This document shows positions 1-64,000 of a stretch of DNA of 64,000 bases, piece after piece. This DNA is from Kiloniellales bacterium. GTDB taxonomy: Bacteria > Pseudomonadota > Alphaproteobacteria > Kiloniellales > JAKSDN01. The translations under genes and the position numbers were made by a program. The notes under the pieces were generated by a model, which was given only the letters and a program-made list of their open reading frames with translations, was not told where the DNA came from and searched no databases. Numbering within the stretch: the first letter of the stretch is position 1; each line of letters opens with the position of its first letter. The stretch lies in contig JANQLT010000164.1 in the NCBI GenBank assembly GCA_028280455.1, forward strand, positions 1 through 64,000, read 5' to 3'.

Positions 1-120
1 ATCGTTGACGGCCACCGAGTCCGCGAAGCGCTTGCTCACGTTGCGCACCTCGAGAACCGGCCTGCGCGCGGGATCCGGCGACTCCGAAATGGCCGCGGCT
101 TGTTGCCCTTGGGCTGCCAT
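1..120 (-). CDS. ABC transporter ATP-binding protein, N-terminal fragment
   Basis: Only the first 40 codons lie in the window; the gene runs off the left edge. The ATG is at 120-118. After a polar, alanine-rich lead of about 20 residues comes PVLEVRNVSKRFADSVAVND, the usual first beta strand and pre-Walker A segment of an ABC importer ATPase. The Walker A itself is outside the window. It lies just downstream of the binding-protein gene on the same strand, so the two probably belong to one polyamine-type (PotA/PotD-like) importer. The substrate is inferred only from the binding protein. Confidence 0.8.
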   Translation of the reverse strand, partial: MAAQGQQAAAISESPDPARRPVLEVRNVSKRFADSVAVND

Positions 121-160
121 CGAAATCCCCGCTCTTTCGTGGATCGACATCTAGCAAGCT

Positions 161-201
161 CGGCCGATCGGGGCGCCGCGATAGGGAGCCCCGACCGGCC
201 G
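161..201 (-). promoter_or_regulatory. Intercistronic hairpin between binding protein and ATPase genes
   Basis: CGGCCGATCGGGGC (161-174) pairs with GCCCCGACCGGCCG (188-201), a 14-bp stem with one mismatch and a 13-nt loop. It sits between the binding-protein stop (220) and the ATPase start (120). Such hairpins after a first binding-protein gene often stabilise its 3' end or partly terminate transcription, giving more binding protein than membrane components. There is no U-tract, so a strong terminator is unlikely. Confidence 0.55.
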
Positions 202-219
202 ATAGTCCAAGGGAGGACT

Positions 220-1347
220 CTATGAAGAGCGCAGGACTTCCCTGTCCCAGTACTCGACGATTTGGTCCCAAGCCGCGAAGTAGGCGTCATAGGGGAAGTA
301 CTTGAGCGCCTTGAACTCTTCTGGGGTTGTCGGGTTGATCTCGCCGTATAGCGCGTCTTCCTTGGCTATTGCCTCCGCCACCGAACGAATCGGCGTCACG
401 AAGCCGGCGTTGCGCGCATAGGCGGTCTGGAACGCCTCGGTGCAGAAGTAGTCGATCGCGGCCTCGGCGATCTCCTTCTTCTTGGTGTCCTTGGTGACGA
501 GCCAGAAGAGCTGCACGAAGGCCCGGTCCTCAAGGGGGGCGAACATGGCGACCGAATCCTCGCCGTCCTTGATCGCTTGATAGATCGCCGGGCTGTGCAC
601 GTTGCCGATCGCGACGTTGCCTTGGATGATGTTGAGGATCATGTCCGAGGCGGACTTCCACCAGAGGCTCACGCGGTCGGACTGGTCCTTGGAGAACTCC
701 AGGACGCCTTCGAGGTTGTTGGCCATCTCCTCGTGCGCCGTGCCGGGCCTGCCTTCGCTGTCGACCTTGATCGACGCCAGCGTTTGGAGCGACATGTAGA
801 AGGAGTTGTAGAGGCCGATCTTGCGGTCGAACTCGGGCTTCAGGAGATCCGACCAGCGCTGCGGCACGCTCTCGGTCTTGTCCTTGTTGTAGGTGCCGGC
901 GCCGAGCGCATCCGGCCAGGTCACGCCCCAACCCTCCTTGACGATCCAATTGTCGAGCATCTCCGGCGCGAAGTTCTTCATGTTCGGGATGCGACTGAAA
1001 TCGGCCTTCTGGAACAGCCCTTCGCGGACCGCCGGGTAGCCCTGGGTGGCGTCAGTCATGATGAGGTCGAAAGCCGGCTGGCCCGGCGGCGAGGCCTTCA
1101 GCTTGGGCACCGAATCCCACCAGCCCAGATCCAGCACGATCTGCGCGCCCGTGAGGTCGGCGAAGCCGGGTGCGAAATGCTCCGTGAACATGTCGCCCCA
1201 GGGGCCGGCATAGGTGAAGACGTTGATGCGCTCGCCCTTGTACATCTGACTGGCGGACGAGTAGCGCGGCAATATCGTGACGGTTGTCGCGACCGCGGCC
1301 GCAGCGCCAGTTGTTGCGAGAAACTCACGTCGGCTGAAACCTCTCAT
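220..1347 (-). CDS. Extracellular solute-binding protein, polyamine ABC importer type
   Basis: 375 residues. The N-terminus MRGFSRREFLATTGAAAA has a twin-arginine motif (SRREFL) followed by a hydrophobic stretch, so Tat export to the periplasm is likely. The body resembles family 1 / PotD-like binding proteins: early NVFTYAGPWGDMF segment, central YNKDKTESVPQRWSDLLKPE, and a C-terminal EAAIDYFCTEAFQTAYA region typical of spermidine/putrescine-type binding proteins. It is first in a minus-strand operon with the ATPase at 1-120 and divergent from a LysR gene, a likely regulator. The substrate could be a polyamine, an opine or another small organic; the sequence alone does not decide. Confidence 0.85.
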   Translation of the reverse strand: MRGFSRREFLATTGAAAAVATTVTILPRYSSASQMYKGERINVFTYAGPWGDMFTEHFAPGFADLTGAQIVLDLGWWDSVPKLKASPPGQPAFDLIMTDATQGYPAVREGLFQKADFSRIPNMKNFAPEMLDNWIVKEGWGVTWPDALGAGTYNKDKTESVPQRWSDLLKPEFDRKIGLYNSFYMSLQTLASIKVDSEGRPGTAHEEMANNLEGVLEFSKDQSDRVSLWWKSASDMILNIIQGNVAIGNVHSPAIYQAIKDGEDSVAMFAPLEDRAFVQLFWLVTKDTKKKEIAEAAIDYFCTEAFQTAYARNAGFVTPIRSVAEAIAKEDALYGEINPTTPEEFKALKYFPYDAYFAAWDQIVEYWDREVLRSS

Positions 1348-1406
1348 GAGAACTCCTCCCCAGTTGTCAGGTTATCCCCGATCTTAGGAAGGCCGATTGC
1401 ATCAAC

Positions 1407-1433
1407 TCAAATGATTTACTTTGATATATTTGA
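1407..1433. promoter_or_regulatory. AT-rich dyad, candidate LysR operator
   Basis: The 179-bp gap between the divergent binding-protein and LysR genes contains an AT-rich stretch with TCAAAT (1407-1412) and ATTTGA (1428-1433) as an inverted repeat, plus an inner TTTGA at 1420-1424. This dyad placement between a LysR gene and its divergent target is what LysR operators usually look like. Assignment is by position and symmetry only. Confidence 0.4.
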
Positions 1434-1526
1434 ATAAGGAAAGCTTATGACGTAGCCTTGCGTCACGCGATAGCCGTCGAGAGGGCGCAGTGATCTCGAC
1501 CTGGCGCGACGGTCGAGGGGCACAGC

Positions 1527-2438
1527 ATGAAGATCAGAGATCTCGAAACCTTCGTCTGGGTCGTCCGTTTGGGCAGCTTCACCGAAGCGGCGCACAAGCT
1601 GAACCTGAGTCAGCCCGCGGTCTCGATGCGCATTCGAGAGTTGGAGAACGGCTTGGGGCTCGATTTGCTCGACCGACGCCACAAGACCTTCCAGCTCACC
1701 GCCAAGGGGCGTGAGCTCATGGACTCCGCCATCAAGATCATTACCGAATGGAACGAAGCGCAATTGCGGCTCGGCGCTTCGAGCGCCGTCTCCGGGCGCG
1801 TTCGGCTCGGCGTGACGGAGACCGTCGCCTTGACCTGGCTGCCCGATTTCGTTGCCCGGCTGAACAAGGACTATCCCGGGATCGTCCTCGAGTTGGACGT
1901 CGGCCTGACTCAAAGTGTCTGGGACGATCTGGAGGCGGGTCGCATCGACCTCGCCTTGCTTCCGGGGCCGGCGCATGGGCCTGGGCTGATCACCATTCCC
2001 CTCGGAAAGATCCACTACACTTGGATGGCGAGTCCCAGGTTGGGCATTCCGAGCGAGACTCGATCTCCAAAAGACCTGCAGGCCTGGCCGATTGTCACGC
2101 TGTCTCGCGAGTCCAATCTCTACGACGTCATCGAGCAGTGGTTTCGCCGTGGCAACGCGGAGTCCAGACGAGTCGATGCCTGCAACAGCCTCGGCGTCGT
2201 CGCGCGCCTGACGGCCGCCGGTCTCGGCATCAGCTTGTTGCCGCCGAGCATCTATTCCCAAGAGGTTGCCGATGGACATCTCAGCATCATCGATGTCTCG
2301 CCGGCCATCGAGCCACTCGAGTTCGTGGCGGTCTACCGGCAGCGCCGCGGGGCCGTTCTCGAGCCGATCGTTGCCGAGGTCGCGCGCGGCATCAGCACCT
2401 TCGAGGGGGCGATGGATCCAGGGGAGCCGCGGCCCTAG
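1527..2438 (+). CDS. LysR-family transcriptional regulator
   Basis: 303 residues. The N-terminal winged helix-turn-helix is clear: MKIRDLETFVWVVRLGSFTE, then AAHKLNLSQPAVSMRIRELE, followed by a linker helix and a periplasmic-binding-protein-like effector domain from about residue 90 (GRVRLGVTETVALTWLPDF). The ATG at 1527 follows GAGGGG at good spacing. It is divergent from the binding-protein gene at 220-1347, so it probably controls that importer. The stop codon at 2436-2438 overlaps the first base of a long palindrome. Confidence 0.92.
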   Translation: MKIRDLETFVWVVRLGSFTEAAHKLNLSQPAVSMRIRELENGLGLDLLDRRHKTFQLTAKGRELMDSAIKIITEWNEAQLRLGASSAVSGRVRLGVTETVALTWLPDFVARLNKDYPGIVLELDVGLTQSVWDDLEAGRIDLALLPGPAHGPGLITIPLGKIHYTWMASPRLGIPSETRSPKDLQAWPIVTLSRESNLYDVIEQWFRRGNAESRRVDACNSLGVVARLTAAGLGISLLPPSIYSQEVADGHLSIIDVSPAIEPLEFVAVYRQRRGAVLEPIVAEVARGISTFEGAMDPGEPRP

Positions 2439-2562
2439 AGCAAGATGACGTGAGGTCGAATCGACCTCACGTCTGAATCTTGCTCTAAACTTGAAGAATA
2501 GAGCGGATTCACGCGATCAGGTCGAAGCACGAAGTGCTTCTACCTGCTCGCGATCCGCTCTA
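2437..2562. repeat. Tandem pair of long palindromes (interspersed-repeat candidate)
   Basis: Two palindromes in tandem. The first, 2437-2486, pairs AGAGCAAGAT and GACGTGAGGTCGA with their exact complements, leaving one 3-nt bulge and almost no loop (23 paired bases). The second, 2499-2562, has 10-bp outer arms TAGAGCGGAT/ATCCGCTCTA and a central stem GAAGCAC-GAA-GTGCTTC (2524-2540). They lie between convergent genes (LysR and the PEP-CTERM gene) and could end both transcripts. The nested symmetry suggests a small interspersed element rather than a plain terminator. The rest of the 2439-2725 gap holds no convincing gene. Confidence 0.65.
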
Positions 2563-2725
2563 GAAGCTGCGCCGGGCTGTGTCCTTGGCAAGCTTTGGAC
2601 CATGCTCGAGACCCCGCTGATCGCGATGACTGCCTAACTCGCCGGCATCGGGCGGACCAACGTCACGGCGCTGGCCGTCCAGTTCTTCTTCGACGGGGGC
2701 CGGTAGCGGGCTGCTCGGCCGAGGC

Positions 2726-3415
2726 CTACGGCGTTCTGACGGTCCGCCGGCGTCGGGCGAAGGCGAGGCCAGCCAGTCCGATGCCGAGGAGCGCCAGGGT
2801 GCCCGGCTCGGGAACGCCGACGATGTCGTTGGTCAGGTTGAAAGCCAAGCTCCTTTGAAAAACCGACCAAGGTTCACCATCGACGGTTCGGGTCGCGAAG
2901 GTTCCGAGTTGGTCAGATGTCGACCAGGCCCACCTAACACTGGAGCCAATAGTATCGTTGACGATCGACAGGAAATAGTCGCCGGGTCCGAGCAGCAGAT
3001 CGGGTATGACGACCGAGTAGGCATATTCGTCGAAAGCTCCGCCAACCTGGTTTCCGGTGGCCGTGCGGCTGGCGCCGTTTGCTATATTCAGGTTCAGCAC
3101 GGTCGGGTTTATCTCAGGGACTCCGACGGCAACATTGTAAATGCGAATCGTGAAATCGTCCTCCGTTGGAATGGGACTGTTTGGGCTGTATACGCCCCAC
3201 CAATGGACGTCTCTGATCGTCTGTGTCATGGCGAAGGTGAAGAAATCGCCAGCCTGCTGAACAGAGACGAAATCGCTAACGGCAGCGGTGACTTGGTCGG
3301 GCATGCCGTTGTCGAAGATGATGGCGGCCCGCGCGTCCGTCGCGGTCAAGTGCCACGCAAGGCTCACAAGGGCGAGCCCGCGAAGCAAACCTCTCGCAAA
3401 TCTCAGCATCTCCAT
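2726..3415 (-). CDS. PEP-CTERM sorting domain protein
   Basis: 229 residues. An N-terminal signal peptide (about residues 1-31, ending near TDARA) precedes a beta-rich, low-charge secreted domain. The C-terminus has the full PEP-CTERM tripartite signal: VPEPGTL, a hydrophobic helix (ALLGIGLAGLAFA) and a basic tail (RRRRTVR). In known systems this signal is cut by exosortase (EpsH/XrtA) and the protein goes to the surface or exopolysaccharide matrix. No exosortase gene is in this window. The function of the secreted domain (about residues 32-200) is not recognisable by eye. Confidence 0.85.
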   Translation of the reverse strand: MEMLRFARGLLRGLALVSLAWHLTATDARAAIIFDNGMPDQVTAAVSDFVSVQQAGDFFTFAMTQTIRDVHWWGVYSPNSPIPTEDDFTIRIYNVAVGVPEINPTVLNLNIANGASRTATGNQVGGAFDEYAYSVVIPDLLLGPGDYFLSIVNDTIGSSVRWAWSTSDQLGTFATRTVDGEPWSVFQRSLAFNLTNDIVGVPEPGTLALLGIGLAGLAFARRRRTVRTP

Positions 3416-3564
3416 TCCCTCGGTGCCGAACCGGAATGATTGGATTTGAGAACGATTCTATCACTGGTGGCTCTCGGAGCCTAGCTCTCCGCCATGACGG
3501 GGTCTTGGCGGCCGGCAGCTTTCGACGCCTTGTCGCCCTCCACGGCCGAGAGTAAGACATCGCC

Positions 3565-5250
3565 ATGACCGACTCCCTAGCCATCGCGCTGGCGCAGATC
3601 AATCCGACCGTGGGCGACATCCCGGGCAACGGCAGGCGCATCCTCGAAGCGCGCGCCGAAGCGGCGGGGCAGGGCTCCGACCTGGTGGTCACCACGGAGC
3701 TCGGCCTGGTCGGCTATCCGCCCGAGGACCTGGTGCTCAAGCCGATGTTCCTGGAGCGCGCCCGCGCCGAGCTGGAAAGCCTGGCGGCGGTGACGGCCGA
3801 CGGCGGCCCGGCGCTCCTGGTCGGTCTGCCCTGGCTCGAGGAGGGTGCCGGCACGCCGCTGCGCGAGCACGTCTTCAACGCCTTCGCCCTGCTGGACGAA
3901 GGCGCCGTCAAGACGCTGCGCTTCAAGCACGAGCTGCCGAACTACGGCGTGTTCGACGAGGCGCGGGTCTTCAAGGCGGGACCGTTGCCGGGGCCGGTCA
4001 ATTTCCGCGGCGTGCGCTTGGGTCTGCCGATCTGCGAGGACATCTGGCTCCCGGACGTCTGCGAGTGCCTGGCCGAGTCCGGCGCCGAGATCCTGGTCGT
4101 GCCGAACGGCTCGCCCTTCGAGACCACCAAGGGCGATCAGCGCCTGCAGCACGCCGTGGCCCGGGTGACCGAGACCGGTCTGCCGATGATCTACGTCCAC
4201 CAGGTAGGCGGCCAGGACGAGCTGGTCTTCGACGGCGCCTCCTTCGTGCTGGCCGGGGACTGCAGCCTGCGCGTCCAGTTGCCGCAGTTCGAGGAGACGC
4301 TGGTCACGACCCGGTGGCGCCGCGGCGGTGACGGGCGGTGGGACTGCGAAGCGCTGCCCAGCGCGCCGCCGGACGAGGGACCGGAGCTGATCTACCGCGC
4401 CCTGCAGCTCGGCCTGCGCGACTATGTCGGCAAGAACGGCTTTCCGGGCGTCATCATCGGCCTGTCCGGCGGCATCGATTCGGCACTCTCCGCGGCCATC
4501 GCCACGGATGCGCTGGGCGCCGACAAGGTGCGCTGCGTGATGATGCCCTCGCCCTACACCAGCGACGACAGCCTGGAGGACGCCGCCGAGTGCGCCCGGC
4601 TGCTCGGCATCAGGCTCGACGAGGTCGGCATCGAGCCGGCGATGATGGCCTTCGAGACCATGCTGCGGCCCTTGTTCGACGGCCGGCCGGCCGACGTCGC
4701 GGAAGAGAACCTGCAGGCGCGCTCGCGCGGCCTCACCCTTATGGCGATCTCCAACAAGTTCGGCGACATGGTGCTCTCGACCGGCAACAAGTCGGAGATG
4801 TCGGTCGGTTACGCCACGCTCTACGGCGACATGTGCGGCGGCTACAACGTCCTCAAGGACCTCTACAAGACCGAGGTCTATCGCCTCTCGCGCTGGCGCA
4901 ACCAGGCGGCGCCCAAGGGCGGGCTCGGCCCGGCCGGCCGGGTGATCCCGGAGCGCATCATCACCAAGGCGCCGACCGCCGAGCTGCGGCCCAATCAGAC
5001 CGACCAGGACAGCCTGCCGCCCTACGAGGCGCTTGACGACATCCTGGCCTGCCTGATCGAGGAGGAGATGGGCGTCGAGCAGATCGCCGAGCGCGGCCAC
5101 GACAAGGCGGTGGTGCTGCGGGTCTGGCGCCTGCTGGAGAACGCCGAGTACAAGCGCCGCCAGGCGCCGCCGGGGGTCAAGATCACGGCCCGCGCCTTCG
5201 GCCGCGACCGCCGCTATCCCATCACCAACGCCTTCAAGGGGCCGGCCTGA
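3565..5250 (+). CDS. nadE: NAD+ synthase, glutamine-hydrolysing
   Basis: 561 residues with the two-domain layout of glutamine-dependent NAD synthetase. The N-terminal nitrilase-like glutaminase (about 1-250) shows the catalytic triad Glu45 (TTELGLVGYPPEDL), Lys121 (RFKHELPNYG) and Cys157 (LPICEDIW). The C-terminal ATP-pyrophosphatase domain carries the PP-loop SGGIDS at 301-306 and a later STGNKSE motif. It converts deamido-NAD, ATP and glutamine (through a channelled ammonia) to NAD+. Length and motif spacing are normal and it appears intact. Confidence 0.96.
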   Translation: MTDSLAIALAQINPTVGDIPGNGRRILEARAEAAGQGSDLVVTTELGLVGYPPEDLVLKPMFLERARAELESLAAVTADGGPALLVGLPWLEEGAGTPLREHVFNAFALLDEGAVKTLRFKHELPNYGVFDEARVFKAGPLPGPVNFRGVRLGLPICEDIWLPDVCECLAESGAEILVVPNGSPFETTKGDQRLQHAVARVTETGLPMIYVHQVGGQDELVFDGASFVLAGDCSLRVQLPQFEETLVTTRWRRGGDGRWDCEALPSAPPDEGPELIYRALQLGLRDYVGKNGFPGVIIGLSGGIDSALSAAIATDALGADKVRCVMMPSPYTSDDSLEDAAECARLLGIRLDEVGIEPAMMAFETMLRPLFDGRPADVAEENLQARSRGLTLMAISNKFGDMVLSTGNKSEMSVGYATLYGDMCGGYNVLKDLYKTEVYRLSRWRNQAAPKGGLGPAGRVIPERIITKAPTAELRPNQTDQDSLPPYEALDDILACLIEEEMGVEQIAERGHDKAVVLRVWRLLENAEYKRRQAPPGVKITARAFGRDRRYPITNAFKGPA

Positions 5251-5261
5251 CCGGCCGTCCC

Positions 5262-5282
5262 GGCGGCTGCCCCAAAGCCGCC
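5262..5282 (+). terminator. GC-rich hairpin after nadE
   Basis: GGCGGCT (5262-5268) and AGCCGCC (5276-5282) form a perfect 7-bp stem with a 7-nt loop, starting 12 bases after the nadE stop. There is no U-tract, so it is either a weak or Rho-assisted terminator or a 3'-end stabiliser. Confidence 0.35.
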
Positions 5283-5352
5283 ACGGCCCCGCCGATTTGC
5301 CGCGGGCGACTCCGCCGAAAGGTCTAGGCTCGCCGCGACGAAAGGTTGTGGC

Positions 5353-6381
5353 ATGGCCGGCGAAGCGTCGCCTCGAGACTCAGGGTTTCTCGACCCGGGC
5401 GAAGGCCTGGCCCTGCTGCTCGCCGTGCCGCCGCTCGCGGTCGTCGTGATCAGCCAGGTCCTCTTCGAGGTCGCCGGCTTCGATCTCTTGCCCCTGGGCC
5501 AGGAGGTCCAGGATTTCGTCCGCCGCACGGGGCCGGTGCCGCTCGACACCCGCCTGGGCGACATGGAAACGCGGCTCTTCTGGGCGCTCTCCGCGTTCGC
5601 CGCCATGGCCGCCGCCCTGGCCCTTACCATCGTCGCCCTCGCCATCCTGGTGCGCTCGGTGACGACGCGGGGCCTCAGGCTCTTCGTGCCTATCGGCTTC
5701 GCCTTGATCGTCCTCGGCCTGCTGTCCTTCTACTACGCCATGGTGGCCGAGACGCCGATCGCCGGCATGTTCCGCTTCACCTACGATAACCTGGTGGCGG
5801 CCTCCCTCGATCCGGGCTTCCTCGTCGTCGTCAGGTGGCTGGTGATCTTCCTCAACCTGCTGTCCGTGGTCGCGCCCTTGAGCGCCATGATGGCGGCCTG
5901 CAGCACCCTCGCGCCGCCGCGCCACGGCGGCCCGGGCGACGTGGCCTTTCTCGCCGGACAGGTGCGCTTCCTGAAGGTCCTGGTGGTGCTGGGCTCGACC
6001 TATCTGGTGGCCGGCGTCCTCAACATGGGCGTCTGGCTGGCCTGGCCGGCGAAGCTGATCGGCTCGGAGGCCCATGCCGCCCAGGTCGAGAGCCTGGCCG
6101 GCACGATCAGCATCTACTGGGGCGGCTGCTTCACGGTGCTGATCGCCGCCTTCTACGCGCCGGCCATGATCCTGTTGCGCGATCGCGCCGAGACGGTGAT
6201 CGCCCGCAGCCCCGCCTCGACGGGCGGCATGACGGTCGAGAAGTTCCTGGAGGACCACGGCATTTCGCTCTCGCTCGGCAAGCAGCTGCCGCAGATCGCC
6301 GCGGTCCTGGCGCCGCTTCTGGCCGGGCCGATCGGCTCGGCCATCACCAGCCTGGCCGGCGCCTTGCCCATGCCGGGCTGA
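5353..6381 (+). CDS. Conserved-looking multi-pass membrane protein, function unknown
   Basis: 342 residues from ATG 5353. About six membrane helices by hydrophobicity, near residues 19-40, 75-99, 108-127, 154-180, 202-225 and 250-275. The last 50 residues contain a soluble amphipathic region (VEKFLEDHGISLSLGK) and a final hydrophobic glycine/alanine-rich stretch. I do not recognise the family. It lies alone between nadE and the cysS leader, with a 102-bp gap upstream, so it may be co-transcribed with nadE. Codon use matches its neighbours. Confidence 0.75.
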   Translation: MAGEASPRDSGFLDPGEGLALLLAVPPLAVVVISQVLFEVAGFDLLPLGQEVQDFVRRTGPVPLDTRLGDMETRLFWALSAFAAMAAALALTIVALAILVRSVTTRGLRLFVPIGFALIVLGLLSFYYAMVAETPIAGMFRFTYDNLVAASLDPGFLVVVRWLVIFLNLLSVVAPLSAMMAACSTLAPPRHGGPGDVAFLAGQVRFLKVLVVLGSTYLVAGVLNMGVWLAWPAKLIGSEAHAAQVESLAGTISIYWGGCFTVLIAAFYAPAMILLRDRAETVIARSPASTGGMTVEKFLEDHGISLSLGKQLPQIAAVLAPLLAGPIGSAITSLAGALPMPG

Positions 6382-6410
6382 CGCGGCCCGGCGGGGCCGG
6401 CAGAGCGGCC

Positions 6411-6439
6411 TTTACAGCCGGCGCCGCCAGCGGATAGGT
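6411..6439 (+). promoter_or_regulatory. Candidate promoter for the cysS leader
   Basis: TTTACA (6411-6416) matches a -35 box at five of six positions. A weak -10-like ATAGGT lies 17 bp further on (6434-6439). A start site 6-8 bases after this would fall at or next to the leader ATG at 6447, giving a leaderless or nearly leaderless peptide. The -10 match is poor, so this is tentative. Confidence 0.35.
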
Positions 6440-6446
6440 TGCGCCC

Positions 6447-6479
6447 ATGAGCGCTTACGACCGTCGATGTTGCTACTGA
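6447..6479 (+). CDS. Short leader peptide with tandem Cys codons (MSAYDRRCCY)
   Basis: A 10-codon frame, ATG 6447 to TGA 6479, encodes MSAYDRRCCY, with adjacent cysteine codons TGT TGC at 6468-6473 near its end. It lies 69 bp upstream of the cysteinyl-tRNA synthetase start. An AGG at 6436-6438 could serve as a weak ribosome site if the transcript begins further upstream. Position, length and the two consecutive Cys codons are as expected for an amino-acid-sensing leader whose translation slows when charged Cys-tRNA is scarce. Expression is not shown by sequence alone. Confidence 0.65.
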   Translation: MSAYDRRCCY

Positions 6480-6534
6480 GCCTGCGCCCCACCGGCCGCG
6501 GGCCGGTCTGCATGCGACAATCGTTATCCGGTCG
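6458..6534 (+). promoter_or_regulatory. Probable cysteine-responsive attenuator of cysS
   Basis: Two competing structures are visible. A long-range helix joins the leader coding region to the cysS 5' region: CGACCG (6458-6463) with CGGTCG (6529-6534), and CGATGTTGC (6465-6473) with GCGACAATCG (6514-6523, one bulged A, one G-U pair). The Cys codons lie in its 5' arm, and its 3' arm ends at the GAAAG (6534-6538) that is the likely cysS ribosome site. Enclosed is a perfect hairpin ACCGGCC-GCG-GGCCGGT (6491-6507). A ribosome stalled at the Cys codons would open the long helix and free the cysS start region. Confidence 0.55.
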
Positions 6535-6548
6535 AAAGTGATCCCATC

Positions 6549-7931
<1,383 letters not shown>

Positions 7932-7960
7932 GAGGTCTTTCGGCGGCGGCAAATCGACTG

Positions 7961-8150
7961 CCCCCTCACCCAGCTCCGGCTAAGCTCGACCTGCGGTCTC
8001 GCTAAGCCTACACATCCCTCTCCCCGTCGGGGGCGAGGGGTTTGTTCTGAGATCTGCTCCTGTTTTTCCCTCTCCCCCGACGAGGGAGAGGGATGCGAAA
8101 GCTTGGCGAGGACGCAGTCCGCGCCTAGCTGAAGCTGGGTGAGGGGGGCG
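7961..8150. repeat. Long imperfect inverted repeat, copy 1 of the CCCCTCACCC family
   Basis: Starts CCCCCTCACCCAGCT and ends AGCTGGGTGAGGGGGG, with a second pair of arms inside (CCCTCTCCCCGTCGGGGG and its near-complement in the second half). About 190 bp, lying between cysS and the AIM24-family gene. Near-identical outer arms recur at 9025-9236 and 28039-28110, always in gaps after genes. Confidence 0.7.
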
Positions 8151-8208
8151 GTTGTTTGGCCGCCGTGTTAGACACCGCCAATCCGCAAGACAGACGAGGG
8201 CAGGGCCA

Positions 8209-8994
8209 ATGAGCCGAGTGGACGAGATCGACTACGAGATCTACGGCGAGGACATCCAGTTCGTCGAGATCGAGCTGGATCCCGACGAGAGCGCCATCTC
8301 CGAGGCCGGCGCCATGATGTACAAGTCGCCGAGCGTCGAGATGGACAGCGTGTTCGGCGACGGCTCGGGCGGCGGCCTGTTCGACTCCCTGGTCGGCGCC
8401 GGCAAGCGGCTGCTGACCGGCGAGAGCCTCTTCGTCACCGTCTTCACCCATCGCGGCAGCGGCAAGGCGCATGTCGCCTTCGCCGCGCCCTATCCCGGGA
8501 CGATCATCCCGGTGCACCTGCCCGACGTCGGCGGCACCTTGATCTGCCAGAAGGATTCCTTCCTCTGCGCCGCCAAGGGCGTGTCGATCGGCATCGCGCT
8601 GCAGAAGCGCATCCTCACCGGCCTGTTCGGCGGCGAGGGCTTCATCATGCAGCGCTTGGAGGGCGAGGGCTGGTGCTTCGTCCATGCCGGCGGCACGCTG
8701 ACCCGCAAGGAGCTGGCGGCGGGCGAGGAGATCCACGTCGATACCGGCTGCGTCGTCGGCTACACCGAGCAGGTCGACTTCGAGCTCGAGCGGGCCGGCG
8801 GCATCAAGTCGATGATCTTCGGCGGCGAGGGCGTGTTCTTCGCCCGGCTGCGCGGGCCGGGCAGCGTCTGGATCCAGTCCATGCCCTTCTCGCGCCTGGC
8901 CGGCCGCATCCTCGCCAACCTGCCGAAGCGCGGCTCCGGCAAGGGCGAAGGCTCCTTGCTCGGCACGGCCGGCGACGTCATGCGCGGGGATTGA
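8209..8994 (+). CDS. AIM24 / TIGR00266 family protein
   Basis: 261 residues. The ATG at 8209 is chosen over an upstream in-frame start at 8152, which lies in the repeat edge; a purine-rich GAGGGCAGGG precedes 8209. Features of the family: early YEIYGEDIQFVEIELDP, AMMYKSPSVEMDS followed by a glycine-rich loop, and repeated beta-strand segments ending with GGGEGVFFARLRGPGSVWIQS-type sequence near residues 205-225. The family is widespread and soluble, with no agreed biochemical role; the yeast member AIM24 is mitochondrial. Flanked on both sides by copies of the same inverted repeat. Confidence 0.85.
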   Translation: MSRVDEIDYEIYGEDIQFVEIELDPDESAISEAGAMMYKSPSVEMDSVFGDGSGGGLFDSLVGAGKRLLTGESLFVTVFTHRGSGKAHVAFAAPYPGTIIPVHLPDVGGTLICQKDSFLCAAKGVSIGIALQKRILTGLFGGEGFIMQRLEGEGWCFVHAGGTLTRKELAAGEEIHVDTGCVVGYTEQVDFELERAGGIKSMIFGGEGVFFARLRGPGSVWIQSMPFSRLAGRILANLPKRGSGKGEGSLLGTAGDVMRGD

Positions 8995-9024
8995 GAGGGC
9001 TGGTCCTTTCCGAAGCGGCCGCGC

Positions 9025-9236
9025 AACGACCGCCCCCTCACCCAGCTCCGGCTAAGCTCGACCTGCGGTCTCACTAAGCCTGCGCAACCCTCTCCCACGT
9101 CGGGGGAGAGGGGATTCTCTGTAAGCCTGACAGCTTTGTGTTTCTTCCCTCTCCCCCGACGAGGGAGAGGGATGCGTAGCCTTGTCGAGGCCTTTGGCCG
9201 AGACCTAGGCGGAGCTGGGTGAGGGGGCGGTCGTTT
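9025..9236. repeat. Long inverted repeat, copy 2
   Basis: About 210 bp. The outer arms form a perfect dyad, AACGACCGCCCCCTCACCC on the left (from 9025) and its complement ending near 9235 on the right, with inner arms CCCTCTCCC/GGGAGAGGG. It fills the gap between the convergent AIM24 and TRAP-protein genes and would act as a bidirectional transcript end. Copy 1 at 7961-8150 shares both outer and inner sequence. Confidence 0.75.
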
Positions 9237-9262
9237 CCAGACCTAGCCCCACACCAACCCCG

Positions 9263-10288
9263 TCACTTCTTGTGCTTGGCGATCGCCGCGCGGGCGGCGG
9301 CCACGAGCGCCTTGCCGTCGACGTCCTTGGCGGCGACCTCCTCGATCCAGCGTTGGATCGGCTCGTCGGCGCGGTCGCGGAAGGCTTTCAGGAGCCCCTG
9401 GTCGAGGGCGATGATCTCGCTGCCGCTCTCGGCGGTGATGGCGCGGCCCTGGGGCTCGAACTCGTCCCAGACCCGGCCGACCTCGGCGGCGATGTTGATG
9501 CCGGAGTTGGCGTCGATGATCGCCCGCAGGTCGTCGGGCAGGCTCGCGTAGCGCTCCTTGTTCATGGCGAACATGAAGACGATGGTGCCGAAGCGGATCG
9601 AGTCGTGGCCTTCGATCGAAAACTTGGTGAGGTCTTGGATCTTGAAGGGCAGGACGATCTCGAAGGGGATCAGGGCGCCGTCGACCACGCCCTTGGAGAG
9701 CGCCTGCGGCAGGGCTGGCACGGGCATGCCGACCGGCTCGGCACCCCAGGACTCGATCATCCAGGCGCCGGTGCGCGAGGGGGTGCGCAGCTTCAGGCCC
9801 TTGAGGTCCTCGATCTTGCGGATCGGCCTCTCGACCATGTGGATGGCCTGGCCGGGGTGGACGTGCAGCAGGATCGGCTGGACGTCGGCGAAGTCCGGCG
9901 CCAGGTGCGCCTCGTAGAGATCCTGGATCGCCAGGTTGGTCGCCTCGGCGCTGTTCTCGTGCACGAAGGGCAGCTCGAAGACCTCGCTGCGGGTGAAGAC
10001 GCCGGGCGTGTAGCCGAGCACGGTCCAGATCATGTCGGCGACGCCGTCGCGGACCTGGCGGTAGAGCTCCGGCGGCTTGCCGCCGAGCGCCATGCTCGGG
10101 AAGATCTCGATCTTGATCCGGCCCTCGGACTGCGCCTCGACCCGCTCGGCCCAGGGCGCCAGGTACTTCGCGTGGGTCAGCGACTTGGGGCTCAGGAAGT
10201 GGTGCAGGGTGAGCGTGACCTCCTGCGCGCTTGCCGGCAGTGCCGTCAGGGACAGCAGGGTGGCGGCCAGGGCCAGTCGCTTGATCAT
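9263..10288 (-). CDS. TRAP transporter solute-binding protein, DctP family
   Basis: 341 residues. A Sec signal peptide (MIKRLALAATLLSLTALPASA) is cut near residue 21. The mature protein has DctP-family hallmarks: LTLHHFLSPKSLTH, WAERVEAQSEGRIKIEIFPS, LRTPSRTGAWMIESWGAEPV (the conserved arginine region that binds a carboxylate) and PFEIVLPFKIQDLTK. It would capture an organic acid in the periplasm for a Na+- or H+-driven DctQM permease. No dctQ or dctM gene is next to it, so it is an orphan binding protein here. Confidence 0.9.
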   Translation of the reverse strand: MIKRLALAATLLSLTALPASAQEVTLTLHHFLSPKSLTHAKYLAPWAERVEAQSEGRIKIEIFPSMALGGKPPELYRQVRDGVADMIWTVLGYTPGVFTRSEVFELPFVHENSAEATNLAIQDLYEAHLAPDFADVQPILLHVHPGQAIHMVERPIRKIEDLKGLKLRTPSRTGAWMIESWGAEPVGMPVPALPQALSKGVVDGALIPFEIVLPFKIQDLTKFSIEGHDSIRFGTIVFMFAMNKERYASLPDDLRAIIDANSGINIAAEVGRVWDEFEPQGRAITAESGSEIIALDQGLLKAFRDRADEPIQRWIEEVAAKDVDGKALVAAARAAIAKHKK

Positions 10289-10490
10289 CTCCTCGATCCT
10301 TCCCGATCTCGCTGCGCGGTTCGGGCCGCGCTGTCGTCCGAAGGCGCGAGCTTAGCGATGTCCGCGGCGCCAGCAAGGCGAATGCTATGAGCCACGAGCA
10401 TGGCCGGAACCGGGTTTGACACGGGCGGCCCGGCCGGCGTTGACCGCCGAGAGGACCGGCCATAGCCTTGCGTCCCGTGGGAGGCCAGAG

Positions 10491-11090
10491 ATGCGACGAT
10501 CCCTGCGCTGGTGCCTGGTCCTGCTGACCGTCCTCGGGCCGACGGCCGCCGCCGCCCAGGATGACGCGGATGTCTGTGCCGGCTCGGCCGACTACGTGGC
10601 GCGCGAGCGGGCCTGCGATCGGATCATCCTCGGCGGCGCGTACAGCGGCGCGGACCTGGCCTGGGCCTATGCCAACCGCTGCAAGGCGCTGCACAACCAG
10701 GACCAGTCGGAGGCCGCCGTGCTCGACTGCAGCTTCGCGCTGAGCCTCGAGCCCGGCATCTGGCAGGCCTACGACAACCGGGCCATCGCCAACCGAAAGC
10801 TGGGCCGCTTCGAGGAGGCCCTGAGCGACATCGACGAGGCCATGGCCCTGAACCCCGGGAACTTCGCGGGCCACGTCACCCGCGCCAACGTGCTCTGCAG
10901 CCTCGGTCGGACGCGGGAGGCCTTGGCGAGCTACGACCAGGCCATGGCCCACAACGTCCTGCCCGCTTTCGAATGGCAGGGCTTCCTGAAGGAGCGGGGC
11001 TTCTATCGGGGCGCCGTCGACGGCAAGTTCGGCCCGCAGTCGCGCAACGCCCTCTACGCCTGGGCCCGGGCCCACTGCAAGCCGGGCTGA
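10491..11090 (+). CDS. Exported TPR protein with C-terminal peptidoglycan-binding-like motif
   Basis: 199 residues from ATG 10491, after GGGAGG; an upstream in-frame start at 10416 would add residues before an obvious signal peptide ([22 protein letters not shown]). The mature part has two or three tetratricopeptide repeats ([59 protein letters not shown]). The last 35 residues, [20 protein letters not shown], match the core of peptidoglycan-binding domain 1. Four cysteines in the first half may form disulfides. Probably a periplasmic scaffold; target unknown. Seven bases separate its stop from the glycosylase start, so the two are likely co-transcribed. Confidence 0.82.
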
Positions 11091-11097
11091 CCCGGTC

Positions 11098-12015
11098 ATG
11101 CCCGAGCTGCCGGACGTCGCCATCTACATCGAGGCGCTGGAGGAGCGGATCCTGAGGCGGCCGCTGCAGGCGGTGCGGATCGCCAATCCCTTCCTGCTGC
11201 GCACCGCGCGCCCGCCGGTCAAGAGCGCCGAAGGCCGGCAGGTCGTGGCGCTGCGCCGCATCGGCAAGCGCATCGCCATCGGCATGGAAGAAGAGCTCTG
11301 GCTGGTGATCCATCTGATGATCGCCGGCCGTCTGCATTGGAAGGACGAGAGCGGTGCGGTGCTGCCCGGCAAGCGCGGCCTCGCCGGCTTCGACTTTCCC
11401 AACGGCACGCTGATCCTGACGGAAGCGGGTACCAAGCGCCGCGCCTCCTTGCATGTCGTCGATGGCGAGGCGGGCTTGGCCGGGCTCGATCCGGGCGGGC
11501 TGGAAGTCCTCGAGGCGAGCCTCGACGCCTTCGCCGCGGCGCTGACCCGCGAGGCCCACACCTTGAAGCGGGTGCTGACCGACCCGCGGACCTTCAGCGG
11601 CATCGGCAACGCCTACTCCGACGAGATCCTGCACCGCGCCCGGCTCTCGCCGATCGCCATGAGCGGCAAGCTGAGCGACGAGGAGATCGAGCGGCTCTAC
11701 GATGCGACCAAGGCGACGCTCCTGCACTGGACCGAGAGCTTCCGCGCCGAGCTGGCGAAGGGCTTCCCGGAGAAGGTGACGGCCTTTCGCCCCGGCATGG
11801 CGGCGCACGGCCGCTACGGCGAGCCCTGCCCGGACTGCGGCACGGCGATCCAGCGGATCCGCTATGCCAGCAACGAGACCAACTACTGCCCGCGCTGCCA
11901 GACCGGCGGTCAGATCTTGGCCGACCGTTCCCTTTCGCGCCTGCTCAAGGGCGACTGGCCGCGCTCCATCGAGGAACTGGAGCAGCGCAAGACGGGGCGC
12001 GGCGGCGGCCTTTAA
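11098..12015 (+). CDS. Formamidopyrimidine-DNA glycosylase family protein
   Basis: 305 residues. After Met removal the N-terminus is PELPDV: Pro2 (Schiff-base nucleophile) and Glu3 (acid) of the Fpg/Nei family are present, while the usual Glu6 is Asp. The C-terminus has the four-Cys zinc finger (CPDCGT near 242, then [10 protein letters not shown]), with [10 protein letters not shown] where typical Fpg has a GRGTHYCP-like segment. [16 protein letters not shown] is the helix-two-turn-helix. It removes damaged bases and nicks DNA in known relatives. It belongs to a divergent subgroup, so substrate preference may differ from classical MutM; I therefore give no symbol. Confidence 0.85.
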
Positions 12016-12095
12016 CGTCTGATTAACCAATCTCCTTGAGACTTTTCCTCAGGTATTCCGGGAGGCGCCCGCTTTGCGGGCAGACCAGGGGAAGC

Positions 12096-13616
<1,521 letters not shown>

Positions 13617-13856
13617 GGGCTGGCGTCACGGTCGGCAAGATACTGCGAAGCTAAACCTCGTCGCGGTCGTCGTTGGGCTACGCCGACAAGGATCCGACAG
13701 ACAGTCGATCATGGTGCCCAATAGCTACAAACCATCAAATGCCAAGCAATTCAAACAAGATGATTTCGAAATCCACCACTACCGACTCTTCAACAAATCA
13801 ATTTGTATATATCACTCAAATGCAACAGTAGAATACAGACTTAAGGGGCAGTGTCC

Positions 13857-15725
13857 TCAAGGCAACGTACGTGCATACTTATCCATGAATTCAGCCAGCG
13901 CAAGTTCAGACGCCACGGAGATTATGGTCAAAACAATGCTGAGAAGAACGAAATACACTCGAGAGGCCGCAGCACGGTCTGTCACATGCGGAACATATAC
14001 AATCCTTGAGAAAGAAATAAAAGTAGAAGTTAGAATAAGAATGATAGAGAGCTGAAATGCGTGAAATTGAGAAGGCAGAAAATCAGTGAACTGCTCTCCC
14101 TTCAAGAGGTCATTGTAGGCTGGTACAAGTAGAGCAATAATCAACGCAAGGCCTGATAATAGCATAGGAGTGGTGTTCTCAAAAATGAACTCAAAAACAC
14201 GCTGTGAAGGAGGCGCTACCGTGCCTTTCCTATCTTCGCCATATTCGTCCAGATTCGGAAACAACGACGGGACGTTCGCATCATCCTCATCAGTCTTCCT
14301 GCCAACAAGTATGGCCTTGACTGAACCAAGGAACCTTTTCAGGACCGGTCGCAGGATGAGAGAGAAATGACAATAGACATCCGACATCGGTACGAAGATG
14401 ACGAGAAAAAATACTACAGCAAACAAGACCAGAGAATCCAGCGACCGAATTGGGCCTGGCAGAAACATCTTTATAAAATGAAGATCTGATATCCATACTA
14501 TTATAAGCAAAACTCCAAATATAATCAATCCTATAAAAACAAAAGCCAATATCTTTGCAATCTGCAAGCTGAGTTCCAGTGTAATTGTCCAAAATCTCCT
14601 CAGCAGTCGCTCTTCTACGAGCGCGCGGGAGTCGGATTCTATACTTGAACTAACTATTTTTGTATAGTTCTTCCTGGCCGTCAGTGCGATAACAAAGAGC
14701 GCCGATCCGAATAACAGCCCTACGGAATGATCGAACTTCTGGTAAATCATATAGGTGAGAAGCCCAACAACAAAATAGAAAATGAAGAAAGGCTCGAGAA
14801 ATCGCAATCCGATCTTTATAAAATCTAAAGCTGGATCGTTCTTGTTGGGGTCTTCTGGATGTTCTTCTAAAAGCCGATTATAATGTCTCTGACCAATACG
14901 CGCTGCAAGAAAAGCTAATGAAGAAACTACAAAAAATACCATCAAAACTACAAATATAGTCCTCTCATCTTGAAGGTTCTTTTCATGAAAATCAGATTTG
15001 AGTTTTTGCTCGTGTAGTTTTGAATTGGCATTCCCAATGAAACCGAGGGATTTAAGTATGATAGCCAACGCCAGCATATCTACTGCCACCAATGCAGCCT
15101 GGAAATTTCGATGAAGAAATCGCTGAATTCGGCTTATCGAAGGTCTGAGCATTGGCTGTTTTGGTTCATTATTCGAAGTCTGGTATAAAATTCTATTGAA
15201 TAACAATATGAAGTGGCAGACGTATTCAATCATGCAGTAGACGATCGTCGCAAGGGCGGGCAATTTTTCTTCATTGTTTTCCTCTCCGGACGTGCCTTGT
15301 CTTTCCTTGGAGACGGGCCGAGAATCGATTTTATCTGAATAAATATTCCACACAATGACAACAGCAACGACACCGACTATGACTCGTATATGTAGCTTGA
15401 ACATATCAAAAATCGCGGTGACTGTATCTTTGAGGTTCAAGTCTGGAAAGTGGCTTGCTAGTTCGAGTAGAAGGGCTTGTATCTTATTCAAAAATTGTTC
15501 AAATATCAGGTACTCAATTGTGATGTCGATCGTTTCGATGTAGACCCACAATAGTCCCGCGTGCCACAGGCCGTTGCAAATTCCCCAGGCGATGAGATCA
15601 ATTGTGCGTTCCGCCCGGAATTTTTCTGATTTTGCTAAAGTTAGGCCAATGACATCAATTGATACAACGACACTCACGACTAGATATACAAAGCCCAGTG
15701 TGATTATATTTGTATTTGGTTCCAT
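13857..15725 (-). CDS. Large polytopic membrane protein of unknown family in an AT-rich island
   Basis: 622 residues with about 13 predicted membrane helices, starting at residues 9-30 and 43-63 and ending at 565-590 and 598-618. Between helices are charged loops of 20-60 residues, the longest near 130-155 and 455-520. Base composition is far more AT-rich than both flanks and codon use differs, which points to recent transfer. No family motif that I recognise: no Walker, no ABC, no P-loop, no clear transporter signature. It is alone on its strand; the neighbours are a histidine kinase and an MFS permease. The ribosome site before ATG 15725 is weak. Confidence 0.7.
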   Translation of the reverse strand: MEPNTNIITLGFVYLVVSVVVSIDVIGLTLAKSEKFRAERTIDLIAWGICNGLWHAGLLWVYIETIDITIEYLIFEQFLNKIQALLLELASHFPDLNLKDTVTAIFDMFKLHIRVIVGVVAVVIVWNIYSDKIDSRPVSKERQGTSGEENNEEKLPALATIVYCMIEYVCHFILLFNRILYQTSNNEPKQPMLRPSISRIQRFLHRNFQAALVAVDMLALAIILKSLGFIGNANSKLHEQKLKSDFHEKNLQDERTIFVVLMVFFVVSSLAFLAARIGQRHYNRLLEEHPEDPNKNDPALDFIKIGLRFLEPFFIFYFVVGLLTYMIYQKFDHSVGLLFGSALFVIALTARKNYTKIVSSSIESDSRALVEERLLRRFWTITLELSLQIAKILAFVFIGLIIFGVLLIIVWISDLHFIKMFLPGPIRSLDSLVLFAVVFFLVIFVPMSDVYCHFSLILRPVLKRFLGSVKAILVGRKTDEDDANVPSLFPNLDEYGEDRKGTVAPPSQRVFEFIFENTTPMLLSGLALIIALLVPAYNDLLKGEQFTDFLPSQFHAFQLSIILILTSTFISFSRIVYVPHVTDRAAASRVYFVLLSIVLTIISVASELALAEFMDKYARTLP

Positions 15726-16016
15726 GATGGGTTTCTGCGCTCGAGTTAGAGTGTGCGGATAGTGCGAAGGTTGCGCACTTAAGATCGCATTGAAGAATTA
15801 TAACTGCAGCTTAGGGCAGTTGATTCAGAAATGCGAGTTTTCTTACTGGAAAGGATTCATGTGACTCAAGGAAGAGCAGGATGAGTTTGGAGTAGAAAGG
15901 TTGGGTGTTGGGCGCGAAAAGTTGATGTAGAATGAATTTTGGCGCCGTCAATATCTACGTTGTGAGGCTATTATTATTATGGAAGTGACCCGGCGTCCTG
16001 AATTTACTCTACTTGC
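15726..16016. other. AT-rich gene-free gap, edge of the island
   Basis: About 290 bp, AT-rich, between the start of the 622-residue membrane protein and the end of the MFS gene. It should hold the promoter of the membrane-protein gene. I see no coding frame, direct repeats, attachment-site-like duplication or tRNA remnant. GC content returns to the local level at about 16020, which marks the right border of the island. Confidence 0.5.
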
Positions 16017-17186
16017 TTATTGAAGAGACTTTTTCGGCAGGCACAGCATTACAAGGAAAGCCCCGTAGAAGGCCGCCAGGGTCAGCGGCAGGCCGTTGGG
16101 GCCGATCTGCTCCATCAGGCCGCCGGCGACCGGCGCGCCGATCATGCCGCCGACGCCCCACATGACGGCGAAGCCGGCGTTGCCGGCCAGCAGCATGGCG
16201 CCGGTGAAGCGGTCGCCCAGCTCGGCCATGATCACCGGATAGATGCCGAAGGCAACGGCCCCCCACAGGAACAGCAGCGGCCAGAGCAGCAGCGGGTGGC
16301 CGACCGCCCAGGGCAGCAGCGCCGCGCCGAGGATCGTCGCGACCACGCAGGCGGCCATCAGCAGGCGCCGCGGGAAGCGGTCGGCCAGCCAGCCCATGGG
16401 GAACTGGAACAGCACGTTGCCGGACACCAGCACGCCGACCGCCAGGGCCGCCGTCGCCTCCTCCAGGCCGACGCGCAGGCCGTAGACCGGCATCAGCGCC
16501 AGGACCGCGGAATCGAACAGCGCCATGATGCCGACCGCCACCAGGAGCAGCGGCGCGGCCCGCGCGAAGGCGCGGATCGAGGCATGCTCCTCGCGGTCGA
16601 AGGCCGGCACCCGGCGGCGCACCGGCAGCAGCAGGACGAGGATCAGCAGCGGCGCCGCCGCGCCGACCAGGAAGGGCGTCCAGCCGCTCGAGCCGATCTC
16701 GGCGATGACGAAGGGCCCGACGGCGAAGCCGGCCGCCAGCACGGTCGTGTAGGCGCCCATGATGCGGCCGCGGTTGTGCGGCTTGGCGAGCTGGTTGATC
16801 CAGGTCTCGCTGACGATGAACAGGCCGTCGACGAAGACGCCGAGCAGGAAGCGCAGCAGGAACCAGGCCTCCAGCGAGCGCGTCGCGCCGAGCAGCAGCA
16901 TGATCACGGCGGCGGAGACGGTGAAGACGATCGACAGGTTCCAGGCGCCGAAGCGCTTGGCGATGCCCGGGATGAAGGGCGCCGAGACGATGATGCCCAG
17001 GGGCGTCATGGCGGCGTTGAGGCCGATCATGCCGGCGCCGACGCCCTGCGCCTCGAGCACCAGCGAGAGCAGCGGGTAGGTGAGGCCGAGGGTGATGGCG
17101 AAGACGCCCATCATCGCGATGGTCGCGGCGATCGGCAGCCAGTCGATCGGCTCGGCCTGGGCGCTCCTGTCCTGTACCTGGCTCAT
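16017..17186 (-). CDS. MFS permease
   Basis: 389 residues from ATG 17186 (MSQVQDRS). An upstream in-frame start at 17363 would add a basic, non-membrane lead and is rejected. Twelve membrane helices are visible. The first is ATIAMMGVFAITLGLTYPLL, and GWLADRFPRRLLM at about 2/3 of the length is an MFS inter-helix basic motif (GxLaDrxGrr type). A KRFGAWNLSIVF segment follows helix 2. Substrate is unknown; drug or small-molecule efflux and sugar uptake are both possible. It stands alone, divergent from the M28 peptidase gene. Confidence 0.88.
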   Translation of the reverse strand: MSQVQDRSAQAEPIDWLPIAATIAMMGVFAITLGLTYPLLSLVLEAQGVGAGMIGLNAAMTPLGIIVSAPFIPGIAKRFGAWNLSIVFTVSAAVIMLLLGATRSLEAWFLLRFLLGVFVDGLFIVSETWINQLAKPHNRGRIMGAYTTVLAAGFAVGPFVIAEIGSSGWTPFLVGAAAPLLILVLLLPVRRRVPAFDREEHASIRAFARAAPLLLVAVGIMALFDSAVLALMPVYGLRVGLEEATAALAVGVLVSGNVLFQFPMGWLADRFPRRLLMAACVVATILGAALLPWAVGHPLLLWPLLFLWGAVAFGIYPVIMAELGDRFTGAMLLAGNAGFAVMWGVGGMIGAPVAGGLMEQIGPNGLPLTLAAFYGAFLVMLCLPKKSLQ

Positions 17187-17424
17187 CGGCGCTCGCGCAT
17201 AGCCACTCCGGGGCCTTCCAACGGTGTCCTGCGGCGAAGCCGCCCGCCGGCGCGCGCCGATGGCCTCAGCTTTAGCGCGAAAGCGCGGGGGCGGCCAGCC
17301 CGCCGCCGCAACGCCGGGCCGCCGACAAAGCGGTTGAAATCTTGGCGGATATCGGGGAGCCACTAAGTTCTAGGGAGCGGGCGGCGCGCCGCTGGGTGCT
17401 CGGCTCCGCAGGGAAGGGGTTTTG

Positions 17425-20325
17425 ATGCGACAGCTAACGTTTCTCGCCGTGCTCCTGGTCGCGCTGCCGGCCGCCGCGCAGGCAACCGACGTGGCCGGGC
17501 CGATCTCCGGCGTGCGGCAGCTCACCTTCGAGGGCGCCCGGGCGGGCGAAGGCTACTTCTCCGCCGACGGCAAGCGCATGATCTTCCAGAGCGAGCGGGA
17601 GCCGGGCAATCCCTTCTACCAGATGTATCTGCTCGACCTGGAGACCGGCGACGTCGAGCGGCTCTCGCCGGGTATCGGCAAGACCACCTGCGGCTGGCTG
17701 CACCCGGACGGCCGGCGCGCGCTCTTCGCCTCGACCCAGCTCGACCCCGAGGCCGAAGCCAAGATGCAGGCCGAGCTCGACTTCCGGGCCTCGGGCCAGA
17801 GCCGGCGCTACGCCTGGGACTACGACCCGACCTACGAGATCATGGAGGTCGACATCGAGACCGGCGCCGCCCGGCGCCTGACCGACGTCGAGGGCTACGA
17901 CGCGGAAGGCGCCTACTCGCCCGACGGCGAGCGCATCGTCTTCGCCTCGAACCGGGCGGCCTACGCCGCCGAGCTGACGCCCGAGGCCGCCGAGCGGCTC
18001 GAGCGCGATCCGGCCCACTTCATGGAGATCTACGTGATGGACGCCGACGGCGGCAACGTCCGGCAGCTCACCGCGGCGCCGGGCTACGACGGCGGCCCCT
18101 TCTGGAGCGCGGACGGCAGCCGGATCACCTGGCGCCGCTTCTCCGCAGACGGCGCACGCGCCGAGATCTACAGCATGAAGGCCGACGGCACGGAGCAGCG
18201 GCGGCTGACCGAGCTCGGCGTGCTGTCCTGGGCGCCCTTCTTCCATCCCTCCGGCGACTATCTGATCTTCGCGACCAACCTGCAGGGCTTCGCGAACTTC
18301 GAGCTCTACATGGTCGATGCCGAGGGCCAGCGCGAGCCGGTGCGGGTGACCGACCGCGAGGGCTTCGACGGGCTGGCGACCTTCTCGCCGGACGGCCGGA
18401 CCCTGAGCTGGACCTCGAACGCCACGCCCGAGCGCCGGAGCCAGATCTTCCTGGCGCGCTGGGACCACGAGGCGGCCTTGCGCCTGCTCGCCGAGGCGCC
18501 CCTGCGCAAGCGGGCCGCCTCGCCGGTCGAGGGGACGGAGCCGGCGATCAGCCCGGCCGACCTGCGCCGCCATGTCGAGGCGCTCACCTCGGACGAGATG
18601 AACGGCCGGCTGACCGGCACCGAGGGCGAGCGGCTGGCCACCGCCTACGTCGCCGAGTCCTTCGCCGGCCTCGGCCTGGCGCCGGCCGGCGACGACGGCG
18701 CGATGTTCCAGGCCTTCGACTTCACCGCCGGCGTCTCCCTGGCCGAGGGCAACGCGCTGACGGTCTCGGTCGACGGCGAGGCCGAGAGCCTGGCGCTCGA
18801 GCGGAGCTGGCGGCCGCTGGCCTTCTCGCGCACCGGCGCGGCCGAGGAGGCCTCGCTGCTCTTCGCCGGCTACGGCCTGGTGGCCCCCGCCGACGGCGAG
18901 TCCGCCGCCCTGGACAGCTACGGCGACCTCGACGCCACGGGCAAATGGGTGCTGCTCTGGCGCGGCATGCCGGGCGATCTGAGCGCCGAGCGGCGTACCT
19001 ATCTCTCGCGCTTCGCCGACCTGCGCTACAAGGCCGCGGTCGCCAAGTCCCGCGGCGCCGCCGGCGTGATCTTCGCGCCGCCGCCGCGCGACAGCTTCGA
19101 GGACGCGCTGCCGCGCCTGGCCTACGAGGCGACCTCCGGGGTTTCCGGCCTGCCCGTCGCCGCCGTCAGCCGCGCCGCCGCGGCGCGCATGCTGAGCATC
19201 CTCGGCGACGACCTGGCCGGGATGACCGAGACGATCGAAGCGGGCGAGCAGGCCGGGCGCGACCTGATCGGCGTCACCGCCAGCGCCACGGTCGCGCTCG
19301 ACTTCGAGAAGCGGTCCGGGCGCAACGTGCTGGCCCGGCTCGAGCTCGACGGGCTCGAGGAGGGCGGCCTGCCGCCGCTCTACATCGGCGCCCATGTCGA
19401 CCACCTGGGACGCGGCGAGACCTCCGGCTCGTTGGCGCGCTCCGGCGAAGAAGACCAGATCCATCGCGGCGCCGACGACAACGCCTCCGGCGTCGCGGCC
19501 ATGATCGAGGTGGCGCAGAAGCTCGCCGCCGACCAAGCCGCGGGCAAGCTCGCCGGCAAGCGCGACCTGGTCTTCGCCGCCTGGTCCGGCGAGGAGCTGG
19601 GCCTGCTGGGCGCCTCTCACTTCGTCCAGGCCGAGACCGAGCGCCACGGCAGCGAGTCGTTGGCCGACCTGGTCAGCGCCTACCTCAACATGGACATGGT
19701 CGGCCGTCTCGAGGACCGGCTCGTCGCCTCCGGCCTCGGCTCCTCCGACATCTGGCCGCGCGAGATCGAGCGGCGCAACGCGGTGATCGGCCTGCCGATC
19801 GTCACCACCTCGGACAGCTACCTGCCGACCGACGCCACGGCTTTCTACCTCTCGGGCGTGCCGATCCTGTCGCTCTTCACCGGCGCCCACGAGGACTACC
19901 ACACGCCCCGCGACACGGCGGACAAGCTGAACTACGAGGGCCTGCGCGACATCGCCCGCTTCGTCGCCCTGGTCGCCCGCTCGCGGGTCCTGGAGGCGGA
20001 GGAGCCGGTCTACCTGGAGGTCGCGCGGCCCGAGGGCCAGTCGAACCGGCGCATGAGCAACGTCTTCCTCGGCACGATCCCCGACTATGCCCAGGAGGGC
20101 CAGGTCGGCGTGCTGCTGTCGGGCGTGGTCAAGGACGGGCCGGCCGAGAGCGCGGGCCTGCAGGGCGGCGACGTGGTCGTCGGCCTGGCCGGCCAGGCGC
20201 TGGAGAACATCTACGACTACGTCCGCACCCTGAACGGCCTCAAGCCCGGCGAGACGGTCGAGATCGCCGTCGAGCGCAACGGCCAGCGCCAGGTCTTCCC
20301 GATCACGCCGGCCCTGCGCAACTGA
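17425..20325 (+). CDS. Exported beta-propeller / PA / M28 aminopeptidase / PDZ protein
   Basis: 966 residues from ATG 17425, after GGGAAGGGG; an adjacent TTG at 17422 is less well spaced. Signal peptide about 1-20. Residues 30-350 hold TolB/PD40-like propeller repeats (GYFSADGKRMIFQSE, GAYSPDGERIVFASN, TFSPDGRTLSWTSN). Residues about 490-600 look like a protease-associated domain. Residues 640-855 are an M28 zinc peptidase with all ligands: GAHVDHLG, ADDNASG, SGEELGLLG, NMDMVG and DYHTPRDT. Residues 870-966 form a PDZ domain (VVKDGPAESAGLQGGDVV). Likely a periplasmic or secreted aminopeptidase that degrades peptides. Confidence 0.9.
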   Translation: MRQLTFLAVLLVALPAAAQATDVAGPISGVRQLTFEGARAGEGYFSADGKRMIFQSEREPGNPFYQMYLLDLETGDVERLSPGIGKTTCGWLHPDGRRALFASTQLDPEAEAKMQAELDFRASGQSRRYAWDYDPTYEIMEVDIETGAARRLTDVEGYDAEGAYSPDGERIVFASNRAAYAAELTPEAAERLERDPAHFMEIYVMDADGGNVRQLTAAPGYDGGPFWSADGSRITWRRFSADGARAEIYSMKADGTEQRRLTELGVLSWAPFFHPSGDYLIFATNLQGFANFELYMVDAEGQREPVRVTDREGFDGLATFSPDGRTLSWTSNATPERRSQIFLARWDHEAALRLLAEAPLRKRAASPVEGTEPAISPADLRRHVEALTSDEMNGRLTGTEGERLATAYVAESFAGLGLAPAGDDGAMFQAFDFTAGVSLAEGNALTVSVDGEAESLALERSWRPLAFSRTGAAEEASLLFAGYGLVAPADGESAALDSYGDLDATGKWVLLWRGMPGDLSAERRTYLSRFADLRYKAAVAKSRGAAGVIFAPPPRDSFEDALPRLAYEATSGVSGLPVAAVSRAAAARMLSILGDDLAGMTETIEAGEQAGRDLIGVTASATVALDFEKRSGRNVLARLELDGLEEGGLPPLYIGAHVDHLGRGETSGSLARSGEEDQIHRGADDNASGVAAMIEVAQKLAADQAAGKLAGKRDLVFAAWSGEELGLLGASHFVQAETERHGSESLADLVSAYLNMDMVGRLEDRLVASGLGSSDIWPREIERRNAVIGLPIVTTSDSYLPTDATAFYLSGVPILSLFTGAHEDYHTPRDTADKLNYEGLRDIARFVALVARSRVLEAEEPVYLEVARPEGQSNRRMSNVFLGTIPDYAQEGQVGVLLSGVVKDGPAESAGLQGGDVVVGLAGQALENIYDYVRTLNGLKPGETVEIAVERNGQRQVFPITPALRN

Positions 20326-20346
20326 TCCCGTGTGCCTCGGCTCGCC

Positions 20347-21477
20347 TCACGCGAGGAGTGCGGGCAAGCGCGCCAGAAAGGTCTCGACGTCCGCCTCGCT
20401 CGTGAAGAGATGCGCCGAGGCGCGGATCCGGCCGTTGTCGCCCCAGACCAGGATGTCCTGCGCGGCGGCGCGCCGCACCAGGGTCTCGGGCGCGTCGTGG
20501 CGGAAGGCGGCGTTGCCGGCGCGCTCTGGTGCCGCGCGCGGCGTCATGACCTCGAGGTCCAGGGCGGCTATCCCCTCGACCAGGCGGCCGCTCAGGCTGC
20601 GGACATGTTCGGCGATCGCGTCGATGCCGTAGCGCTCCAGGTAGAGCAGCGACTTGCGCAGCAGATAGGCGCCGAGATGGCCGACGTTGCCGTATTCGGC
20701 GCGCCGCGCATCCGGCTTGAGCCGGTAGTGCGCGGGCGTCTCGCCGGCATCCGCGGAAGCCCAGCCGACGCCGAAGGGCTCGAAGCTTGGTCGGCGGCGG
20801 CGGTTCCAAGTCAGGACGCCGTCATGGACGCCGAGCACGAACTTGTAGCAGGCGCTGACCAGGAAATCGCAGAGGTCGCCGCGGACCGGCACGACGCCGA
20901 GGGCGTGGCTGGCGTCGACCAGCAACGCGGTGGGGCCGTCGCCAAGCGCGCTCGACAGCGCGTCGATGTCCAGGTGCTGTCCGGTCGTGGCGTTGACCTG
21001 GCTGACGTAGAGCAGCCGCGTCTTGCCGTCGCAGGCCGCGAGCAGCGCGTCGGTCGAGATCCTCCAGCCCTCGGCCGGCACCAGGCGCAGCTCGACGCCG
21101 AGCGATTGCAGGCTGGAGAGCGCGAAGCGGCCGGAGGCGTAGTCGAGCGCCGAGACGACCACGTTGTCGCCCTGATGCCAGTCGAGGCTGGAGACGACCT
21201 TGACGATGCCCTCGGAGGCGTTGCCGACCAGCGCGATATCGCCCGGCTCGAGGCGCAGCATCCCGGCGAGCAGGCCGCGGACCGCCTCGGCGACCTCCCA
21301 ATGGCGGTGATAGCCGGCGAAGCCCCCGGCCTTGTCGCGGGCGAAATCCTCGAAGGCCTGGCGATGGGCCTGCAGCAGCGGCGGCTCGCCGCCCGTGGCC
21401 AGATGGATCTTGCCCTCGAGGCCGATGAAGTCGCTCCTGGGCGCCGGCAGCGCTCGCCTGGCATCGCCCCCCGACAT
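20347..21477 (-). CDS. Class V aminotransferase / cysteine desulfurase-fold PLP enzyme
   Basis: 376 residues from ATG 21477, with a strong GGGAGGGGGAAGCC before it; the longer frame from 21621 lacks this support. PLP fold type I, class V: NASEGIVKVVSSL cofactor-phosphate region, LLVDASHALGVVPV (Asp and His pairing with PLP) and SACYKFVLGVHDG carrying the Schiff-base Lys. It resembles kynureninase/selenocysteine-lyase-like enzymes but has no obvious sulfur-transfer Cys loop, so aminotransferase or lyase activity on an unknown amino acid is the safest call. It is convergent with the M28 gene, 21 bp apart. Confidence 0.85.
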   Translation of the reverse strand: MSGGDARRALPAPRSDFIGLEGKIHLATGGEPPLLQAHRQAFEDFARDKAGGFAGYHRHWEVAEAVRGLLAGMLRLEPGDIALVGNASEGIVKVVSSLDWHQGDNVVVSALDYASGRFALSSLQSLGVELRLVPAEGWRISTDALLAACDGKTRLLYVSQVNATTGQHLDIDALSSALGDGPTALLVDASHALGVVPVRGDLCDFLVSACYKFVLGVHDGVLTWNRRRRPSFEPFGVGWASADAGETPAHYRLKPDARRAEYGNVGHLGAYLLRKSLLYLERYGIDAIAEHVRSLSGRLVEGIAALDLEVMTPRAAPERAGNAAFRHDAPETLVRRAAAQDILVWGDNGRIRASAHLFTSEADVETFLARLPALLA

Positions 21478-21563
21478 GGCTTCCCCCTCCCGGTGATCGC
21501 TTGCCGCCACCCCCAATAGCCCGCCGCGGCCGGCGGATCGAGGGCTCCGTCGCGGTCCTTGCG

Positions 21564-21592
21564 TTGACGCTTCCGGCCCCCTGTGCTGAATG
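21564..21592 (+). promoter_or_regulatory. Candidate sigma-70 promoter of cimA
   Basis: TTGACG (21564-21569), 17-bp spacer, then TGAATG (21587-21592). A start near 21599 would exclude the in-frame ATG at 21590 and supports translation from ATG 21620. The -35 is good; the -10 is weak. Confidence 0.4.
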
Positions 21593-21619
21593 TCCGCGCA
21601 AATCTGGGGGTTTGCGGCC

Positions 21620-23227
21620 ATGGCCGACGACGATCGGGTCTATCTCTTCGATACCACGCTGCGCGACGGGGCGCAGACGCAGGGCGTCGACTTCAGCGTG
21701 GCCGACAAGATCGCCATCGCCGAGGCGCTGGACGGGCTGGGGCTCGACTACGTCGAGGGCGGCTGGCCCGGGGCCAATCCGACCGACGATGCCTTCTTCG
21801 GCACGCCGCCGGCGCTGTCCGGCGCGAAGCTGGTCGCCTTCGGCATGACCCGGCGGCCGGGGCGCAGCGCCGAGAACGACCCCGGCCTGGCCGCCCTGCT
21901 GAACAGCCCGGCGACGGCGCTCTGCATGGTCGGCAAGACCTGGGACTTCCACGTCGACGTCGCCCTCGGCATCGAGCGGCCCGAGGCGGTGCAGATGATC
22001 GCCGACAGCGTCGCCCTGGCGGCCAAGCGCAAGGACGAAGCGATGTTCGACGCCGAGCATTTCTTCGACGGCTACAAGGCCAACCCCAACTTCGCCATGG
22101 ACTGCCTGAAGGCCGCCTACGAGTCCGGCGCCCGCTGGGTCGTGCTCTGCGACACCAACGGCGGCGCCCTGCCGGACGAGGTCGAGCGGATCGTCGGCGA
22201 GGTGCTGAAGGAGATCCCCGGCAGCCACGTCGGCATCCACGCCCACAACGACACCGAGAACGCCGTCGCCAACTCGCTGGCGGCCCTGCGCGCCGGCGTG
22301 CGCCAGATCCAGGGCACCTTGAACGGCCTCGGCGAGCGCTGCGGCAACGCCAACCTGGTCTCGCTGATCGCCACCTTGGCGCTGAAGACCGACTACCGGA
22401 TCGGCATCGACGCCGAGCGGCTCAAGCAGCTCACGACGGTCTCGCGCCTGCTCGACGAGCGGCTCAGCCGGGCCCCCGACCGCCATGCCGCCTATGTCGG
22501 CGACGCCGCCTTCGCCCACAAGGGCGGCCTGCACGTCTCCGCCGTCGCCAAGGACCCGCGCACCTACGAGCACATCGAGCCGGAGCGGGTCGGCAACCGC
22601 CGGCACATCGTGGTCTCCGACCAGTCCGGCCGCTCCAACATCCTGGCGCGCTTCCAGGAGCTCGCCATCGAGATGGAGGAGTCCAAGGTCAACACCCTGG
22701 TCGAGCAGGTCAAAGCCCGCGAGTTCGAGGGCTTCGCCTACGACGGCGCCGAGGCCAGCTTCGAGCTGCTGGCCCGCCGGGCCATGGGCCACGTGCCGGA
22801 CTACTTCAAGCTCAGCCGCTTCCGGGTGATGGACGACCGCCGCTGGTCGGCGCGCGGCGAGCTGGTCACCGAGTCCGAGGCGACGGTGACCGTCGAGGTG
22901 GCGGGCAGCCAGCAGATGACCGTGGCCAACGGCAACGGCCCGGTGAACGCGCTCGACACCGCCTTGCGCAAGGCGCTGGTGCCGGTCTACCCGCAGCTCA
23001 TGGACATGCGCCTGGTCGACTACAAGGTGCGCATCCTGACGCCGCAGAGCGGCACCGCGGCGGTGACCCGCGTGATGATCGAAAGCAGCGACGGCAGCGG
23101 GCGGCGCTGGACCACGGTCGGCGTCTCGCCGAACATCATCGACGCCTCCTACAACGCCCTGCACGACGGCATCACCTGGAAGCTGCTGCACGACGGCGCC
23201 GAGCCGCCGGCCGCCGCCGCGGAATAG
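21620..23227 (+). CDS. cimA: Citramalate synthase
   Basis: 535 residues from ATG 21620. The N-terminal TIM barrel has the alpha-isopropylmalate synthase family signature (VYLFDTTLRDGAQTQGVDFS) with the metal-binding HAHNDTENA motif. GAQTQGVDFSVADKIAIAEA and YVEGGWPGANPTD are typical of the CimA/long LeuA-like subgroup rather than LeuA. The C-terminal LeuA-type regulatory dimer domain spans about residues 395-535. It condenses pyruvate and acetyl-CoA to (R)-citramalate, a threonine-independent route to isoleucine. Homocitrate or isopropylmalate synthase activity is less likely. Confidence 0.92.
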   Translation: MADDDRVYLFDTTLRDGAQTQGVDFSVADKIAIAEALDGLGLDYVEGGWPGANPTDDAFFGTPPALSGAKLVAFGMTRRPGRSAENDPGLAALLNSPATALCMVGKTWDFHVDVALGIERPEAVQMIADSVALAAKRKDEAMFDAEHFFDGYKANPNFAMDCLKAAYESGARWVVLCDTNGGALPDEVERIVGEVLKEIPGSHVGIHAHNDTENAVANSLAALRAGVRQIQGTLNGLGERCGNANLVSLIATLALKTDYRIGIDAERLKQLTTVSRLLDERLSRAPDRHAAYVGDAAFAHKGGLHVSAVAKDPRTYEHIEPERVGNRRHIVVSDQSGRSNILARFQELAIEMEESKVNTLVEQVKAREFEGFAYDGAEASFELLARRAMGHVPDYFKLSRFRVMDDRRWSARGELVTESEATVTVEVAGSQQMTVANGNGPVNALDTALRKALVPVYPQLMDMRLVDYKVRILTPQSGTAAVTRVMIESSDGSGRRWTTVGVSPNIIDASYNALHDGITWKLLHDGAEPPAAAAE

Positions 23228-23248
23228 GGGCCGGTCCCGACATGACCC

Positions 23249-23352
23249 GCCCCCCCTCCCTGACCCTCCCCCACGAGGGCGGAGGGAACCAAGACGCTTC
23301 ACCGCAGAATTCTCCCTCCCCCTCGATGGGGGAGGGTCGGGGAGGGGGTGAG
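23249..23352. repeat. Imperfect inverted repeat between cimA and the methyltransferase gene
   Basis: Left arm CCCCCCTCCCTGACCCTCCC with CCACGAG, right arm CTCGATGGGGGAGGGTCGGG followed by GAGGGGG. It forms a roughly 100-bp fold-back in the 168-bp gap. Sequence differs from the CCCCTCACCC family, although it has a similar pyrimidine/purine character, so it is probably a separate repeat type. Confidence 0.6.
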
Positions 23353-23395
23353 CACCGCTGCGGCTTCCGCGACGGCCTGACCCGAGAGGCTCGGC

Positions 23396-24139
23396 ATGGC
23401 CGCTGAGGGCGCAGACGCCGGCCCGGTCGTCATCCTGGTCGACCCGCAGCTCGGCGAGAACATCGGCATGGTCGCGCGCGCCATGCGCAACTGCGCGCTG
23501 GGCCGTCTGCGGCTGGTGCGGCCGCGCGACGGCTGGCCGAACGAGGCGGCGGTCAAGGCCTCGGCCGGGGCCGACGCGATCCTGGCGGCGACCGCGCTCT
23601 ACGAGACCACCGCCGCGGCGATCGGCGACCTGAACCGGGTCTACGCCACGACGGCCCGGCCGCGCGGCATGACCAAGCCGGTCGACACGCCGCGCGCCGC
23701 CGCCACGGCGATCCGCGCGGCCGAAGCGGCCGGCGAGCGGGTCGGCGTGCTCTTCGGCCCGGAGCGCTCGGGCCTGACCAACGACGACATCGCGCTGGCC
23801 GGCCGGATCATCGAGGTGCCGCTCAACCCGGCCTTCACCTCGCTCAACCTGGCCCAGGCCGTCCTGCTGATCGGCTACGAGTGGTTCCTGCAGGGCATCG
23901 ACGCCCCGCCGAGCCGCCTCGAGGCTGGCGGCACGCCGCCGGCGACCCGCGAGAAGCTCCTCGAGTTCTTCGGGCGCCTCGAAGGCCTGCTCGACGACAG
24001 CGGCTTCCTCTTCCCGCCGGAGAAACGCCCGGCCATGGTCCGCAACATCCGCAACCTCTTCCAGCGCGGCGAGCTGACCGAAGCCGAGCTGCGCACCCTG
24101 CACGGCATTGTCTCGGCATTGACGAAGCTGCGTGGATAG
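23396..24139 (+). CDS. TrmJ-like SPOUT RNA methyltransferase
   Basis: 247 residues. SPOUT-family knot motifs are clear: VVILVDPQLGENIGMVARAM (motif 1), GVLFGPERSGLTNDDI (motif 2) and IIEVPLNPAFTSLNLAQAVL (motif 3), followed by a helical tail from about residue 165. This arrangement is that of TrmJ (tRNA C/U32 2'-O-methyltransferase) and of the LasT-type paralogues. It would use S-adenosylmethionine to methylate a ribose 2'-OH in tRNA. Which RNA it modifies cannot be told from this sequence. Confidence 0.9.
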   Translation: MAAEGADAGPVVILVDPQLGENIGMVARAMRNCALGRLRLVRPRDGWPNEAAVKASAGADAILAATALYETTAAAIGDLNRVYATTARPRGMTKPVDTPRAAATAIRAAEAAGERVGVLFGPERSGLTNDDIALAGRIIEVPLNPAFTSLNLAQAVLLIGYEWFLQGIDAPPSRLEAGGTPPATREKLLEFFGRLEGLLDDSGFLFPPEKRPAMVRNIRNLFQRGELTEAELRTLHGIVSALTKLRG

Positions 24140-24251
24140 CGGGTCCGGTTCCAGGCCTTTCGTGGTGCCGCTGCGGCCTCGTGCAGTTTGCGATGGGGCG
24201 AAACTGGCTATGATGCTCTCTGGGTTGGTGAGGACAACTGGGGGAGCAACG

Positions 24252-25703
24252 ATGGAGAATCACGACTTTTTGGAGTCAGGAGAGGTCGCGAGGCTCATTC
24301 CAGTCATCGCAGATAGCCGACGCGAGCAACGCGTCGCATCGGTCTTCTTGGCGACTATATCGGCTGTGCCGGATCTGGCTGGTGTCTTGCTGCAATCCGT
24401 TGGGGTGCGTCTCGGCAAGCGATCGGTGCTGGACACCTATACCGAGGTCGTTCTGAAAGGGCAGAAGAACTCGAAAGATCGCCCGGATGGCCTGATCGTT
24501 GTTTCCAGCGGCAGCCGAACATGGCGGGCGCTGGTCGAAGCGAAGATCGGATCTGCCAGTCTCGACGACGAGCAGGTTGGCCGTTACTTGCAAGCTGCTC
24601 GAGAGAACGGGATCGAGGCGGTTGTCACCCTTTCGAACCAGTTTGTAGCTAGACCGGACCACAGCCCGGTCAACGCATCGAAGCTGCTAACCAAGAAAGT
24701 GAATCTCTTTCACTGGTCTTGGAAAATGATCCTCACCGAAGCTGTGCTGCTTCAAACGAGAGGTGCGGTCGGCAACCCTGATCAAGCTTTCATACTCCGT
24801 GAATTCGTTCGTTTCATATCCCACGATTCAATCGGAGTAGCTGGCTTTGACCGAATGCCCAACCAGTGGAAGGACACCGTCACTCTGGTGAAGAGCGGTG
24901 GCACCATTCCCAAGTCATCCATGGAAGCGACTGAGATAGTCTCTGCGTGGCACCAAGAGGTTCGTGACCTTGGGCTTCGAATGAGCCAACACCTTGCAGC
25001 CAATGTAGACGTGAAGCTGTCGCGCGCACATTCGAGTGATGCCGAGCTCAGACTAAAGGACGATTGTTTGAAGCTCTCTTCCGACAACCGGTTGGAGGTT
25101 GAGTACGATGTTCCCAACGCAGCATCTAACCTCACCGTCAAAGTAGACCTTGTGAGCCAGACGATACGCGTTGGAATGGAACTGGACGCGCCTCAGGACA
25201 AGCAGAAGAGCTCCGCCCGCATCAACTGGCTCCTCCGCCAGCTCAAGTCGACGAAATCTGAGCAGATCTTTGTGCGAATTACATGGCCTTCGCGCGCCCC
25301 TGACACAGTTTGTCGGCTTTCGGAGCTGCGAGATGATCCATCCTCAGTTGTTGGCAATGCGCCCCTTGCGCCGAAGAGGTTTGAAGTTTTCCTACTCAGT
25401 GACAATGCCAGGCGGTTTTCAGGCCGGAACACGTTCATTGAAGAACTCGAGCAGGTCGTGCCGGAGTTTTATGACGACGTGGGACAGCATTTGGTGCGTT
25501 GGGTGCCAAAGCCACCGAAACCCGTCGCAAAAGCCGAGCGGGCGGAGAAGGATAAGGAGATCACTGTGCCGCCCCAAGACGAAGCGGCAAGGATCGACAG
25601 TCCGGCTGAACTGCCGCGCCTGCAGCCAGGCAATCAGCATTCCGTACTCCTGGAGATCCCTCAGTTCCTCAGGCGAGTCGTCAAGGGTACCGATGAGAAG
25701 TAG
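24252..25703 (+). CDS. PD-(D/E)XK nuclease-like protein, function unknown
   Basis: 483 residues from ATG 24252, seven bases after GGGGGAG; a longer frame from 24132 overlaps the methyltransferase end and is rejected. A nuclease-like core lies at 60-130: Glu65 (DTYTEVVLKG), Asp79 (RPDGLIVV) and Glu96-Ala-Lys98 (LVEAKIGS), the spacing of a PD-(D/E)XK fold, with E107/Q108 after it. The remaining 350 residues are unrecognised, with a proline/charged tail (430-455). GC content is lower than its neighbours and there is no partner gene. It could be a restriction, repair or anti-phage enzyme; I cannot choose. Confidence 0.7.
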   Translation: MENHDFLESGEVARLIPVIADSRREQRVASVFLATISAVPDLAGVLLQSVGVRLGKRSVLDTYTEVVLKGQKNSKDRPDGLIVVSSGSRTWRALVEAKIGSASLDDEQVGRYLQAARENGIEAVVTLSNQFVARPDHSPVNASKLLTKKVNLFHWSWKMILTEAVLLQTRGAVGNPDQAFILREFVRFISHDSIGVAGFDRMPNQWKDTVTLVKSGGTIPKSSMEATEIVSAWHQEVRDLGLRMSQHLAANVDVKLSRAHSSDAELRLKDDCLKLSSDNRLEVEYDVPNAASNLTVKVDLVSQTIRVGMELDAPQDKQKSSARINWLLRQLKSTKSEQIFVRITWPSRAPDTVCRLSELRDDPSSVVGNAPLAPKRFEVFLLSDNARRFSGRNTFIEELEQVVPEFYDDVGQHLVRWVPKPPKPVAKAERAEKDKEITVPPQDEAARIDSPAELPRLQPGNQHSVLLEIPQFLRRVVKGTDEK

Positions 25704-25887
25704 CCGGCCTCGGTGCAGCATGAGCGCGGGCCTGCGGCTTCACGACTCCGTGATAGAGTAGATCCGGAAGCGTCACCGACGCTGGCACAACGCTGATTGG
25801 AGTCGTGCGTGACCAGGAGGTTGTTCGGGGCATTCGGCGGGTTGCGGGGTGTCGATCCGCCGCATCGAGCGGCGCGGGGCTGAAGCG

Positions 25888-27117
25888 ATGCCTGGCGTGC
25901 TCGCCGGCATGCGCGTCGTCGAGGGCTCCGCCTTCGTGGCGGTGCCGCTGGCCGGCATGACCTTGGCCCAGATGGGCGCCGACGTGATTCGCTTCGACCG
26001 GCTGGAGGGCGGGCTCGACGCCAAGCGCTGGCCGGTCACCGCCGACGGGCGGAGCCTCTTCTGGGCCGGTCTCAACAAGGGCAAGCGCTCGATCGCCGTC
26101 GACCTCAAGTCGCCGCGGGGCCGGGAGATCGTCACCGAGATCATCTGCGCGCCGGGCGACGATGCCGGCCTCTATCTGACCAACATGCGGGTGCGCGGCT
26201 GGATGGACTACGAAGCCCTGCGCGAGCGCCGCCGCGACCTGGTGATGGTCACCCTGCTCGGAGACCGGCATCACCGCCCGGCGGTCGACTACACCGTGAA
26301 CCCGGCGGTCGGCTTCCCCGACGCCACCGGCCCCGGTGACTCGATGGAGCCCATCGGGCATGTCCTGCCGGCTTGGGACTGCATCGCCGGCAACCTGGTC
26401 GTCGCCGCGCTGCTCGCGGCCGAGCGGCACCGCCTGAGGACGGGCGAGGGCCAATCCGTCGAGCTGTCGCTCAAGGACGTCGCGGCGGCGATGCTCGGCA
26501 ACCTCGGGATCATCGGCGAGGTCGCCGTCAACGGGGTCGATCGCCCGAAGGTCGGCAACGCGATCTACGGCGGCTACGGGCAGGAGTTCCTCTGTGCCGA
26601 CGGCCGGCGGGTGATCGTCGTCGCCCTGACGGATCGGCAATGGCGGAACCTGCAGAAGGCGACGGACAGCGCGGACGCCATGGCGGCGCTCGGCCGGCGG
26701 CTGGGCCTCGACCTCTCGCAGGAGAGCCTGCGCTGGCAGGCGCGCGAGGAGATCAGCACCCTGCTCGCGCCCTGGTTTGCCGCCCGGCCGGTCGGCGCCT
26801 TCGCCGAGGCTTTCGATGCCGCCGGCGTCACCTGGTCCGAGTTCCGCAGCTTCGCCCGCGCCCTGGCCGAGGACCCGGACCTCTCCGTCGAGAACCCCCT
26901 CTTCACCGACCTCGAGCAGCCCGGTATCGGCAGTTTCCTGGTGCCGGGCAGCCCGCTGTCCTTCTCGGCGCTGCAGCGCGAGCCGCCGGCGCCGGCACCG
27001 GCCCTGGGCGCCCACACGGAGGAGATCCTCGCCGAGGTGGCGCGTCTGCCCGCCGCCGAGATCGCCCGGCTGTTCGATGAAGGCGTGGTCGCCGGCCCCG
27101 AATCTGCTAGCGATTGA
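25888..27117 (+). CDS. Family III CoA-transferase (CaiB/BaiF type)
   Basis: 409 residues from ATG 25888 (MPGVLAGMRVVEGSAFVAVP), matching the usual family N-terminus; a GTG at 25849 would add 13 basic residues. FAMILY III marks: PLAGMTLAQMGADVIRFDRL, WAGLNKGKRSIAVDLKSPRG, and AIYGGYGQEFLCADGRRVIV. The catalytic Asp expected about 170 residues in is probably in AWDCIAGNLVV. Such enzymes move CoA between carboxylic acids, often racemase-like or in dicarboxylate use. The acyl substrate is not predictable from sequence. PPK2 follows 31 bp later on the same strand. Confidence 0.88.
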   Translation: MPGVLAGMRVVEGSAFVAVPLAGMTLAQMGADVIRFDRLEGGLDAKRWPVTADGRSLFWAGLNKGKRSIAVDLKSPRGREIVTEIICAPGDDAGLYLTNMRVRGWMDYEALRERRRDLVMVTLLGDRHHRPAVDYTVNPAVGFPDATGPGDSMEPIGHVLPAWDCIAGNLVVAALLAAERHRLRTGEGQSVELSLKDVAAAMLGNLGIIGEVAVNGVDRPKVGNAIYGGYGQEFLCADGRRVIVVALTDRQWRNLQKATDSADAMAALGRRLGLDLSQESLRWQAREEISTLLAPWFAARPVGAFAEAFDAAGVTWSEFRSFARALAEDPDLSVENPLFTDLEQPGIGSFLVPGSPLSFSALQREPPAPAPALGAHTEEILAEVARLPAAEIARLFDEGVVAGPESASD

Positions 27118-27148
27118 CCGGACAGCGCTTCACGGGGAGTTGCGGCCA

Positions 27149-27967
27149 GTGACCAAGAAGGCGAAAGGCAAGCCGGGCGACGGCTTGCCGAAGATGAAGC
27201 ACAAGCGCTTCGAGGCGGCGCTCTACGACCTTCAGGTCGAGCTGACCCGCCTGCAGGCCTGGGCCGTGGCGGAGGGGGCGCGGGTCATCGTCGTCTTCGA
27301 GGGCCGCGACACGGCCGGCAAGGGCGGCGTGATCAGCCGCATCACGCAGCGGGTCAGCCCTCGTGTCTTCAAGCACGTCGCCCTGCCCAAGCCTTCGGAC
27401 CGCGAGAAGTCGCAGATGTACATCCAGCGCTACATGGCGCACTTCCCGTCCGCCGGCGAGATCGTGCTGTTCGACCGCTCCTGGTACAACCGGGCGGGCG
27501 TCGAGCGCGTCATGGGCTTCTGCAGCGACCTGGAGTACGAGCGCTTCATGCGCGTCGTGCCCTTCATCGAGCGCGAGATCGTCGACAACGGGATCGTCCT
27601 GCTGAAGTACTTCCTGGACGTCAGCCGCGACGAGCAGCGCCGGCGCTTCCAGGCGCGCATCGACGATCCCTTGAAGCACTGGAAGCTGAGCCCGATGGAC
27701 AGGGAGTCGGTGCGCCGCTGGTGGGACTACTCAAGCGCCTATCACGAGATGATCCGCAACACCGATACCGACTACGCGCCCTGGTACATCGTGCCCGCCG
27801 ACGACAAGCGGCGCGCCAGGCTCAATCTGATCAGCCACATGCTGAGCCAGATCCCCTACGAGAAGGTCGCGACGGACCTGCCGAGGGTGCCGAAGACGCA
27901 GCCGAAGCCTAGGGACGCCAAGACCGACCTGCCGGCCGTGCACGTGGTGCCGAACGTCTTCGACTGA
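27149..27967 (+). CDS. ppk2: Polyphosphate kinase 2
   Basis: 272 residues from GTG 27149, nine bases after GGGGAG. The frame remains open far upstream, but that part lies on top of the CoA-transferase. PPK2 signatures: Walker A-type FEGRDTAGKGGVI (50-62), VSPRVFKHVALPKPSDREK, and FDRSWYNRAGVERVMGF (Walker B/lid region). It uses polyphosphate to phosphorylate nucleoside diphosphates (or makes polyP in reverse). The length and single domain fit a class I PPK2, which usually acts on GDP or ADP. Confidence 0.94.
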   Translation: MTKKAKGKPGDGLPKMKHKRFEAALYDLQVELTRLQAWAVAEGARVIVVFEGRDTAGKGGVISRITQRVSPRVFKHVALPKPSDREKSQMYIQRYMAHFPSAGEIVLFDRSWYNRAGVERVMGFCSDLEYERFMRVVPFIEREIVDNGIVLLKYFLDVSRDEQRRRFQARIDDPLKHWKLSPMDRESVRRWWDYSSAYHEMIRNTDTDYAPWYIVPADDKRRARLNLISHMLSQIPYEKVATDLPRVPKTQPKPRDAKTDLPAVHVVPNVFD

Positions 27968-28038
27968 GCTGAGCGCGACCGCTCGAGCGTTGCCGGATCG
28001 GGCGGCATCGCCGGCTTGCTGCCGAAGGGAAACGAAGC

Positions 28039-28110
28039 GCCCCCTCACCCGGCTCCGGCTAAGCTCAGCCTATGGCTTCGCCAAGCCTAGCCGGAGCTGG
28101 GTGAGGGGGC
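28039..28110. repeat. Inverted repeat, short copy 3 of the CCCCTCACCC family
   Basis: Left arm CGCCCCCTCACCCGGCTCCG (28039 on) and right arm CGGAGCTGGGTGAGGGGGC (to 28110), enclosing a short GCTAAGC/GCTTCGCCAAGCC centre. It shares outer arms and the CTCCGGCTAAGCTC segment with copies 1 and 2 but lacks their inner CCCTCTCCC arms. It fills the gap between the convergent ppk2 and amidotransferase genes. Confidence 0.65.
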
Positions 28111-28211
28111 AGGCCGTTTCGATGCCGATAGCTGCCGCGAGGAGTGGCGACCGCCAGAGCGCTGACGGACCGGCGGACCGGTGCCGATGCCACACAAGCA
28201 GCGAGCGTGCC

Positions 28212-28931
28212 TCAGGCGCGGCGGCGATCCTCGGCGAAGACGGTCCCGAAGAGCCGCTCCAGGAAGCCCATGAACCAGGTGTGCTGCGCCGGGTCGTGGG
28301 CCTCGCCGAGCTCGTCCTGCTGCTCCCGGGTCTGGGCGCCGGGCTTGCCGAAGTCGGCCCAGGGCGCGTCCTGCCAGCGGCGGAAGCCGGCGCGGGTCAC
28401 CTCCGGGTGGAACTGGAAGCCGAAGGTGGTCTCGCCGACGCGCATGGCCTGGGCCGGGAAGGTCTCGCTGTAGGCCAGCAGCTCGGCGCCGCTCGGCACC
28501 TCGAAACCGTGGAAATGGGACTGGGCGACATGGAGCTGTTCGGGCAGGTGCGCCTTGCCGGCTTGCGTGGCATGGATCGGGTAGTAGCCGAACTCGTAGG
28601 GCTCGCCGGGCTTGGGCCCGACCTTGGCGCCGAGCAGGTGGGCGATCTGCTGCGCGCCTTGGCAGATGCCGAGCAGCGGGATGCCGCGGGCCATGCAGTC
28701 CTCGGCCCAGCGGTTCTCCTCGAGCAGGAAGGGGTGCTTGTCGGTGTCGAAGACGTTGAAGGGCCCGCCGTAGATCACGCTGGCGGCCACCGACTCGTCG
28801 AGGCTCCCGAGGCTGTCGCCCCGATAGGGGTAGCGCTCTTCCGGCTGCAGGCCGCGTGCCTGGAAGAAGGCCATAACCCTGTCGTCCGAGGGGCCCTCGT
28901 TGTGCCGGATCAAGACCACGCGCTGCGCCAT
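28212..28931 (-). CDS. Class I glutamine amidotransferase-like protein
   Basis: 239 residues from ATG 28931, preceded by GGAGGG; a GTG four codons upstream overlaps that ribosome site. Class I GATase: GGPFNVFD oxyanion-type region, nucleophile Cys90 in PLLGICQGAQQIAHLLG, and a His-Glu pair in FQFHPEVT. It resembles the GMP-synthase-like stand-alone amidotransferases that hydrolyse gamma-glutamyl amides (for example gamma-glutamyl-GABA types). No synthetase partner is adjacent, so its substrate is unknown. A short polar C-terminal tail follows the domain. Confidence 0.88.
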   Translation of the reverse strand: MAQRVVLIRHNEGPSDDRVMAFFQARGLQPEERYPYRGDSLGSLDESVAASVIYGGPFNVFDTDKHPFLLEENRWAEDCMARGIPLLGICQGAQQIAHLLGAKVGPKPGEPYEFGYYPIHATQAGKAHLPEQLHVAQSHFHGFEVPSGAELLAYSETFPAQAMRVGETTFGFQFHPEVTRAGFRRWQDAPWADFGKPGAQTREQQDELGEAHDPAQHTWFMGFLERLFGTVFAEDRRRA

Positions 28932-29054
28932 CGAGCCCTCCACGATTGCTCGTTTTCGATGCGGCCCTGATGTCTCGGCCCCGTGCCAGAGGGCGGACTT
29001 CAGTAAGGCCTGGGCTCGATGGCTGTCAAGCGGTGCGGTCGTCCTCCGGGCGGC

Positions 29055-29216
29055 TCAGCGGATCCGCCCGAGCAAGCGGCGCAGCAGGCCGCGGCTTCGG
29101 GTCGCCGGCAAGGCCTGGCCCGTCTCCGGCTGGTGCGGCCGAGCCGGCTCAGAGGGATAGCGGAAGGCATCCATTCGGGTCGCCAACATGAAAGAATCGG
29201 ACAGGACGATGAGCAT
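29055..29216 (-). CDS. Small hypothetical protein, 53 residues
   Basis: ATG 29216 is preceded by GAGGA at eight-base spacing. Peptide starts MLIVLSDSFMLATRMDAFRY and ends in a basic amphipathic segment, RGLLRRLLGRI. It is divergent from the LysR gene, sharing an AT-rich gap, the placement expected for a regulated target. A longer frame from 29288 has no ribosome site and runs into the AT-rich region. No family recognised. Composition and the short length leave real doubt. Confidence 0.5.
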   Translation of the reverse strand: MLIVLSDSFMLATRMDAFRYPSEPARPHQPETGQALPATRSRGLLRRLLGRIR

Positions 29217-29317
29217 AGTTCTGGTCCTCTTGATTCCGTGTCTGGCCCAGAATATAAGGCGGGCGGGTTCCGAAACGGGACTCAACAAATTTTTATATAT
29301 GTAAGTCAGAATTGCAT
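29217..29317. promoter_or_regulatory. AT-rich divergent control region for small ORF and LysR gene
   Basis: 101 bp between the two divergent starts. The stretch AAATTTTTATATATG (29287-29301) stands out from the GC-rich surroundings and should hold overlapping promoters and a LysR site. No exact T-N11-A dyad can be chosen with confidence by eye. Confidence 0.35.
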
Positions 29318-30247
29318 ATGGAACGTGGCGCCCTGCCGCCCCTGGCGATGCTCCGCGCCTTCGAGGCCGCGGCCCGGCACCTGAGCTTCAGCGCCGCCGG
29401 CCGGGAGCTCAACGTGACCCACGTCGCGGTCGGCCAGCAGGTCCGCAAGCTCGAGGCCCATCTCGGCCTGTCGCTGGTCGCCCGCAGCGGTCGGAGCCTC
29501 GAGCTGACCCCGGACGGCGCCCGCCTGGCGGTGCGGCTGATCGAGAGCTTCGACGCCCTGCGGGAGGCCTTCGCCGAGATCGAGGAAGAGAAGCGCGGCC
29601 GGCCGCTGCGGGTCACCCTGACGCCGATGTTCGCCGGCTCCTGGCTCATGCCGCGGCTCGGCGCCTTCCGCAGCGCCCATCCGGATATCGAGCTGATGCT
29701 CAACCCGACGCCGGACCTGATCGACCTGCGGCGCGAGGACTACGACCTGGCCATCCGCTACGGCGCGCGCGACTGGCCCGGGCTGGAGACCGAGGCCTTC
29801 ATGCCCTCGGGCTTCGCCGTGATCGCGTCGCCGAAGCTGCTGGAGGGGATCCGCCTCGAGAGCCCGAGCGACCTGGCGCACCTGCCCTGGATCCTGCAGC
29901 AGGGGATCGAGGAGTTCTGGGTCTGGCTCAAGGACCACGGCGTGGAGGTGGCTGGCAAGCGCGACATCTCCCATCTGCCCGGCTACATGGTCATTCCGGC
30001 CGCCCGCGACGGCCAGGGCGTCGCGCTGGTCTCCCGGGTGCTGGCCGAGGAGGACATCCGCCGCGGCCGCTTGGTCGCGCTCTTCGAAGACGGCTGGCGG
30101 GGCAAGAGCGGCGGGGGCTATTTCCTCGTCCATCGACCCGGGCCGCTGCGGGCGCCGGCCCGGCAGTTCGTCCGCTGGCTCAAGCAGACGGCGGCGGCGG
30201 AGCGGGAGGCGGCGGCGGAGGGCGATCGGCCGTCAAAGGGGCCTTGA
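29318..30247 (+). CDS. LysR-family regulator, GcvA-like
   Basis: 309 residues from ATG 29318. N-terminal winged helix (LPPLAMLRAFEAAARHLSFS, then AAGRELNVTHVAVGQQVRKL) is the GcvA-type variant. The effector domain begins near residue 90 (PLRVTLTPMFAGSWLMPRLG) and includes IRYGARDWPGLETEAFMPS. The C-terminus is charged. It probably regulates the divergent small ORF, the MFS gene 80 bp downstream, or both. GcvA-like regulators often respond to amino acids or beta-lactam-type effectors; the ligand here is unknown. Confidence 0.92.
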   Translation: MERGALPPLAMLRAFEAAARHLSFSAAGRELNVTHVAVGQQVRKLEAHLGLSLVARSGRSLELTPDGARLAVRLIESFDALREAFAEIEEEKRGRPLRVTLTPMFAGSWLMPRLGAFRSAHPDIELMLNPTPDLIDLRREDYDLAIRYGARDWPGLETEAFMPSGFAVIASPKLLEGIRLESPSDLAHLPWILQQGIEEFWVWLKDHGVEVAGKRDISHLPGYMVIPAARDGQGVALVSRVLAEEDIRRGRLVALFEDGWRGKSGGGYFLVHRPGPLRAPARQFVRWLKQTAAAEREAAAEGDRPSKGP

Positions 30248-30326
30248 TTTTCGAAAGTAATTGCTTTCTTAATTGGCGGCGCCGGGTTCGATCCTCCCCT
30301 GGGGCGCCGATCATGCCGACGACACC

Positions 30327-31733
30327 ATGACCGCCGGGACCACGACGCAGTGGCGCGACCTGCTGGTCGGCGGCAACCTGCCGCGCTTTCTGGTGCTCGG
30401 CTTCGGTGTCTGGCTGCACGCCGCCGACACGCTCCTGGTCGCCACCGTTATGCCGAGCGCCGTCGGTGAGATCGGCGGCGTCGCCTACCTCGCTTGGACC
30501 ATCTCGCTCTATCAGGTGGCCTCGATCGTGGCCATGGCCTCGACCGGGTTGCTGGCGGCGCGGCTCGGCCTGCGCAGCGCCATGGTCTCCTGCGCGCTGG
30601 TCTATGCGCTCGGCTGCCTGGCCAGCGCCCTGGCGCCGGACATGGCGGTGATGCTGATCGGCCGGGCCCTGCAGGGGCTGGGCGGCGGCGCCCTCGTGGC
30701 CCTGAGCTACGTGGCGGTGGCCCAGCTCTTTCCCGAGCGCCTGATGCCGCGGCTGCTGGCGCTGATCTCGATCATCTGGGGCGTATCGGCGCTCTGCGGC
30801 CCGCTGATCGGCGGCCTCTTCGCCTCCGCCGGCCTCTGGCGGGGCGCCTTCTGGGCCTTCGGGGCGCAGGCTCTGCTGCTCGTCGCGGCGGCGCTGCTGC
30901 TGCTCGCCGGTGCGCGGCAGGCCGCGGCGGGAGCGGGGCTGCGGATACCCTACCGGCGTCTCGCCGTCCTGGCGGCGGCGGTCCTGGCGGTGTCCGAGGC
31001 CGGCGCCCGCGCCTCCTTGGCGCTCTCGAGCCTGCTCGTCTTGGCGGGCCTGTTGCTGCTGGCCCTGTTCCTGCGCCTCGATGGCACGGCGCAGGCGAGG
31101 CTGCTGCCGCGCCGGCCCTTCGACCCGAGCGGCGCCACCGGCGCCGGCCTGCTGGCGGTCTTCACCCTGGCCGGCGCCTCGATCTCCTTCACCACCTACG
31201 GGCCCTTGCTGATGAGCCTGCTGCACGGCGCGGACCCGCTGCTCGGCGGCTACATGGTGGCCCTGGAGTCGGCGTCCTGGAGTATCGCCGCGATCCTCTT
31301 CGCCGGGGCGGGCCCGGCCGCCGAGCCGCGGCTGATCCGCTGCGGGGCGATCGCCATCTTGCTGGGCCTGATCGGTTTCGCCTTGGCGATGCCGAACGGC
31401 CCCGTGCTGGCGCTGGCCCCTTGGGCCGTCCTGCAGGGCGCCGGCTTCGGCATGTGCTGGGCCTTCATCATCCGCCGCGTGGTCGCCGGGGCGGCGGCCG
31501 ACGACCGGGAGCGGGCCTCCTCGGCCCTGCCGACGACCCAGCTTCTCGGCTACGCCATCGGCTCGGCACTGGCCGGCCTCGTGGCCAACAGCCTCGGCTT
31601 CGCGGACGGCGCCGCCGTCGCGGAAGCGAAGCTCGTCGGCTTTTGGATCTTCGCCGCCTTCCTGCCGGTCACGCTGGTGGGCGCCGTCGCGGCTTGGCGG
31701 CTGGCGCGATACCCCGGCGGTCAGGCGGGCTGA
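30327..31733 (+). CDS. MFS transporter, drug-efflux-like
   Basis: 468 residues from ATG 30327; the extra in-frame start at 30273 has no support. Around 12-14 hydrophobic helices. The loop LLAARLGLRSAMVS between helices 2 and 3 is motif A-like, and GRALQGLGGGALVALSYVAV fits motif B/C of multidrug antiporters. It lies directly after the GcvA-like regulator, so it may be under its control. The end overlaps the convergent EamA gene by 13 bp. Substrate not predictable. Confidence 0.85.
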   Translation: MTAGTTTQWRDLLVGGNLPRFLVLGFGVWLHAADTLLVATVMPSAVGEIGGVAYLAWTISLYQVASIVAMASTGLLAARLGLRSAMVSCALVYALGCLASALAPDMAVMLIGRALQGLGGGALVALSYVAVAQLFPERLMPRLLALISIIWGVSALCGPLIGGLFASAGLWRGAFWAFGAQALLLVAAALLLLAGARQAAAGAGLRIPYRRLAVLAAAVLAVSEAGARASLALSSLLVLAGLLLLALFLRLDGTAQARLLPRRPFDPSGATGAGLLAVFTLAGASISFTTYGPLLMSLLHGADPLLGGYMVALESASWSIAAILFAGAGPAAEPRLIRCGAIAILLGLIGFALAMPNGPVLALAPWAVLQGAGFGMCWAFIIRRVVAGAAADDRERASSALPTTQLLGYAIGSALAGLVANSLGFADGAAVAEAKLVGFWIFAAFLPVTLVGAVAAWRLARYPGGQAG

Positions 31734-32611
31734 GCGGCGCGGAACTGCCGGAGCCCGGCCAGGGCGTGCAGGGCGAGCGTGGTCAGCACGATGGCGCCGC
31801 CGAGCAGGGCCCAGGCGCTCGGCTCCTCGTCGAGCACCAGCCAGACCCAGAAGGGCCCCAGGACGGTCTCCAGGAGCAGCAGCAGGCTGACCTCCGGCGC
31901 CGGCAGGTAGCGCGGGCCGAGGGTGATCAGAGCCGTGGCGGCCGGCAGCAGGCCGAGCGCGAGCAGCAGCAGCAGCGGCCAGGCCTCGGGCGCCATGGCC
32001 AGGGTCGGGCCGACGGCCAGGGCCACGGCGGCGCTGAGGAAGGAGGAGAGGGCCGTGGCCGGCACCATGGAGACCGCCTTGCCGTGGCGGATCACGGTGA
32101 AGGCGGCGCCGAAGGAGATGGCGCCGAGCATGGCGATCAGGTCGCCGAAGACGCCGCTCTCGTTGTCGGCCGCGCTCAGGCTGTCGGATACCAGCACGGC
32201 GATGCCGACCAGCACCGCGATGATCGCCAGCCAGGTGCGCAGCGGCACGGCCTCGGCCAGGAACAGCCGGCTGAAGATGGCCGCGAAGATCGGCGCGGCG
32301 GCGATGATGATCAGGGTGTTGGCCACGGTGGTGTGGGCCAGGGCTTGGATGAAGCAGAGCGTGGTCATCGAGACCAGGACGGCCGTCAGCAGGCCGGCCC
32401 AGCCGATCGCCCGGCAGCGCGCCCAGGTCTCGCCCCGGTGGACCAGCAGCAGGCCGAGCGACAGGCCGAAGCCCAGGAGCAGGCCGCGCCAGAAGATCAG
32501 GCTCCAGGGATCGCCGCCGATCAGACGGATCAGCAGGCTGTCCGGAGTCAGCAGGAGCACGCCCAGGCTGGTGATGACCAGACCCTTGGCGTGGCTCGAA
32601 AGCGCGATCAT
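31721..32611 (-). CDS. EamA/DMT-family transporter
   Basis: 296 residues, ten membrane helices in two EamA halves of about 140 residues each. The first half starts AKGLVITSLGVLLLTPDSLL and the second near GVFGDLIAMLGAISFGAAFT; the closing half has ALGLLPAATALITLGPRYLP and LLLLETVLGPFWVWLVLDEE, a common EamA signature. Likely exporter of metabolites or amino acids. Its 3' end overlaps the MFS gene by 13 bp in tail-to-tail fashion, which makes antisense contact between the two mRNAs likely. Confidence 0.88.
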   Translation of the reverse strand: MIALSSHAKGLVITSLGVLLLTPDSLLIRLIGGDPWSLIFWRGLLLGFGLSLGLLLVHRGETWARCRAIGWAGLLTAVLVSMTTLCFIQALAHTTVANTLIIIAAAPIFAAIFSRLFLAEAVPLRTWLAIIAVLVGIAVLVSDSLSAADNESGVFGDLIAMLGAISFGAAFTVIRHGKAVSMVPATALSSFLSAAVALAVGPTLAMAPEAWPLLLLLALGLLPAATALITLGPRYLPAPEVSLLLLLETVLGPFWVWLVLDEEPSAWALLGGAIVLTTLALHALAGLRQFRAAQPA

Positions 32612-32653
32612 GAAGGCCCCAACCCTCCCATGCTACCGATGCGGGCCGAACGT

Positions 32654-32681
32654 TTGACAAGCCGACCAGCGGCACTATAGT
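32654..32681 (+). promoter_or_regulatory. Strong sigma-70-type promoter of rpsD
   Basis: TTGACA (32654-32659) and TATAGT (32676-32681) with 16-bp spacing. This is the best housekeeping promoter match in the window. Transcription from near 32689 would give a leader of about 125 nt before rpsD. Confidence 0.75.
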
Positions 32682-32774
32682 CCCGGCCGCCATTCCCGGG
32701 AATGCGGGCTTTTCGGTTAGTCGAAGGGCCCCGCCCGCCGGCCTCGCCGGGCAGGGACTACCGGGACAACAAGC

Positions 32775-32795
32775 GCCGGTCGGCAAGCGACCGGC
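32775..32795 (+). promoter_or_regulatory. Hairpin in the rpsD leader upstream of the ribosome site
   Basis: GCCGGTCG (32775-32782) and CGACCGGC (32788-32795) form a perfect 8-bp stem with a 5-nt loop GCAAG. It ends two bases before the AAAGGAG ribosome site (from 32797). An upstream part of the leader has another fold-back (CCGCCCGCCGGC with GCCGGGC-type complement). S4 regulates its own synthesis in other bacteria by binding structured leaders, so this is a candidate autoregulatory site. Confidence 0.4.
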
Positions 32796-32812
32796 CAAAG
32801 GAGAAAGCAGTC

Positions 32813-33433
32813 ATGTCCAAGCGCACCGGCGCCAAGTACAAGATCGACCGCCGCCTCGGCGTCAATCTCTGGGGGCGGCCCAAGAGCCCCTACAACAAGC
32901 GCGAATACGGTCCCGGCGAGCACGGCCAGCGCCGCCGCAAGCCCTCCGATTTCGGCACCCAGCTTGCCGCCAAGCAGAAGCTCAAGGGCTACTACGGCAA
33001 CATCGGCGAGCGGCAGTTCCGGCGCTACTACCAGGAGGCCGTGCGGCGCCGCGGCGACACCGGCGAGAAGCTGATCGAGCTATTGGAGCGGCGTCTCGAC
33101 GCGGTGATCTACCGCGCCAAGTTCGTGCCCACGGTCTTCGCCGCGCGCCAGTTCGTCAACCACGGCCACATCCTGGTCAACGGCAAGCGGGTGACCATCT
33201 CCTCCTACCAGGTCGCGGACAACGACGAGATCCAGATCAAGTCCAAGAGCCGCGAGCTGCCCTTGGTGCTCGAGGCGCTGGAGTCGCCGGAGCGCGACGT
33301 GCCGGACTATATCGGCATCGATCTGCAGCACATGAAGGCCACCTTCATGCGCGCCCCGAAGCTGGCCGACGTGCCCTATCCGGTGCAGATGGAGCCGAAC
33401 CTCGTCATCGAGTACTACTCCGGCAAGCGCTGA
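32813..33433 (+). CDS. rpsD: 30S ribosomal protein S4
   Basis: 206 residues from ATG 32813 after AAGGAG. S4 hallmarks: [40 protein letters not shown] (in the alphaproteobacterial style without a zinc-binding Cys cluster), and the S4 RNA-binding domain [20 protein letters not shown] with [17 protein letters not shown]. It is a primary 16S rRNA-binding protein of the small subunit. It stands alone here rather than in the alpha ribosomal operon, which is common in alphaproteobacteria. Confidence 0.98.
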
Positions 33434-33572
33434 TCTCTCCTACGCTTCTCTGTTAGGTGTCTTCAATGATCGGTCGATGCATGGACGGCTCTTGTCGCAT
33501 CCACCTGGGGCTGAGGCTCGATCAAAGGGATTGCGGGCAATTCGGGGTCGTATTGGGACTCTGCCCTCAGTG

Positions 33573-36500
33573 CTAGCGGAACTGCGCGCCGAGTGCGGCG
33601 GGGCGTGTCGGACCAGTCAGCCACACAGTCCAGCCATCCATGTCGTCCTTACCTCGGGCTGAGCCAACGAGGAGTAGATCCGCCCCGGCAGCCAAGGCGA
33701 GCGATCTGAAGCGACCGCTGCGCGGCTCCGAAACGAGCCGTTCGTCGAGGACAGTTCCCGCGCGGTCGAGTAGAACGATCCAGCCCTCAAAGGCCGCCTT
33801 TGCACTCCGGGATGCGGCCCCGACGACCAAGATGGTCTCGTCGTCCAACACACGGCCGTTAAAGAGCTTGTCGTTTCCGCCCTCACCGACATTCAGTCGG
33901 CGGGACCAAAGTGTCCGCCCACTCGAATCGAATGAGCGAACCAGCCCGCTTCTTGCTTTTGCATTCTTCGCTGTAGCATACCCCACGACGATTAGCTCAT
34001 CGGCAGCTGTTGGCATCACCCTCATGGCCAGATCAGGACCGCTATCGCCTTCACGCGTTTCCCAAAGCGGCTTTCCTTCGCTATCGAGCCGGAGCAACCA
34101 GAGGTCGTCGTCGCCTCTCCCTGGATTAGTGGCCCAGCCGACGAGCGCGATACTCCCGTCCGAAAGTGCCGTGGCATCCTGAAACGCGCTGCGCCGCGTG
34201 CCGTGGGCGGCCAGTACGATCTGCTGAGTGACCCGTGAAGAACTGCCATCCTGTTGAAGTCGCCACACGATGCCAGTGGCCGCGCCGTCGCCCGATCGGT
34301 CGTCTTCAGTGCGACCTCCGGCCAGCACCTCTCCGTTCGGGAAGACCTCGACGAAATAACAGCGTTCGTGGCCAGGCCCCCCGAGACGTCTGCTCCATTG
34401 CTGTCGGCCCTGGGCAGACAAGCGGACCAGCCAACAATCGTCGTTGGCTGCCGAACTGGCGCGAGACCAACCGGCGGCAATCACGTCACCGCCCTTCAGC
34501 TCAACAACATCGGCCAACACTGCGGAAACGGCACCTTGGGGCAAGAAGCGCCGCTGATCCAGCAATGAGCCATTGCTGTCCAGCATTCGGAGGATCGCCA
34601 AGCTGTTCCCAGCGTCATCGAGGTTCTGGGCACCGATGACAATCCAATTGCCGTCCTTTGCCGCAGCGACCCCGTTGAGGCTGTCATAAAGCGACAAGCC
34701 GCTTAACGTCTGAGTGGCGGCAACGCCGTCCGTATGCGCCTGCTGTTGCGTCGACGCAGTCGCGTCGTCGTCGGCGTCCTGCCGTGGCAAGGGCGATGCC
34801 GGCTTGTGCGCCTCGACGACATTGCCCGACGGCGCCTCCGCAAGAGAAGCGTCGGAACCAGCAAACTGCAAAGCTGGAGGCCTTGGAGAAAACAGTTGGA
34901 TCGTTCCGTCGGCAAATCCCGCGGCAATGTCGTTCGACTCGCCGACAAGGGCTAGGGCGGTTATGGCTTTGCCCTTCGCGACATTGCGACTTCCAATCTC
35001 TGTCCGATGATCGATATCCCAGGCCCGCAACTTCATGGTCTTGTCGTCACCGAATGTGCCGTAATACAAGAGCGTTCGGAGATCGCTGTCGATTGCATAG
35101 GGTCCATCGAAGGGCACGTGGCTCAGTTGTTTGCCTGTCGGAAAACTGAAGATGCGAAAGCCCTTCTTTGATGTTGCAACAATTCGATCCCCGCGTGCCG
35201 AGAACCAGATTCGAGTCTGCCAATCCACCTCCGGCAAACCAATGGAGAGAAAGTCACGCTTGAACTGAACTCCATTCGTGATGTCGAAGAACCGCAACCG
35301 GTTCCTGTTTTGAATGATCGCTAGTGTTTTACGGTCTGGAGATATCGTCATCCCGCAGCAAAAGCCTGATTTGCGGTTCAGAAGGGTCTTCTCCTTACTG
35401 CCGGTCCAAACCGACAGCGACATCCCCGCGCCGCCTTCGTTGAGAACAACGATTTTCCGATCGTCGGTCAGGCCAACGCCGCGCAGCTCAGCCCCGCTGC
35501 GGCTGATCTCAATCAACTTGTCGGAGTTTGGCCGCAGAATGGAAAATGGCTTTCCCCCGCTTCTGTAGGCACCTTCGTGGAAGACGGCTCCGGTACGGCT
35601 ATCCGCCCCGAAGATCGAGCCGCCTTTGCTGATCACGCGGCTATGAGAAGCTTTGCTGAGGCGCCATTCCCTGACCTTGTTGTCATATCGCACGACGGAA
35701 TAGAAAGTATCGCCATCAGGCGCGGCGAAAATCTGCTGCACCTCGTAGTCGCTGCCACCCTTCTTTCCATGAGCAACGAAACTGCGAATTCGCGAGGTAT
35801 GGCTCCCAAGATACCGGCCAGGCATTCGCAGCTTCGCTTGCAAGGAACGATAGGACATCACAAGCGCATCGGAATGCAGTTTTCTCGCGTCCACCTCGGC
35901 GAAAAGGCCCAGGGCCTCGTCGATACGCTTCGATGCCGGCCTAGTGTTCGCTGCGATCTCCTTGGCAACTGATGCAGCCGCACTGGTGAGAATCTGGCTT
36001 GCCCGGTTATTCCCTGCCTTTCTGTGAGCCGGGTCAAATCCGAGTCCGCCATGGCGGTTGCGCGTCTCGATGGCGCTCTTGGCCAGATTCCAAGCTTCGA
36101 GGAGATTGCCTTCTTCTTCCTTCTGCAGCGCCCGATTCCATTCATGCTCGAAACGAGCTCGGGCTGCGATATTCAGCATTTCCGGATCGTAGGGGCTAAC
36201 CTTGAGCGCGCTAGCCGTCTCTTGTCGTGCGCGGTTCCAGTCCTCTTCTTCATATGCACGTCTCGCGGCCGTAGCGGAGTTCTCGAAGGTTACTTGTCGA
36301 CTGATGCGGTTTGCGGAGACGTTCCTGTGATCCAGAGCGAGCGCCCGTTTCGACCAGGCCGCCGCGAGGTCCCAGTCCTTTGACTCCTCGGCACTTTCCG
36401 CAAAGCCGACTGCTTTCGTGACCGCCCGCTCGCGAGCAGAGAACGAGGTTCTTGGAGCCTCTTGGTTCTTCGCGAGCCTTTCAATCTCGACCGTGGCTAC

Positions 36501-39500
36501 GAAAACCCGCCTCCACTCCTCATCGCTCGCTTCGATCGATGAAGCAGCGATCCCACGGGCCAAGCTTGCTCGATGCAAAGCAATCGCTTTGGCGATCCTC
36601 TCCGATTCGCGCTGCTCGGAGTCGAGCAGCTCTTTGGTCTTTGTCTGGAACATGAAACAGGTCTTGGAGGCGAAAGAAACGAGTGCATAAACGCCGGGCG
36701 GGAAATTCCGAGACAGAATCCGCCTGCCGTTGCCGATCTGTCCGCGTTGCAGGTCCAATGCAGTTTTCTGCAGTTCCTTTTGTCCCCGTGTAAAACCACC
36801 CTGGGTTAGATCCATCCATCCGGCCCAACCGGCTCGACGTGCCAAGCGAAATATCGTTCCGTCGGATTCCACTTTTAAAAGCACGGTATCCTTCGCTTCC
36901 GTGGCATCGAGGAAGGACAGCGCTTCACTCGTAACCAGCAAGGTCGGCCTGCCGAGTGCCACATAGCGATTCCTGCCAGCTTTGGAGAACTTCAAGCTGT
37001 CCTTCTCGACCTGCTTCACCTCGCAGGTCGCGATCGGGAGCCAATCGTCTTTCCCCCAGAGGTAGACCGAGTTTGCCGGAGGGGCCCTTGCGAGAGTTCT
37101 GTCGTCCAGCGGGTAGGTCGCCGGTTGCGCAAGGTCCAATCCAAACTCTTCCGAGTCATACCCCTCTAACGCCAAGTGAACGCGAAACTGTCCTGGCACG
37201 TATGGCAATCGGAAATAGCCATCGGAATTGGTTGTCGCCAATAGGGCGGAGCCAAGAACTCTAGCGGTCACACCTGCCAGCGGTTTGCCGAAGTTGTCCA
37301 CGACACGTCCAGTCAGGACTCCTTGGCCCGTTCCCAGTGCGAGCGCCAGATCCTCCTTCGGCGTTTCCGGTTGTGCATTGCGAATGGCTACGACGGCATC
37401 GGCCGGAACGACCAATGTCCCCCGTTTAGTCAGTATCCTAGCATTGCCGCCTGCAAAGTCGCCTTTCAGCACACTGCCGTCCGTTAGGCGAAGACTGGAG
37501 TCCTGGAACAGGTCGACGTCACCGGTTTCGATTTCTAGGATCCCAAGTGCTGACCTGAAGGGCAGCCTGGCATCTTCAATTCGGCCCACGAGGATCGTGC
37601 CATCACGCAACCCGATCAGCCGACCCAGACTGACGTCCGTGCTAACGTCTTTGTCGAGCAGATCACTGCCGGTTTTTCCGTCCGTCGTAGTTATTAGTGT
37701 CTCTGCCTCTGCTTGCTTGCTTTTTGTCCAAGACGGTTGTCCTGAAGACAAGTCAACAGTGTATCCTTCGAGCTCGCCTCGACTCAGCGCCTCGTGGCAC
37801 TTCGTAAGATCGTAGTTGTAGCGTTTGCAGGGCGCGACAGAGACATGGAATGTCTCATTGTCACGCCATTCGAGGCTCTTCGGAAGGACAATGCCCCCCT
37901 CGTTAAGTAGGGACCAAAATCTGCCGTCGGTCGCACGGACGAGGTAGAGCCAGGTGAAGCCTTCGTTCTTGTAGGCCAGCAGCGCGTGTAAGTCGTCTGG
38001 AGACCACGATAGCCAGTCTTGCTCCGGACCGTATTTGCCTGCGAAGGTGTCATGGACGACGCGAAGCTGGAGGTCCGCGACGAGCGGCCGACCGCATCTT
38101 ATCGGACTACCGTTGCCGCAAGCCTCGACAATACGGTAATGACCATTCGGAGAGGCTGGATAGAGAACTAGCTTGTCATCTTCGGACAGCTTCAAGAAGA
38201 GTGGCTCGCTGACGATCTGACCATCAATCAAGAGTCGATTATCTTCGCCCAAGCCAATGCCGCACCAGCTTTCTCCGCGGCCGACGCGCCCAAATTGATG
38301 GGAGCAGGAATCGCCCGCTTGCGCGGCCGTCGATGGAGGCCGATCCAAGTTCAGCACTGAACCAGCATGCTCGAGAGCGGTTTCGGCCAAGTGCCAGGTT
38401 GCACTGAGCTCATCCGACAACGCGAAGACCATGCTTTGAGGGACTTCAGCGACGGCATCTCTCACCCTGATCTTCAAGAGCTCACTTCCTACGTCGTAAG
38501 CGTTATCCTCAAGTGAGAGAACGGTACGTTGGACCTTCGTCTCCTGCGCAGCGATGCTCATCTCCAGCGTAACCAGGACGGCCTTGAGTGCCAACTTGGC
38601 AACCGTGACTCTCGCATCAATCATTTCTTGTTCGAGTCCCCGCCCATAGGCGGCAAGCAAATCCCGATGTAGGCTGCCGTAGGCAGCTATTGCACCCAAG
38701 CGGATAGCTGTGTCCTGTTCGCTCAAGCCAGGCGGGAGCACATCCTGCCCTGTTACCGTCGAGGCCTTTATCGCCCGAGCTACGCGCCGGACTTCCTGCG
38801 CCACCGACTCAATATCAAGGCGAGCGCTATCTGGATCGATTTCCTCAAGCTCGTCCAGGAGAGCGCCGGTGACTTGGCTTATCTCCTCCTCGATCAAAGC
38901 CACGCGAGACACCAATTCGTTGAATCCACGGAGACGCGCTGTCTTGGGTGGCAGTATGGGGACAAGCCCAGGCCCGCCCTCGCCACGTAGGCGCCCGACA
39001 ATCAACTCGACGAAATCGGCGCGATTCTCGGAAGTAGCGGCCATCTCGTACATGGCCTTGACCTTTTCCGCATAGGACGGACCGTAGTACCCGCGGGCGA
39101 ATTCCTTGCCGGCTCCCTGAAGGCTGAGTGCACGTGCCAGGAGATCGAGCATCGCAAAAGGAGAGCTCAGGTCCAGGCTTGACCAACCTTCGTCTCGTAC
39201 TTTCGTTAGCAACTCGCCGAGACCGAACTGGGGGCCCGTCATCCACTTCAGAACAGCGATATTCAGACCGGCGAGATCTGCAGCCCATCGCGCACGGTCT
39301 ATGTCATGGACGGCATAGAAGGCCTCCCCGACAGCTTGTATGTCGAATTCCAGCTTGAAGTGGACGGCATCTCTGAGCTGCTGAAGCGCGTTCGAGAGAT
39401 CGCGCGTAGCGGCCGGGTCTGGGAGGGCTGATTCGGGTCTCTGGCTTGCCTGAAGTTCGCGGCTAGCGGTGTTGCCGGGCGCTATTTGCTCGAAAGTGCT

Positions 39501-40295
39501 GGTTGCCGGAGGCGATGCGGTGCCGCAGTTCGATACAGCGGCGTCGGAGCAGGCCGAATTCAACGCTACAAGTGCTTTCCGGGTAGCCGCGGAACTCAGA
39601 ACCAGCGATGGCAAGTCCTTTGAGAAATCGACGATTCTCCAGCTGTAGGTGTCGCCTACGACTTGATCGGCATTGTGGTGGGTTACATCCAGTTCGGTGA
39701 TGACCCGTAGTGAACCGACGGGTTTGAGGCCGAGCTGGCCGAGTTGTGCGAGGATCTTCGTGTCCACGCGCAGCGTGCTCACCTCGACTCCTCCGTCGGC
39801 TTGCCGCGACACCTTGAAGATTGCGTTTTCCGAAGCTTTGCTGCCATTGCCTGGCGGGAAGGTGACAACGCCGTCGAGTGTCTGTCCGTTGCGATAGCTG
39901 ACGCGATAGCGGGCGCCGCCGAGATGACGCACGGAGCGGAACCCGGGCAGTGCGGCAATCTCGTCTCTTAGATTGCTTAACTCAGTCTTGGCCGCATTGG
40001 GGTTTGCTTTCAGCTCTGAGAGTGCCATCGCAAAAACGAGGTCGCCATCGTAAGCCATTGTCACACGGCCATCGCCCCCGATAGTGACAGTGGCGTCGAA
40101 TTGGTCCGGCAAGAAGCAGCCGACAAGCAGCCATGGGAGCACAAGAGGCAGGCCGAGGTGCAGGGCTCGCCAGCCATTCCGTGAACTCGCGGCCCGCCTT
40201 CGGGACCATCGCTTGCCAAGTGCGTCACGGATCTTCGCGGTCAACGTGATACCGCGGTTGGGCTCCAGCTTGAGTTGAGTGAGACGGGGCAGCAT
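33573..40295 (-). CDS. Giant multidomain lipoprotein with C-terminal seven-repeat propeller
   Basis: 2240 residues. A basic N-terminus leads to a hydrophobic segment and lipobox LVGC (Cys60), so it is probably a lipoprotein. Visible parts: N-terminal beta/alpha region (60-300); helical region (300-700); a carboxypeptidase-regulatory-like beta sandwich near 985-1050 (LTGRVVDNFGKPLAGV); TPR-like helices near 1265-1400 (WDLAAAWSKRALALDHRN); WD40-like repeats about 1530-1800; a polar linker; and seven repeats from about 1865 to the end, each with a hydrophobic DxxIVVG/VLAGG strand, consistent with a propeller. GC is lower than the surroundings. Function unknown; surface scaffold or sensor is plausible. 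Confidence 0.8.
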   Translation of the reverse strand: MLPRLTQLKLEPNRGITLTAKIRDALGKRWSRRRAASSRNGWRALHLGLPLVLPWLLVGCFLPDQFDATVTIGGDGRVTMAYDGDLVFAMALSELKANPNAAKTELSNLRDEIAALPGFRSVRHLGGARYRVSYRNGQTLDGVVTFPPGNGSKASENAIFKVSRQADGGVEVSTLRVDTKILAQLGQLGLKPVGSLRVITELDVTHHNADQVVGDTYSWRIVDFSKDLPSLVLSSAATRKALVALNSACSDAAVSNCGTASPPATSTFEQIAPGNTASRELQASQRPESALPDPAATRDLSNALQQLRDAVHFKLEFDIQAVGEAFYAVHDIDRARWAADLAGLNIAVLKWMTGPQFGLGELLTKVRDEGWSSLDLSSPFAMLDLLARALSLQGAGKEFARGYYGPSYAEKVKAMYEMAATSENRADFVELIVGRLRGEGGPGLVPILPPKTARLRGFNELVSRVALIEEEISQVTGALLDELEEIDPDSARLDIESVAQEVRRVARAIKASTVTGQDVLPPGLSEQDTAIRLGAIAAYGSLHRDLLAAYGRGLEQEMIDARVTVAKLALKAVLVTLEMSIAAQETKVQRTVLSLEDNAYDVGSELLKIRVRDAVAEVPQSMVFALSDELSATWHLAETALEHAGSVLNLDRPPSTAAQAGDSCSHQFGRVGRGESWCGIGLGEDNRLLIDGQIVSEPLFLKLSEDDKLVLYPASPNGHYRIVEACGNGSPIRCGRPLVADLQLRVVHDTFAGKYGPEQDWLSWSPDDLHALLAYKNEGFTWLYLVRATDGRFWSLLNEGGIVLPKSLEWRDNETFHVSVAPCKRYNYDLTKCHEALSRGELEGYTVDLSSGQPSWTKSKQAEAETLITTTDGKTGSDLLDKDVSTDVSLGRLIGLRDGTILVGRIEDARLPFRSALGILEIETGDVDLFQDSSLRLTDGSVLKGDFAGGNARILTKRGTLVVPADAVVAIRNAQPETPKEDLALALGTGQGVLTGRVVDNFGKPLAGVTARVLGSALLATTNSDGYFRLPYVPGQFRVHLALEGYDSEEFGLDLAQPATYPLDDRTLARAPPANSVYLWGKDDWLPIATCEVKQVEKDSLKFSKAGRNRYVALGRPTLLVTSEALSFLDATEAKDTVLLKVESDGTIFRLARRAGWAGWMDLTQGGFTRGQKELQKTALDLQRGQIGNGRRILSRNFPPGVYALVSFASKTCFMFQTKTKELLDSEQRESERIAKAIALHRASLARGIAASSIEASDEEWRRVFVATVEIERLAKNQEAPRTSFSARERAVTKAVGFAESAEESKDWDLAAAWSKRALALDHRNVSANRISRQVTFENSATAARRAYEEEDWNRARQETASALKVSPYDPEMLNIAARARFEHEWNRALQKEEEGNLLEAWNLAKSAIETRNRHGGLGFDPAHRKAGNNRASQILTSAAASVAKEIAANTRPASKRIDEALGLFAEVDARKLHSDALVMSYRSLQAKLRMPGRYLGSHTSRIRSFVAHGKKGGSDYEVQQIFAAPDGDTFYSVVRYDNKVREWRLSKASHSRVISKGGSIFGADSRTGAVFHEGAYRSGGKPFSILRPNSDKLIEISRSGAELRGVGLTDDRKIVVLNEGGAGMSLSVWTGSKEKTLLNRKSGFCCGMTISPDRKTLAIIQNRNRLRFFDITNGVQFKRDFLSIGLPEVDWQTRIWFSARGDRIVATSKKGFRIFSFPTGKQLSHVPFDGPYAIDSDLRTLLYYGTFGDDKTMKLRAWDIDHRTEIGSRNVAKGKAITALALVGESNDIAAGFADGTIQLFSPRPPALQFAGSDASLAEAPSGNVVEAHKPASPLPRQDADDDATASTQQQAHTDGVAATQTLSGLSLYDSLNGVAAAKDGNWIVIGAQNLDDAGNSLAILRMLDSNGSLLDQRRFLPQGAVSAVLADVVELKGGDVIAAGWSRASSAANDDCWLVRLSAQGRQQWSRRLGGPGHERCYFVEVFPNGEVLAGGRTEDDRSGDGAATGIVWRLQQDGSSSRVTQQIVLAAHGTRRSAFQDATALSDGSIALVGWATNPGRGDDDLWLLRLDSEGKPLWETREGDSGPDLAMRVMPTAADELIVVGYATAKNAKARSGLVRSFDSSGRTLWSRRLNVGEGGNDKLFNGRVLDDETILVVGAASRSAKAAFEGWIVLLDRAGTVLDERLVSEPRSGRFRSLALAAGADLLLVGSARGKDDMDGWTVWLTGPTRPAALGAQFR

Positions 40296-40681
40296 GGCTG
40301 CATTGCTTGCCCTGGACTAATCAAAGGTAGTTCTACGAAATCAAACCACAACACGACAATTGGCGCAACTGACCAGGCGAATCAACTTGAAGGGCGATTC
40401 TCATGATCGTCATCAAAGCCTGTTGAATATAGCTTCTCGGACGCCAAAGAAGTCGTATGTACTACACAAAGACTCATGCCGTTCGACTATTCGAGCACCG
40501 TCTTCTTTTGCAAGGCGCTTGACTGCGCCGAGGTAGACTCGCTCGCCGGAAGCACATGCCCTTTCATTCCCAATCCGCAGGCGCCTATGCCATTCAAGTA
40601 GTTTGCAAGGTCACTCGACTTGCAGCGATTGGTCCCGATTGAATGTGATCCAGGATTCGATCCGAAAACCCGGGCGTGAGT
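40296..40681. other. Gene-free gap upstream of the giant lipoprotein gene
   Basis: 386 bp of moderate GC content. It should contain the promoter of the giant gene (minus strand). No coding frame over 30 codons with a ribosome site is convincing. A GGATTCGATCC stretch near 40652-40662 resembles a tRNA T-arm but has no matching acceptor or anticodon arms. Confidence 0.5.
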
Positions 40682-41083
40682 TCATTCCGGCGCAAAATCG
40701 CTCAGGTCGGCCTCTTCGATGGCGCCGAAATCGCAGTGCAGGTGGTTGCCGTCCGGGTCGTGGAAGTTGACCTGGCGGATCTCCCATTCCGGCAGGACGG
40801 TGATGCTGTAGGCGACGCCGTGATCACGCAGGCGCTGCAGGAACTCCCGCAGGCCGCGGCCGGCGAAGGCGATGTGCTCGATACGCGGCGCCACGGTCTG
40901 CGGCTGCTCGGCGACCTCGATGAGGTGCACGACGGCCTGCTGCTTGCAGTAGAGCCAGCGGCCGTCGAAGGCGAAGGGCGGCCGCGGGCCGGGCTCCAGG
41001 CCGAGCACCGCCTGGTAGAAGCGGGTCATGGCTTCCAGGTTCGCGGTGCGGACCGCCGCATGGTCGAGCCGTTCCAGCGCCAA
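40682..41083 (-). CDS. VOC-family protein (glyoxalase-like)
   Basis: 133 residues. Two beta-alpha-beta-beta-beta modules: LDHAAVRTANLEAMTRFYQA (first metal-ligand His in module 1) and RIEHIAFAGRGLREFLQRLR (His in module 2), ending VNFHDPDGNHLHCDFG with the usual carboxylate-ligand position. Single-domain VOC proteins usually dimerise and act as lyases, dioxygenases or resistance proteins. No substrate can be assigned. It follows grxD on the same strand with a 58-bp gap, so it may be the last gene of the purine-bolA-grxD transcript. Confidence 0.85.
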   Translation of the reverse strand: MALERLDHAAVRTANLEAMTRFYQAVLGLEPGPRPPFAFDGRWLYCKQQAVVHLIEVAEQPQTVAPRIEHIAFAGRGLREFLQRLRDHGVAYSITVLPEWEIRQVNFHDPDGNHLHCDFGAIEEADLSDFAPE

Positions 41084-41141
41084 GCTCTCGCCTCCCTCGT
41101 CCAGTGTGGGACAAGGGCCTTGCGCTGGTAAAGCTCCGGCC

Positions 41142-41489
41142 TCAGGCCGCGGTCTGGCTCTCGATGCCCTTGGACTGCAGCAGCTCGGTCAGCTCGCCGG
41201 ACTCGTACATCTCGCGAATGATGTCGCAGCCGCCGACGAACTCGCCCTTGACGTAGAGCTGCGGGATGGTCGGCCAGTTGGTGTAGCTCTTGACGCCCTG
41301 GCGCAGGCCCGGGTCCTGCAGCACGTCGATGCCTTTGAACTTGATGCCCAGGTGGGTCAGCACCTGGACCACGGCGGCGGAGAAGCCGCACTGCGGGAAG
41401 ACCGGCGTGCCCTTCATGAAGAGCACGACGTCGTTCTCCTGGAGCTCGGACTCGATGCGCTCGGTGACCGGGTCGGTGATCGTGGACAT
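41142..41489 (-). CDS. grxD: Monothiol glutaredoxin Grx4 type
   Basis: 115 residues from ATG 41489, preceded by GAGGAGA. Single-domain monothiol glutaredoxin with active site CGFS (FPQCGFSAAVVQVL), the glutathione-binding WPTIPQLYVKGEFVGG loop and a GCDI segment. Such proteins bind a bridging [2Fe-2S] cluster with glutathione, and form hetero-complexes with BolA proteins. The bolA gene immediately upstream supports a Grx4-BolA Fe-S carrier pair. Confidence 0.96.
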   Translation of the reverse strand: MSTITDPVTERIESELQENDVVLFMKGTPVFPQCGFSAAVVQVLTHLGIKFKGIDVLQDPGLRQGVKSYTNWPTIPQLYVKGEFVGGCDIIREMYESGELTELLQSKGIESQTAA

Positions 41490-41557
41490 GGTTCCTGCGT
41501 CTCCTCTTGCGGCCCCGCGAGGCCGTCGTCGATGTCGGTTGCCAGAGTTGCGCCGGC

Positions 41558-41797
41558 TCAGGCGTCCGGCGGCACGGAGGTCTGCAAGGCGAGGGCGTGA
41601 AGCTCGTTGCCCATGCGGCCCTGCAGGGCCTGATAGACCATCTGGTGCTGCTGCACCCGGCTCTTGCCCTTGAAGGCCGAGGAAACGATGTAGGCGGCGT
41701 AGTGGTCGCCGTCGCCGCGCAGGTCCTCGATGGTGACCTGGGCGTCCGGCATGGCCTCCTTGATCAAGCCCTCGATCTCTCCCGGGTTCATCGGCAT
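41558..41797 (-). CDS. BolA-family protein (IbaG-like)
   Basis: 79 residues, normal for the short IbaG/BolA2 type. The fold signature is GDGDHYAAYIVSSAFKGKSR with VQQHQMVYQALQGRMG. It lacks the long N-terminal extension of BolA1. It sits just downstream of purL and upstream of grxD in the order seen in many alphaproteobacteria (purL-bolA-grxD). It probably forms an Fe-S complex with the CGFS glutaredoxin and helps deliver or sense iron-sulfur clusters. A start two codons later (41791) is also possible. Confidence 0.93.
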   Translation of the reverse strand: MPMNPGEIEGLIKEAMPDAQVTIEDLRGDGDHYAAYIVSSAFKGKSRVQQHQMVYQALQGRMGNELHALALQTSVPPDA

Positions 41798-41861
41798 GGT
41801 CGGCTCGACCTCATCCCTCGCTGTCTTCGCCCCGGGAAAAAGCCCCCCCAGGGGCGCCCGC

Positions 41862-44137
<2,276 letters not shown>

Positions 44138-44141
<4 letters not shown>

Positions 44142-44620
44142 AGCGGCGTAACCGAGACCTCTTGGTAGATCAGCCACTCCTCGCCGGTCTCGGAGGGGCC
44201 GACCACGAGGATGTGCGGCACCTTCAAGCCGTGCGGCATGGCGGTGCGGATCGCGTCGATGCGCACCCGGTCGCCGCGCACCCGGAAGGTGACGTCGGAA
44301 TAGCTGCTGTGCACGCCCCTGCGCTCGGCCCGGGGCAGGGTGCGACGGACTAGCGCCTTGAAGTCGGCACCGACCACCTCGACCTTGCGAAGCTGGCCGC
44401 GCTTGCGCTCGATCATCACGATCTCCGCCTCCTCGGCGTAGAGATTGGCGATGGTCGTGTCGTAGTGGTTGCCGAGGATGATGAAGCGCTCGAAGAGCTC
44501 GCGCGCCTCCTCGACCCGGGCGGTCTCGCGCTCGATCAGCGCCGCCTCGTCGAGCGTCGCGCAGCCGGCGAGCAGGGCCGCGGCGAAAAGCAGGGCGAGG
44601 GGCGCGCGCAGGATCGTCAT
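44138..44620 (-). CDS. Small lipoprotein inserted between purQ and purL
   Basis: 160 residues. Lipobox LLAGC (Cys20) after a short signal ([20 protein letters not shown]). Mature part starts with a long helix ([20 protein letters not shown]) and then a beta-rich region, [20 protein letters not shown] to [20 protein letters not shown], compatible with an NTF2/SnoaL-like fold. Its start overlaps the purQ stop (44617-44620, ATGA) and its stop overlaps the purL start (44138-44141, GTGA), so it is translationally coupled to both. Its role is unknown; a purine enzyme link is not implied by the exported location. Confidence 0.8.
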
Positions 44621-45306
44621 GACAGGGCCTCGACCAGTCCGTCGAACAGGGCTCGCCCGTCGTTGCCGCCGAGGCGAGGATCCGACAGGCGCTCGGGGTG
44701 GGGCATCAGGCCGAGCACCGTCTTGGCCTCGTTATAGACTCCGGCCACGTTGTAGGCCGAGCCGTTGGGATTGGCCTCGGCCGTCGTTCGCCCCTCCTCG
44801 TCACAATAGCGGAAGGCGATCTGGCCGCGCTCCTCCAGGGCTTCGATGGTCGCCCGGTCCGCCGTGTAGTTGCCGTCGGCGTGGGCGATCGGTATGCGGA
44901 TCACCTGGCCGCCCTCGTAGCGCGCGGTGAAGAGGCTCTGGCTGGTCTCGACCCGGATGGTCACGTCCTTGCAGATGTAGCGCAGCGAGGCGTTGGGCAT
45001 CAGGGCGCCCGGCAGCAGGCCGCTCTCGACCAGGATCTGGAAGCCGTTGCAGATGCCCAGGACCGGCACGCCCCGGCCGGCGCGGGCCACGACCTCGGTC
45101 ATGACCGGCGAGCGCGCCGCCATGGCGCCGCAGCGCAGGTAGTCGCCGTAGGAGAAGCCGCCCGGCAGCACGATCAGCTCGACCGGCTCGAAGTCGATCT
45201 CCTTGTGCCAGACCATCAGCGGCTCCCGGCCGGTCGACTGGCGCAGGGCCACCTGCACGTCGCGGTCGCAGTTGGAGCCGGGAAAGACGATGACGGCGGC
45301 TTTCAA
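44617..45306 (-). CDS. purQ: Phosphoribosylformylglycinamidine synthase, glutaminase subunit PurQ
   Basis: 229 residues, normal. Class I amidotransferase: [20 protein letters not shown] carries the nucleophile Cys, and [11 protein letters not shown] the catalytic His and Glu. Other marks: [36 protein letters not shown]. It releases ammonia from glutamine for PurL. Starts seven bases after the purS stop region and its stop overlaps the next gene's ATG by four bases. Confidence 0.97.
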
Positions 45307-45312
45307 GGCCGC

Positions 45313-45555
45313 TCAGCCTTCGAGCTCGATCGCATAGCGCTCGATCACCGTGTTGGCGAGCAGCTTCTCGCACATGGTCTCGACCTCGGCGCGGGCCTGC
45401 TCGGCGTCGCTCTGGGTCAGCTCGAGCTCGATCAGCTTGCCCTGGCGCACGCCGCTGACGCCCTCGAAGCCGAGCGAGCCCAGCGCGCGCGCGATGGCCT
45501 GGCCTTGCGGGTCCAGGACACCGGGTTTCAGGGTGACGAAAATGCGGGCTTTCAC
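45313..45555 (-). CDS. purS: Phosphoribosylformylglycinamidine synthase, PurS subunit
   Basis: 80 residues from GTG 45555 (VKARIFVTLKPGVLDPQGQA), which is where PurS proteins begin; an ATG eight codons upstream (45579) adds a basic lead that others lack. The rest (ALGSLGFEGVSGVRQGKLIE, then MCEKLLANTVIERYAIELE) fits the small PurS dimer that joins PurQ and PurL in the FGAM synthase complex. First gene of a purS-purQ-lipoprotein-purL-bolA-grxD series on the minus strand. Confidence 0.93.
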   Translation of the reverse strand: MKARIFVTLKPGVLDPQGQAIARALGSLGFEGVSGVRQGKLIELELTQSDAEQARAEVETMCEKLLANTVIERYAIELEG

Positions 45556-45788
45556 GAGCCTACCGAAGCCGCGTGGCATGGAGCGGCGAGACTAGCCGCC
45601 GTCCCGAGCGCTGACAAGGAACCGAACCGGGCTCTTCCGCCGGACAAGAAAAGTCACGCGGAACAGCAGCTTATCCGGACGGCCGGAGAGGCATTCGCAG
45701 AGCCGTCCGGCGGTCCGCGCCGACTCCGAGGAGTGCCGCCACGGGGGCCGCGACGGGGGGCCGCCAGGGGGCTTGCGGACCAGGCTCG

Positions 45789-47069
45789 CTATTGGCCCTT
45801 GATCCCCGCGAAGATGTGGCTCAGTCCCGTGATCGCGGTCTTGTTCGGTTCGTATCCGTGGCAGTGAAAGCAGTTCTTGACCTTCGTGTCCGGGCTCAAT
45901 CTGAAGGGGCCCTGGTAGGTCGTCTCCATCGTGCTGTTGGCCAGCTTGAGCGAGCCCCGCTGGTTGCCCGGGGTCGAATCCTCGCTGCGGCTATGGAGCC
46001 AGATCGCGCCGATGTTCTCGTAGTTCTTCCAGACGGCCATGGGATCAGGCCAATTCCGAATCGTGAGAAGGCCGTTCGGGCCGACCAGCTCGTCGTTGAG
46101 GCTGTCGATGGCGGTGATATTGATCTTGGCGTCGGGATCGGAGAGCCCGGTGCCGTCCCGATAGACCCGGCAGATCTCGGTCGGGGTGCCGGTGAGACTC
46201 GTCGCCGGCTTTGCCGCGTTGAACTGGCACGCGCGGCAGCCGACCGTCGGCTTCGCCAGGCATTGGGTGCAGAAGGGGCTGGTGAAGGACCAGCCGTCTC
46301 GCGGTGTCGCTTGCGGGCTCGCGCAGTCGGGCGCGTTGTCCTTGTGCTCGAAGGTGGCCCAGACGCCCCCGGGATGCTCGGTCGTGGTCCGAAACAGATG
46401 GAAGCCGACCAGGCCGAGCAGGACAGGGTTGTTCGGATCGCCGGCGATGTTGGCTGTCATGGTGAAGTAGCGACTCGATTCCTTGAGGCTGATCTTCCGC
46501 CACGAAGTCTTCAGTTCCGTCGTATGGCGGGGCAGGTTCCCTTGGTACGGGTGGCTGCAGAGATTTCGGCTGAAGCGGATGTCGTAGAAGACGACGTTGC
46601 CTTTCTGGTCATAGATCGTGTCCCCGTGGCCGGCCTGGTTGATCCGCTCGGGAATGACGAAGGGGGTGCCGGTCGCGTCGGACTTGGCCGTGCGGACGAA
46701 GAGCGTGCTCCCTCCCTCGACTGGGCCACAAGAGGCCGAGGCGTTGGCCTGCAAGATGGGATAGCTCTCCGGGACCTGGAAATTGCGCAGTGCCGCGTTT
46801 GCGGGAGATACCAGGTAGAGAAACGACTGCCAGGTGAACTGGTAGAAATCGCAGAACGTCGGGTCGCCGCTGGAGAGCTCATCGGGCAGGGACGGACTGG
46901 TGATCCAGGTCGAGTAAGCCTTGCAAGCCGCGGACGCCGCGTCTTCGACCGCATCTCGCGGCGTGCAGCCGGCGACCAGCAGCACCAGTACCCCCGCGGC
47001 GACGGCAGGCAGACAAGAGATCCGCGATGCCTTGTCTCGGCGGATCGACGTCGACGTGATTTTGGTCAT
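45789..47069 (-). CDS. Cytochrome c-like lipoprotein
   Basis: 426 residues from ATG 47069, after GGGGGAGG. Lipobox LVAGC follows the signal at about residue 35. Near the C-terminus is a single heme-c motif CFHCH (KVKNCFHCHGYEPN). Another Cys cluster (FCTQCLAKPTVGCRACQF) lies mid-protein but is not CXXCH. FCDFYQFTWQSFLYLV early in the mature part and NIGAIWLHSRSED later resemble secreted cytochrome c family proteins. The redox partner is unknown. It is inserted between purC and purS, which are usually adjacent, and interrupts the purine order. Confidence 0.8.
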   Translation of the reverse strand: MTKITSTSIRRDKASRISCLPAVAAGVLVLLVAGCTPRDAVEDAASAACKAYSTWITSPSLPDELSSGDPTFCDFYQFTWQSFLYLVSPANAALRNFQVPESYPILQANASASCGPVEGGSTLFVRTAKSDATGTPFVIPERINQAGHGDTIYDQKGNVVFYDIRFSRNLCSHPYQGNLPRHTTELKTSWRKISLKESSRYFTMTANIAGDPNNPVLLGLVGFHLFRTTTEHPGGVWATFEHKDNAPDCASPQATPRDGWSFTSPFCTQCLAKPTVGCRACQFNAAKPATSLTGTPTEICRVYRDGTGLSDPDAKINITAIDSLNDELVGPNGLLTIRNWPDPMAVWKNYENIGAIWLHSRSEDSTPGNQRGSLKLANSTMETTYQGPFRLSPDTKVKNCFHCHGYEPNKTAITGLSHIFAGIKGQ

Positions 47070-47254
47070 GACAACCTCCCCCATCGGTGGGCGAGGAACG
47101 CCGGCTCGGCGTCGAACCGGCGCCCCGAGCAGCCCGTGCTCCAGGCGGTTCGACTGTGTCGTTCGCACAGCGGTAAGAGTGAGAAGGCAATGCTACCTTA
47201 GGTATCGGAACATGACAACCATATGACGTCGGTCGATCGGGGCCCAAAAGACGA

Positions 47255-47279
47255 AAGGCCGCGGCAGGACCGCGGCCTT
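47255..47279 (-). terminator. Rho-independent terminator after purC
   Basis: A perfect 10-bp stem AAGGCCGCGG (47255-47264) / CCGCGGCCTT (47270-47279) with loop CAGGA. Read on the minus strand it comes 30 bases after the purC stop and is followed by TTCGTCTTTT. It closes the purC transcript before the cytochrome-like gene, which supports purC and purS being in separate transcripts here. Confidence 0.7.
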
Positions 47280-47308
47280 CAAATGACAGGCGCGACGACG
47301 GCGCGCCG

Positions 47309-48070
47309 CTACTGCATCACTTTGGGGCCCTTGAGGTCCATCGGCCCGGCCTCGGGCAGCACGCCGAGGCGCCGGGCGACCTCCTGGTAGGCCTCCTCGA
47401 CGCGGCCGAGATCGCGGCGGAAGCGGTCCTTGTCCAGCTTCTCGTTGGTCTCGATGTCCCAGAGGCGGCAGGAGTCCGGGCTGATCTCGTCGGCCAGGAC
47501 GATGCGCATCTGCTCCTCCTCCCAGAGCCGGCCGTACTCCAGCTTGAAGTCGACCAGGCGCAGGCCGATGCCGTGGAACAGGCCCGAGAGGAAGTCGTTG
47601 ATGCGCAGCGAGAGCTGCAGGATGTCGTCGATGTCCTGCGGGTTGGCCCAGCCGAAGGCGGTGATGTGCTCCTCGCTGACCAGCGGGTCGCCCAGCTCGT
47701 CGTTCTTCAGGTAGTACTCGACGATGGAGCGGGGCAGGGCCGAGCCCTCCTCCAGCCGGAAGCGCTTGGCCAGGCTGCCGGCGGCGACGTTGCGGACCAC
47801 CACCTCGATCGGGATGATCTCGACCTCGCGGACGAGCTGCTCGCGCATGTTGAGCCGCCGGACGAAGTGCGTCGGCACGCCGATCTCCGACAGGCGCAGC
47901 ATGAGGTACTCGGAAATCCGGTTGTTGAGCACGCCCTTGCCGGTGATCACGCCCTGCTTCTGGTTGTTGAAGGCCGTGGCGTCGTCCTTGAAGTACTGGA
48001 CCAGGGTGCCGGGCTCCGGTCCCTCGAAGAGGACCTTCGCCTTACCCTCATAGATTCGTCTGCGTCGCAT
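47309..48070 (-). CDS. purC: SAICAR synthetase
   Basis: 253 residues. Signatures: [75 protein letters not shown] and [27 protein letters not shown] (parts, in order). It joins aspartate to CAIR using ATP to give SAICAR. A terminator follows. In related genomes purC is directly followed by purS; here a cytochrome-like gene lies between. Confidence 0.97.
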
Positions 48071-48218
48071 CTCGATTGCCTGCCCTAGGGGCCCGCCTGG
48101 TGCGTGGCGAGCCGTTCAGCCCCCCGAGGGGATCGCCCGCTGGCGTCCCGAGAGGCTCACCGATCCCCTATAGCAAGCCGTCCGTTGCGAAACAATGACG
48201 CCGCCTCTCGGCCTCGAA

Positions 48219-48236
48219 ATAGTACTAAAGTACTAT
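48219..48236. repeat. Perfect AT-rich palindrome over the end of the NRDE gene
   Basis: ATAGTACT (48219-48226), two bases AA, AGTACTAT (48229-48236). It includes the TAG stop of the NRDE gene on the minus strand and its last codons. It lies 150 bp upstream of purC's start on the same strand, so it could be a transcript-end structure or a binding site near the purC promoter. AT-rich against a GC-rich background. Confidence 0.4.
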
Positions 48237-49028
48237 ATTCCGGATGCCGGGCACGGTCTCGTAGGGGGTTCGGTCGGGCGGACCCGGCGCGAAGAGGAAC
48301 CGCGGCTTCCTCGATTCCTGCTCTTCCGCCTCTTCCTCGCCCCCGCCGAGCGCCGGCAGCGCGATCAGCGCGCTCGAGCTGGTGCCGAAGCCCTCCTCGG
48401 TCTCCATGGTCATGGCGCCGCGCGGGCCGGCGTCGGGGTTGTAGGCGCGGCTCGCCATCAAGGCGGTCCAGGCTTCCCAGTCGCCGCTCTCCGGATCGGG
48501 CTCGGCGACCTGGGCGAAGCGGCCGAGGTAATCGCGGATGCGCGGACTCTGCATGTCGTTGCGGTCGTGCGCGGTGATCATCGAGAGGCCTGCCGGCAAG
48601 GTCTTGGGCTCGATGGCCGAGGGATGATCCGGGTCGGCGGCATGGCGCAGCCAATAGGCGCGCTCGCTGTCGGCGATGAAGAGGTTGAAGCTGCGATAGG
48701 CATAGGGGTTGAGATCGCGCAAGGCGGCGACGGCGCTCTCCGCTTCGGCATGGTCGAGCGCTTCCAAGACGAGCTCGCCGCGGCTGCGCTTGCCGGGCTC
48801 GGCACCGAGCGAGCCGACGCGATTGAGCACAGCCGCGACCACGCCGTGATCGTTCAGGCCGAGCCAGCTTCCGCCGGCTTCGTCGTCGAGTCCGGCGATC
48901 ACATGCGGACGATCGGGCCAATGCCGCGCCGGCGCCTGCCAAGAGCGCGTTAACGATTCGTCGCGGTTCGCCGCGACGATAAGCGGCCAATCCTGTCCCG
49001 GTCGGAATAGAACGACGAGCGTGCACAT
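48225..49028 (-). CDS. TANGO2 / NRDE-family protein
   Basis: 267 residues from ATG 49028 (MCTLVVLF), the family's conserved start with Cys2; a GTG-type or earlier ATG at 49046 adds six residues. The NRDE motif is present (LIVAANRDESLTRSW), followed by GGSWLGLNDHGVVAAVLNR. C-terminal part includes an acidic run (EEEAEEQES). Relatives of human TANGO2 are linked to heme or lipid handling, with an N-terminal nucleophile-like fold; the bacterial role is not established. It lies between purB and purC. Confidence 0.88.
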   Translation of the reverse strand: MCTLVVLFRPGQDWPLIVAANRDESLTRSWQAPARHWPDRPHVIAGLDDEAGGSWLGLNDHGVVAAVLNRVGSLGAEPGKRSRGELVLEALDHAEAESAVAALRDLNPYAYRSFNLFIADSERAYWLRHAADPDHPSAIEPKTLPAGLSMITAHDRNDMQSPRIRDYLGRFAQVAEPDPESGDWEAWTALMASRAYNPDAGPRGAMTMETEEGFGTSSSALIALPALGGGEEEAEEQESRKPRFLFAPGPPDRTPYETVPGIRNIVL

Positions 49029-49116
49029 TGGGGAGAGTCTCTCCAATTTGAGTCGCTGATCTGAGTCGTTAAGCGCCTCTTCACCCCTTGTTAGTCATTG
49101 GGGCATCTTTGGGATC

Positions 49117-49173
49117 GCAAGACTCGAAATTCGTCAGCGATTTCAATGGGTAATCTTTGATTCAGAGTCTTGC
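49117..49173 (+). ncRNA. Candidate three-way-junction RNA or attenuator structure
   Basis: Outer 9-bp helix GCAAGACTC (49117-49125) / GAGTCTTGC (49165-49173), enclosing two hairpins: GAAAT (49126-49130) / ATTTC (49140-49144) and AATC (49152-49155) / GATT (49159-49162). CCCCTTTT follows on the plus strand. The whole would form a compact clover-like RNA upstream of the 70-residue ORF. A perfect 9-bp arm pair is not rare by chance in 64 kb, so this is a weak call; the nested helices raise it a little. Confidence 0.3.
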
Positions 49174-49295
49174 CCCTTTTGCATGCCGTGGGAGCCACAA
49201 AGTGAACACTGGAGATCGGACCGGTCTCGTGGTGTGGTTAATCACCGAGTGAACAGGCCAAGTGACGCCGACTCGAAACAGGAGCGCCGCCGGTC

Positions 49296-49508
49296 ATGAA
49301 GATCAGCAACGACAAGAGCAACTGGGTGAGCCCCTATCTGATGCGCCCGCTTCGCAGCATCGAAGAGGTCATGGCCGAGCGTGCCAAGCGGCGCGCGCAG
49401 GCGGCCGCGCCGATCCGGCCCTTGTCGATCTCCGACAACAAGCCCGCGCATATCGCGCCGCTGCTGTCGCTCGACGCGGCGCGGATGGCGCGCCGTCAGG
49501 TCGCCTAG
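49296..49508 (+). CDS. Small basic protein, 70 residues
   Basis: ATG 49296 with AGGAG upstream (about 12 bases away, wide). Sequence begins MKISNDKSNWVSPYLMRPLR, then SIEEVMAERAKRRAQAAA, a charged helix, and ends RMARRQVA. No family recognised. Stop at 49508 is 10 bp from the convergent purB end. Composition and codon bias fit the surroundings. It lies in the slot where other alphaproteobacteria often carry a small gene near purB, but I cannot confirm homology. Confidence 0.6.
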   Translation: MKISNDKSNWVSPYLMRPLRSIEEVMAERAKRRAQAAAPIRPLSISDNKPAHIAPLLSLDAARMARRQVA

Positions 49509-49518
49509 CACCGCCGAC

Positions 49519-50817
49519 TCAAGACTCCGCAAAGACGCGCTCGAAGATGACGTCGACCTGCCGGCCATAGGCGGCGGCATCGAAACAGGCTTCGAGCGTC
49601 GCCGCGTCGACATGCGCCGTCACCTCGGGTGACGCCTTCAATAAATCGTGAAACGCACCGTCGCCCGCCCAGACTCGCATGGCGAGCTCTTGGACCAGGC
49701 GATAGGCATCCTCGCGGCTGACGCCGGCTTGGGTCAGCGCCAACAGGACGCGCTGTGAATGCACCAGGCCGCCGAGCAGCGCCAGGTTGCGCGCCATGGC
49801 CTCGGGATAGACCAGCAGCTTCTCGATCACGCCGGCCAGACGGTTCAGTGCGAAGTCGAGGGCGATGGTCGCGTCGGGCGCGAAGACCCGCTCGACGGAG
49901 GAATGGGAGATATCGCGCTCGTGCCAGAGGGCGACGTTCTCCAGCGCCGGGACCACGGCGGCCCGGACGATCCGCGCCAGGCCGGTCAGGTTCTCCGACA
50001 GGATCGGGTTGCGCTTGTGCGGCATGGCCGAGGAGCCCTTCTGCCCCGGCGCGAAATACTCCTCCGCCTCGCGGACCTCGCTGCGCTGCAGATGGCGTAT
50101 CTCCACCGACAGGGCCTCGACCGAACTGGCTATGACCCCGAGGGTGGCGAAAAAGGCCGCGTGGCGGTCGCGCGGGATGACCTGGGTCGAGATCGGCTCC
50201 GGGGCCAGGCCGAGCTTGGCGGCGACATGGGCCTCGACCCGGGGATCTATGGTCGAGAAGGTGCCGACGGCGCCGGAGATGGCGCAGGTGGCGACCTCCC
50301 GGCGCGCCTGGCGCAGCCGCTCGCGGCCCCGCGCGAAGGCGGCGTAGTGGCCGGCGAGCTTGAGCCCGAAGGTGGTCGGCTCGGCGTGGATGCCGTGCGA
50401 GCGGCCCAGGCAGGGCGTGCGCTTGTGCTCCATCGCCCGTGCCTTGAGGGCTGCCAGCAGGCGTTCGAGGTCCTCGAGCAGCAGATCGGCGGCCTGAGTG
50501 AGCTGCACCGCGAGGCAGCTGTCGAGCACGTCCGAGGAGGTCATGCCCTGGTGCACGAAGCGCGCCTCGGGCCCGACGTGCTCGGCGAGGTTGGTCAGGA
50601 AGGCGATGACGTCGTGGCGGGTCTCGCGCTCGATCTCGTCGATCCGCTCGACCTCGAAGGCGCCCCGCTCCCAGACCGCGGCGGCGGCCTCCTTGGGAAT
50701 CACACCGAGCTCGGCCTGGGCGTCGCAGGCATGGGCCTCGATCTCGAACCAGATGCGGAAGCGGTTCTCCGGCTCCCAGATCCGGACCATCTCGGGACGG
50801 CTGTAGCGTGGGATCAT
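49519..50817 (-). CDS. purB: Adenylosuccinate lyase
   Basis: 432 residues. Aspartase/fumarase superfamily marks: MIPRYSRPEMVRIWEPENRF, VHQGMTSSDVLDSCLAVQLT, GRSHGIHAEPTTFGLKLAGH (catalytic His), and the signature loop GSSAMPHKRNPILSENLTGL (catalytic Ser). It acts twice in purine synthesis, on SAICAR and on adenylosuccinate. It is the first purine gene in the minus-strand block and probably has its own promoter at about 50820-50930. Confidence 0.97.
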   Translation of the reverse strand: MIPRYSRPEMVRIWEPENRFRIWFEIEAHACDAQAELGVIPKEAAAAVWERGAFEVERIDEIERETRHDVIAFLTNLAEHVGPEARFVHQGMTSSDVLDSCLAVQLTQAADLLLEDLERLLAALKARAMEHKRTPCLGRSHGIHAEPTTFGLKLAGHYAAFARGRERLRQARREVATCAISGAVGTFSTIDPRVEAHVAAKLGLAPEPISTQVIPRDRHAAFFATLGVIASSVEALSVEIRHLQRSEVREAEEYFAPGQKGSSAMPHKRNPILSENLTGLARIVRAAVVPALENVALWHERDISHSSVERVFAPDATIALDFALNRLAGVIEKLLVYPEAMARNLALLGGLVHSQRVLLALTQAGVSREDAYRLVQELAMRVWAGDGAFHDLLKASPEVTAHVDAATLEACFDAAAYGRQVDVIFERVFAES

Positions 50818-50928
50818 GGACGACTCGGCAGGGCAGGGGATCGCCCGGAGATATCGCCTTTGACCGGCCGGTGCAATTGCCGCGGCGCCCTGCGCCTGGC
50901 TGCCTGACCCGCTCTCGGCGTCCCGCCG

Positions 50929-51612
50929 CTACAACAAGCCGAGCGACCGAAAGCTCGCGTGGCCGCTGCGCGAGATCACCACGTGGTCGTGGACCACGAT
51001 GCCGAGCTTGCGGGCGGCCTCGACGATCTCCTCGGTCATGGCGATGTCGGCGCGCGACGGCGTGGTGTCCCCCGAGGGATGGTTGTGCACCAGGATCAGC
51101 GCCGAGGCGCCGAGCTCCAGCGCGCGCTTGACGACTTCGCGGGTGTAGACCGGCGTGTGGTCGACCGTGCCGCGCTGCTGGGTCTCGTCGGCGATGAGCT
51201 GGTTCTTGCGGTCGAGGAACAGCAGGTGGAAGCGCTCGACCTCCTCGCGGCCGATGGCGGTGCGGCAATAGGCCAGGAGCTTGTCCCAGGAGGACAGCAC
51301 GGGGCGGTCGATGACCTCCTCGCGCGCCAGGCGCTTGGCCGCCTCCTCGGCGGCCTTGAGGGCGGCGATGGAAGCGGCGCCCATGCCGGCCACCTGTTGC
51401 AGCGCCCGCGGCTCCGCGGCGAGCACGGCGCCGAGGCTGCCGAACTGCTTGATCAGGGCCTTGGCCAGAGGCTTGACGTCGCCGCGCGGTTGCCCGGCGA
51501 AGAGCAGGCACTCGACGACCTCGTAGTCGGCGAGCGTGTCGCCGCCCTTGTCGATCAGCCTGTCGCGCAGCCGCTGGCGATGGCCGTGGTAGTGCGCCTT
51601 CTCTTCGGCCAA
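50929..51612 (-). CDS. radC: RadC-family JAB/MPN domain protein
   Basis: 227 residues. N-terminal helix-hairpin-helix (LGAVLAAEPRALQQVAGMGAA), then the JAMM metal site near the C-terminus: ALILVHNHPSGDTTPSRADI, with His-X-His and Asp at the usual spacing, plus a conserved Glu earlier in the domain. RadC proteins were named for a repair phenotype that has been questioned; peptidase or deaminase-like activity is not shown. Intact and of normal length. Confidence 0.93.
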   Translation of the reverse strand: MAEEKAHYHGHRQRLRDRLIDKGGDTLADYEVVECLLFAGQPRGDVKPLAKALIKQFGSLGAVLAAEPRALQQVAGMGAASIAALKAAEEAAKRLAREEVIDRPVLSSWDKLLAYCRTAIGREEVERFHLLFLDRKNQLIADETQQRGTVDHTPVYTREVVKRALELGASALILVHNHPSGDTTPSRADIAMTEEIVEAARKLGIVVHDHVVISRSGHASFRSLGLL

Positions 51613-51734
51613 GGTCGAGCTTCCCCTGTCGGTCGTCGATTAGGCCTCGAAGCGGGGCCGATCTCAAGCCGCTGGCCAGGCCCCGGGGCGCTGGCTATGG
51701 TCCGGCCGCTCGTCCCAAGGCGAAGCGGAGAGAC

Positions 51735-52718
51735 ATGAGAGCTCTGGCCTTTTTGGCGATCCTGATCGGCCTCGGCGCGGTCGCCCTGCTGGTTGCCTGG
51801 CAGGGCGCGGAGTCCGTGGCCGGCCACTTCGGCAGCGCCAACTGGGCGATCCTGCTGGTCACGCTCTTCGCCTTGCCGGAGTGGGTTCTCAGCGCGGCTT
51901 CCTGGCGCGCGCTCTTCCCGCCGGGCCGGGTCCCACCGAGCCGCGATCTGCTGACCGCCATCTGGGCCGGCACCTCGGTGAACCTCTTGCTGCCGGTGGC
52001 GACCATCGGCGGCGAGGTGGTCAAGGCCCGCTACCTCATGCAGCGGGGCTGCCGCGGCGCCCTGGCGGTCGCCTCGGTCTTCGCCGACAAGACGGTGCAG
52101 GCCATCTCGATCCTGGTCTGGTCCTTGATCGGCGTCGCCTTCCTGGTCTTCCGCGAGCCGGCCGGCGACATCGTCTTCTATGCCCTGCTCGGCGCCTTCC
52201 TGCTGACGCTCGGCATCGCCGGCTTCATCGCCGTGCAGCGGGCCAAGCCCTTCGGCTTCGCCGCCCGCCGGGCCCTCGCCCTGGGCCGCAGCGAGCGCTG
52301 GCAGTCGCTGCTCGACGACGCGAGCGGCCTGGACGAGGAGATCCGCGCGCTCTATCGGCGCAAGGCGGCGCTGGCGGCCGCCTCCTTCATCCGCTTGGCG
52401 GCGCGGGTGGTCCTGGCCGGCGAGGTTTGGGTCGCCGCCTGGCTGATGGGCATCCCGATGACCTTCGCCGAGGCGGTGATCCTGAAGTCCCTGGGCATGG
52501 CCCTGCGCAGCGCCGCCTTCGTCGTGCCCGGCGGCATCGGCCTGCAGGAAGGCGCCTATGTCGCGCTCGGCCTGATCCTCGGCATCCCGCCCGACGCCAC
52601 GCTCTCGCTCTCGCTGGCCTCGCGCCTGCGCGAGCTGGTCTTCTCGGTGCCGGGCCTGCTGATCTGGCAGCTCGGCGAGGGGCGGGTGATGCTGGCGCGG
52701 CGGCCGACTGCGGGCTGA
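51735..52718 (+). CDS. HpnL-like integral membrane protein (lysylphosphatidylglycerol synthase TM region family)
   Basis: 327 residues with about eight membrane helices. Family marks: WAGTSVNLLLPVATIGGEVV near residue 75-95 and SLGMALRSAAFVVPGGIGLQ with EGAYVALGLILG near residues 255-285, the pattern of HpnL and flippase-like YbhN/UPF0104 proteins. HpnL is associated with hopanoid synthesis in alphaproteobacteria; some relatives move lipids across membranes. No squalene-hopene gene is in this window, so the hopanoid link is only by family. Convergent, 10 bp from the acyltransferase-like gene. Confidence 0.85.
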   Translation: MRALAFLAILIGLGAVALLVAWQGAESVAGHFGSANWAILLVTLFALPEWVLSAASWRALFPPGRVPPSRDLLTAIWAGTSVNLLLPVATIGGEVVKARYLMQRGCRGALAVASVFADKTVQAISILVWSLIGVAFLVFREPAGDIVFYALLGAFLLTLGIAGFIAVQRAKPFGFAARRALALGRSERWQSLLDDASGLDEEIRALYRRKAALAAASFIRLAARVVLAGEVWVAAWLMGIPMTFAEAVILKSLGMALRSAAFVVPGGIGLQEGAYVALGLILGIPPDATLSLSLASRLRELVFSVPGLLIWQLGEGRVMLARRPTAG

Positions 52719-52728
52719 AAGCAGGCGA

Positions 52729-53685
52729 TCAGATCTCGGTCCAGCCGACCCACTCGCCCGGCGCCTGCCTGACGAGCGGCTCGAGGCGCCTGGCGAAGTC
52801 GTCGGCGGCCGCCTGGATCGCCTCGCTGCGCGCGGCGGTGGCCGGCATGTCGAGCGGGGTGCCGATGCGCACCACGAAGCCGCCGTTGCCGTCGCGCAGG
52901 GTGAAGACCGGCAGCAGCGGCGCGCCCGCCCGATGGGCCACCAGGGGCGCGCCCGCGCCGAGCGGCAGCTTGCCCTCGAGGAAGGGCGCCAGGAGCGGCC
53001 GCTTCGCCGTGCCGCCGGCGCGCACCGAGACGACGCCGTTGGCATCCAGGATCTCGCCCAGCCGCGCCAGCGCCTCGCTCGACTCGTGGAGGCCGAGGAC
53101 CACGCGCTCCGCCAGGTAGCCGACCTCGATCCGCGTCGGGATCGGGTTGAGCAGGCTCATGCCGAAGCGCGAGCCGGAGAAGCCGTGGCGGGGGTGGCTC
53201 AGGTGATGCACCTTGAGGCCGCTGCGCCAGAGGCCGATCTTGGTCACCAGGCTGGCGTAGGCGAAGGTGCTGTCCCACAGCACGACGCCGCGCTTCTGCG
53301 CCAGGGCCGCGTCGATGTTGGCGAGGCCGAGCACCTTGATCGGCGGTTGCCAGCCGCCCGGCCGGTAGGCCCGCAGGTAGGGAAGCTGGCGCTCGACGTA
53401 GAACGCCATGACCGCCTGGGCGAGCTGCTCCGCGCTCAGCCCGAAGTCGCTGCCGGCCATGCGCCGGATGCGCTCGACCAGGCCGTCAGTGCCGACGACG
53501 AAGGGCATCGCCATGGGGCCGACCAGGCGACAGAAAGCCGACCAGCGCCGCTCCGGCAAGAGCCAGGCGATCGGGGTCAGCGTGAACAGGCCGAGCAGCG
53601 TGCCGAAATCCGCCAAGCCGAACAACGGCGGCGGCTTCGGCCCACTCGCTTCCTGCGACGAGGGCAGAACGCTCTGTTTAGACAT
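52729..53685 (-). CDS. Lysophospholipid acyltransferase-fold protein with altered active site
   Basis: 318 residues. Resembles LpxL/HtrB-like (LABLAT) acyltransferases: an N-terminal hydrophobic segment near residues 30-60, then VLWDSTFAYASLVTKIGLWR where active relatives have a His-X4-Glu/Asp motif. The His is absent here (DSTFAYAS). A later block, GLKVHHLSHPRHGFSGSRFG, follows. The protein may be inactive or use a different residue. Shared context with the HpnL-like gene suggests envelope lipid work. The substrate is unknown. Confidence 0.75.
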   Translation of the reverse strand: MSKQSVLPSSQEASGPKPPPLFGLADFGTLLGLFTLTPIAWLLPERRWSAFCRLVGPMAMPFVVGTDGLVERIRRMAGSDFGLSAEQLAQAVMAFYVERQLPYLRAYRPGGWQPPIKVLGLANIDAALAQKRGVVLWDSTFAYASLVTKIGLWRSGLKVHHLSHPRHGFSGSRFGMSLLNPIPTRIEVGYLAERVVLGLHESSEALARLGEILDANGVVSVRAGGTAKRPLLAPFLEGKLPLGAGAPLVAHRAGAPLLPVFTLRDGNGGFVVRIGTPLDMPATAARSEAIQAAADDFARRLEPLVRQAPGEWVGWTEI

Positions 53686-53835
53686 GAAGTGTCCCGCTGA
53701 TCCGCTTTCGCGAAACGCTTCGGACCGCTGTCCGGACGGCCATGGAAGCCCTCGGAGAATGGCGATTCAGGCGCCGTCTCTCAAGGCCCAACTTGGCGGA
53801 ATTCGTGCGCTCGCCGGCTTGTGTGTGGCGGGAGG

Positions 53836-54660
53836 TCAGCCCTCGTAGGGCGGGCAGGTCCAGCCCTTGGGCGAGAGGGTGAAGATCTCCACCCCCTCGG
53901 CGGTGACGCCGACCGAATGCTCGAACTGGGCTGACAGCGACTTGTCGCGGGTCACCGCGGTCCAGCCGTCTTCGAGGATCTTCACGTCGGGCCGGCCGCC
54001 GTTGATCATCGGCTCGACGGTGAAGAACATGCCCTCGCGCAGCACGATGCCGCTGTTCGGCCGGCCGTAGTGCAGGACGCTCGGCGCGTCGTGGAACACG
54101 CGGCCCAGGCCGTGGCCGCAGAAGTCCCGCACCACGCCGTAGCGCTGGGCCTCGGCATGGACCTGGATGGCATGGCCGAGGTCGCCCAGGGTGGCGCCCG
54201 GCTTCACCGCCTCGATGCCCTTCATCATGGCCTCGTAGGTCACCTCGACCAGCTTCCTGGCCTTCACCTTCGGCTTGCCGACGAAGAACATGCGGCTGGT
54301 GTCGCCGTGCCAGCCGTCGAGGATGACGGTGACGTCGATGTTGATGATGTCGCCCTCGGCCAGGGCCTTGCGCTCGCTCGGGATGCCGTGACAGACGACG
54401 TGGTTGACCGAGGTGCAGATCGACTTCGGGAAGCCGCGGTAGTTGAGCGGCGCCGGCACCGCGCTGTGGTCGACGATGAAGTCGTGGCACAGCCGGTCAA
54501 GCGCCTCCGTGGTGACGCCCGGCTCGACATGCGGCGTGATCATGTCGAGCGTCTCGGCCGCCAGCCGGCCGGCGCGGCGCATGCCCTCGAAGTCCGCCGG
54601 GCCGTGAATCACGATCCGCCGTTCCTCCGGATGGATCTTCAGCGCTGCTTCGCCGGTCAT
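53836..54660 (-). CDS. map: Methionine aminopeptidase, type I
   Basis: 274 residues. Pita-bread fold with the five metal ligands in order: Asp (INIDVTVILDGWHGD, two Asp), His (CGHGLGRVFHD), Glu (FFTVEPMINGG) and Glu (AQFEHSVGVTAEG). It removes initiator methionine. The longer N-terminus (about 20 residues before IVIHGPADFEGMRRAGRLAA) is slightly extended compared with E. coli but common in alphaproteobacteria. In related genomes map and radC are often adjacent; here two genes lie between. Confidence 0.96.
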   Translation of the reverse strand: MTGEAALKIHPEERRIVIHGPADFEGMRRAGRLAAETLDMITPHVEPGVTTEALDRLCHDFIVDHSAVPAPLNYRGFPKSICTSVNHVVCHGIPSERKALAEGDIINIDVTVILDGWHGDTSRMFFVGKPKVKARKLVEVTYEAMMKGIEAVKPGATLGDLGHAIQVHAEAQRYGVVRDFCGHGLGRVFHDAPSVLHYGRPNSGIVLREGMFFTVEPMINGGRPDVKILEDGWTAVTRDKSLSAQFEHSVGVTAEGVEIFTLSPKGWTCPPYEG

Positions 54661-54832
54661 CGGTTCTCGCCGTCCATCGTCGCTGTCCAGGGAAGCTGAC
54701 GCTTCCGCGCTTCAAAATGGGCATAACACGGCGGCGCCTCAAGGGCCAGTATCAGCCCCCGGCGCCCGCCTCGGGGAGCAATATCCGGGGGCCAAACTTA
54801 ACAATTGCCGAATATCTGGTGTGTTTTCCACC

Positions 54833-55579
54833 CTAGCTGCGCTCGACGTCGTTGCGCTCGCAGCTCCTGAAGTGGCGCCAATAGTAGGCCAGGAGCCGCC
54901 AGGTGAACTCGAGGCGGGGGCGGAAGTAGACCTCCCGGTAGGGCGCTGGCGCCGGATCGAGGATGAAGGCGCGGAAGGCGCGCCACATCGAGTCCGGGCT
55001 GTCGCCCTTGTCGCCGAGGTCGATGCGGCCGGTCATGACGTTGCGGAAGGCGTGCCGGGGATAGTCGTGCGCCAGCGTCTTGGTGGCGTTGTAGAGCGCC
55101 GCCTTGGAGGCGTAGTACTCGACGTGGCGCTCGTGGCCGGTCAGTGCCCGGCCGGCCAGGACGTTGATCACCTTCTTGCCGTGGTCGCGGCCTTGGCCGA
55201 GGGTCCGGCGGATGCAGTAGAGCGCGCCGGCCGCGTTGACCGCGAAGCTCTCGGCGACCCGGGCGTCGTCGGCCTTGTGCACGAAGTCCTTGAAGCCGGG
55301 CTCGGTGATCACCGCGGCGTTGTTGATCAGGACGTCGATGTCGCCCTGCTCCTCGTGGATCCGCCGGAACACCGCCGCGACCGACTCGGGGTCGGCGAGC
55401 GTTACTTGGTAGACGGCCTCGGCGGCCGGGTCGTCCCGCTCTAGCGCGTCGGGATCGGAGGTCAGCAGGACCGGGAAGAGGCCCGGCTCGGCCCGCAGGT
55501 GCCGGCTCAGGATCCGGCCGAAGCGGCCGCCGGCGCCGGTCAGGACGACGACTTGCTGCTCTGGCTGGCGCTGCGCCAC
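54833..55579 (-). CDS. SDR-family oxidoreductase paired with a radical SAM enzyme
   Basis: 248 residues. Rossmann nucleotide site TGAGGRFGRILSRHL near the N-terminus (TGxxxGxG), NNAAV strand at about residue 88 and catalytic YYASK (Tyr-X3-Lys) near 155. C-terminal 40 residues are unusually rich in aromatic and basic residues (EFTWRLLAYYWRHFRSCERN) and could form a membrane-facing or binding helix. It starts 21 bp after the radical SAM gene on the same strand, an operon. Substrate unknown; a carbonyl-group reduction or epimerisation is the usual activity. Confidence 0.82.
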   Translation of the reverse strand: MAQRQPEQQVVVLTGAGGRFGRILSRHLRAEPGLFPVLLTSDPDALERDDPAAEAVYQVTLADPESVAAVFRRIHEEQGDIDVLINNAAVITEPGFKDFVHKADDARVAESFAVNAAGALYCIRRTLGQGRDHGKKVINVLAGRALTGHERHVEYYASKAALYNATKTLAHDYPRHAFRNVMTGRIDLGDKGDSPDSMWRAFRAFILDPAPAPYREVYFRPRLEFTWRLLAYYWRHFRSCERNDVERS

Positions 55580-55600
55580 CGGCTCGGCCGGCTTCCGCCC

Positions 55601-57082
55601 TTAGCCGACCGGCAGGCCGACCTGGCGCAGCGCCGAGATGCCCTGCACGGCGACCTTGTAGGCGGCGATCTTGGAGCGCCGGGTCAGGCTCAGGCCGGTC
55701 TCGCGCTCCAGCAGCATGGAGTGGTTGCCGATGCGGCTGAGGTACTGGGCCTGGAGATCGCTGATGTCCTCGGTCATCGAGGGCTCGTTGTGGCCGTGCA
55801 GGCCGCGGGCCCGATAGAAGGCCTCGCGGTCGCGCTCGAAGAGCGCCCGGTCGAGCCGGCCCTCGGCCAGGGCCAGGTCGTAGGCCCCGGTGCCCGGGTA
55901 GGGGTTCGGCAGGTTGAACTTCGAGTAGTCGGACCCGAGGTGCCGGGCCAGGGCCATGGTCGCGTAGGCGCCCTCGACGGTGTCGCCCGGCAGGGCCAGG
56001 ATGAAGTAGGCGCGGGTCTCGATCCCCAGCTTCTTCGCCGCCTCGATGTTCTCCTTCATCTTCTCCCAGTTCTTGAAGCGCCGGTTGGCCTTCTTGAGCA
56101 CCTCTTCGTTGGCGGATTCCACGCCGTAGGCGAGGATCCGCAGGCCGGCGCGATACATCAGCTCGATCAGCGCCGGGTCGAGGTGGTTCATGTGGCTCTC
56201 GCACTCCCACTCGACGCCCAGGTCGGCCTCGATCAGCAGCTCGCAGAGCCGCTCGATGCGCTTGCGGTCCAGGGTGAAGATCGGGTCGTGGATGATCAGC
56301 CGCTTGGCGCCGAAGGTCTCGACCAGGTGGCGGATCTCCTCGAGCGAGCGCTCGGCGGTCTTGGCGCGGAACTTGTTCCCTTGGGAGATGAAGTAGGGGC
56401 AGTAGTTGCAGCCGATCGGGCAGCCGCGGCTGGTCTGCACGATGAAGCGGTCGAGCTTGCCCGTGTCGACCAGGTCGTAGGCCGGCAGCGGCAGGTCCTG
56501 CATGTTGGTCAGCGCCCGGGCCGGGTTGCCGCAGTCGTAGGCACCCTCCCGCAGATGGTAGAGGCCCTGGATCTCCGCCGGGTCGCGGCCCTCGACGATG
56601 TCCGTGATCACCGCCTCGATCTCGCTGGCGACGACGCCGTCGTAGACCTTGCGCGACTTGACGAAGTCGACCATCTCGGCGGCCGCGAAGAGCGGCCCGA
56701 AGATGTAGAGCGGCACGCCCGGGTAGAGCTCGCGCAGCAGCTCGGCCTGCTCGAGGTCGAGGAACAGGGTCGGCAGGCTGGTGCGCACGAAGATCGCCGC
56801 GCAGTCCGGGCAGCGCTCCTTGAGGGCCGTGCGGTAGAGGCCGCGGCTGGTCGAGTCGCGGTACTGGTCGTCGTCGATGATCGGCCGGTGGCCGGCGGCG
56901 CGCAGTACCGCGGCGGCGTACTGCAGCTCGGCGATGGCGTAGATCTGCCGCGGCCGGCCGTGGTTCTTCGGCGCGCGCAGCGACTTGAAGCCGACGCCGC
57001 TGCCCATTTCCTTGTGGAACATGTAGCGCCGGTCGTAGTTCGGCAGACTGAGCAGCAGGACTGTCTTGCCGGCCTCGGTCAT
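55601..57082 (-). CDS. B12-binding-domain radical SAM protein
   Basis: 493 residues. An N-terminal B12-binding-type domain (about 1-165: VLLLSLPNYDRRYMFHKEMG, and APKNHGRPRQIYAIAELQYA) is followed by a radical SAM core with the [4Fe-4S] motif Cys221-X3-Cys225-X2-Cys228 (RGCPIGCNYCPYF), then ARxxxx-type elements RLIIHDPIFTLDRKRIERLC, YGVESANEEVLKKANRRFKN and RAYFILALPGDTVEGAYATM (SAM-binding and barrel strands). Family members methylate or rearrange unactivated carbons in lipids, tetrapyrroles and natural products. The next gene is an SDR on the same strand. Confidence 0.88.
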   Translation of the reverse strand: MTEAGKTVLLLSLPNYDRRYMFHKEMGSGVGFKSLRAPKNHGRPRQIYAIAELQYAAAVLRAAGHRPIIDDDQYRDSTSRGLYRTALKERCPDCAAIFVRTSLPTLFLDLEQAELLRELYPGVPLYIFGPLFAAAEMVDFVKSRKVYDGVVASEIEAVITDIVEGRDPAEIQGLYHLREGAYDCGNPARALTNMQDLPLPAYDLVDTGKLDRFIVQTSRGCPIGCNYCPYFISQGNKFRAKTAERSLEEIRHLVETFGAKRLIIHDPIFTLDRKRIERLCELLIEADLGVEWECESHMNHLDPALIELMYRAGLRILAYGVESANEEVLKKANRRFKNWEKMKENIEAAKKLGIETRAYFILALPGDTVEGAYATMALARHLGSDYSKFNLPNPYPGTGAYDLALAEGRLDRALFERDREAFYRARGLHGHNEPSMTEDISDLQAQYLSRIGNHSMLLERETGLSLTRRSKIAAYKVAVQGISALRQVGLPVG

Positions 57083-57156
57083 GGCCCGATCATCTCCCGT
57101 AATCCCCTGATTTCTTTAGCCCAATCGCAGTCGGAAGACAACCGTGAGCGGGGCCG

Positions 57157-57888
57157 TCAGAAGGCCGCGGCGATCTCGCCCTGGATCTGCTCGGCCATGG
57201 CCTCGGGGTCCTCGGCCGCGAGGATCTGGCGGCCGACCACCAGGTAGTCCGCGCCCCGGGCGATCGCCTGGCGCGGCGTGGTCACCCGCTTCTGGTCGTG
57301 GTGCGGCACGCCCTCCGAGCGGATTCCCGGCGTCACGATCAGCAGCCGCTCGCCGGCCATCTCGCGGATCGCCGTGGCTTCCATGCCCGAGGCGATGACC
57401 CCGTCGCAGCCGGCCTCCATGGCGCGCCGGGCCCGGCCGATGACCAGCTCGGGCACGGTCAGAGAGACCCCATCGGCCAAGAGGTCTTCGCTGCCCTGGC
57501 TGGTCAGCAAGGTGACGGCGAGGATCTTCAGGCCGGACTCGCCGCGGCCCTCGACCGCCGCCCGGATCGCGTGGCCCTGGCCGTGCACGGTGACGAACTC
57601 GACGCCCATCCGGGCGATCTGCTCGACCGCCGAGGTCACGGTCTGGTCGATGTCGTGCAGCTTGACGTCGAGGAAGACCCGCTTGCCGGCCGAGACCAGG
57701 GCCCGGGCCAGCCCGAGGCCGCCGCCGAAGGTGAGCTGCAGGCCGATCTTGTAGAAGGCCACGGAGTCGCCGAGCGCCTCGACGATCCGCTCCGCCTCGG
57801 CCCGCTCGGCCACGTCGAGGGCGACGATCAGGCGTTCGCGGTCGTTATGGGGCTCGTGCCGTTGCGCGGCTGCGCTGGACTGGCTCAT
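57157..57888 (-). CDS. pyrF: Orotidine 5'-phosphate decarboxylase
   Basis: 243 residues. TIM-barrel signature: LIVALDVAERAEAERIVEAL, VFLDVKLHDIDQTV (catalytic Lys and Asp), and a C-terminal TPGIRSEGVPHHDQKRVTTP phosphate loop. It makes UMP from OMP. Reads through with sfsA upstream on the same strand (63-bp gap) and the radical SAM gene 74 bp downstream. Confidence 0.96.
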   Translation of the reverse strand: MSQSSAAAQRHEPHNDRERLIVALDVAERAEAERIVEALGDSVAFYKIGLQLTFGGGLGLARALVSAGKRVFLDVKLHDIDQTVTSAVEQIARMGVEFVTVHGQGHAIRAAVEGRGESGLKILAVTLLTSQGSEDLLADGVSLTVPELVIGRARRAMEAGCDGVIASGMEATAIREMAGERLLIVTPGIRSEGVPHHDQKRVTTPRQAIARGADYLVVGRQILAAEDPEAMAEQIQGEIAAAF

Positions 57889-57951
57889 CGGCTCTGACTG
57901 TCTGGAGAAAGGGGCCTCGTCGCCCCCATTGTCGCCGGGCGCGGGAGACTG

Positions 57952-58668
57952 TCAATCGGCCGGGGCCGGCGGATCGATCGGCAGGCGCCCGGTCACAAAG
58001 ATGCCCTCGGGCGAGACCGCGCAGGCGTAGCAGAGGCTCTCGACGCCGCGCTCGGCCGCCCGGGCGAAGGCGGCGGCGTAGCCCGGATCGATGTCCGCGG
58101 CCAGGGCGAAGCGCTCGCAGTCGCCGCGCTGCACGAGATAGAGGCTGACCGCCCGGCCGCCGGCCTCGACCACGTCGCCCAGCTCCTCCAGGTGCTTGGC
58201 GCCCCGGGCCGTCACGGAATCCGGGAACTCCGCCAGGCCCGGCCGGCGCAGCAGGTGGACGTTCTTGATCTCGACGTAGCAGTCGGCGCGGGCCTCGTCC
58301 TGCAGCAGGATGTCGATCCGGCTGTTGCGGCCGTAGCGCACCTCGCGGCGCAGCCCGGCGTAGCCGGCCAGCTCCGGGACCTGCGCCGCGGCGATGGCCT
58401 CGGCGGCGATCTTGTTGGGATGGCCGGTGTTGATGCCGACGATGCCGCTGTCCAGCTCGACCAGCTCGAGGGTGTGGGCCAGCTTGCGCTTGGGGTTGTC
58501 GGAGCGGCTCAGCCAGACCGGCAGGCCCGACTCGGCGAGCCCGAGCATCGATCCGGGGTTCGGGCAGTGCACCGTCACCGTTTCGCCATCGGGCATCTCG
58601 ACATCGGCCAGGAAGCGCTTGTAGCGCCGGATCAGGCGGCCTTTGGTCAGGGGGCGGTCGAACTGCAT
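57952..58668 (-). CDS. sfsA: SfsA-family protein (sugar fermentation stimulation)
   Basis: 238 residues from ATG 58668 ([20 protein letters not shown]), the family's usual N-terminus; a longer frame from 58782 adds a basic lead. Other marks: [23 protein letters not shown], and the nuclease-like [20 protein letters not shown] (E-X-K). SfsA is DNA-binding in E. coli and has a PD-(D/E)XK-like fold; its biochemical role is unsettled. Convergent-free, upstream of pyrF. Confidence 0.93.
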
Positions 58669-58780
58669 AGCGGAACTGGGGCAGGGCCGTCGACGGCGGG
58701 TGGGGTCGCGCTTGCAACTTTCTGTCGCCCAGCGCAGGGTAACCGTCAAGCCATCTCCCTCCCCAGCGGGAAGCCGAACC

Positions 58781-59455
58781 ATGAGCCCCTGGTCGAAGAT
58801 CGCCGCGATCGCCCTGGCGATGTCGCTCGCCGCTTGCGCGCAGAAGCCCTATCCGCCCCAGACCCAGACGCAGATCACCGATCTCAGCGCCGCGACCACG
58901 CCGAGTCCGGCGCCGGCAGAGGCGGAGTCGAGCGGCTGGGTCAGCACCTATCCCTACGGCACGGCGCAGAGCACGGGCAGCGGCAATCTCGCCGTGCCGC
59001 CGCCGACGCTTGCCGAGCGGGCGCCGGCCGCGCAGCCGCAGGCCACGGCGCCGAGCCTGCCGGCGCCGGAGCCCGCGCCGACCACGCAGACCGCGGCCCA
59101 CGGCACCAGCGGCGGGCAGATCCCGGACCTGAGCGGCGACGCCGGGGTGACGGTCCTCTCCTCGGAGGAGGAAGGCCGGCAACCGCTGGCGCCCTTCCAG
59201 TCCGGCTGGAGCAAGCCCGGCGCCACGCGCGACCAGCACCGCGCCGACATCGAGTCCTGCTACCGCTACGCCTTCGCCCAGGTCGACCACGATCTCCGCA
59301 TCGACTCCGACGTCGCCGCGGCCCGCGACGACGACGACGACCAAGGGCTGGGCCTGACCATGCTGAATCAGCGCTTGAACCTCTACAACCTCAAGAACCG
59401 CCGGACGGCGCTGATCAGGGACTGCATGGAAGGCAAGGGCTACACGCAGACCTGA
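58781..59455 (+). CDS. Proline/alanine-rich lipoprotein, function unknown
   Basis: 224 residues from ATG 58781. Signal ends in lipobox SLAAC (Cys at about 18). Mature part begins with a long Pro/Ala/Thr-rich low-complexity stretch (about 20-110) typical of cell-envelope linkers, then a compact C-terminal domain with [20 protein letters not shown] and [10 protein letters not shown], with several Cys that may be paired. No family recognised. 44 bp before cinA on the same strand, so possibly one transcript. Confidence 0.75.
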
Positions 59456-59499
59456 GCGGCGGGGCCGAGCGGCGTCAGCGCGGGGAGAGCACCGCGCCC

Positions 59500-60276
59500 A
59501 TGAGCGAGTCGGTCGTCAGCGCGGCCCTGCTGATCATCGGCAACGAGATCCTCTCGGGCCGTACCCAGGACGCCAACCTCCACTTTCTGGCCGGCCGGCT
59601 GAACGCGCTGGGCATTCGGCTGCTCGATGCCCGGGTCGTGCCCGATAGCGAGGCGCGCATCGTCGAGGCGGTCAATGAGCTGCGGGCCGCCTACGACTAC
59701 CTCTTCACCACCGGCGGCATCGGCCCGACCCACGACGACATCACCGCCGACTGCATCGCCAAGGCCTTCGGCCTGCCGATCGCCGAGAATCCAGAGGCCC
59801 GCGCCCTCCTCGAGTCCTACTACCCGACGGGCGCGCTGAACGAGCGGCGCCTGCGCATGGCCCGGACCCCGAAGGGCGCCCGGCTGATCGAGAACCCGAT
59901 CAGTGGCGCGCCGGGCTTCCAGGTCGAGAACGTCTTCGTCCTGGCGGGGATCCCGGCCGTCGCCCAGGCCATGTTCGAGGGCTTGGTCGACCGGCTGGTC
60001 GGCGGCCGGCCGCTGCTGTCCCATGCCTTCGACGTCTATCTGCCGGAGAGCGTGCTGGCGCCGGGCTTCGAGGCGCTGCAGGCGCGCTTCCCGGACATCG
60101 AGATGGGCTCCTATCCCTTCAACCGCGGCGGCCGCTTCGGCTCCAGCCTGGTGCTCCGCTCGACCGACAGCGACCAGCTCGCGCAGGCGGCCCAGGGCCT
60201 GCGCAACCTGATCGCCGAGCTCGGCGAGGAGGCGGTGCGCGAGCGCCCGCCCGGCGAGCCGGAGCCGAACTCTTGA
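59500..60276 (+). CDS. CinA-family MoaB/Mog-like protein (competence/damage-inducible N-domain)
   Basis: 258 residues from ATG 59500 (MSESVVSAALLIIGNEILSG). The molybdopterin-binding-like domain is clear: GNEILSGRTQDANLHFLAGR and FTTGGIGPTHDDITADCIAK, with a downstream beta segment. It is the N-domain-only form, lacking the C-terminal NMN-deamidase domain of full CinA. The activity of such short forms (nucleotide pyrophosphatase for ADP-ribose-type compounds) is known in some relatives. Its TGA (60274-60276) overlaps the next gene's TTG start by two bases, so the two are translationally linked. Confidence 0.88.
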   Translation: MSESVVSAALLIIGNEILSGRTQDANLHFLAGRLNALGIRLLDARVVPDSEARIVEAVNELRAAYDYLFTTGGIGPTHDDITADCIAKAFGLPIAENPEARALLESYYPTGALNERRLRMARTPKGARLIENPISGAPGFQVENVFVLAGIPAVAQAMFEGLVDRLVGGRPLLSHAFDVYLPESVLAPGFEALQARFPDIEMGSYPFNRGGRFGSSLVLRSTDSDQLAQAAQGLRNLIAELGEEAVRERPPGEPEPNS

Positions 60277-61646
60277 GCGAAGCGGCGCCGGGGACGCCGC
60301 GCCTGAAAGACGGCCTCGCCCTGCAGGAGGCCGGCAAGCTTCGGCAGGCCGCCGAGATCTATTCGGCCATCGCCAAGCGGCAGCCGGACAACGCCGAGGC
60401 CTGGCACCTGCTCGGCACCATCGAGATCGCCCAGGGCCATCCCGACTCGGCCCTGGCGCTGATCGAGAAGGCCATGGCCCTGAGGCCGAACACGGCGATG
60501 TTTCACCACAACCGGGCCTACGTGAAGGGCGCGCTGGGCAAGCTCGACGAGGCGGAAGCCGACTATCGGGAAGCGATCCGCCTCAAGCCGAGCTACGCCG
60601 AGGCCTACTTCAACCTCTCCGGCAGCGCCAAGTTCGCCGCCGACGACCCGATCCTGCCCGGGCTCGAGACCCTGCTCGGCCGGCCCGGCTTCTCGGACAA
60701 GGACCGCTGCTTCCTGCACTTCGCCGCCGGCAAGATCTACGACGACATCGGCGAGACCGCGAAGGCCTTCCTGCACTACCGCGAAGGCAACGTCGCCAAG
60801 GGGGTGCGCCACGACGCGGCCAAGACCCGGGCCGGCCTCGACGCCATCCTGGCGGTCTTCGACGGGTCCTTCTTGGCGCAGCGTTTCGGCGTCGGCTGCG
60901 ACAGCGAGCTGCCGGTCTTCGTCGTCGGCATGCCGCGCTCCGGCACGACCTTGGTCGAGCAGATCATCGCCAGCCACCCGCGCGCGGCGGGCGCCGGCGA
61001 GCTGCCCGACATCGATTCCATCGCCAACGCCTTCCCGGGCGTCGCGGCGGAGAAGGACAAGCCCTTTCCGCGGTGCATGACCAGCGTGCCGGACCGCGCG
61101 CTAAAGGGACTGGGCGAGGCCTACATCCGGCATCGGCGGGAGACCGAAGCCACCGCCGATCGGGTGGTCGACAAGGCGCCGCTGAACTTCCGCTACCTCG
61201 GCCTGATCGCGCTGATGTTCACCAAGGCGCGGATCGTCCATTGCCGCCGGCATCCGATGGACACCTGCCTGTCCTGCTACTTCCAGAACTTTGCGAGCGG
61301 CCAGCACTACAGCTTCGACCTGGCGAGCCTCGGCGGCTTCTACCGCGACTATCGGCGCATGATGGCCCAGTGGCGCGCCGTGCTGCCGCTGCCGATCTAC
61401 GAGGTCGACTACGAGCGCCTGGTCGCCGATCCCGAGCGGGAGATCCCGGCGCTGATCGACTTCTGCGGGCTCGGCTGGGATCCGGCCTGCGCGGCCTTTC
61501 ACCGGCACAAGCGGCCGATCGAGACGGCCAGCCGCTGGCAGGTGCGCCAGCCGGTCTACCGCTCCTCGGTGCGCCGCTGGGAACGCTACAAGGAGCACCT
61601 CGGGCCGTTGCGCGAGGCCCTGGGGGAGATTGCGGACGAAGCCTGA
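60273..61646 (+). CDS. TPR-domain sulfotransferase
   Basis: 457 residues. TTG start at 60273 overlaps the CinA stop (TTGA); no better start is seen before residue 68. N-terminal TPRs (1-120: LALQEAGKLRQAAEIYSAIA, AEAWHLLGTIEIAQGHPDSA, AMFHHNRAYVKGALGKLDEA, AEAYFNLSGS) are followed by a sulfotransferase with the 5'-phosphosulfate loop PRSGTTLVEQII near residue 220 and a 3'-phosphate-type region CRRHPMDTCLSCYFQNF. It transfers sulfate from PAPS to a carbohydrate, peptide or small molecule. Convergent with a GT41 enzyme 13 bp away, which suggests linked glycan or protein modification. Confidence 0.88.
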   Translation: MSEAAPGTPRLKDGLALQEAGKLRQAAEIYSAIAKRQPDNAEAWHLLGTIEIAQGHPDSALALIEKAMALRPNTAMFHHNRAYVKGALGKLDEAEADYREAIRLKPSYAEAYFNLSGSAKFAADDPILPGLETLLGRPGFSDKDRCFLHFAAGKIYDDIGETAKAFLHYREGNVAKGVRHDAAKTRAGLDAILAVFDGSFLAQRFGVGCDSELPVFVVGMPRSGTTLVEQIIASHPRAAGAGELPDIDSIANAFPGVAAEKDKPFPRCMTSVPDRALKGLGEAYIRHRRETEATADRVVDKAPLNFRYLGLIALMFTKARIVHCRRHPMDTCLSCYFQNFASGQHYSFDLASLGGFYRDYRRMMAQWRAVLPLPIYEVDYERLVADPEREIPALIDFCGLGWDPACAAFHRHKRPIETASRWQVRQPVYRSSVRRWERYKEHLGPLREALGEIADEA

Positions 61647-61659
61647 CTGCTCGAGTCCG

Positions 61660-62964
61660 TCAGGCCGCGGCGGCGGCCGTGCAGTGGCGCTGCCACATGC
61701 CGCGATAGGCCGCCTCGAGGCTGGCCGTGTAGCGCTTGGCGTCGCAGAGCGGCGAGCCGGCCAGGCGATGGCGCAGGCCGTGGCGCAGCTTGGCCAGGCT
61801 GTCGGGCCGGCCGGCCAGGGCCACGGCGCGCTCGACGTAGCTCTCCGGATCGGCGGCGCTGAGGCCTTCCAGGCCGAGCCGCGCGAGCAGGCTGAAGCTG
61901 ACCCGCGAAGCGTGGCGCTCGCCGCGCAGGGCGATGACGGGCAGGCCCATCATCAGCGCTTCGCAGGTCGTCGTCGTGCCATTGTAGGGGAAGGGGTCGA
62001 GGGCGACGTCGACCTCGCGGTAGGCGTCGAAGTGCTCGGCCAGGGTCGCCGACCAGTCGCGCAGCTCCAGGCGCTCGGCGGCGATGCCGTGGGCGGCGAA
62101 GGACGCCAGCAGGCGGTCGCGCACATTAGGCTCGGCCAGGGTCTTGGTCTTGAGCAGCAGGCGTGCGCCCGGCAGGCCGTGCAGGATCTCGGCCCAGGCG
62201 GCGATCACCGGCTCGCCGATCTTGTCCAGGTTGTTGAAGCAGCCGAAGACCGGCGGCTTGCCGGTCAGGCAGGGCGGCGGGCCCGGATCGGGCAGGCCGC
62301 GCGGCGGCGCGTAGCAGTTGAAGCCGGTCTCCAAGCGCCACAGCCGCTCGCTGTAGAAACGGTCCTCGCCGCGTCCCGGATCGCAGAGCGAGTCGGTCAG
62401 GCGATAGTCCATGGTATCCAGGCCGGTAGTCGTGACGTAGCCGATGGCGGTGACCTGGATCGGCGCCGGCCGGCGGGCGAAGGCCAGCAGGCGGTTGCGC
62501 GCCGTGTGGCCGGAGAGGTCGACCAGGATGTCGATCCGGTCCGCCCGGATGCGCTCGGCCAGGGCCTCGTCGCTCCAGCCCGAGGCGTTCCACCAGTCCG
62601 GCACCAGGGAGCGCAGGTGGGCGTTCATGTCGTCGTCCAGCCCGGCGCTGTCGTAGCAGACCGGCTGCACTTGGCCGCGGTCGTGGCAGCGCAGGATCGG
62701 CTCGACGAAGAAGGCGACGGGGTGCCGGCGCAGATCGCCGGAGACGTAGCCGACCCGCAGGGGCCGCTCGGGGTCGTCGTGCAGGATCTCCGCGTCGCCG
62801 GTCGGGTAGAGGGGCGCCGCGAAGCGCCGCGCCCAGCCGCGATGCGCCGCGAAGAGGGCGCCATCGTCAACCGCGGGGTCGTAGTTGAGGGCGACCAGGG
62901 CGGCGGACTGGCTCGCTGCCGTCCCGTCCGTCTCCGGGCAATCGGACTGCCTCATGGCTCCCAT
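61660..62964 (-). CDS. GT41 (OGT/SPINDLY-type) glycosyltransferase without TPR repeats
   Basis: 434 residues; ATG at 62964 or three codons later. Catalytic GT41 marks: VGYVSGDLRRHPVAFFVEPI, DLSGHTARNRL, PIQVTAIGYVTTTGLDTMDY, FNNLDKIGEPVIAAWA, and the nucleotide-sugar loop ALDPFPYNGTTTTCEALMM. Full OGT-like proteins carry N-terminal TPRs; only a short stretch (ALVALNYDPAVDDGALFAAH) before the catalytic part could be a last TPR remnant. It would add GlcNAc or another sugar to proteins or glycans, perhaps with TPRs supplied by a partner such as the adjacent sulfotransferase. Confidence 0.87.
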   Translation of the reverse strand: MGAMRQSDCPETDGTAASQSAALVALNYDPAVDDGALFAAHRGWARRFAAPLYPTGDAEILHDDPERPLRVGYVSGDLRRHPVAFFVEPILRCHDRGQVQPVCYDSAGLDDDMNAHLRSLVPDWWNASGWSDEALAERIRADRIDILVDLSGHTARNRLLAFARRPAPIQVTAIGYVTTTGLDTMDYRLTDSLCDPGRGEDRFYSERLWRLETGFNCYAPPRGLPDPGPPPCLTGKPPVFGCFNNLDKIGEPVIAAWAEILHGLPGARLLLKTKTLAEPNVRDRLLASFAAHGIAAERLELRDWSATLAEHFDAYREVDVALDPFPYNGTTTTCEALMMGLPVIALRGERHASRVSFSLLARLGLEGLSAADPESYVERAVALAGRPDSLAKLRHGLRHRLAGSPLCDAKRYTASLEAAYRGMWQRHCTAAAAA

Positions 62965-62997
62965 AGTGCGGCGATAATGGTTAACGGACCCTAGATG

Positions 62998-63963
62998 TCA
63001 GGAGGCGGCCAGGCGGGCCTCGGCCTGGTTGGCGACGAACCAGTCGTAGGTCTGCCGCAGGCCGTCGCGGAGGTCGATGCGGGGCTGCCAGCCGAGGGTC
63101 GTCAGGGCGCCGACGTCGAGTAGCTTGCGCGGCGCGCCGTCGGGCTTGCCGGGGTCGTAGGCCAGCGCGCCCTCGAAGGCGACGACCTCGGCGATCAGGG
63201 CGGCCAGCTCGGCGATGGTCAGGTCCTTGCCGCTGCCGACATTGACGTGCGCCTCGCCGCTGTAGTGGCAGAGCAGGTGGACCAGCGCGTCGGCGCAGTC
63301 GTCGACGTGCAGGAACTCGCGGCGCGGCGCGCCGCTGCCCCAGACCTCGACCGTGGCTTGGCCGCCGCGCTTGGCGTCGTGCAGCTTGCGCATCAGGGCC
63401 GGGATGACGTGGCTCGACTCGAGGTCGAAGTTGTCGCCGGGGCCGTAGAGGTTGGTCGGCATGGCGGCGATGAAGTCGGCGCCGTGTTGCCGGCGATAGG
63501 CTTGGCAGAGCTTGATGCCGGCGATCTTGGCGACGGCGTACCACTGGTTGGTCGGCTCCAAGGGACCGCCGAGCAGGGCGCTCTCCGCCATCGGCTGCTC
63601 GGCCAGGCGCGGATAGATGCAGGAGGAGCCCAGCAGCAGCAGCTTGGCGACGCCGACGCGCCGCGCCGCCTCGATCACGTTGGTCTCGATCGCCAGGTTG
63701 TCGTAGAGGAACTCGGCCGGCCGGCTGTCGTTCGCCAGGATACCGCCGACCCGGGCCGCGGCCAGGATCACCACCTCCGGGCGCTGGGCCTCGAACCAGG
63801 CCTCGGTCTCGGCCTGGCGGCGCAGGTCGAGAGCCTCGCGGCCGACGGTCAAGAGCTGGCAGGACTCGTCGGCCAGGCGGCGCAGCAGGGCGGCGCCGAC
63901 CATGCCGCGGTGGCCGGCCACGAAGACTCTGCGGCCCGCCAGGGAGAAGAGCGGCGCGGTCAC
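62998..63963 (-). CDS. fcl: GDP-L-fucose synthase
   Basis: 321 residues from GTG 63963, whose GTGA overlaps the stop of the gene upstream. SDR-extended family: GHRGMVGAALLRRLAD nucleotide loop, SSCIYPRLAEQPM, and YAVAK (Tyr-X3-Lys) with NLYGPGDNF afterwards. It is the 3,5-epimerase/4-reductase that turns GDP-4-keto-6-deoxymannose into GDP-L-fucose (gene also called wcaG). The partner dehydratase (gmd) is expected upstream but lies outside the window if present. Provides fucose for surface polysaccharide. Confidence 0.93.
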   Translation of the reverse strand: MTAPLFSLAGRRVFVAGHRGMVGAALLRRLADESCQLLTVGREALDLRRQAETEAWFEAQRPEVVILAAARVGGILANDSRPAEFLYDNLAIETNVIEAARRVGVAKLLLLGSSCIYPRLAEQPMAESALLGGPLEPTNQWYAVAKIAGIKLCQAYRRQHGADFIAAMPTNLYGPGDNFDLESSHVIPALMRKLHDAKRGGQATVEVWGSGAPRREFLHVDDCADALVHLLCHYSGEAHVNVGSGKDLTIAELAALIAEVVAFEGALAYDPGKPDGAPRKLLDVGALTTLGWQPRIDLRDGLRQTYDWFVANQAEARLAAS

Positions 63964-64000
63964 GGGGACGGGACCTCGAGTGCCGCGCCGTTGCGCAGCG
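63960..64000 (-). CDS. 3' end of an upstream gene overlapping fcl
   Basis: The reading frame that enters from the right edge ends LRNGAALEVPSP with TGA at 63962-63960, overlapping the GTG of fcl as GTGA. Only 12 residues are visible, too few to name a product. The coupling pattern is the same as for purL, which supports a real gene end. A GDP-mannose dehydratase or a glycosyltransferase would be expected from context. Confidence 0.45.
   Translation of the reverse strand, partial: LRNGAALEVPSP

Follow-up and report, generated by a model that had tools for sequence, protein, structure and literature searches.

How is expression of cysS, the gene for cysteinyl-tRNA synthetase, matched to the supply of charged tRNA-Cys in an alphaproteobacterium of the order Kiloniellales? 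The question is raised by a short gap in front of cysS in the window, by which we mean the whole 64,000-nucleotide stretch of DNA that was analyzed. A preliminary description of this gap had proposed a ten-residue peptide with adjacent Cys codons whose coding bases also pair with the ribosome site of cysS, so that a stalled ribosome would raise cysS translation. Our analysis indicates that positions 6411-6548 likely constitute a cysteine-sensing leader that controls translation of cysS. That a Cys leader peptide precedes cysS in Alphaproteobacteria is already known for the Rhodobacterales, where the uORFC-8-2 class comprises 145 examples located exclusively upstream of cysS (Brewer et al. 2021, RNA Biol, PMC8632094). 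These leaders combine tandem Cys codons with a U-run terminator and have been read as ribosome-mediated (transcription) attenuation (PMC8632094). In a search of full texts available without subscription, uORFC-8-2 was found only in PMC8632094 and no description from other orders was found. Relative to uORFC-8-2, the apparently new aspects are the occurrence in other orders, the pairing with the cysS ribosome-binding site (RBS), the lack of a terminator in the window, the probable leaderless placement and the codon pair CGA-UGU.

The leader peptide and its presumed promoter

The cysS gene of the window scores 500.6 bits against NCBIfam TIGR00435, where the cutoff is 340. The ten-residue peptide with adjacent Cys codons is present as had been described (Table 1), with the codons ATG AGC GCT TAC GAC CGT CGA TGT TGC TAC TGA, and the distance from this uORF to cysS is 69 nt. 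The uORF is intergenic since the upstream gene ends at 6381; this 342-residue ORF (5353-6381, + strand) lies between an NAD+ synthase gene and cysS and has no NCBIfam match. The TTTACA element is placed 36 nt before the uORF ATG, and the same -35 position is found in relatives. A general consensus promoter scan detected nothing at the window leader, and thus the promoter is weak by E. coli standards. The -35/-10 spacing would set the transcription start at or beside the AUG, so that the uORF is probably leaderless. Promoter spacing fits a leaderless start in 33 loci, and a Shine-Dalgarno (SD) sequence is absent from most uORFs of the set.

Table 1. Features of the cysS leader in the window
Feature	Position	Strand	Basis
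-35-like TTTACA, presumed cysS promoter	6411-6416	+	direct reading; position agrees with relatives
-10-like GATAGGTT	6433-6440	+	TA at -12/-11 from uORF ATG; the 32 further promoter-filtered uORFs share this spacing
Leader peptide uORF MSAYDRRCCY, then stop	6447-6479	+	direct reading and uORF scan
Long-range helix, 5' arm (uORF codons 2-9)	6452-6473	+	predicted fold, pair probabilities; pairing kept across relatives
Codon pair CGA-UGU (Arg-Cys), then UGC	6465-6470	+	kept in relatives
Inner helix 6475-6488/6494-6507, rival of the 7-bp hairpin	6475-6507	+	predicted fold
Long-range helix, 3' arm over cysS ribosome-binding region	6514-6540	+	predicted fold; swap test
Weak Shine-Dalgarno-like GAAAGTGA of cysS	6534-6541	+	direct reading; occluded in predicted OFF fold
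cysS, cysteinyl-tRNA synthetase	6549-7931	+	NCBIfam TIGR00435; single copy in the genome

Loci containing cysS were collected from the window's order (61 of 63 genomes), from the class, from named genomes and from two further orders, and the uORF scan covered the 215 alphaproteobacterial loci from the first three of these sources. To be accepted, an ORF had to start with ATG, span 6-40 codons and leave 25 nt or more to cysS; cysteine was no criterion. The promoter filter called for TTGA, TTGG, TTGC or TTTA at 34-37 nt upstream of the ATG, together with TA at 12-13 nt. Thirty-three of the 215 loci pass; Cys is present in all 33 ORFs and occurs at least twice in 24 of them. Dinucleotide shuffles put through the same filter gave 1.03 loci with a maximum of 3, of which 0.6 had Cys and 0.17 had two; the promoter positions were picked after the first Cys uORFs had been seen, so the figure of 33 is in part a product of fitting. 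Before filtering, 175 of the 314 short ATG ORFs in the scanned regions contain Cys, versus 33 of 33 after it, and therefore the promoter filter and Cys go together. Examples in the window's order are MSWHRERCPG and MSVPTQRCPRA, and elsewhere MSQFFLPGASLARCIEA in Reyranella (L094), MINRSHRCCCPGGRITA in family f109, MFDVRFALCPACCCCR in Hyphomonas (L109) and MNTNTLIICCITC in a Roseobacter MAG (L143); outside the 33, MKTVICIICRKIIR occupies the same position in Rhizobium and Ensifer (L160, L162). The preliminary description had tied its proposal to conservation of the short ORF in relatives, and a Cys ORF is indeed conserved there. A recognisable Cys uORF is missing in many genomes of the window's order, including L002 and L004 of the same family.

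Several further observations concern these loci. In Rhizobium and Ensifer (L136, L160, L162) a near-identical leaderless-type peptide, MKTV[IT]CIICRKIIR, lies at about -167 to -120 from cysS, and Stappia L116 carries MTTATRNRISILIICS before cysS in the same place as the Rhizobiaceae uORF. Members of another alphaproteobacterial family (L087 and L174, genomes G183 and G286), which were not in the swap test described below, have uORFs ending in ATRC and a stop, with CGATGTTGA before cysS. One genome of the window's order contains a second, divergent cysS paralogue (L054, G035:C25:12617-13990; 60% identity) that apparently lacks the leader. An Rfam PYLIS_3 match (45.4 bits, gathering threshold 38) occurs near cysS in Roseovarius gaetbuli (L151:430-528, - strand). 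Matches of the MDQSSRFCCR type in genus g21 (L010, L013, L026) were rejected as frames inside the 3' end of gltX, and permissive Rfam matches in the loci were rejected as off-target, such as to microRNA models.

Pairing of the uORF with the cysS ribosome-binding region

The fold was computed for an RNA beginning at the uORF AUG, and pair probabilities were calculated. It contains the proposed long-range helix from the uORF bases to the cysS ribosome site, built of the segments 6452-6456/6536-6540, 6458-6463/6529-6534, 6465-6468/6520-6523 and 6469-6473/6514-6518, with probabilities mostly of 0.84-0.99, and this predicted helix covers the weak SD-like GAAAGTGA. The perfect 7-bp hairpin that had been placed inside the helix (ACCGGCC/GGCCGGT, 6491-6497/6501-6507) exists in the sequence, but its probability is about 0 in the free RNA because 6475-6488/6494-6507 wins; the hairpin does form once the uORF is masked to mimic a bound ribosome. 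In the model, the leader structures do compete. With the uORF masked in silico, the long helix is lost and part of the SD becomes free; the mean accessibility of -25 to +3 does not rise (0.53 to 0.47), since a weak hairpin forms locally around the cysS start. Compared with shuffles, the minimum free energy has z = -1.06 for an arbitrary stretch and -2.04 for the RNA from the AUG, and the uORF:RBS duplex of the window has z = -3.04. Fold evidence from this single sequence is suggestive, and it is the relatives that make the case convincing.

Since MAFFT alignments of the leaders put gaps inside the uORFs, a swap test was used instead of column-wise covariation. This test compared native with swapped partners inside each group, by the energy of the duplex that the initial 30 nt of the uORF form with -30 to +3 of cysS. 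Pooling 55 sequences from the window's order, the Reyranella relatives and two further families gave -21.5 kcal/mol for native versus -16.2 kcal/mol for swapped partners, with 0 of 20,000 permutations as good. For the window's order the values are -20.99 and -14.37, the native partner being better in 14 of 14 cases (0 of 20,000 permutations) and, with one sequence per genus, in 6 of 6 (p=0.003). The Reyranella group, defined by L094 and by leader similarity to the order of G339, gave -23.9 native versus -21.9 swapped (p=5e-5), and f109 gave -16.8 versus -14.4 (p=0.002). In two control regions of the gap native partners gain nothing in the window's order, f109 or the Reyranella group. Thus the anticipated co-variation of the uORF arm with the RBS arm is borne out, as the pairing is maintained in relatives. 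The same pairing is made from unrelated sequences in different lineages, for example GTCCTGGCA/TGCCAGGAC in L003 and AAGACCC/GGGTCTT in L034, and in L289 the pairing CTTCCCG/CGGGAG takes in the SD. The Cys codons, which had been assigned to the 5' arm, do lie there in the window, but not in all relatives, where the RBS-pairing part of the uORF is mainly codons 2-6.

A different result was obtained for the Rhodobacterales, in which the 30 nt after the uORF stop pair natively better with the uORF (-15.7 versus -13.2, p=0.00025) and the RBS region exhibits no native effect (p=0.92). The leader type of the window's order-level relatives differs from that of the named Rhodobacterales loci. The swap results therefore indicate two architectures, one in which the uORF locks the ribosome site and one, in Rhodobacterales, with a leader stem presumably linked to a terminator. 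A site scan found no terminator-like site in the window leader, and the stretch from uORF to cysS is free of T4 runs in the window, L003, L008, L009, L031, L034 or L037. In leaders of genus g25 (L015, L020, L021, L027, L029) the end of the uORF is overlapped by a GC hairpin that is conserved and leads into a few T residues (CCCTTTT or a similar stretch); besides RBS pairing, these leaders may include a terminator component.

The CGA-UGU codon pair

Together, the window's order, the Reyranella group, f109 and f41 supply 57 distinct uORFs, all of which encode Arg-Cys; the Arg codon is CGA in 55 and the Cys codon is UGU in 56. These uORFs are related by descent, so that the counts are not independent, although the lineages otherwise share little peptide. 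In the cysS genes of the same loci CGA accounts for 1.8% of all Arg codons and UGU for 12% of all Cys codons. CGA is never used at the 27 other uORF Arg codons of the window's order plus the Reyranella group, and in f109 and f41 it is also found in an RIT motif. One exception to CGA-UGU is AGA-UGU, which retains the Arg. Among 44 tRNA matches in the window genome (about 97% complete) the tRNA-Arg anticodons are ACG, CCG, CCT and TCT, with no TCG, and thus the ACG (inosine) tRNA presumably decodes CGA. Two other roles for the hexamer were considered and rejected. As the source of an internal ATG opening a second ORF coupled to cysS, its frame stays open as far as the vicinity of cysS in 50-67% of loci versus 92-100% for the other frame; as a base-pairing element, its mean pairing is about that of the whole leader, and somewhat higher in the Reyranella group.

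Inhibitory codon pairs beginning with CGA are known in yeast, and a 2021 review describes bacterial codon combinations as being without experimental data (PMC7829197). We tentatively suggest that CGA-UGU may be a bicodon amplifier, in which CGA held in the P site on tRNA-Arg(ACG) would make Cys decoding unusually sensitive to Cys-tRNA. Bacteria would here put the yeast CGA-first effect to regulatory use, conserved across several alphaproteobacterial orders, in a leaderless attenuator of translation whose mRNA 5' end locks the ribosome site.

Proposed mechanism, alternatives and related systems

Comparison among relatives establishes, at the level of sequence, a conserved Cys uORF with its promoter spacing, a co-varying uORF:RBS pairing and a near-invariant CGA-UGU. 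From these we infer Cys-tRNA charging as the sensor, control at translation and the following ON/OFF sequence. Transcription would start at the AUG of the 10-codon leaderless uORF, as judged by promoter spacing, and a 70S ribosome would load on the 5' AUG during transcription. With Cys-tRNA plentiful, this ribosome would pass CGA-UGU-UGC, stop at codon 11 and leave, upon which the RNA 5' end would fold onto the cysS ribosome-binding region and shut it. When charged tRNA-Cys is scarce the ribosome would wait at UGU (codon 8) with a footprint of about codons 3-12, which is most of the 5' arm because the stop lies only three codons beyond the first Cys codon. Occupation of the 5' arm would leave the cysS ribosome site free long enough for loading, resulting in more synthetase. 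In the g25 relatives the first Cys codon can lie at codon 8-17; where the Cys codons come later, one stalled ribosome might in some cases fail to cover codons 2-6, and a queued second ribosome would be needed.

Control could instead operate by transcription attenuation as in the Rhodobacterales uORFC-8-2, with the stalled ribosome preventing an intrinsic terminator between uORF and cysS. Such a mechanism has been published for the homologous position, it fits the pairing of the Rhodobacterales uORF with the 30 nt past its stop, and in some g25 leaders CCCTTTT comes directly after a GC hairpin; for the window group it is rather unlikely, as the co-varying partner of the uORF is the RBS region and not the post-stop stretch, and neither a terminator-like site in the window nor a T4 run in the window and the six relatives listed above was found. 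Sequestration of the ribosome site is our preferred reading of the output. The input could likewise differ, in that the uORF might act via CGA-UGU or the nascent peptide as a constitutive pause, a sensor of arginine or general translation, or an arrest peptide. CGA-UGU is kept more strictly than the number of Cys codons, and several uORFs have a single Cys (MFGKTQRC, and those ending in ARCN). However, the uORFs before cysS in Rhodobacterales, Rhizobiaceae and Hyphomonas keep Cys codons without CGA-UGU, Cys is the residue common to 33 of 33 uORFs ahead of the one gene that charges tRNA-Cys, and the peptide around Arg-Cys varies between lineages, so we regard this explanation as decidedly improbable.

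A chance ORF combined with a chance fold in a GC-rich gap would account for the modest folding z-scores of the window taken alone (-1.06 to -2.04) and for the same-family genomes L002 and L004 that have no Cys uORF. It is highly improbable given that only about one shuffled ORF per 215 loci gets through the filter that the window uORF passes, and that this uORF has CGA-UGU, promoter spacing and RBS pairing in common with its relatives.

Viewed as a cysteine-sensing leader, the sequence before cysS in the window resembles uORFC-8-2 in having a short Cys-codon uORF directly upstream of cysS, in the same place and with the same logic. It differs in having no intrinsic terminator stem and U-run at its 3' end and in pairing, in the window's order, with the cysS RBS, whereas the first stem of uORFC-8-2, which holds the Cys codons, closes within the leader; because these two defining structural features are absent, we do not file it as uORFC-8-2. 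Additionally, the Cys codons of uORFC-8-2 are usually preceded by Ile and those of the window version by CGA-Arg. It is plausible that both share an ancestral uORF device.

Like amino-acid leader-peptide attenuators, the leader contains codons of the regulated amino acid (Cys in 33 of 33 promoter-filtered uORFs). Mycobacterial polycysteine leaderless sORFs are, according to the review PMC9031893, cysteine-responsive attenuators (Canestrari et al. 2020), and in this they resemble the window uORF, which has Cys codons and is apparently leaderless. The window belongs to a different phylum. The mycobacterial sORFs reportedly lie upstream of sulfur and cysteine operons rather than cysS. In the alphaproteobacterium Sinorhizobium meliloti, trpL/rnTrpL is an attenuator RNA whose 5' end encodes a leaderless leader peptide (PMC10117765). 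The window leader, also alphaproteobacterial, differs from trpL, which has Trp codons, precedes trpE and acts by transcription attenuation. In translation attenuators of the ermC type a ribosome stalled on the leader peptide frees a sequestered ribosome site; stalling there is induced by antibiotic on an SD-led leader and involves no tRNA-charging sensor. The window leader is like ermC in its proposed release of a ribosome site by stalling and unlike it in being probably leaderless with Cys codons. T-box leaders raise expression of a synthetase gene when its tRNA is uncharged, by direct tRNA binding without a ribosome. The proposed output of the window leader is similar; no Rfam family reaches its gathering threshold anywhere in the window, and thus no T-box core and specifier structure was found.

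These results suggest that ribosome-based cysteine sensing of cysS would be widespread in Alphaproteobacteria, as the counterpart of T-boxes. They also suggest that one leader has apparently been rewired between two outputs, transcription termination in the Rhodobacterales versus ribosome-site sequestration in other orders. A rare codon fixed before the sensing codon would provide a clean natural case for codon-pair tuning of leader-peptide stalling in bacteria.
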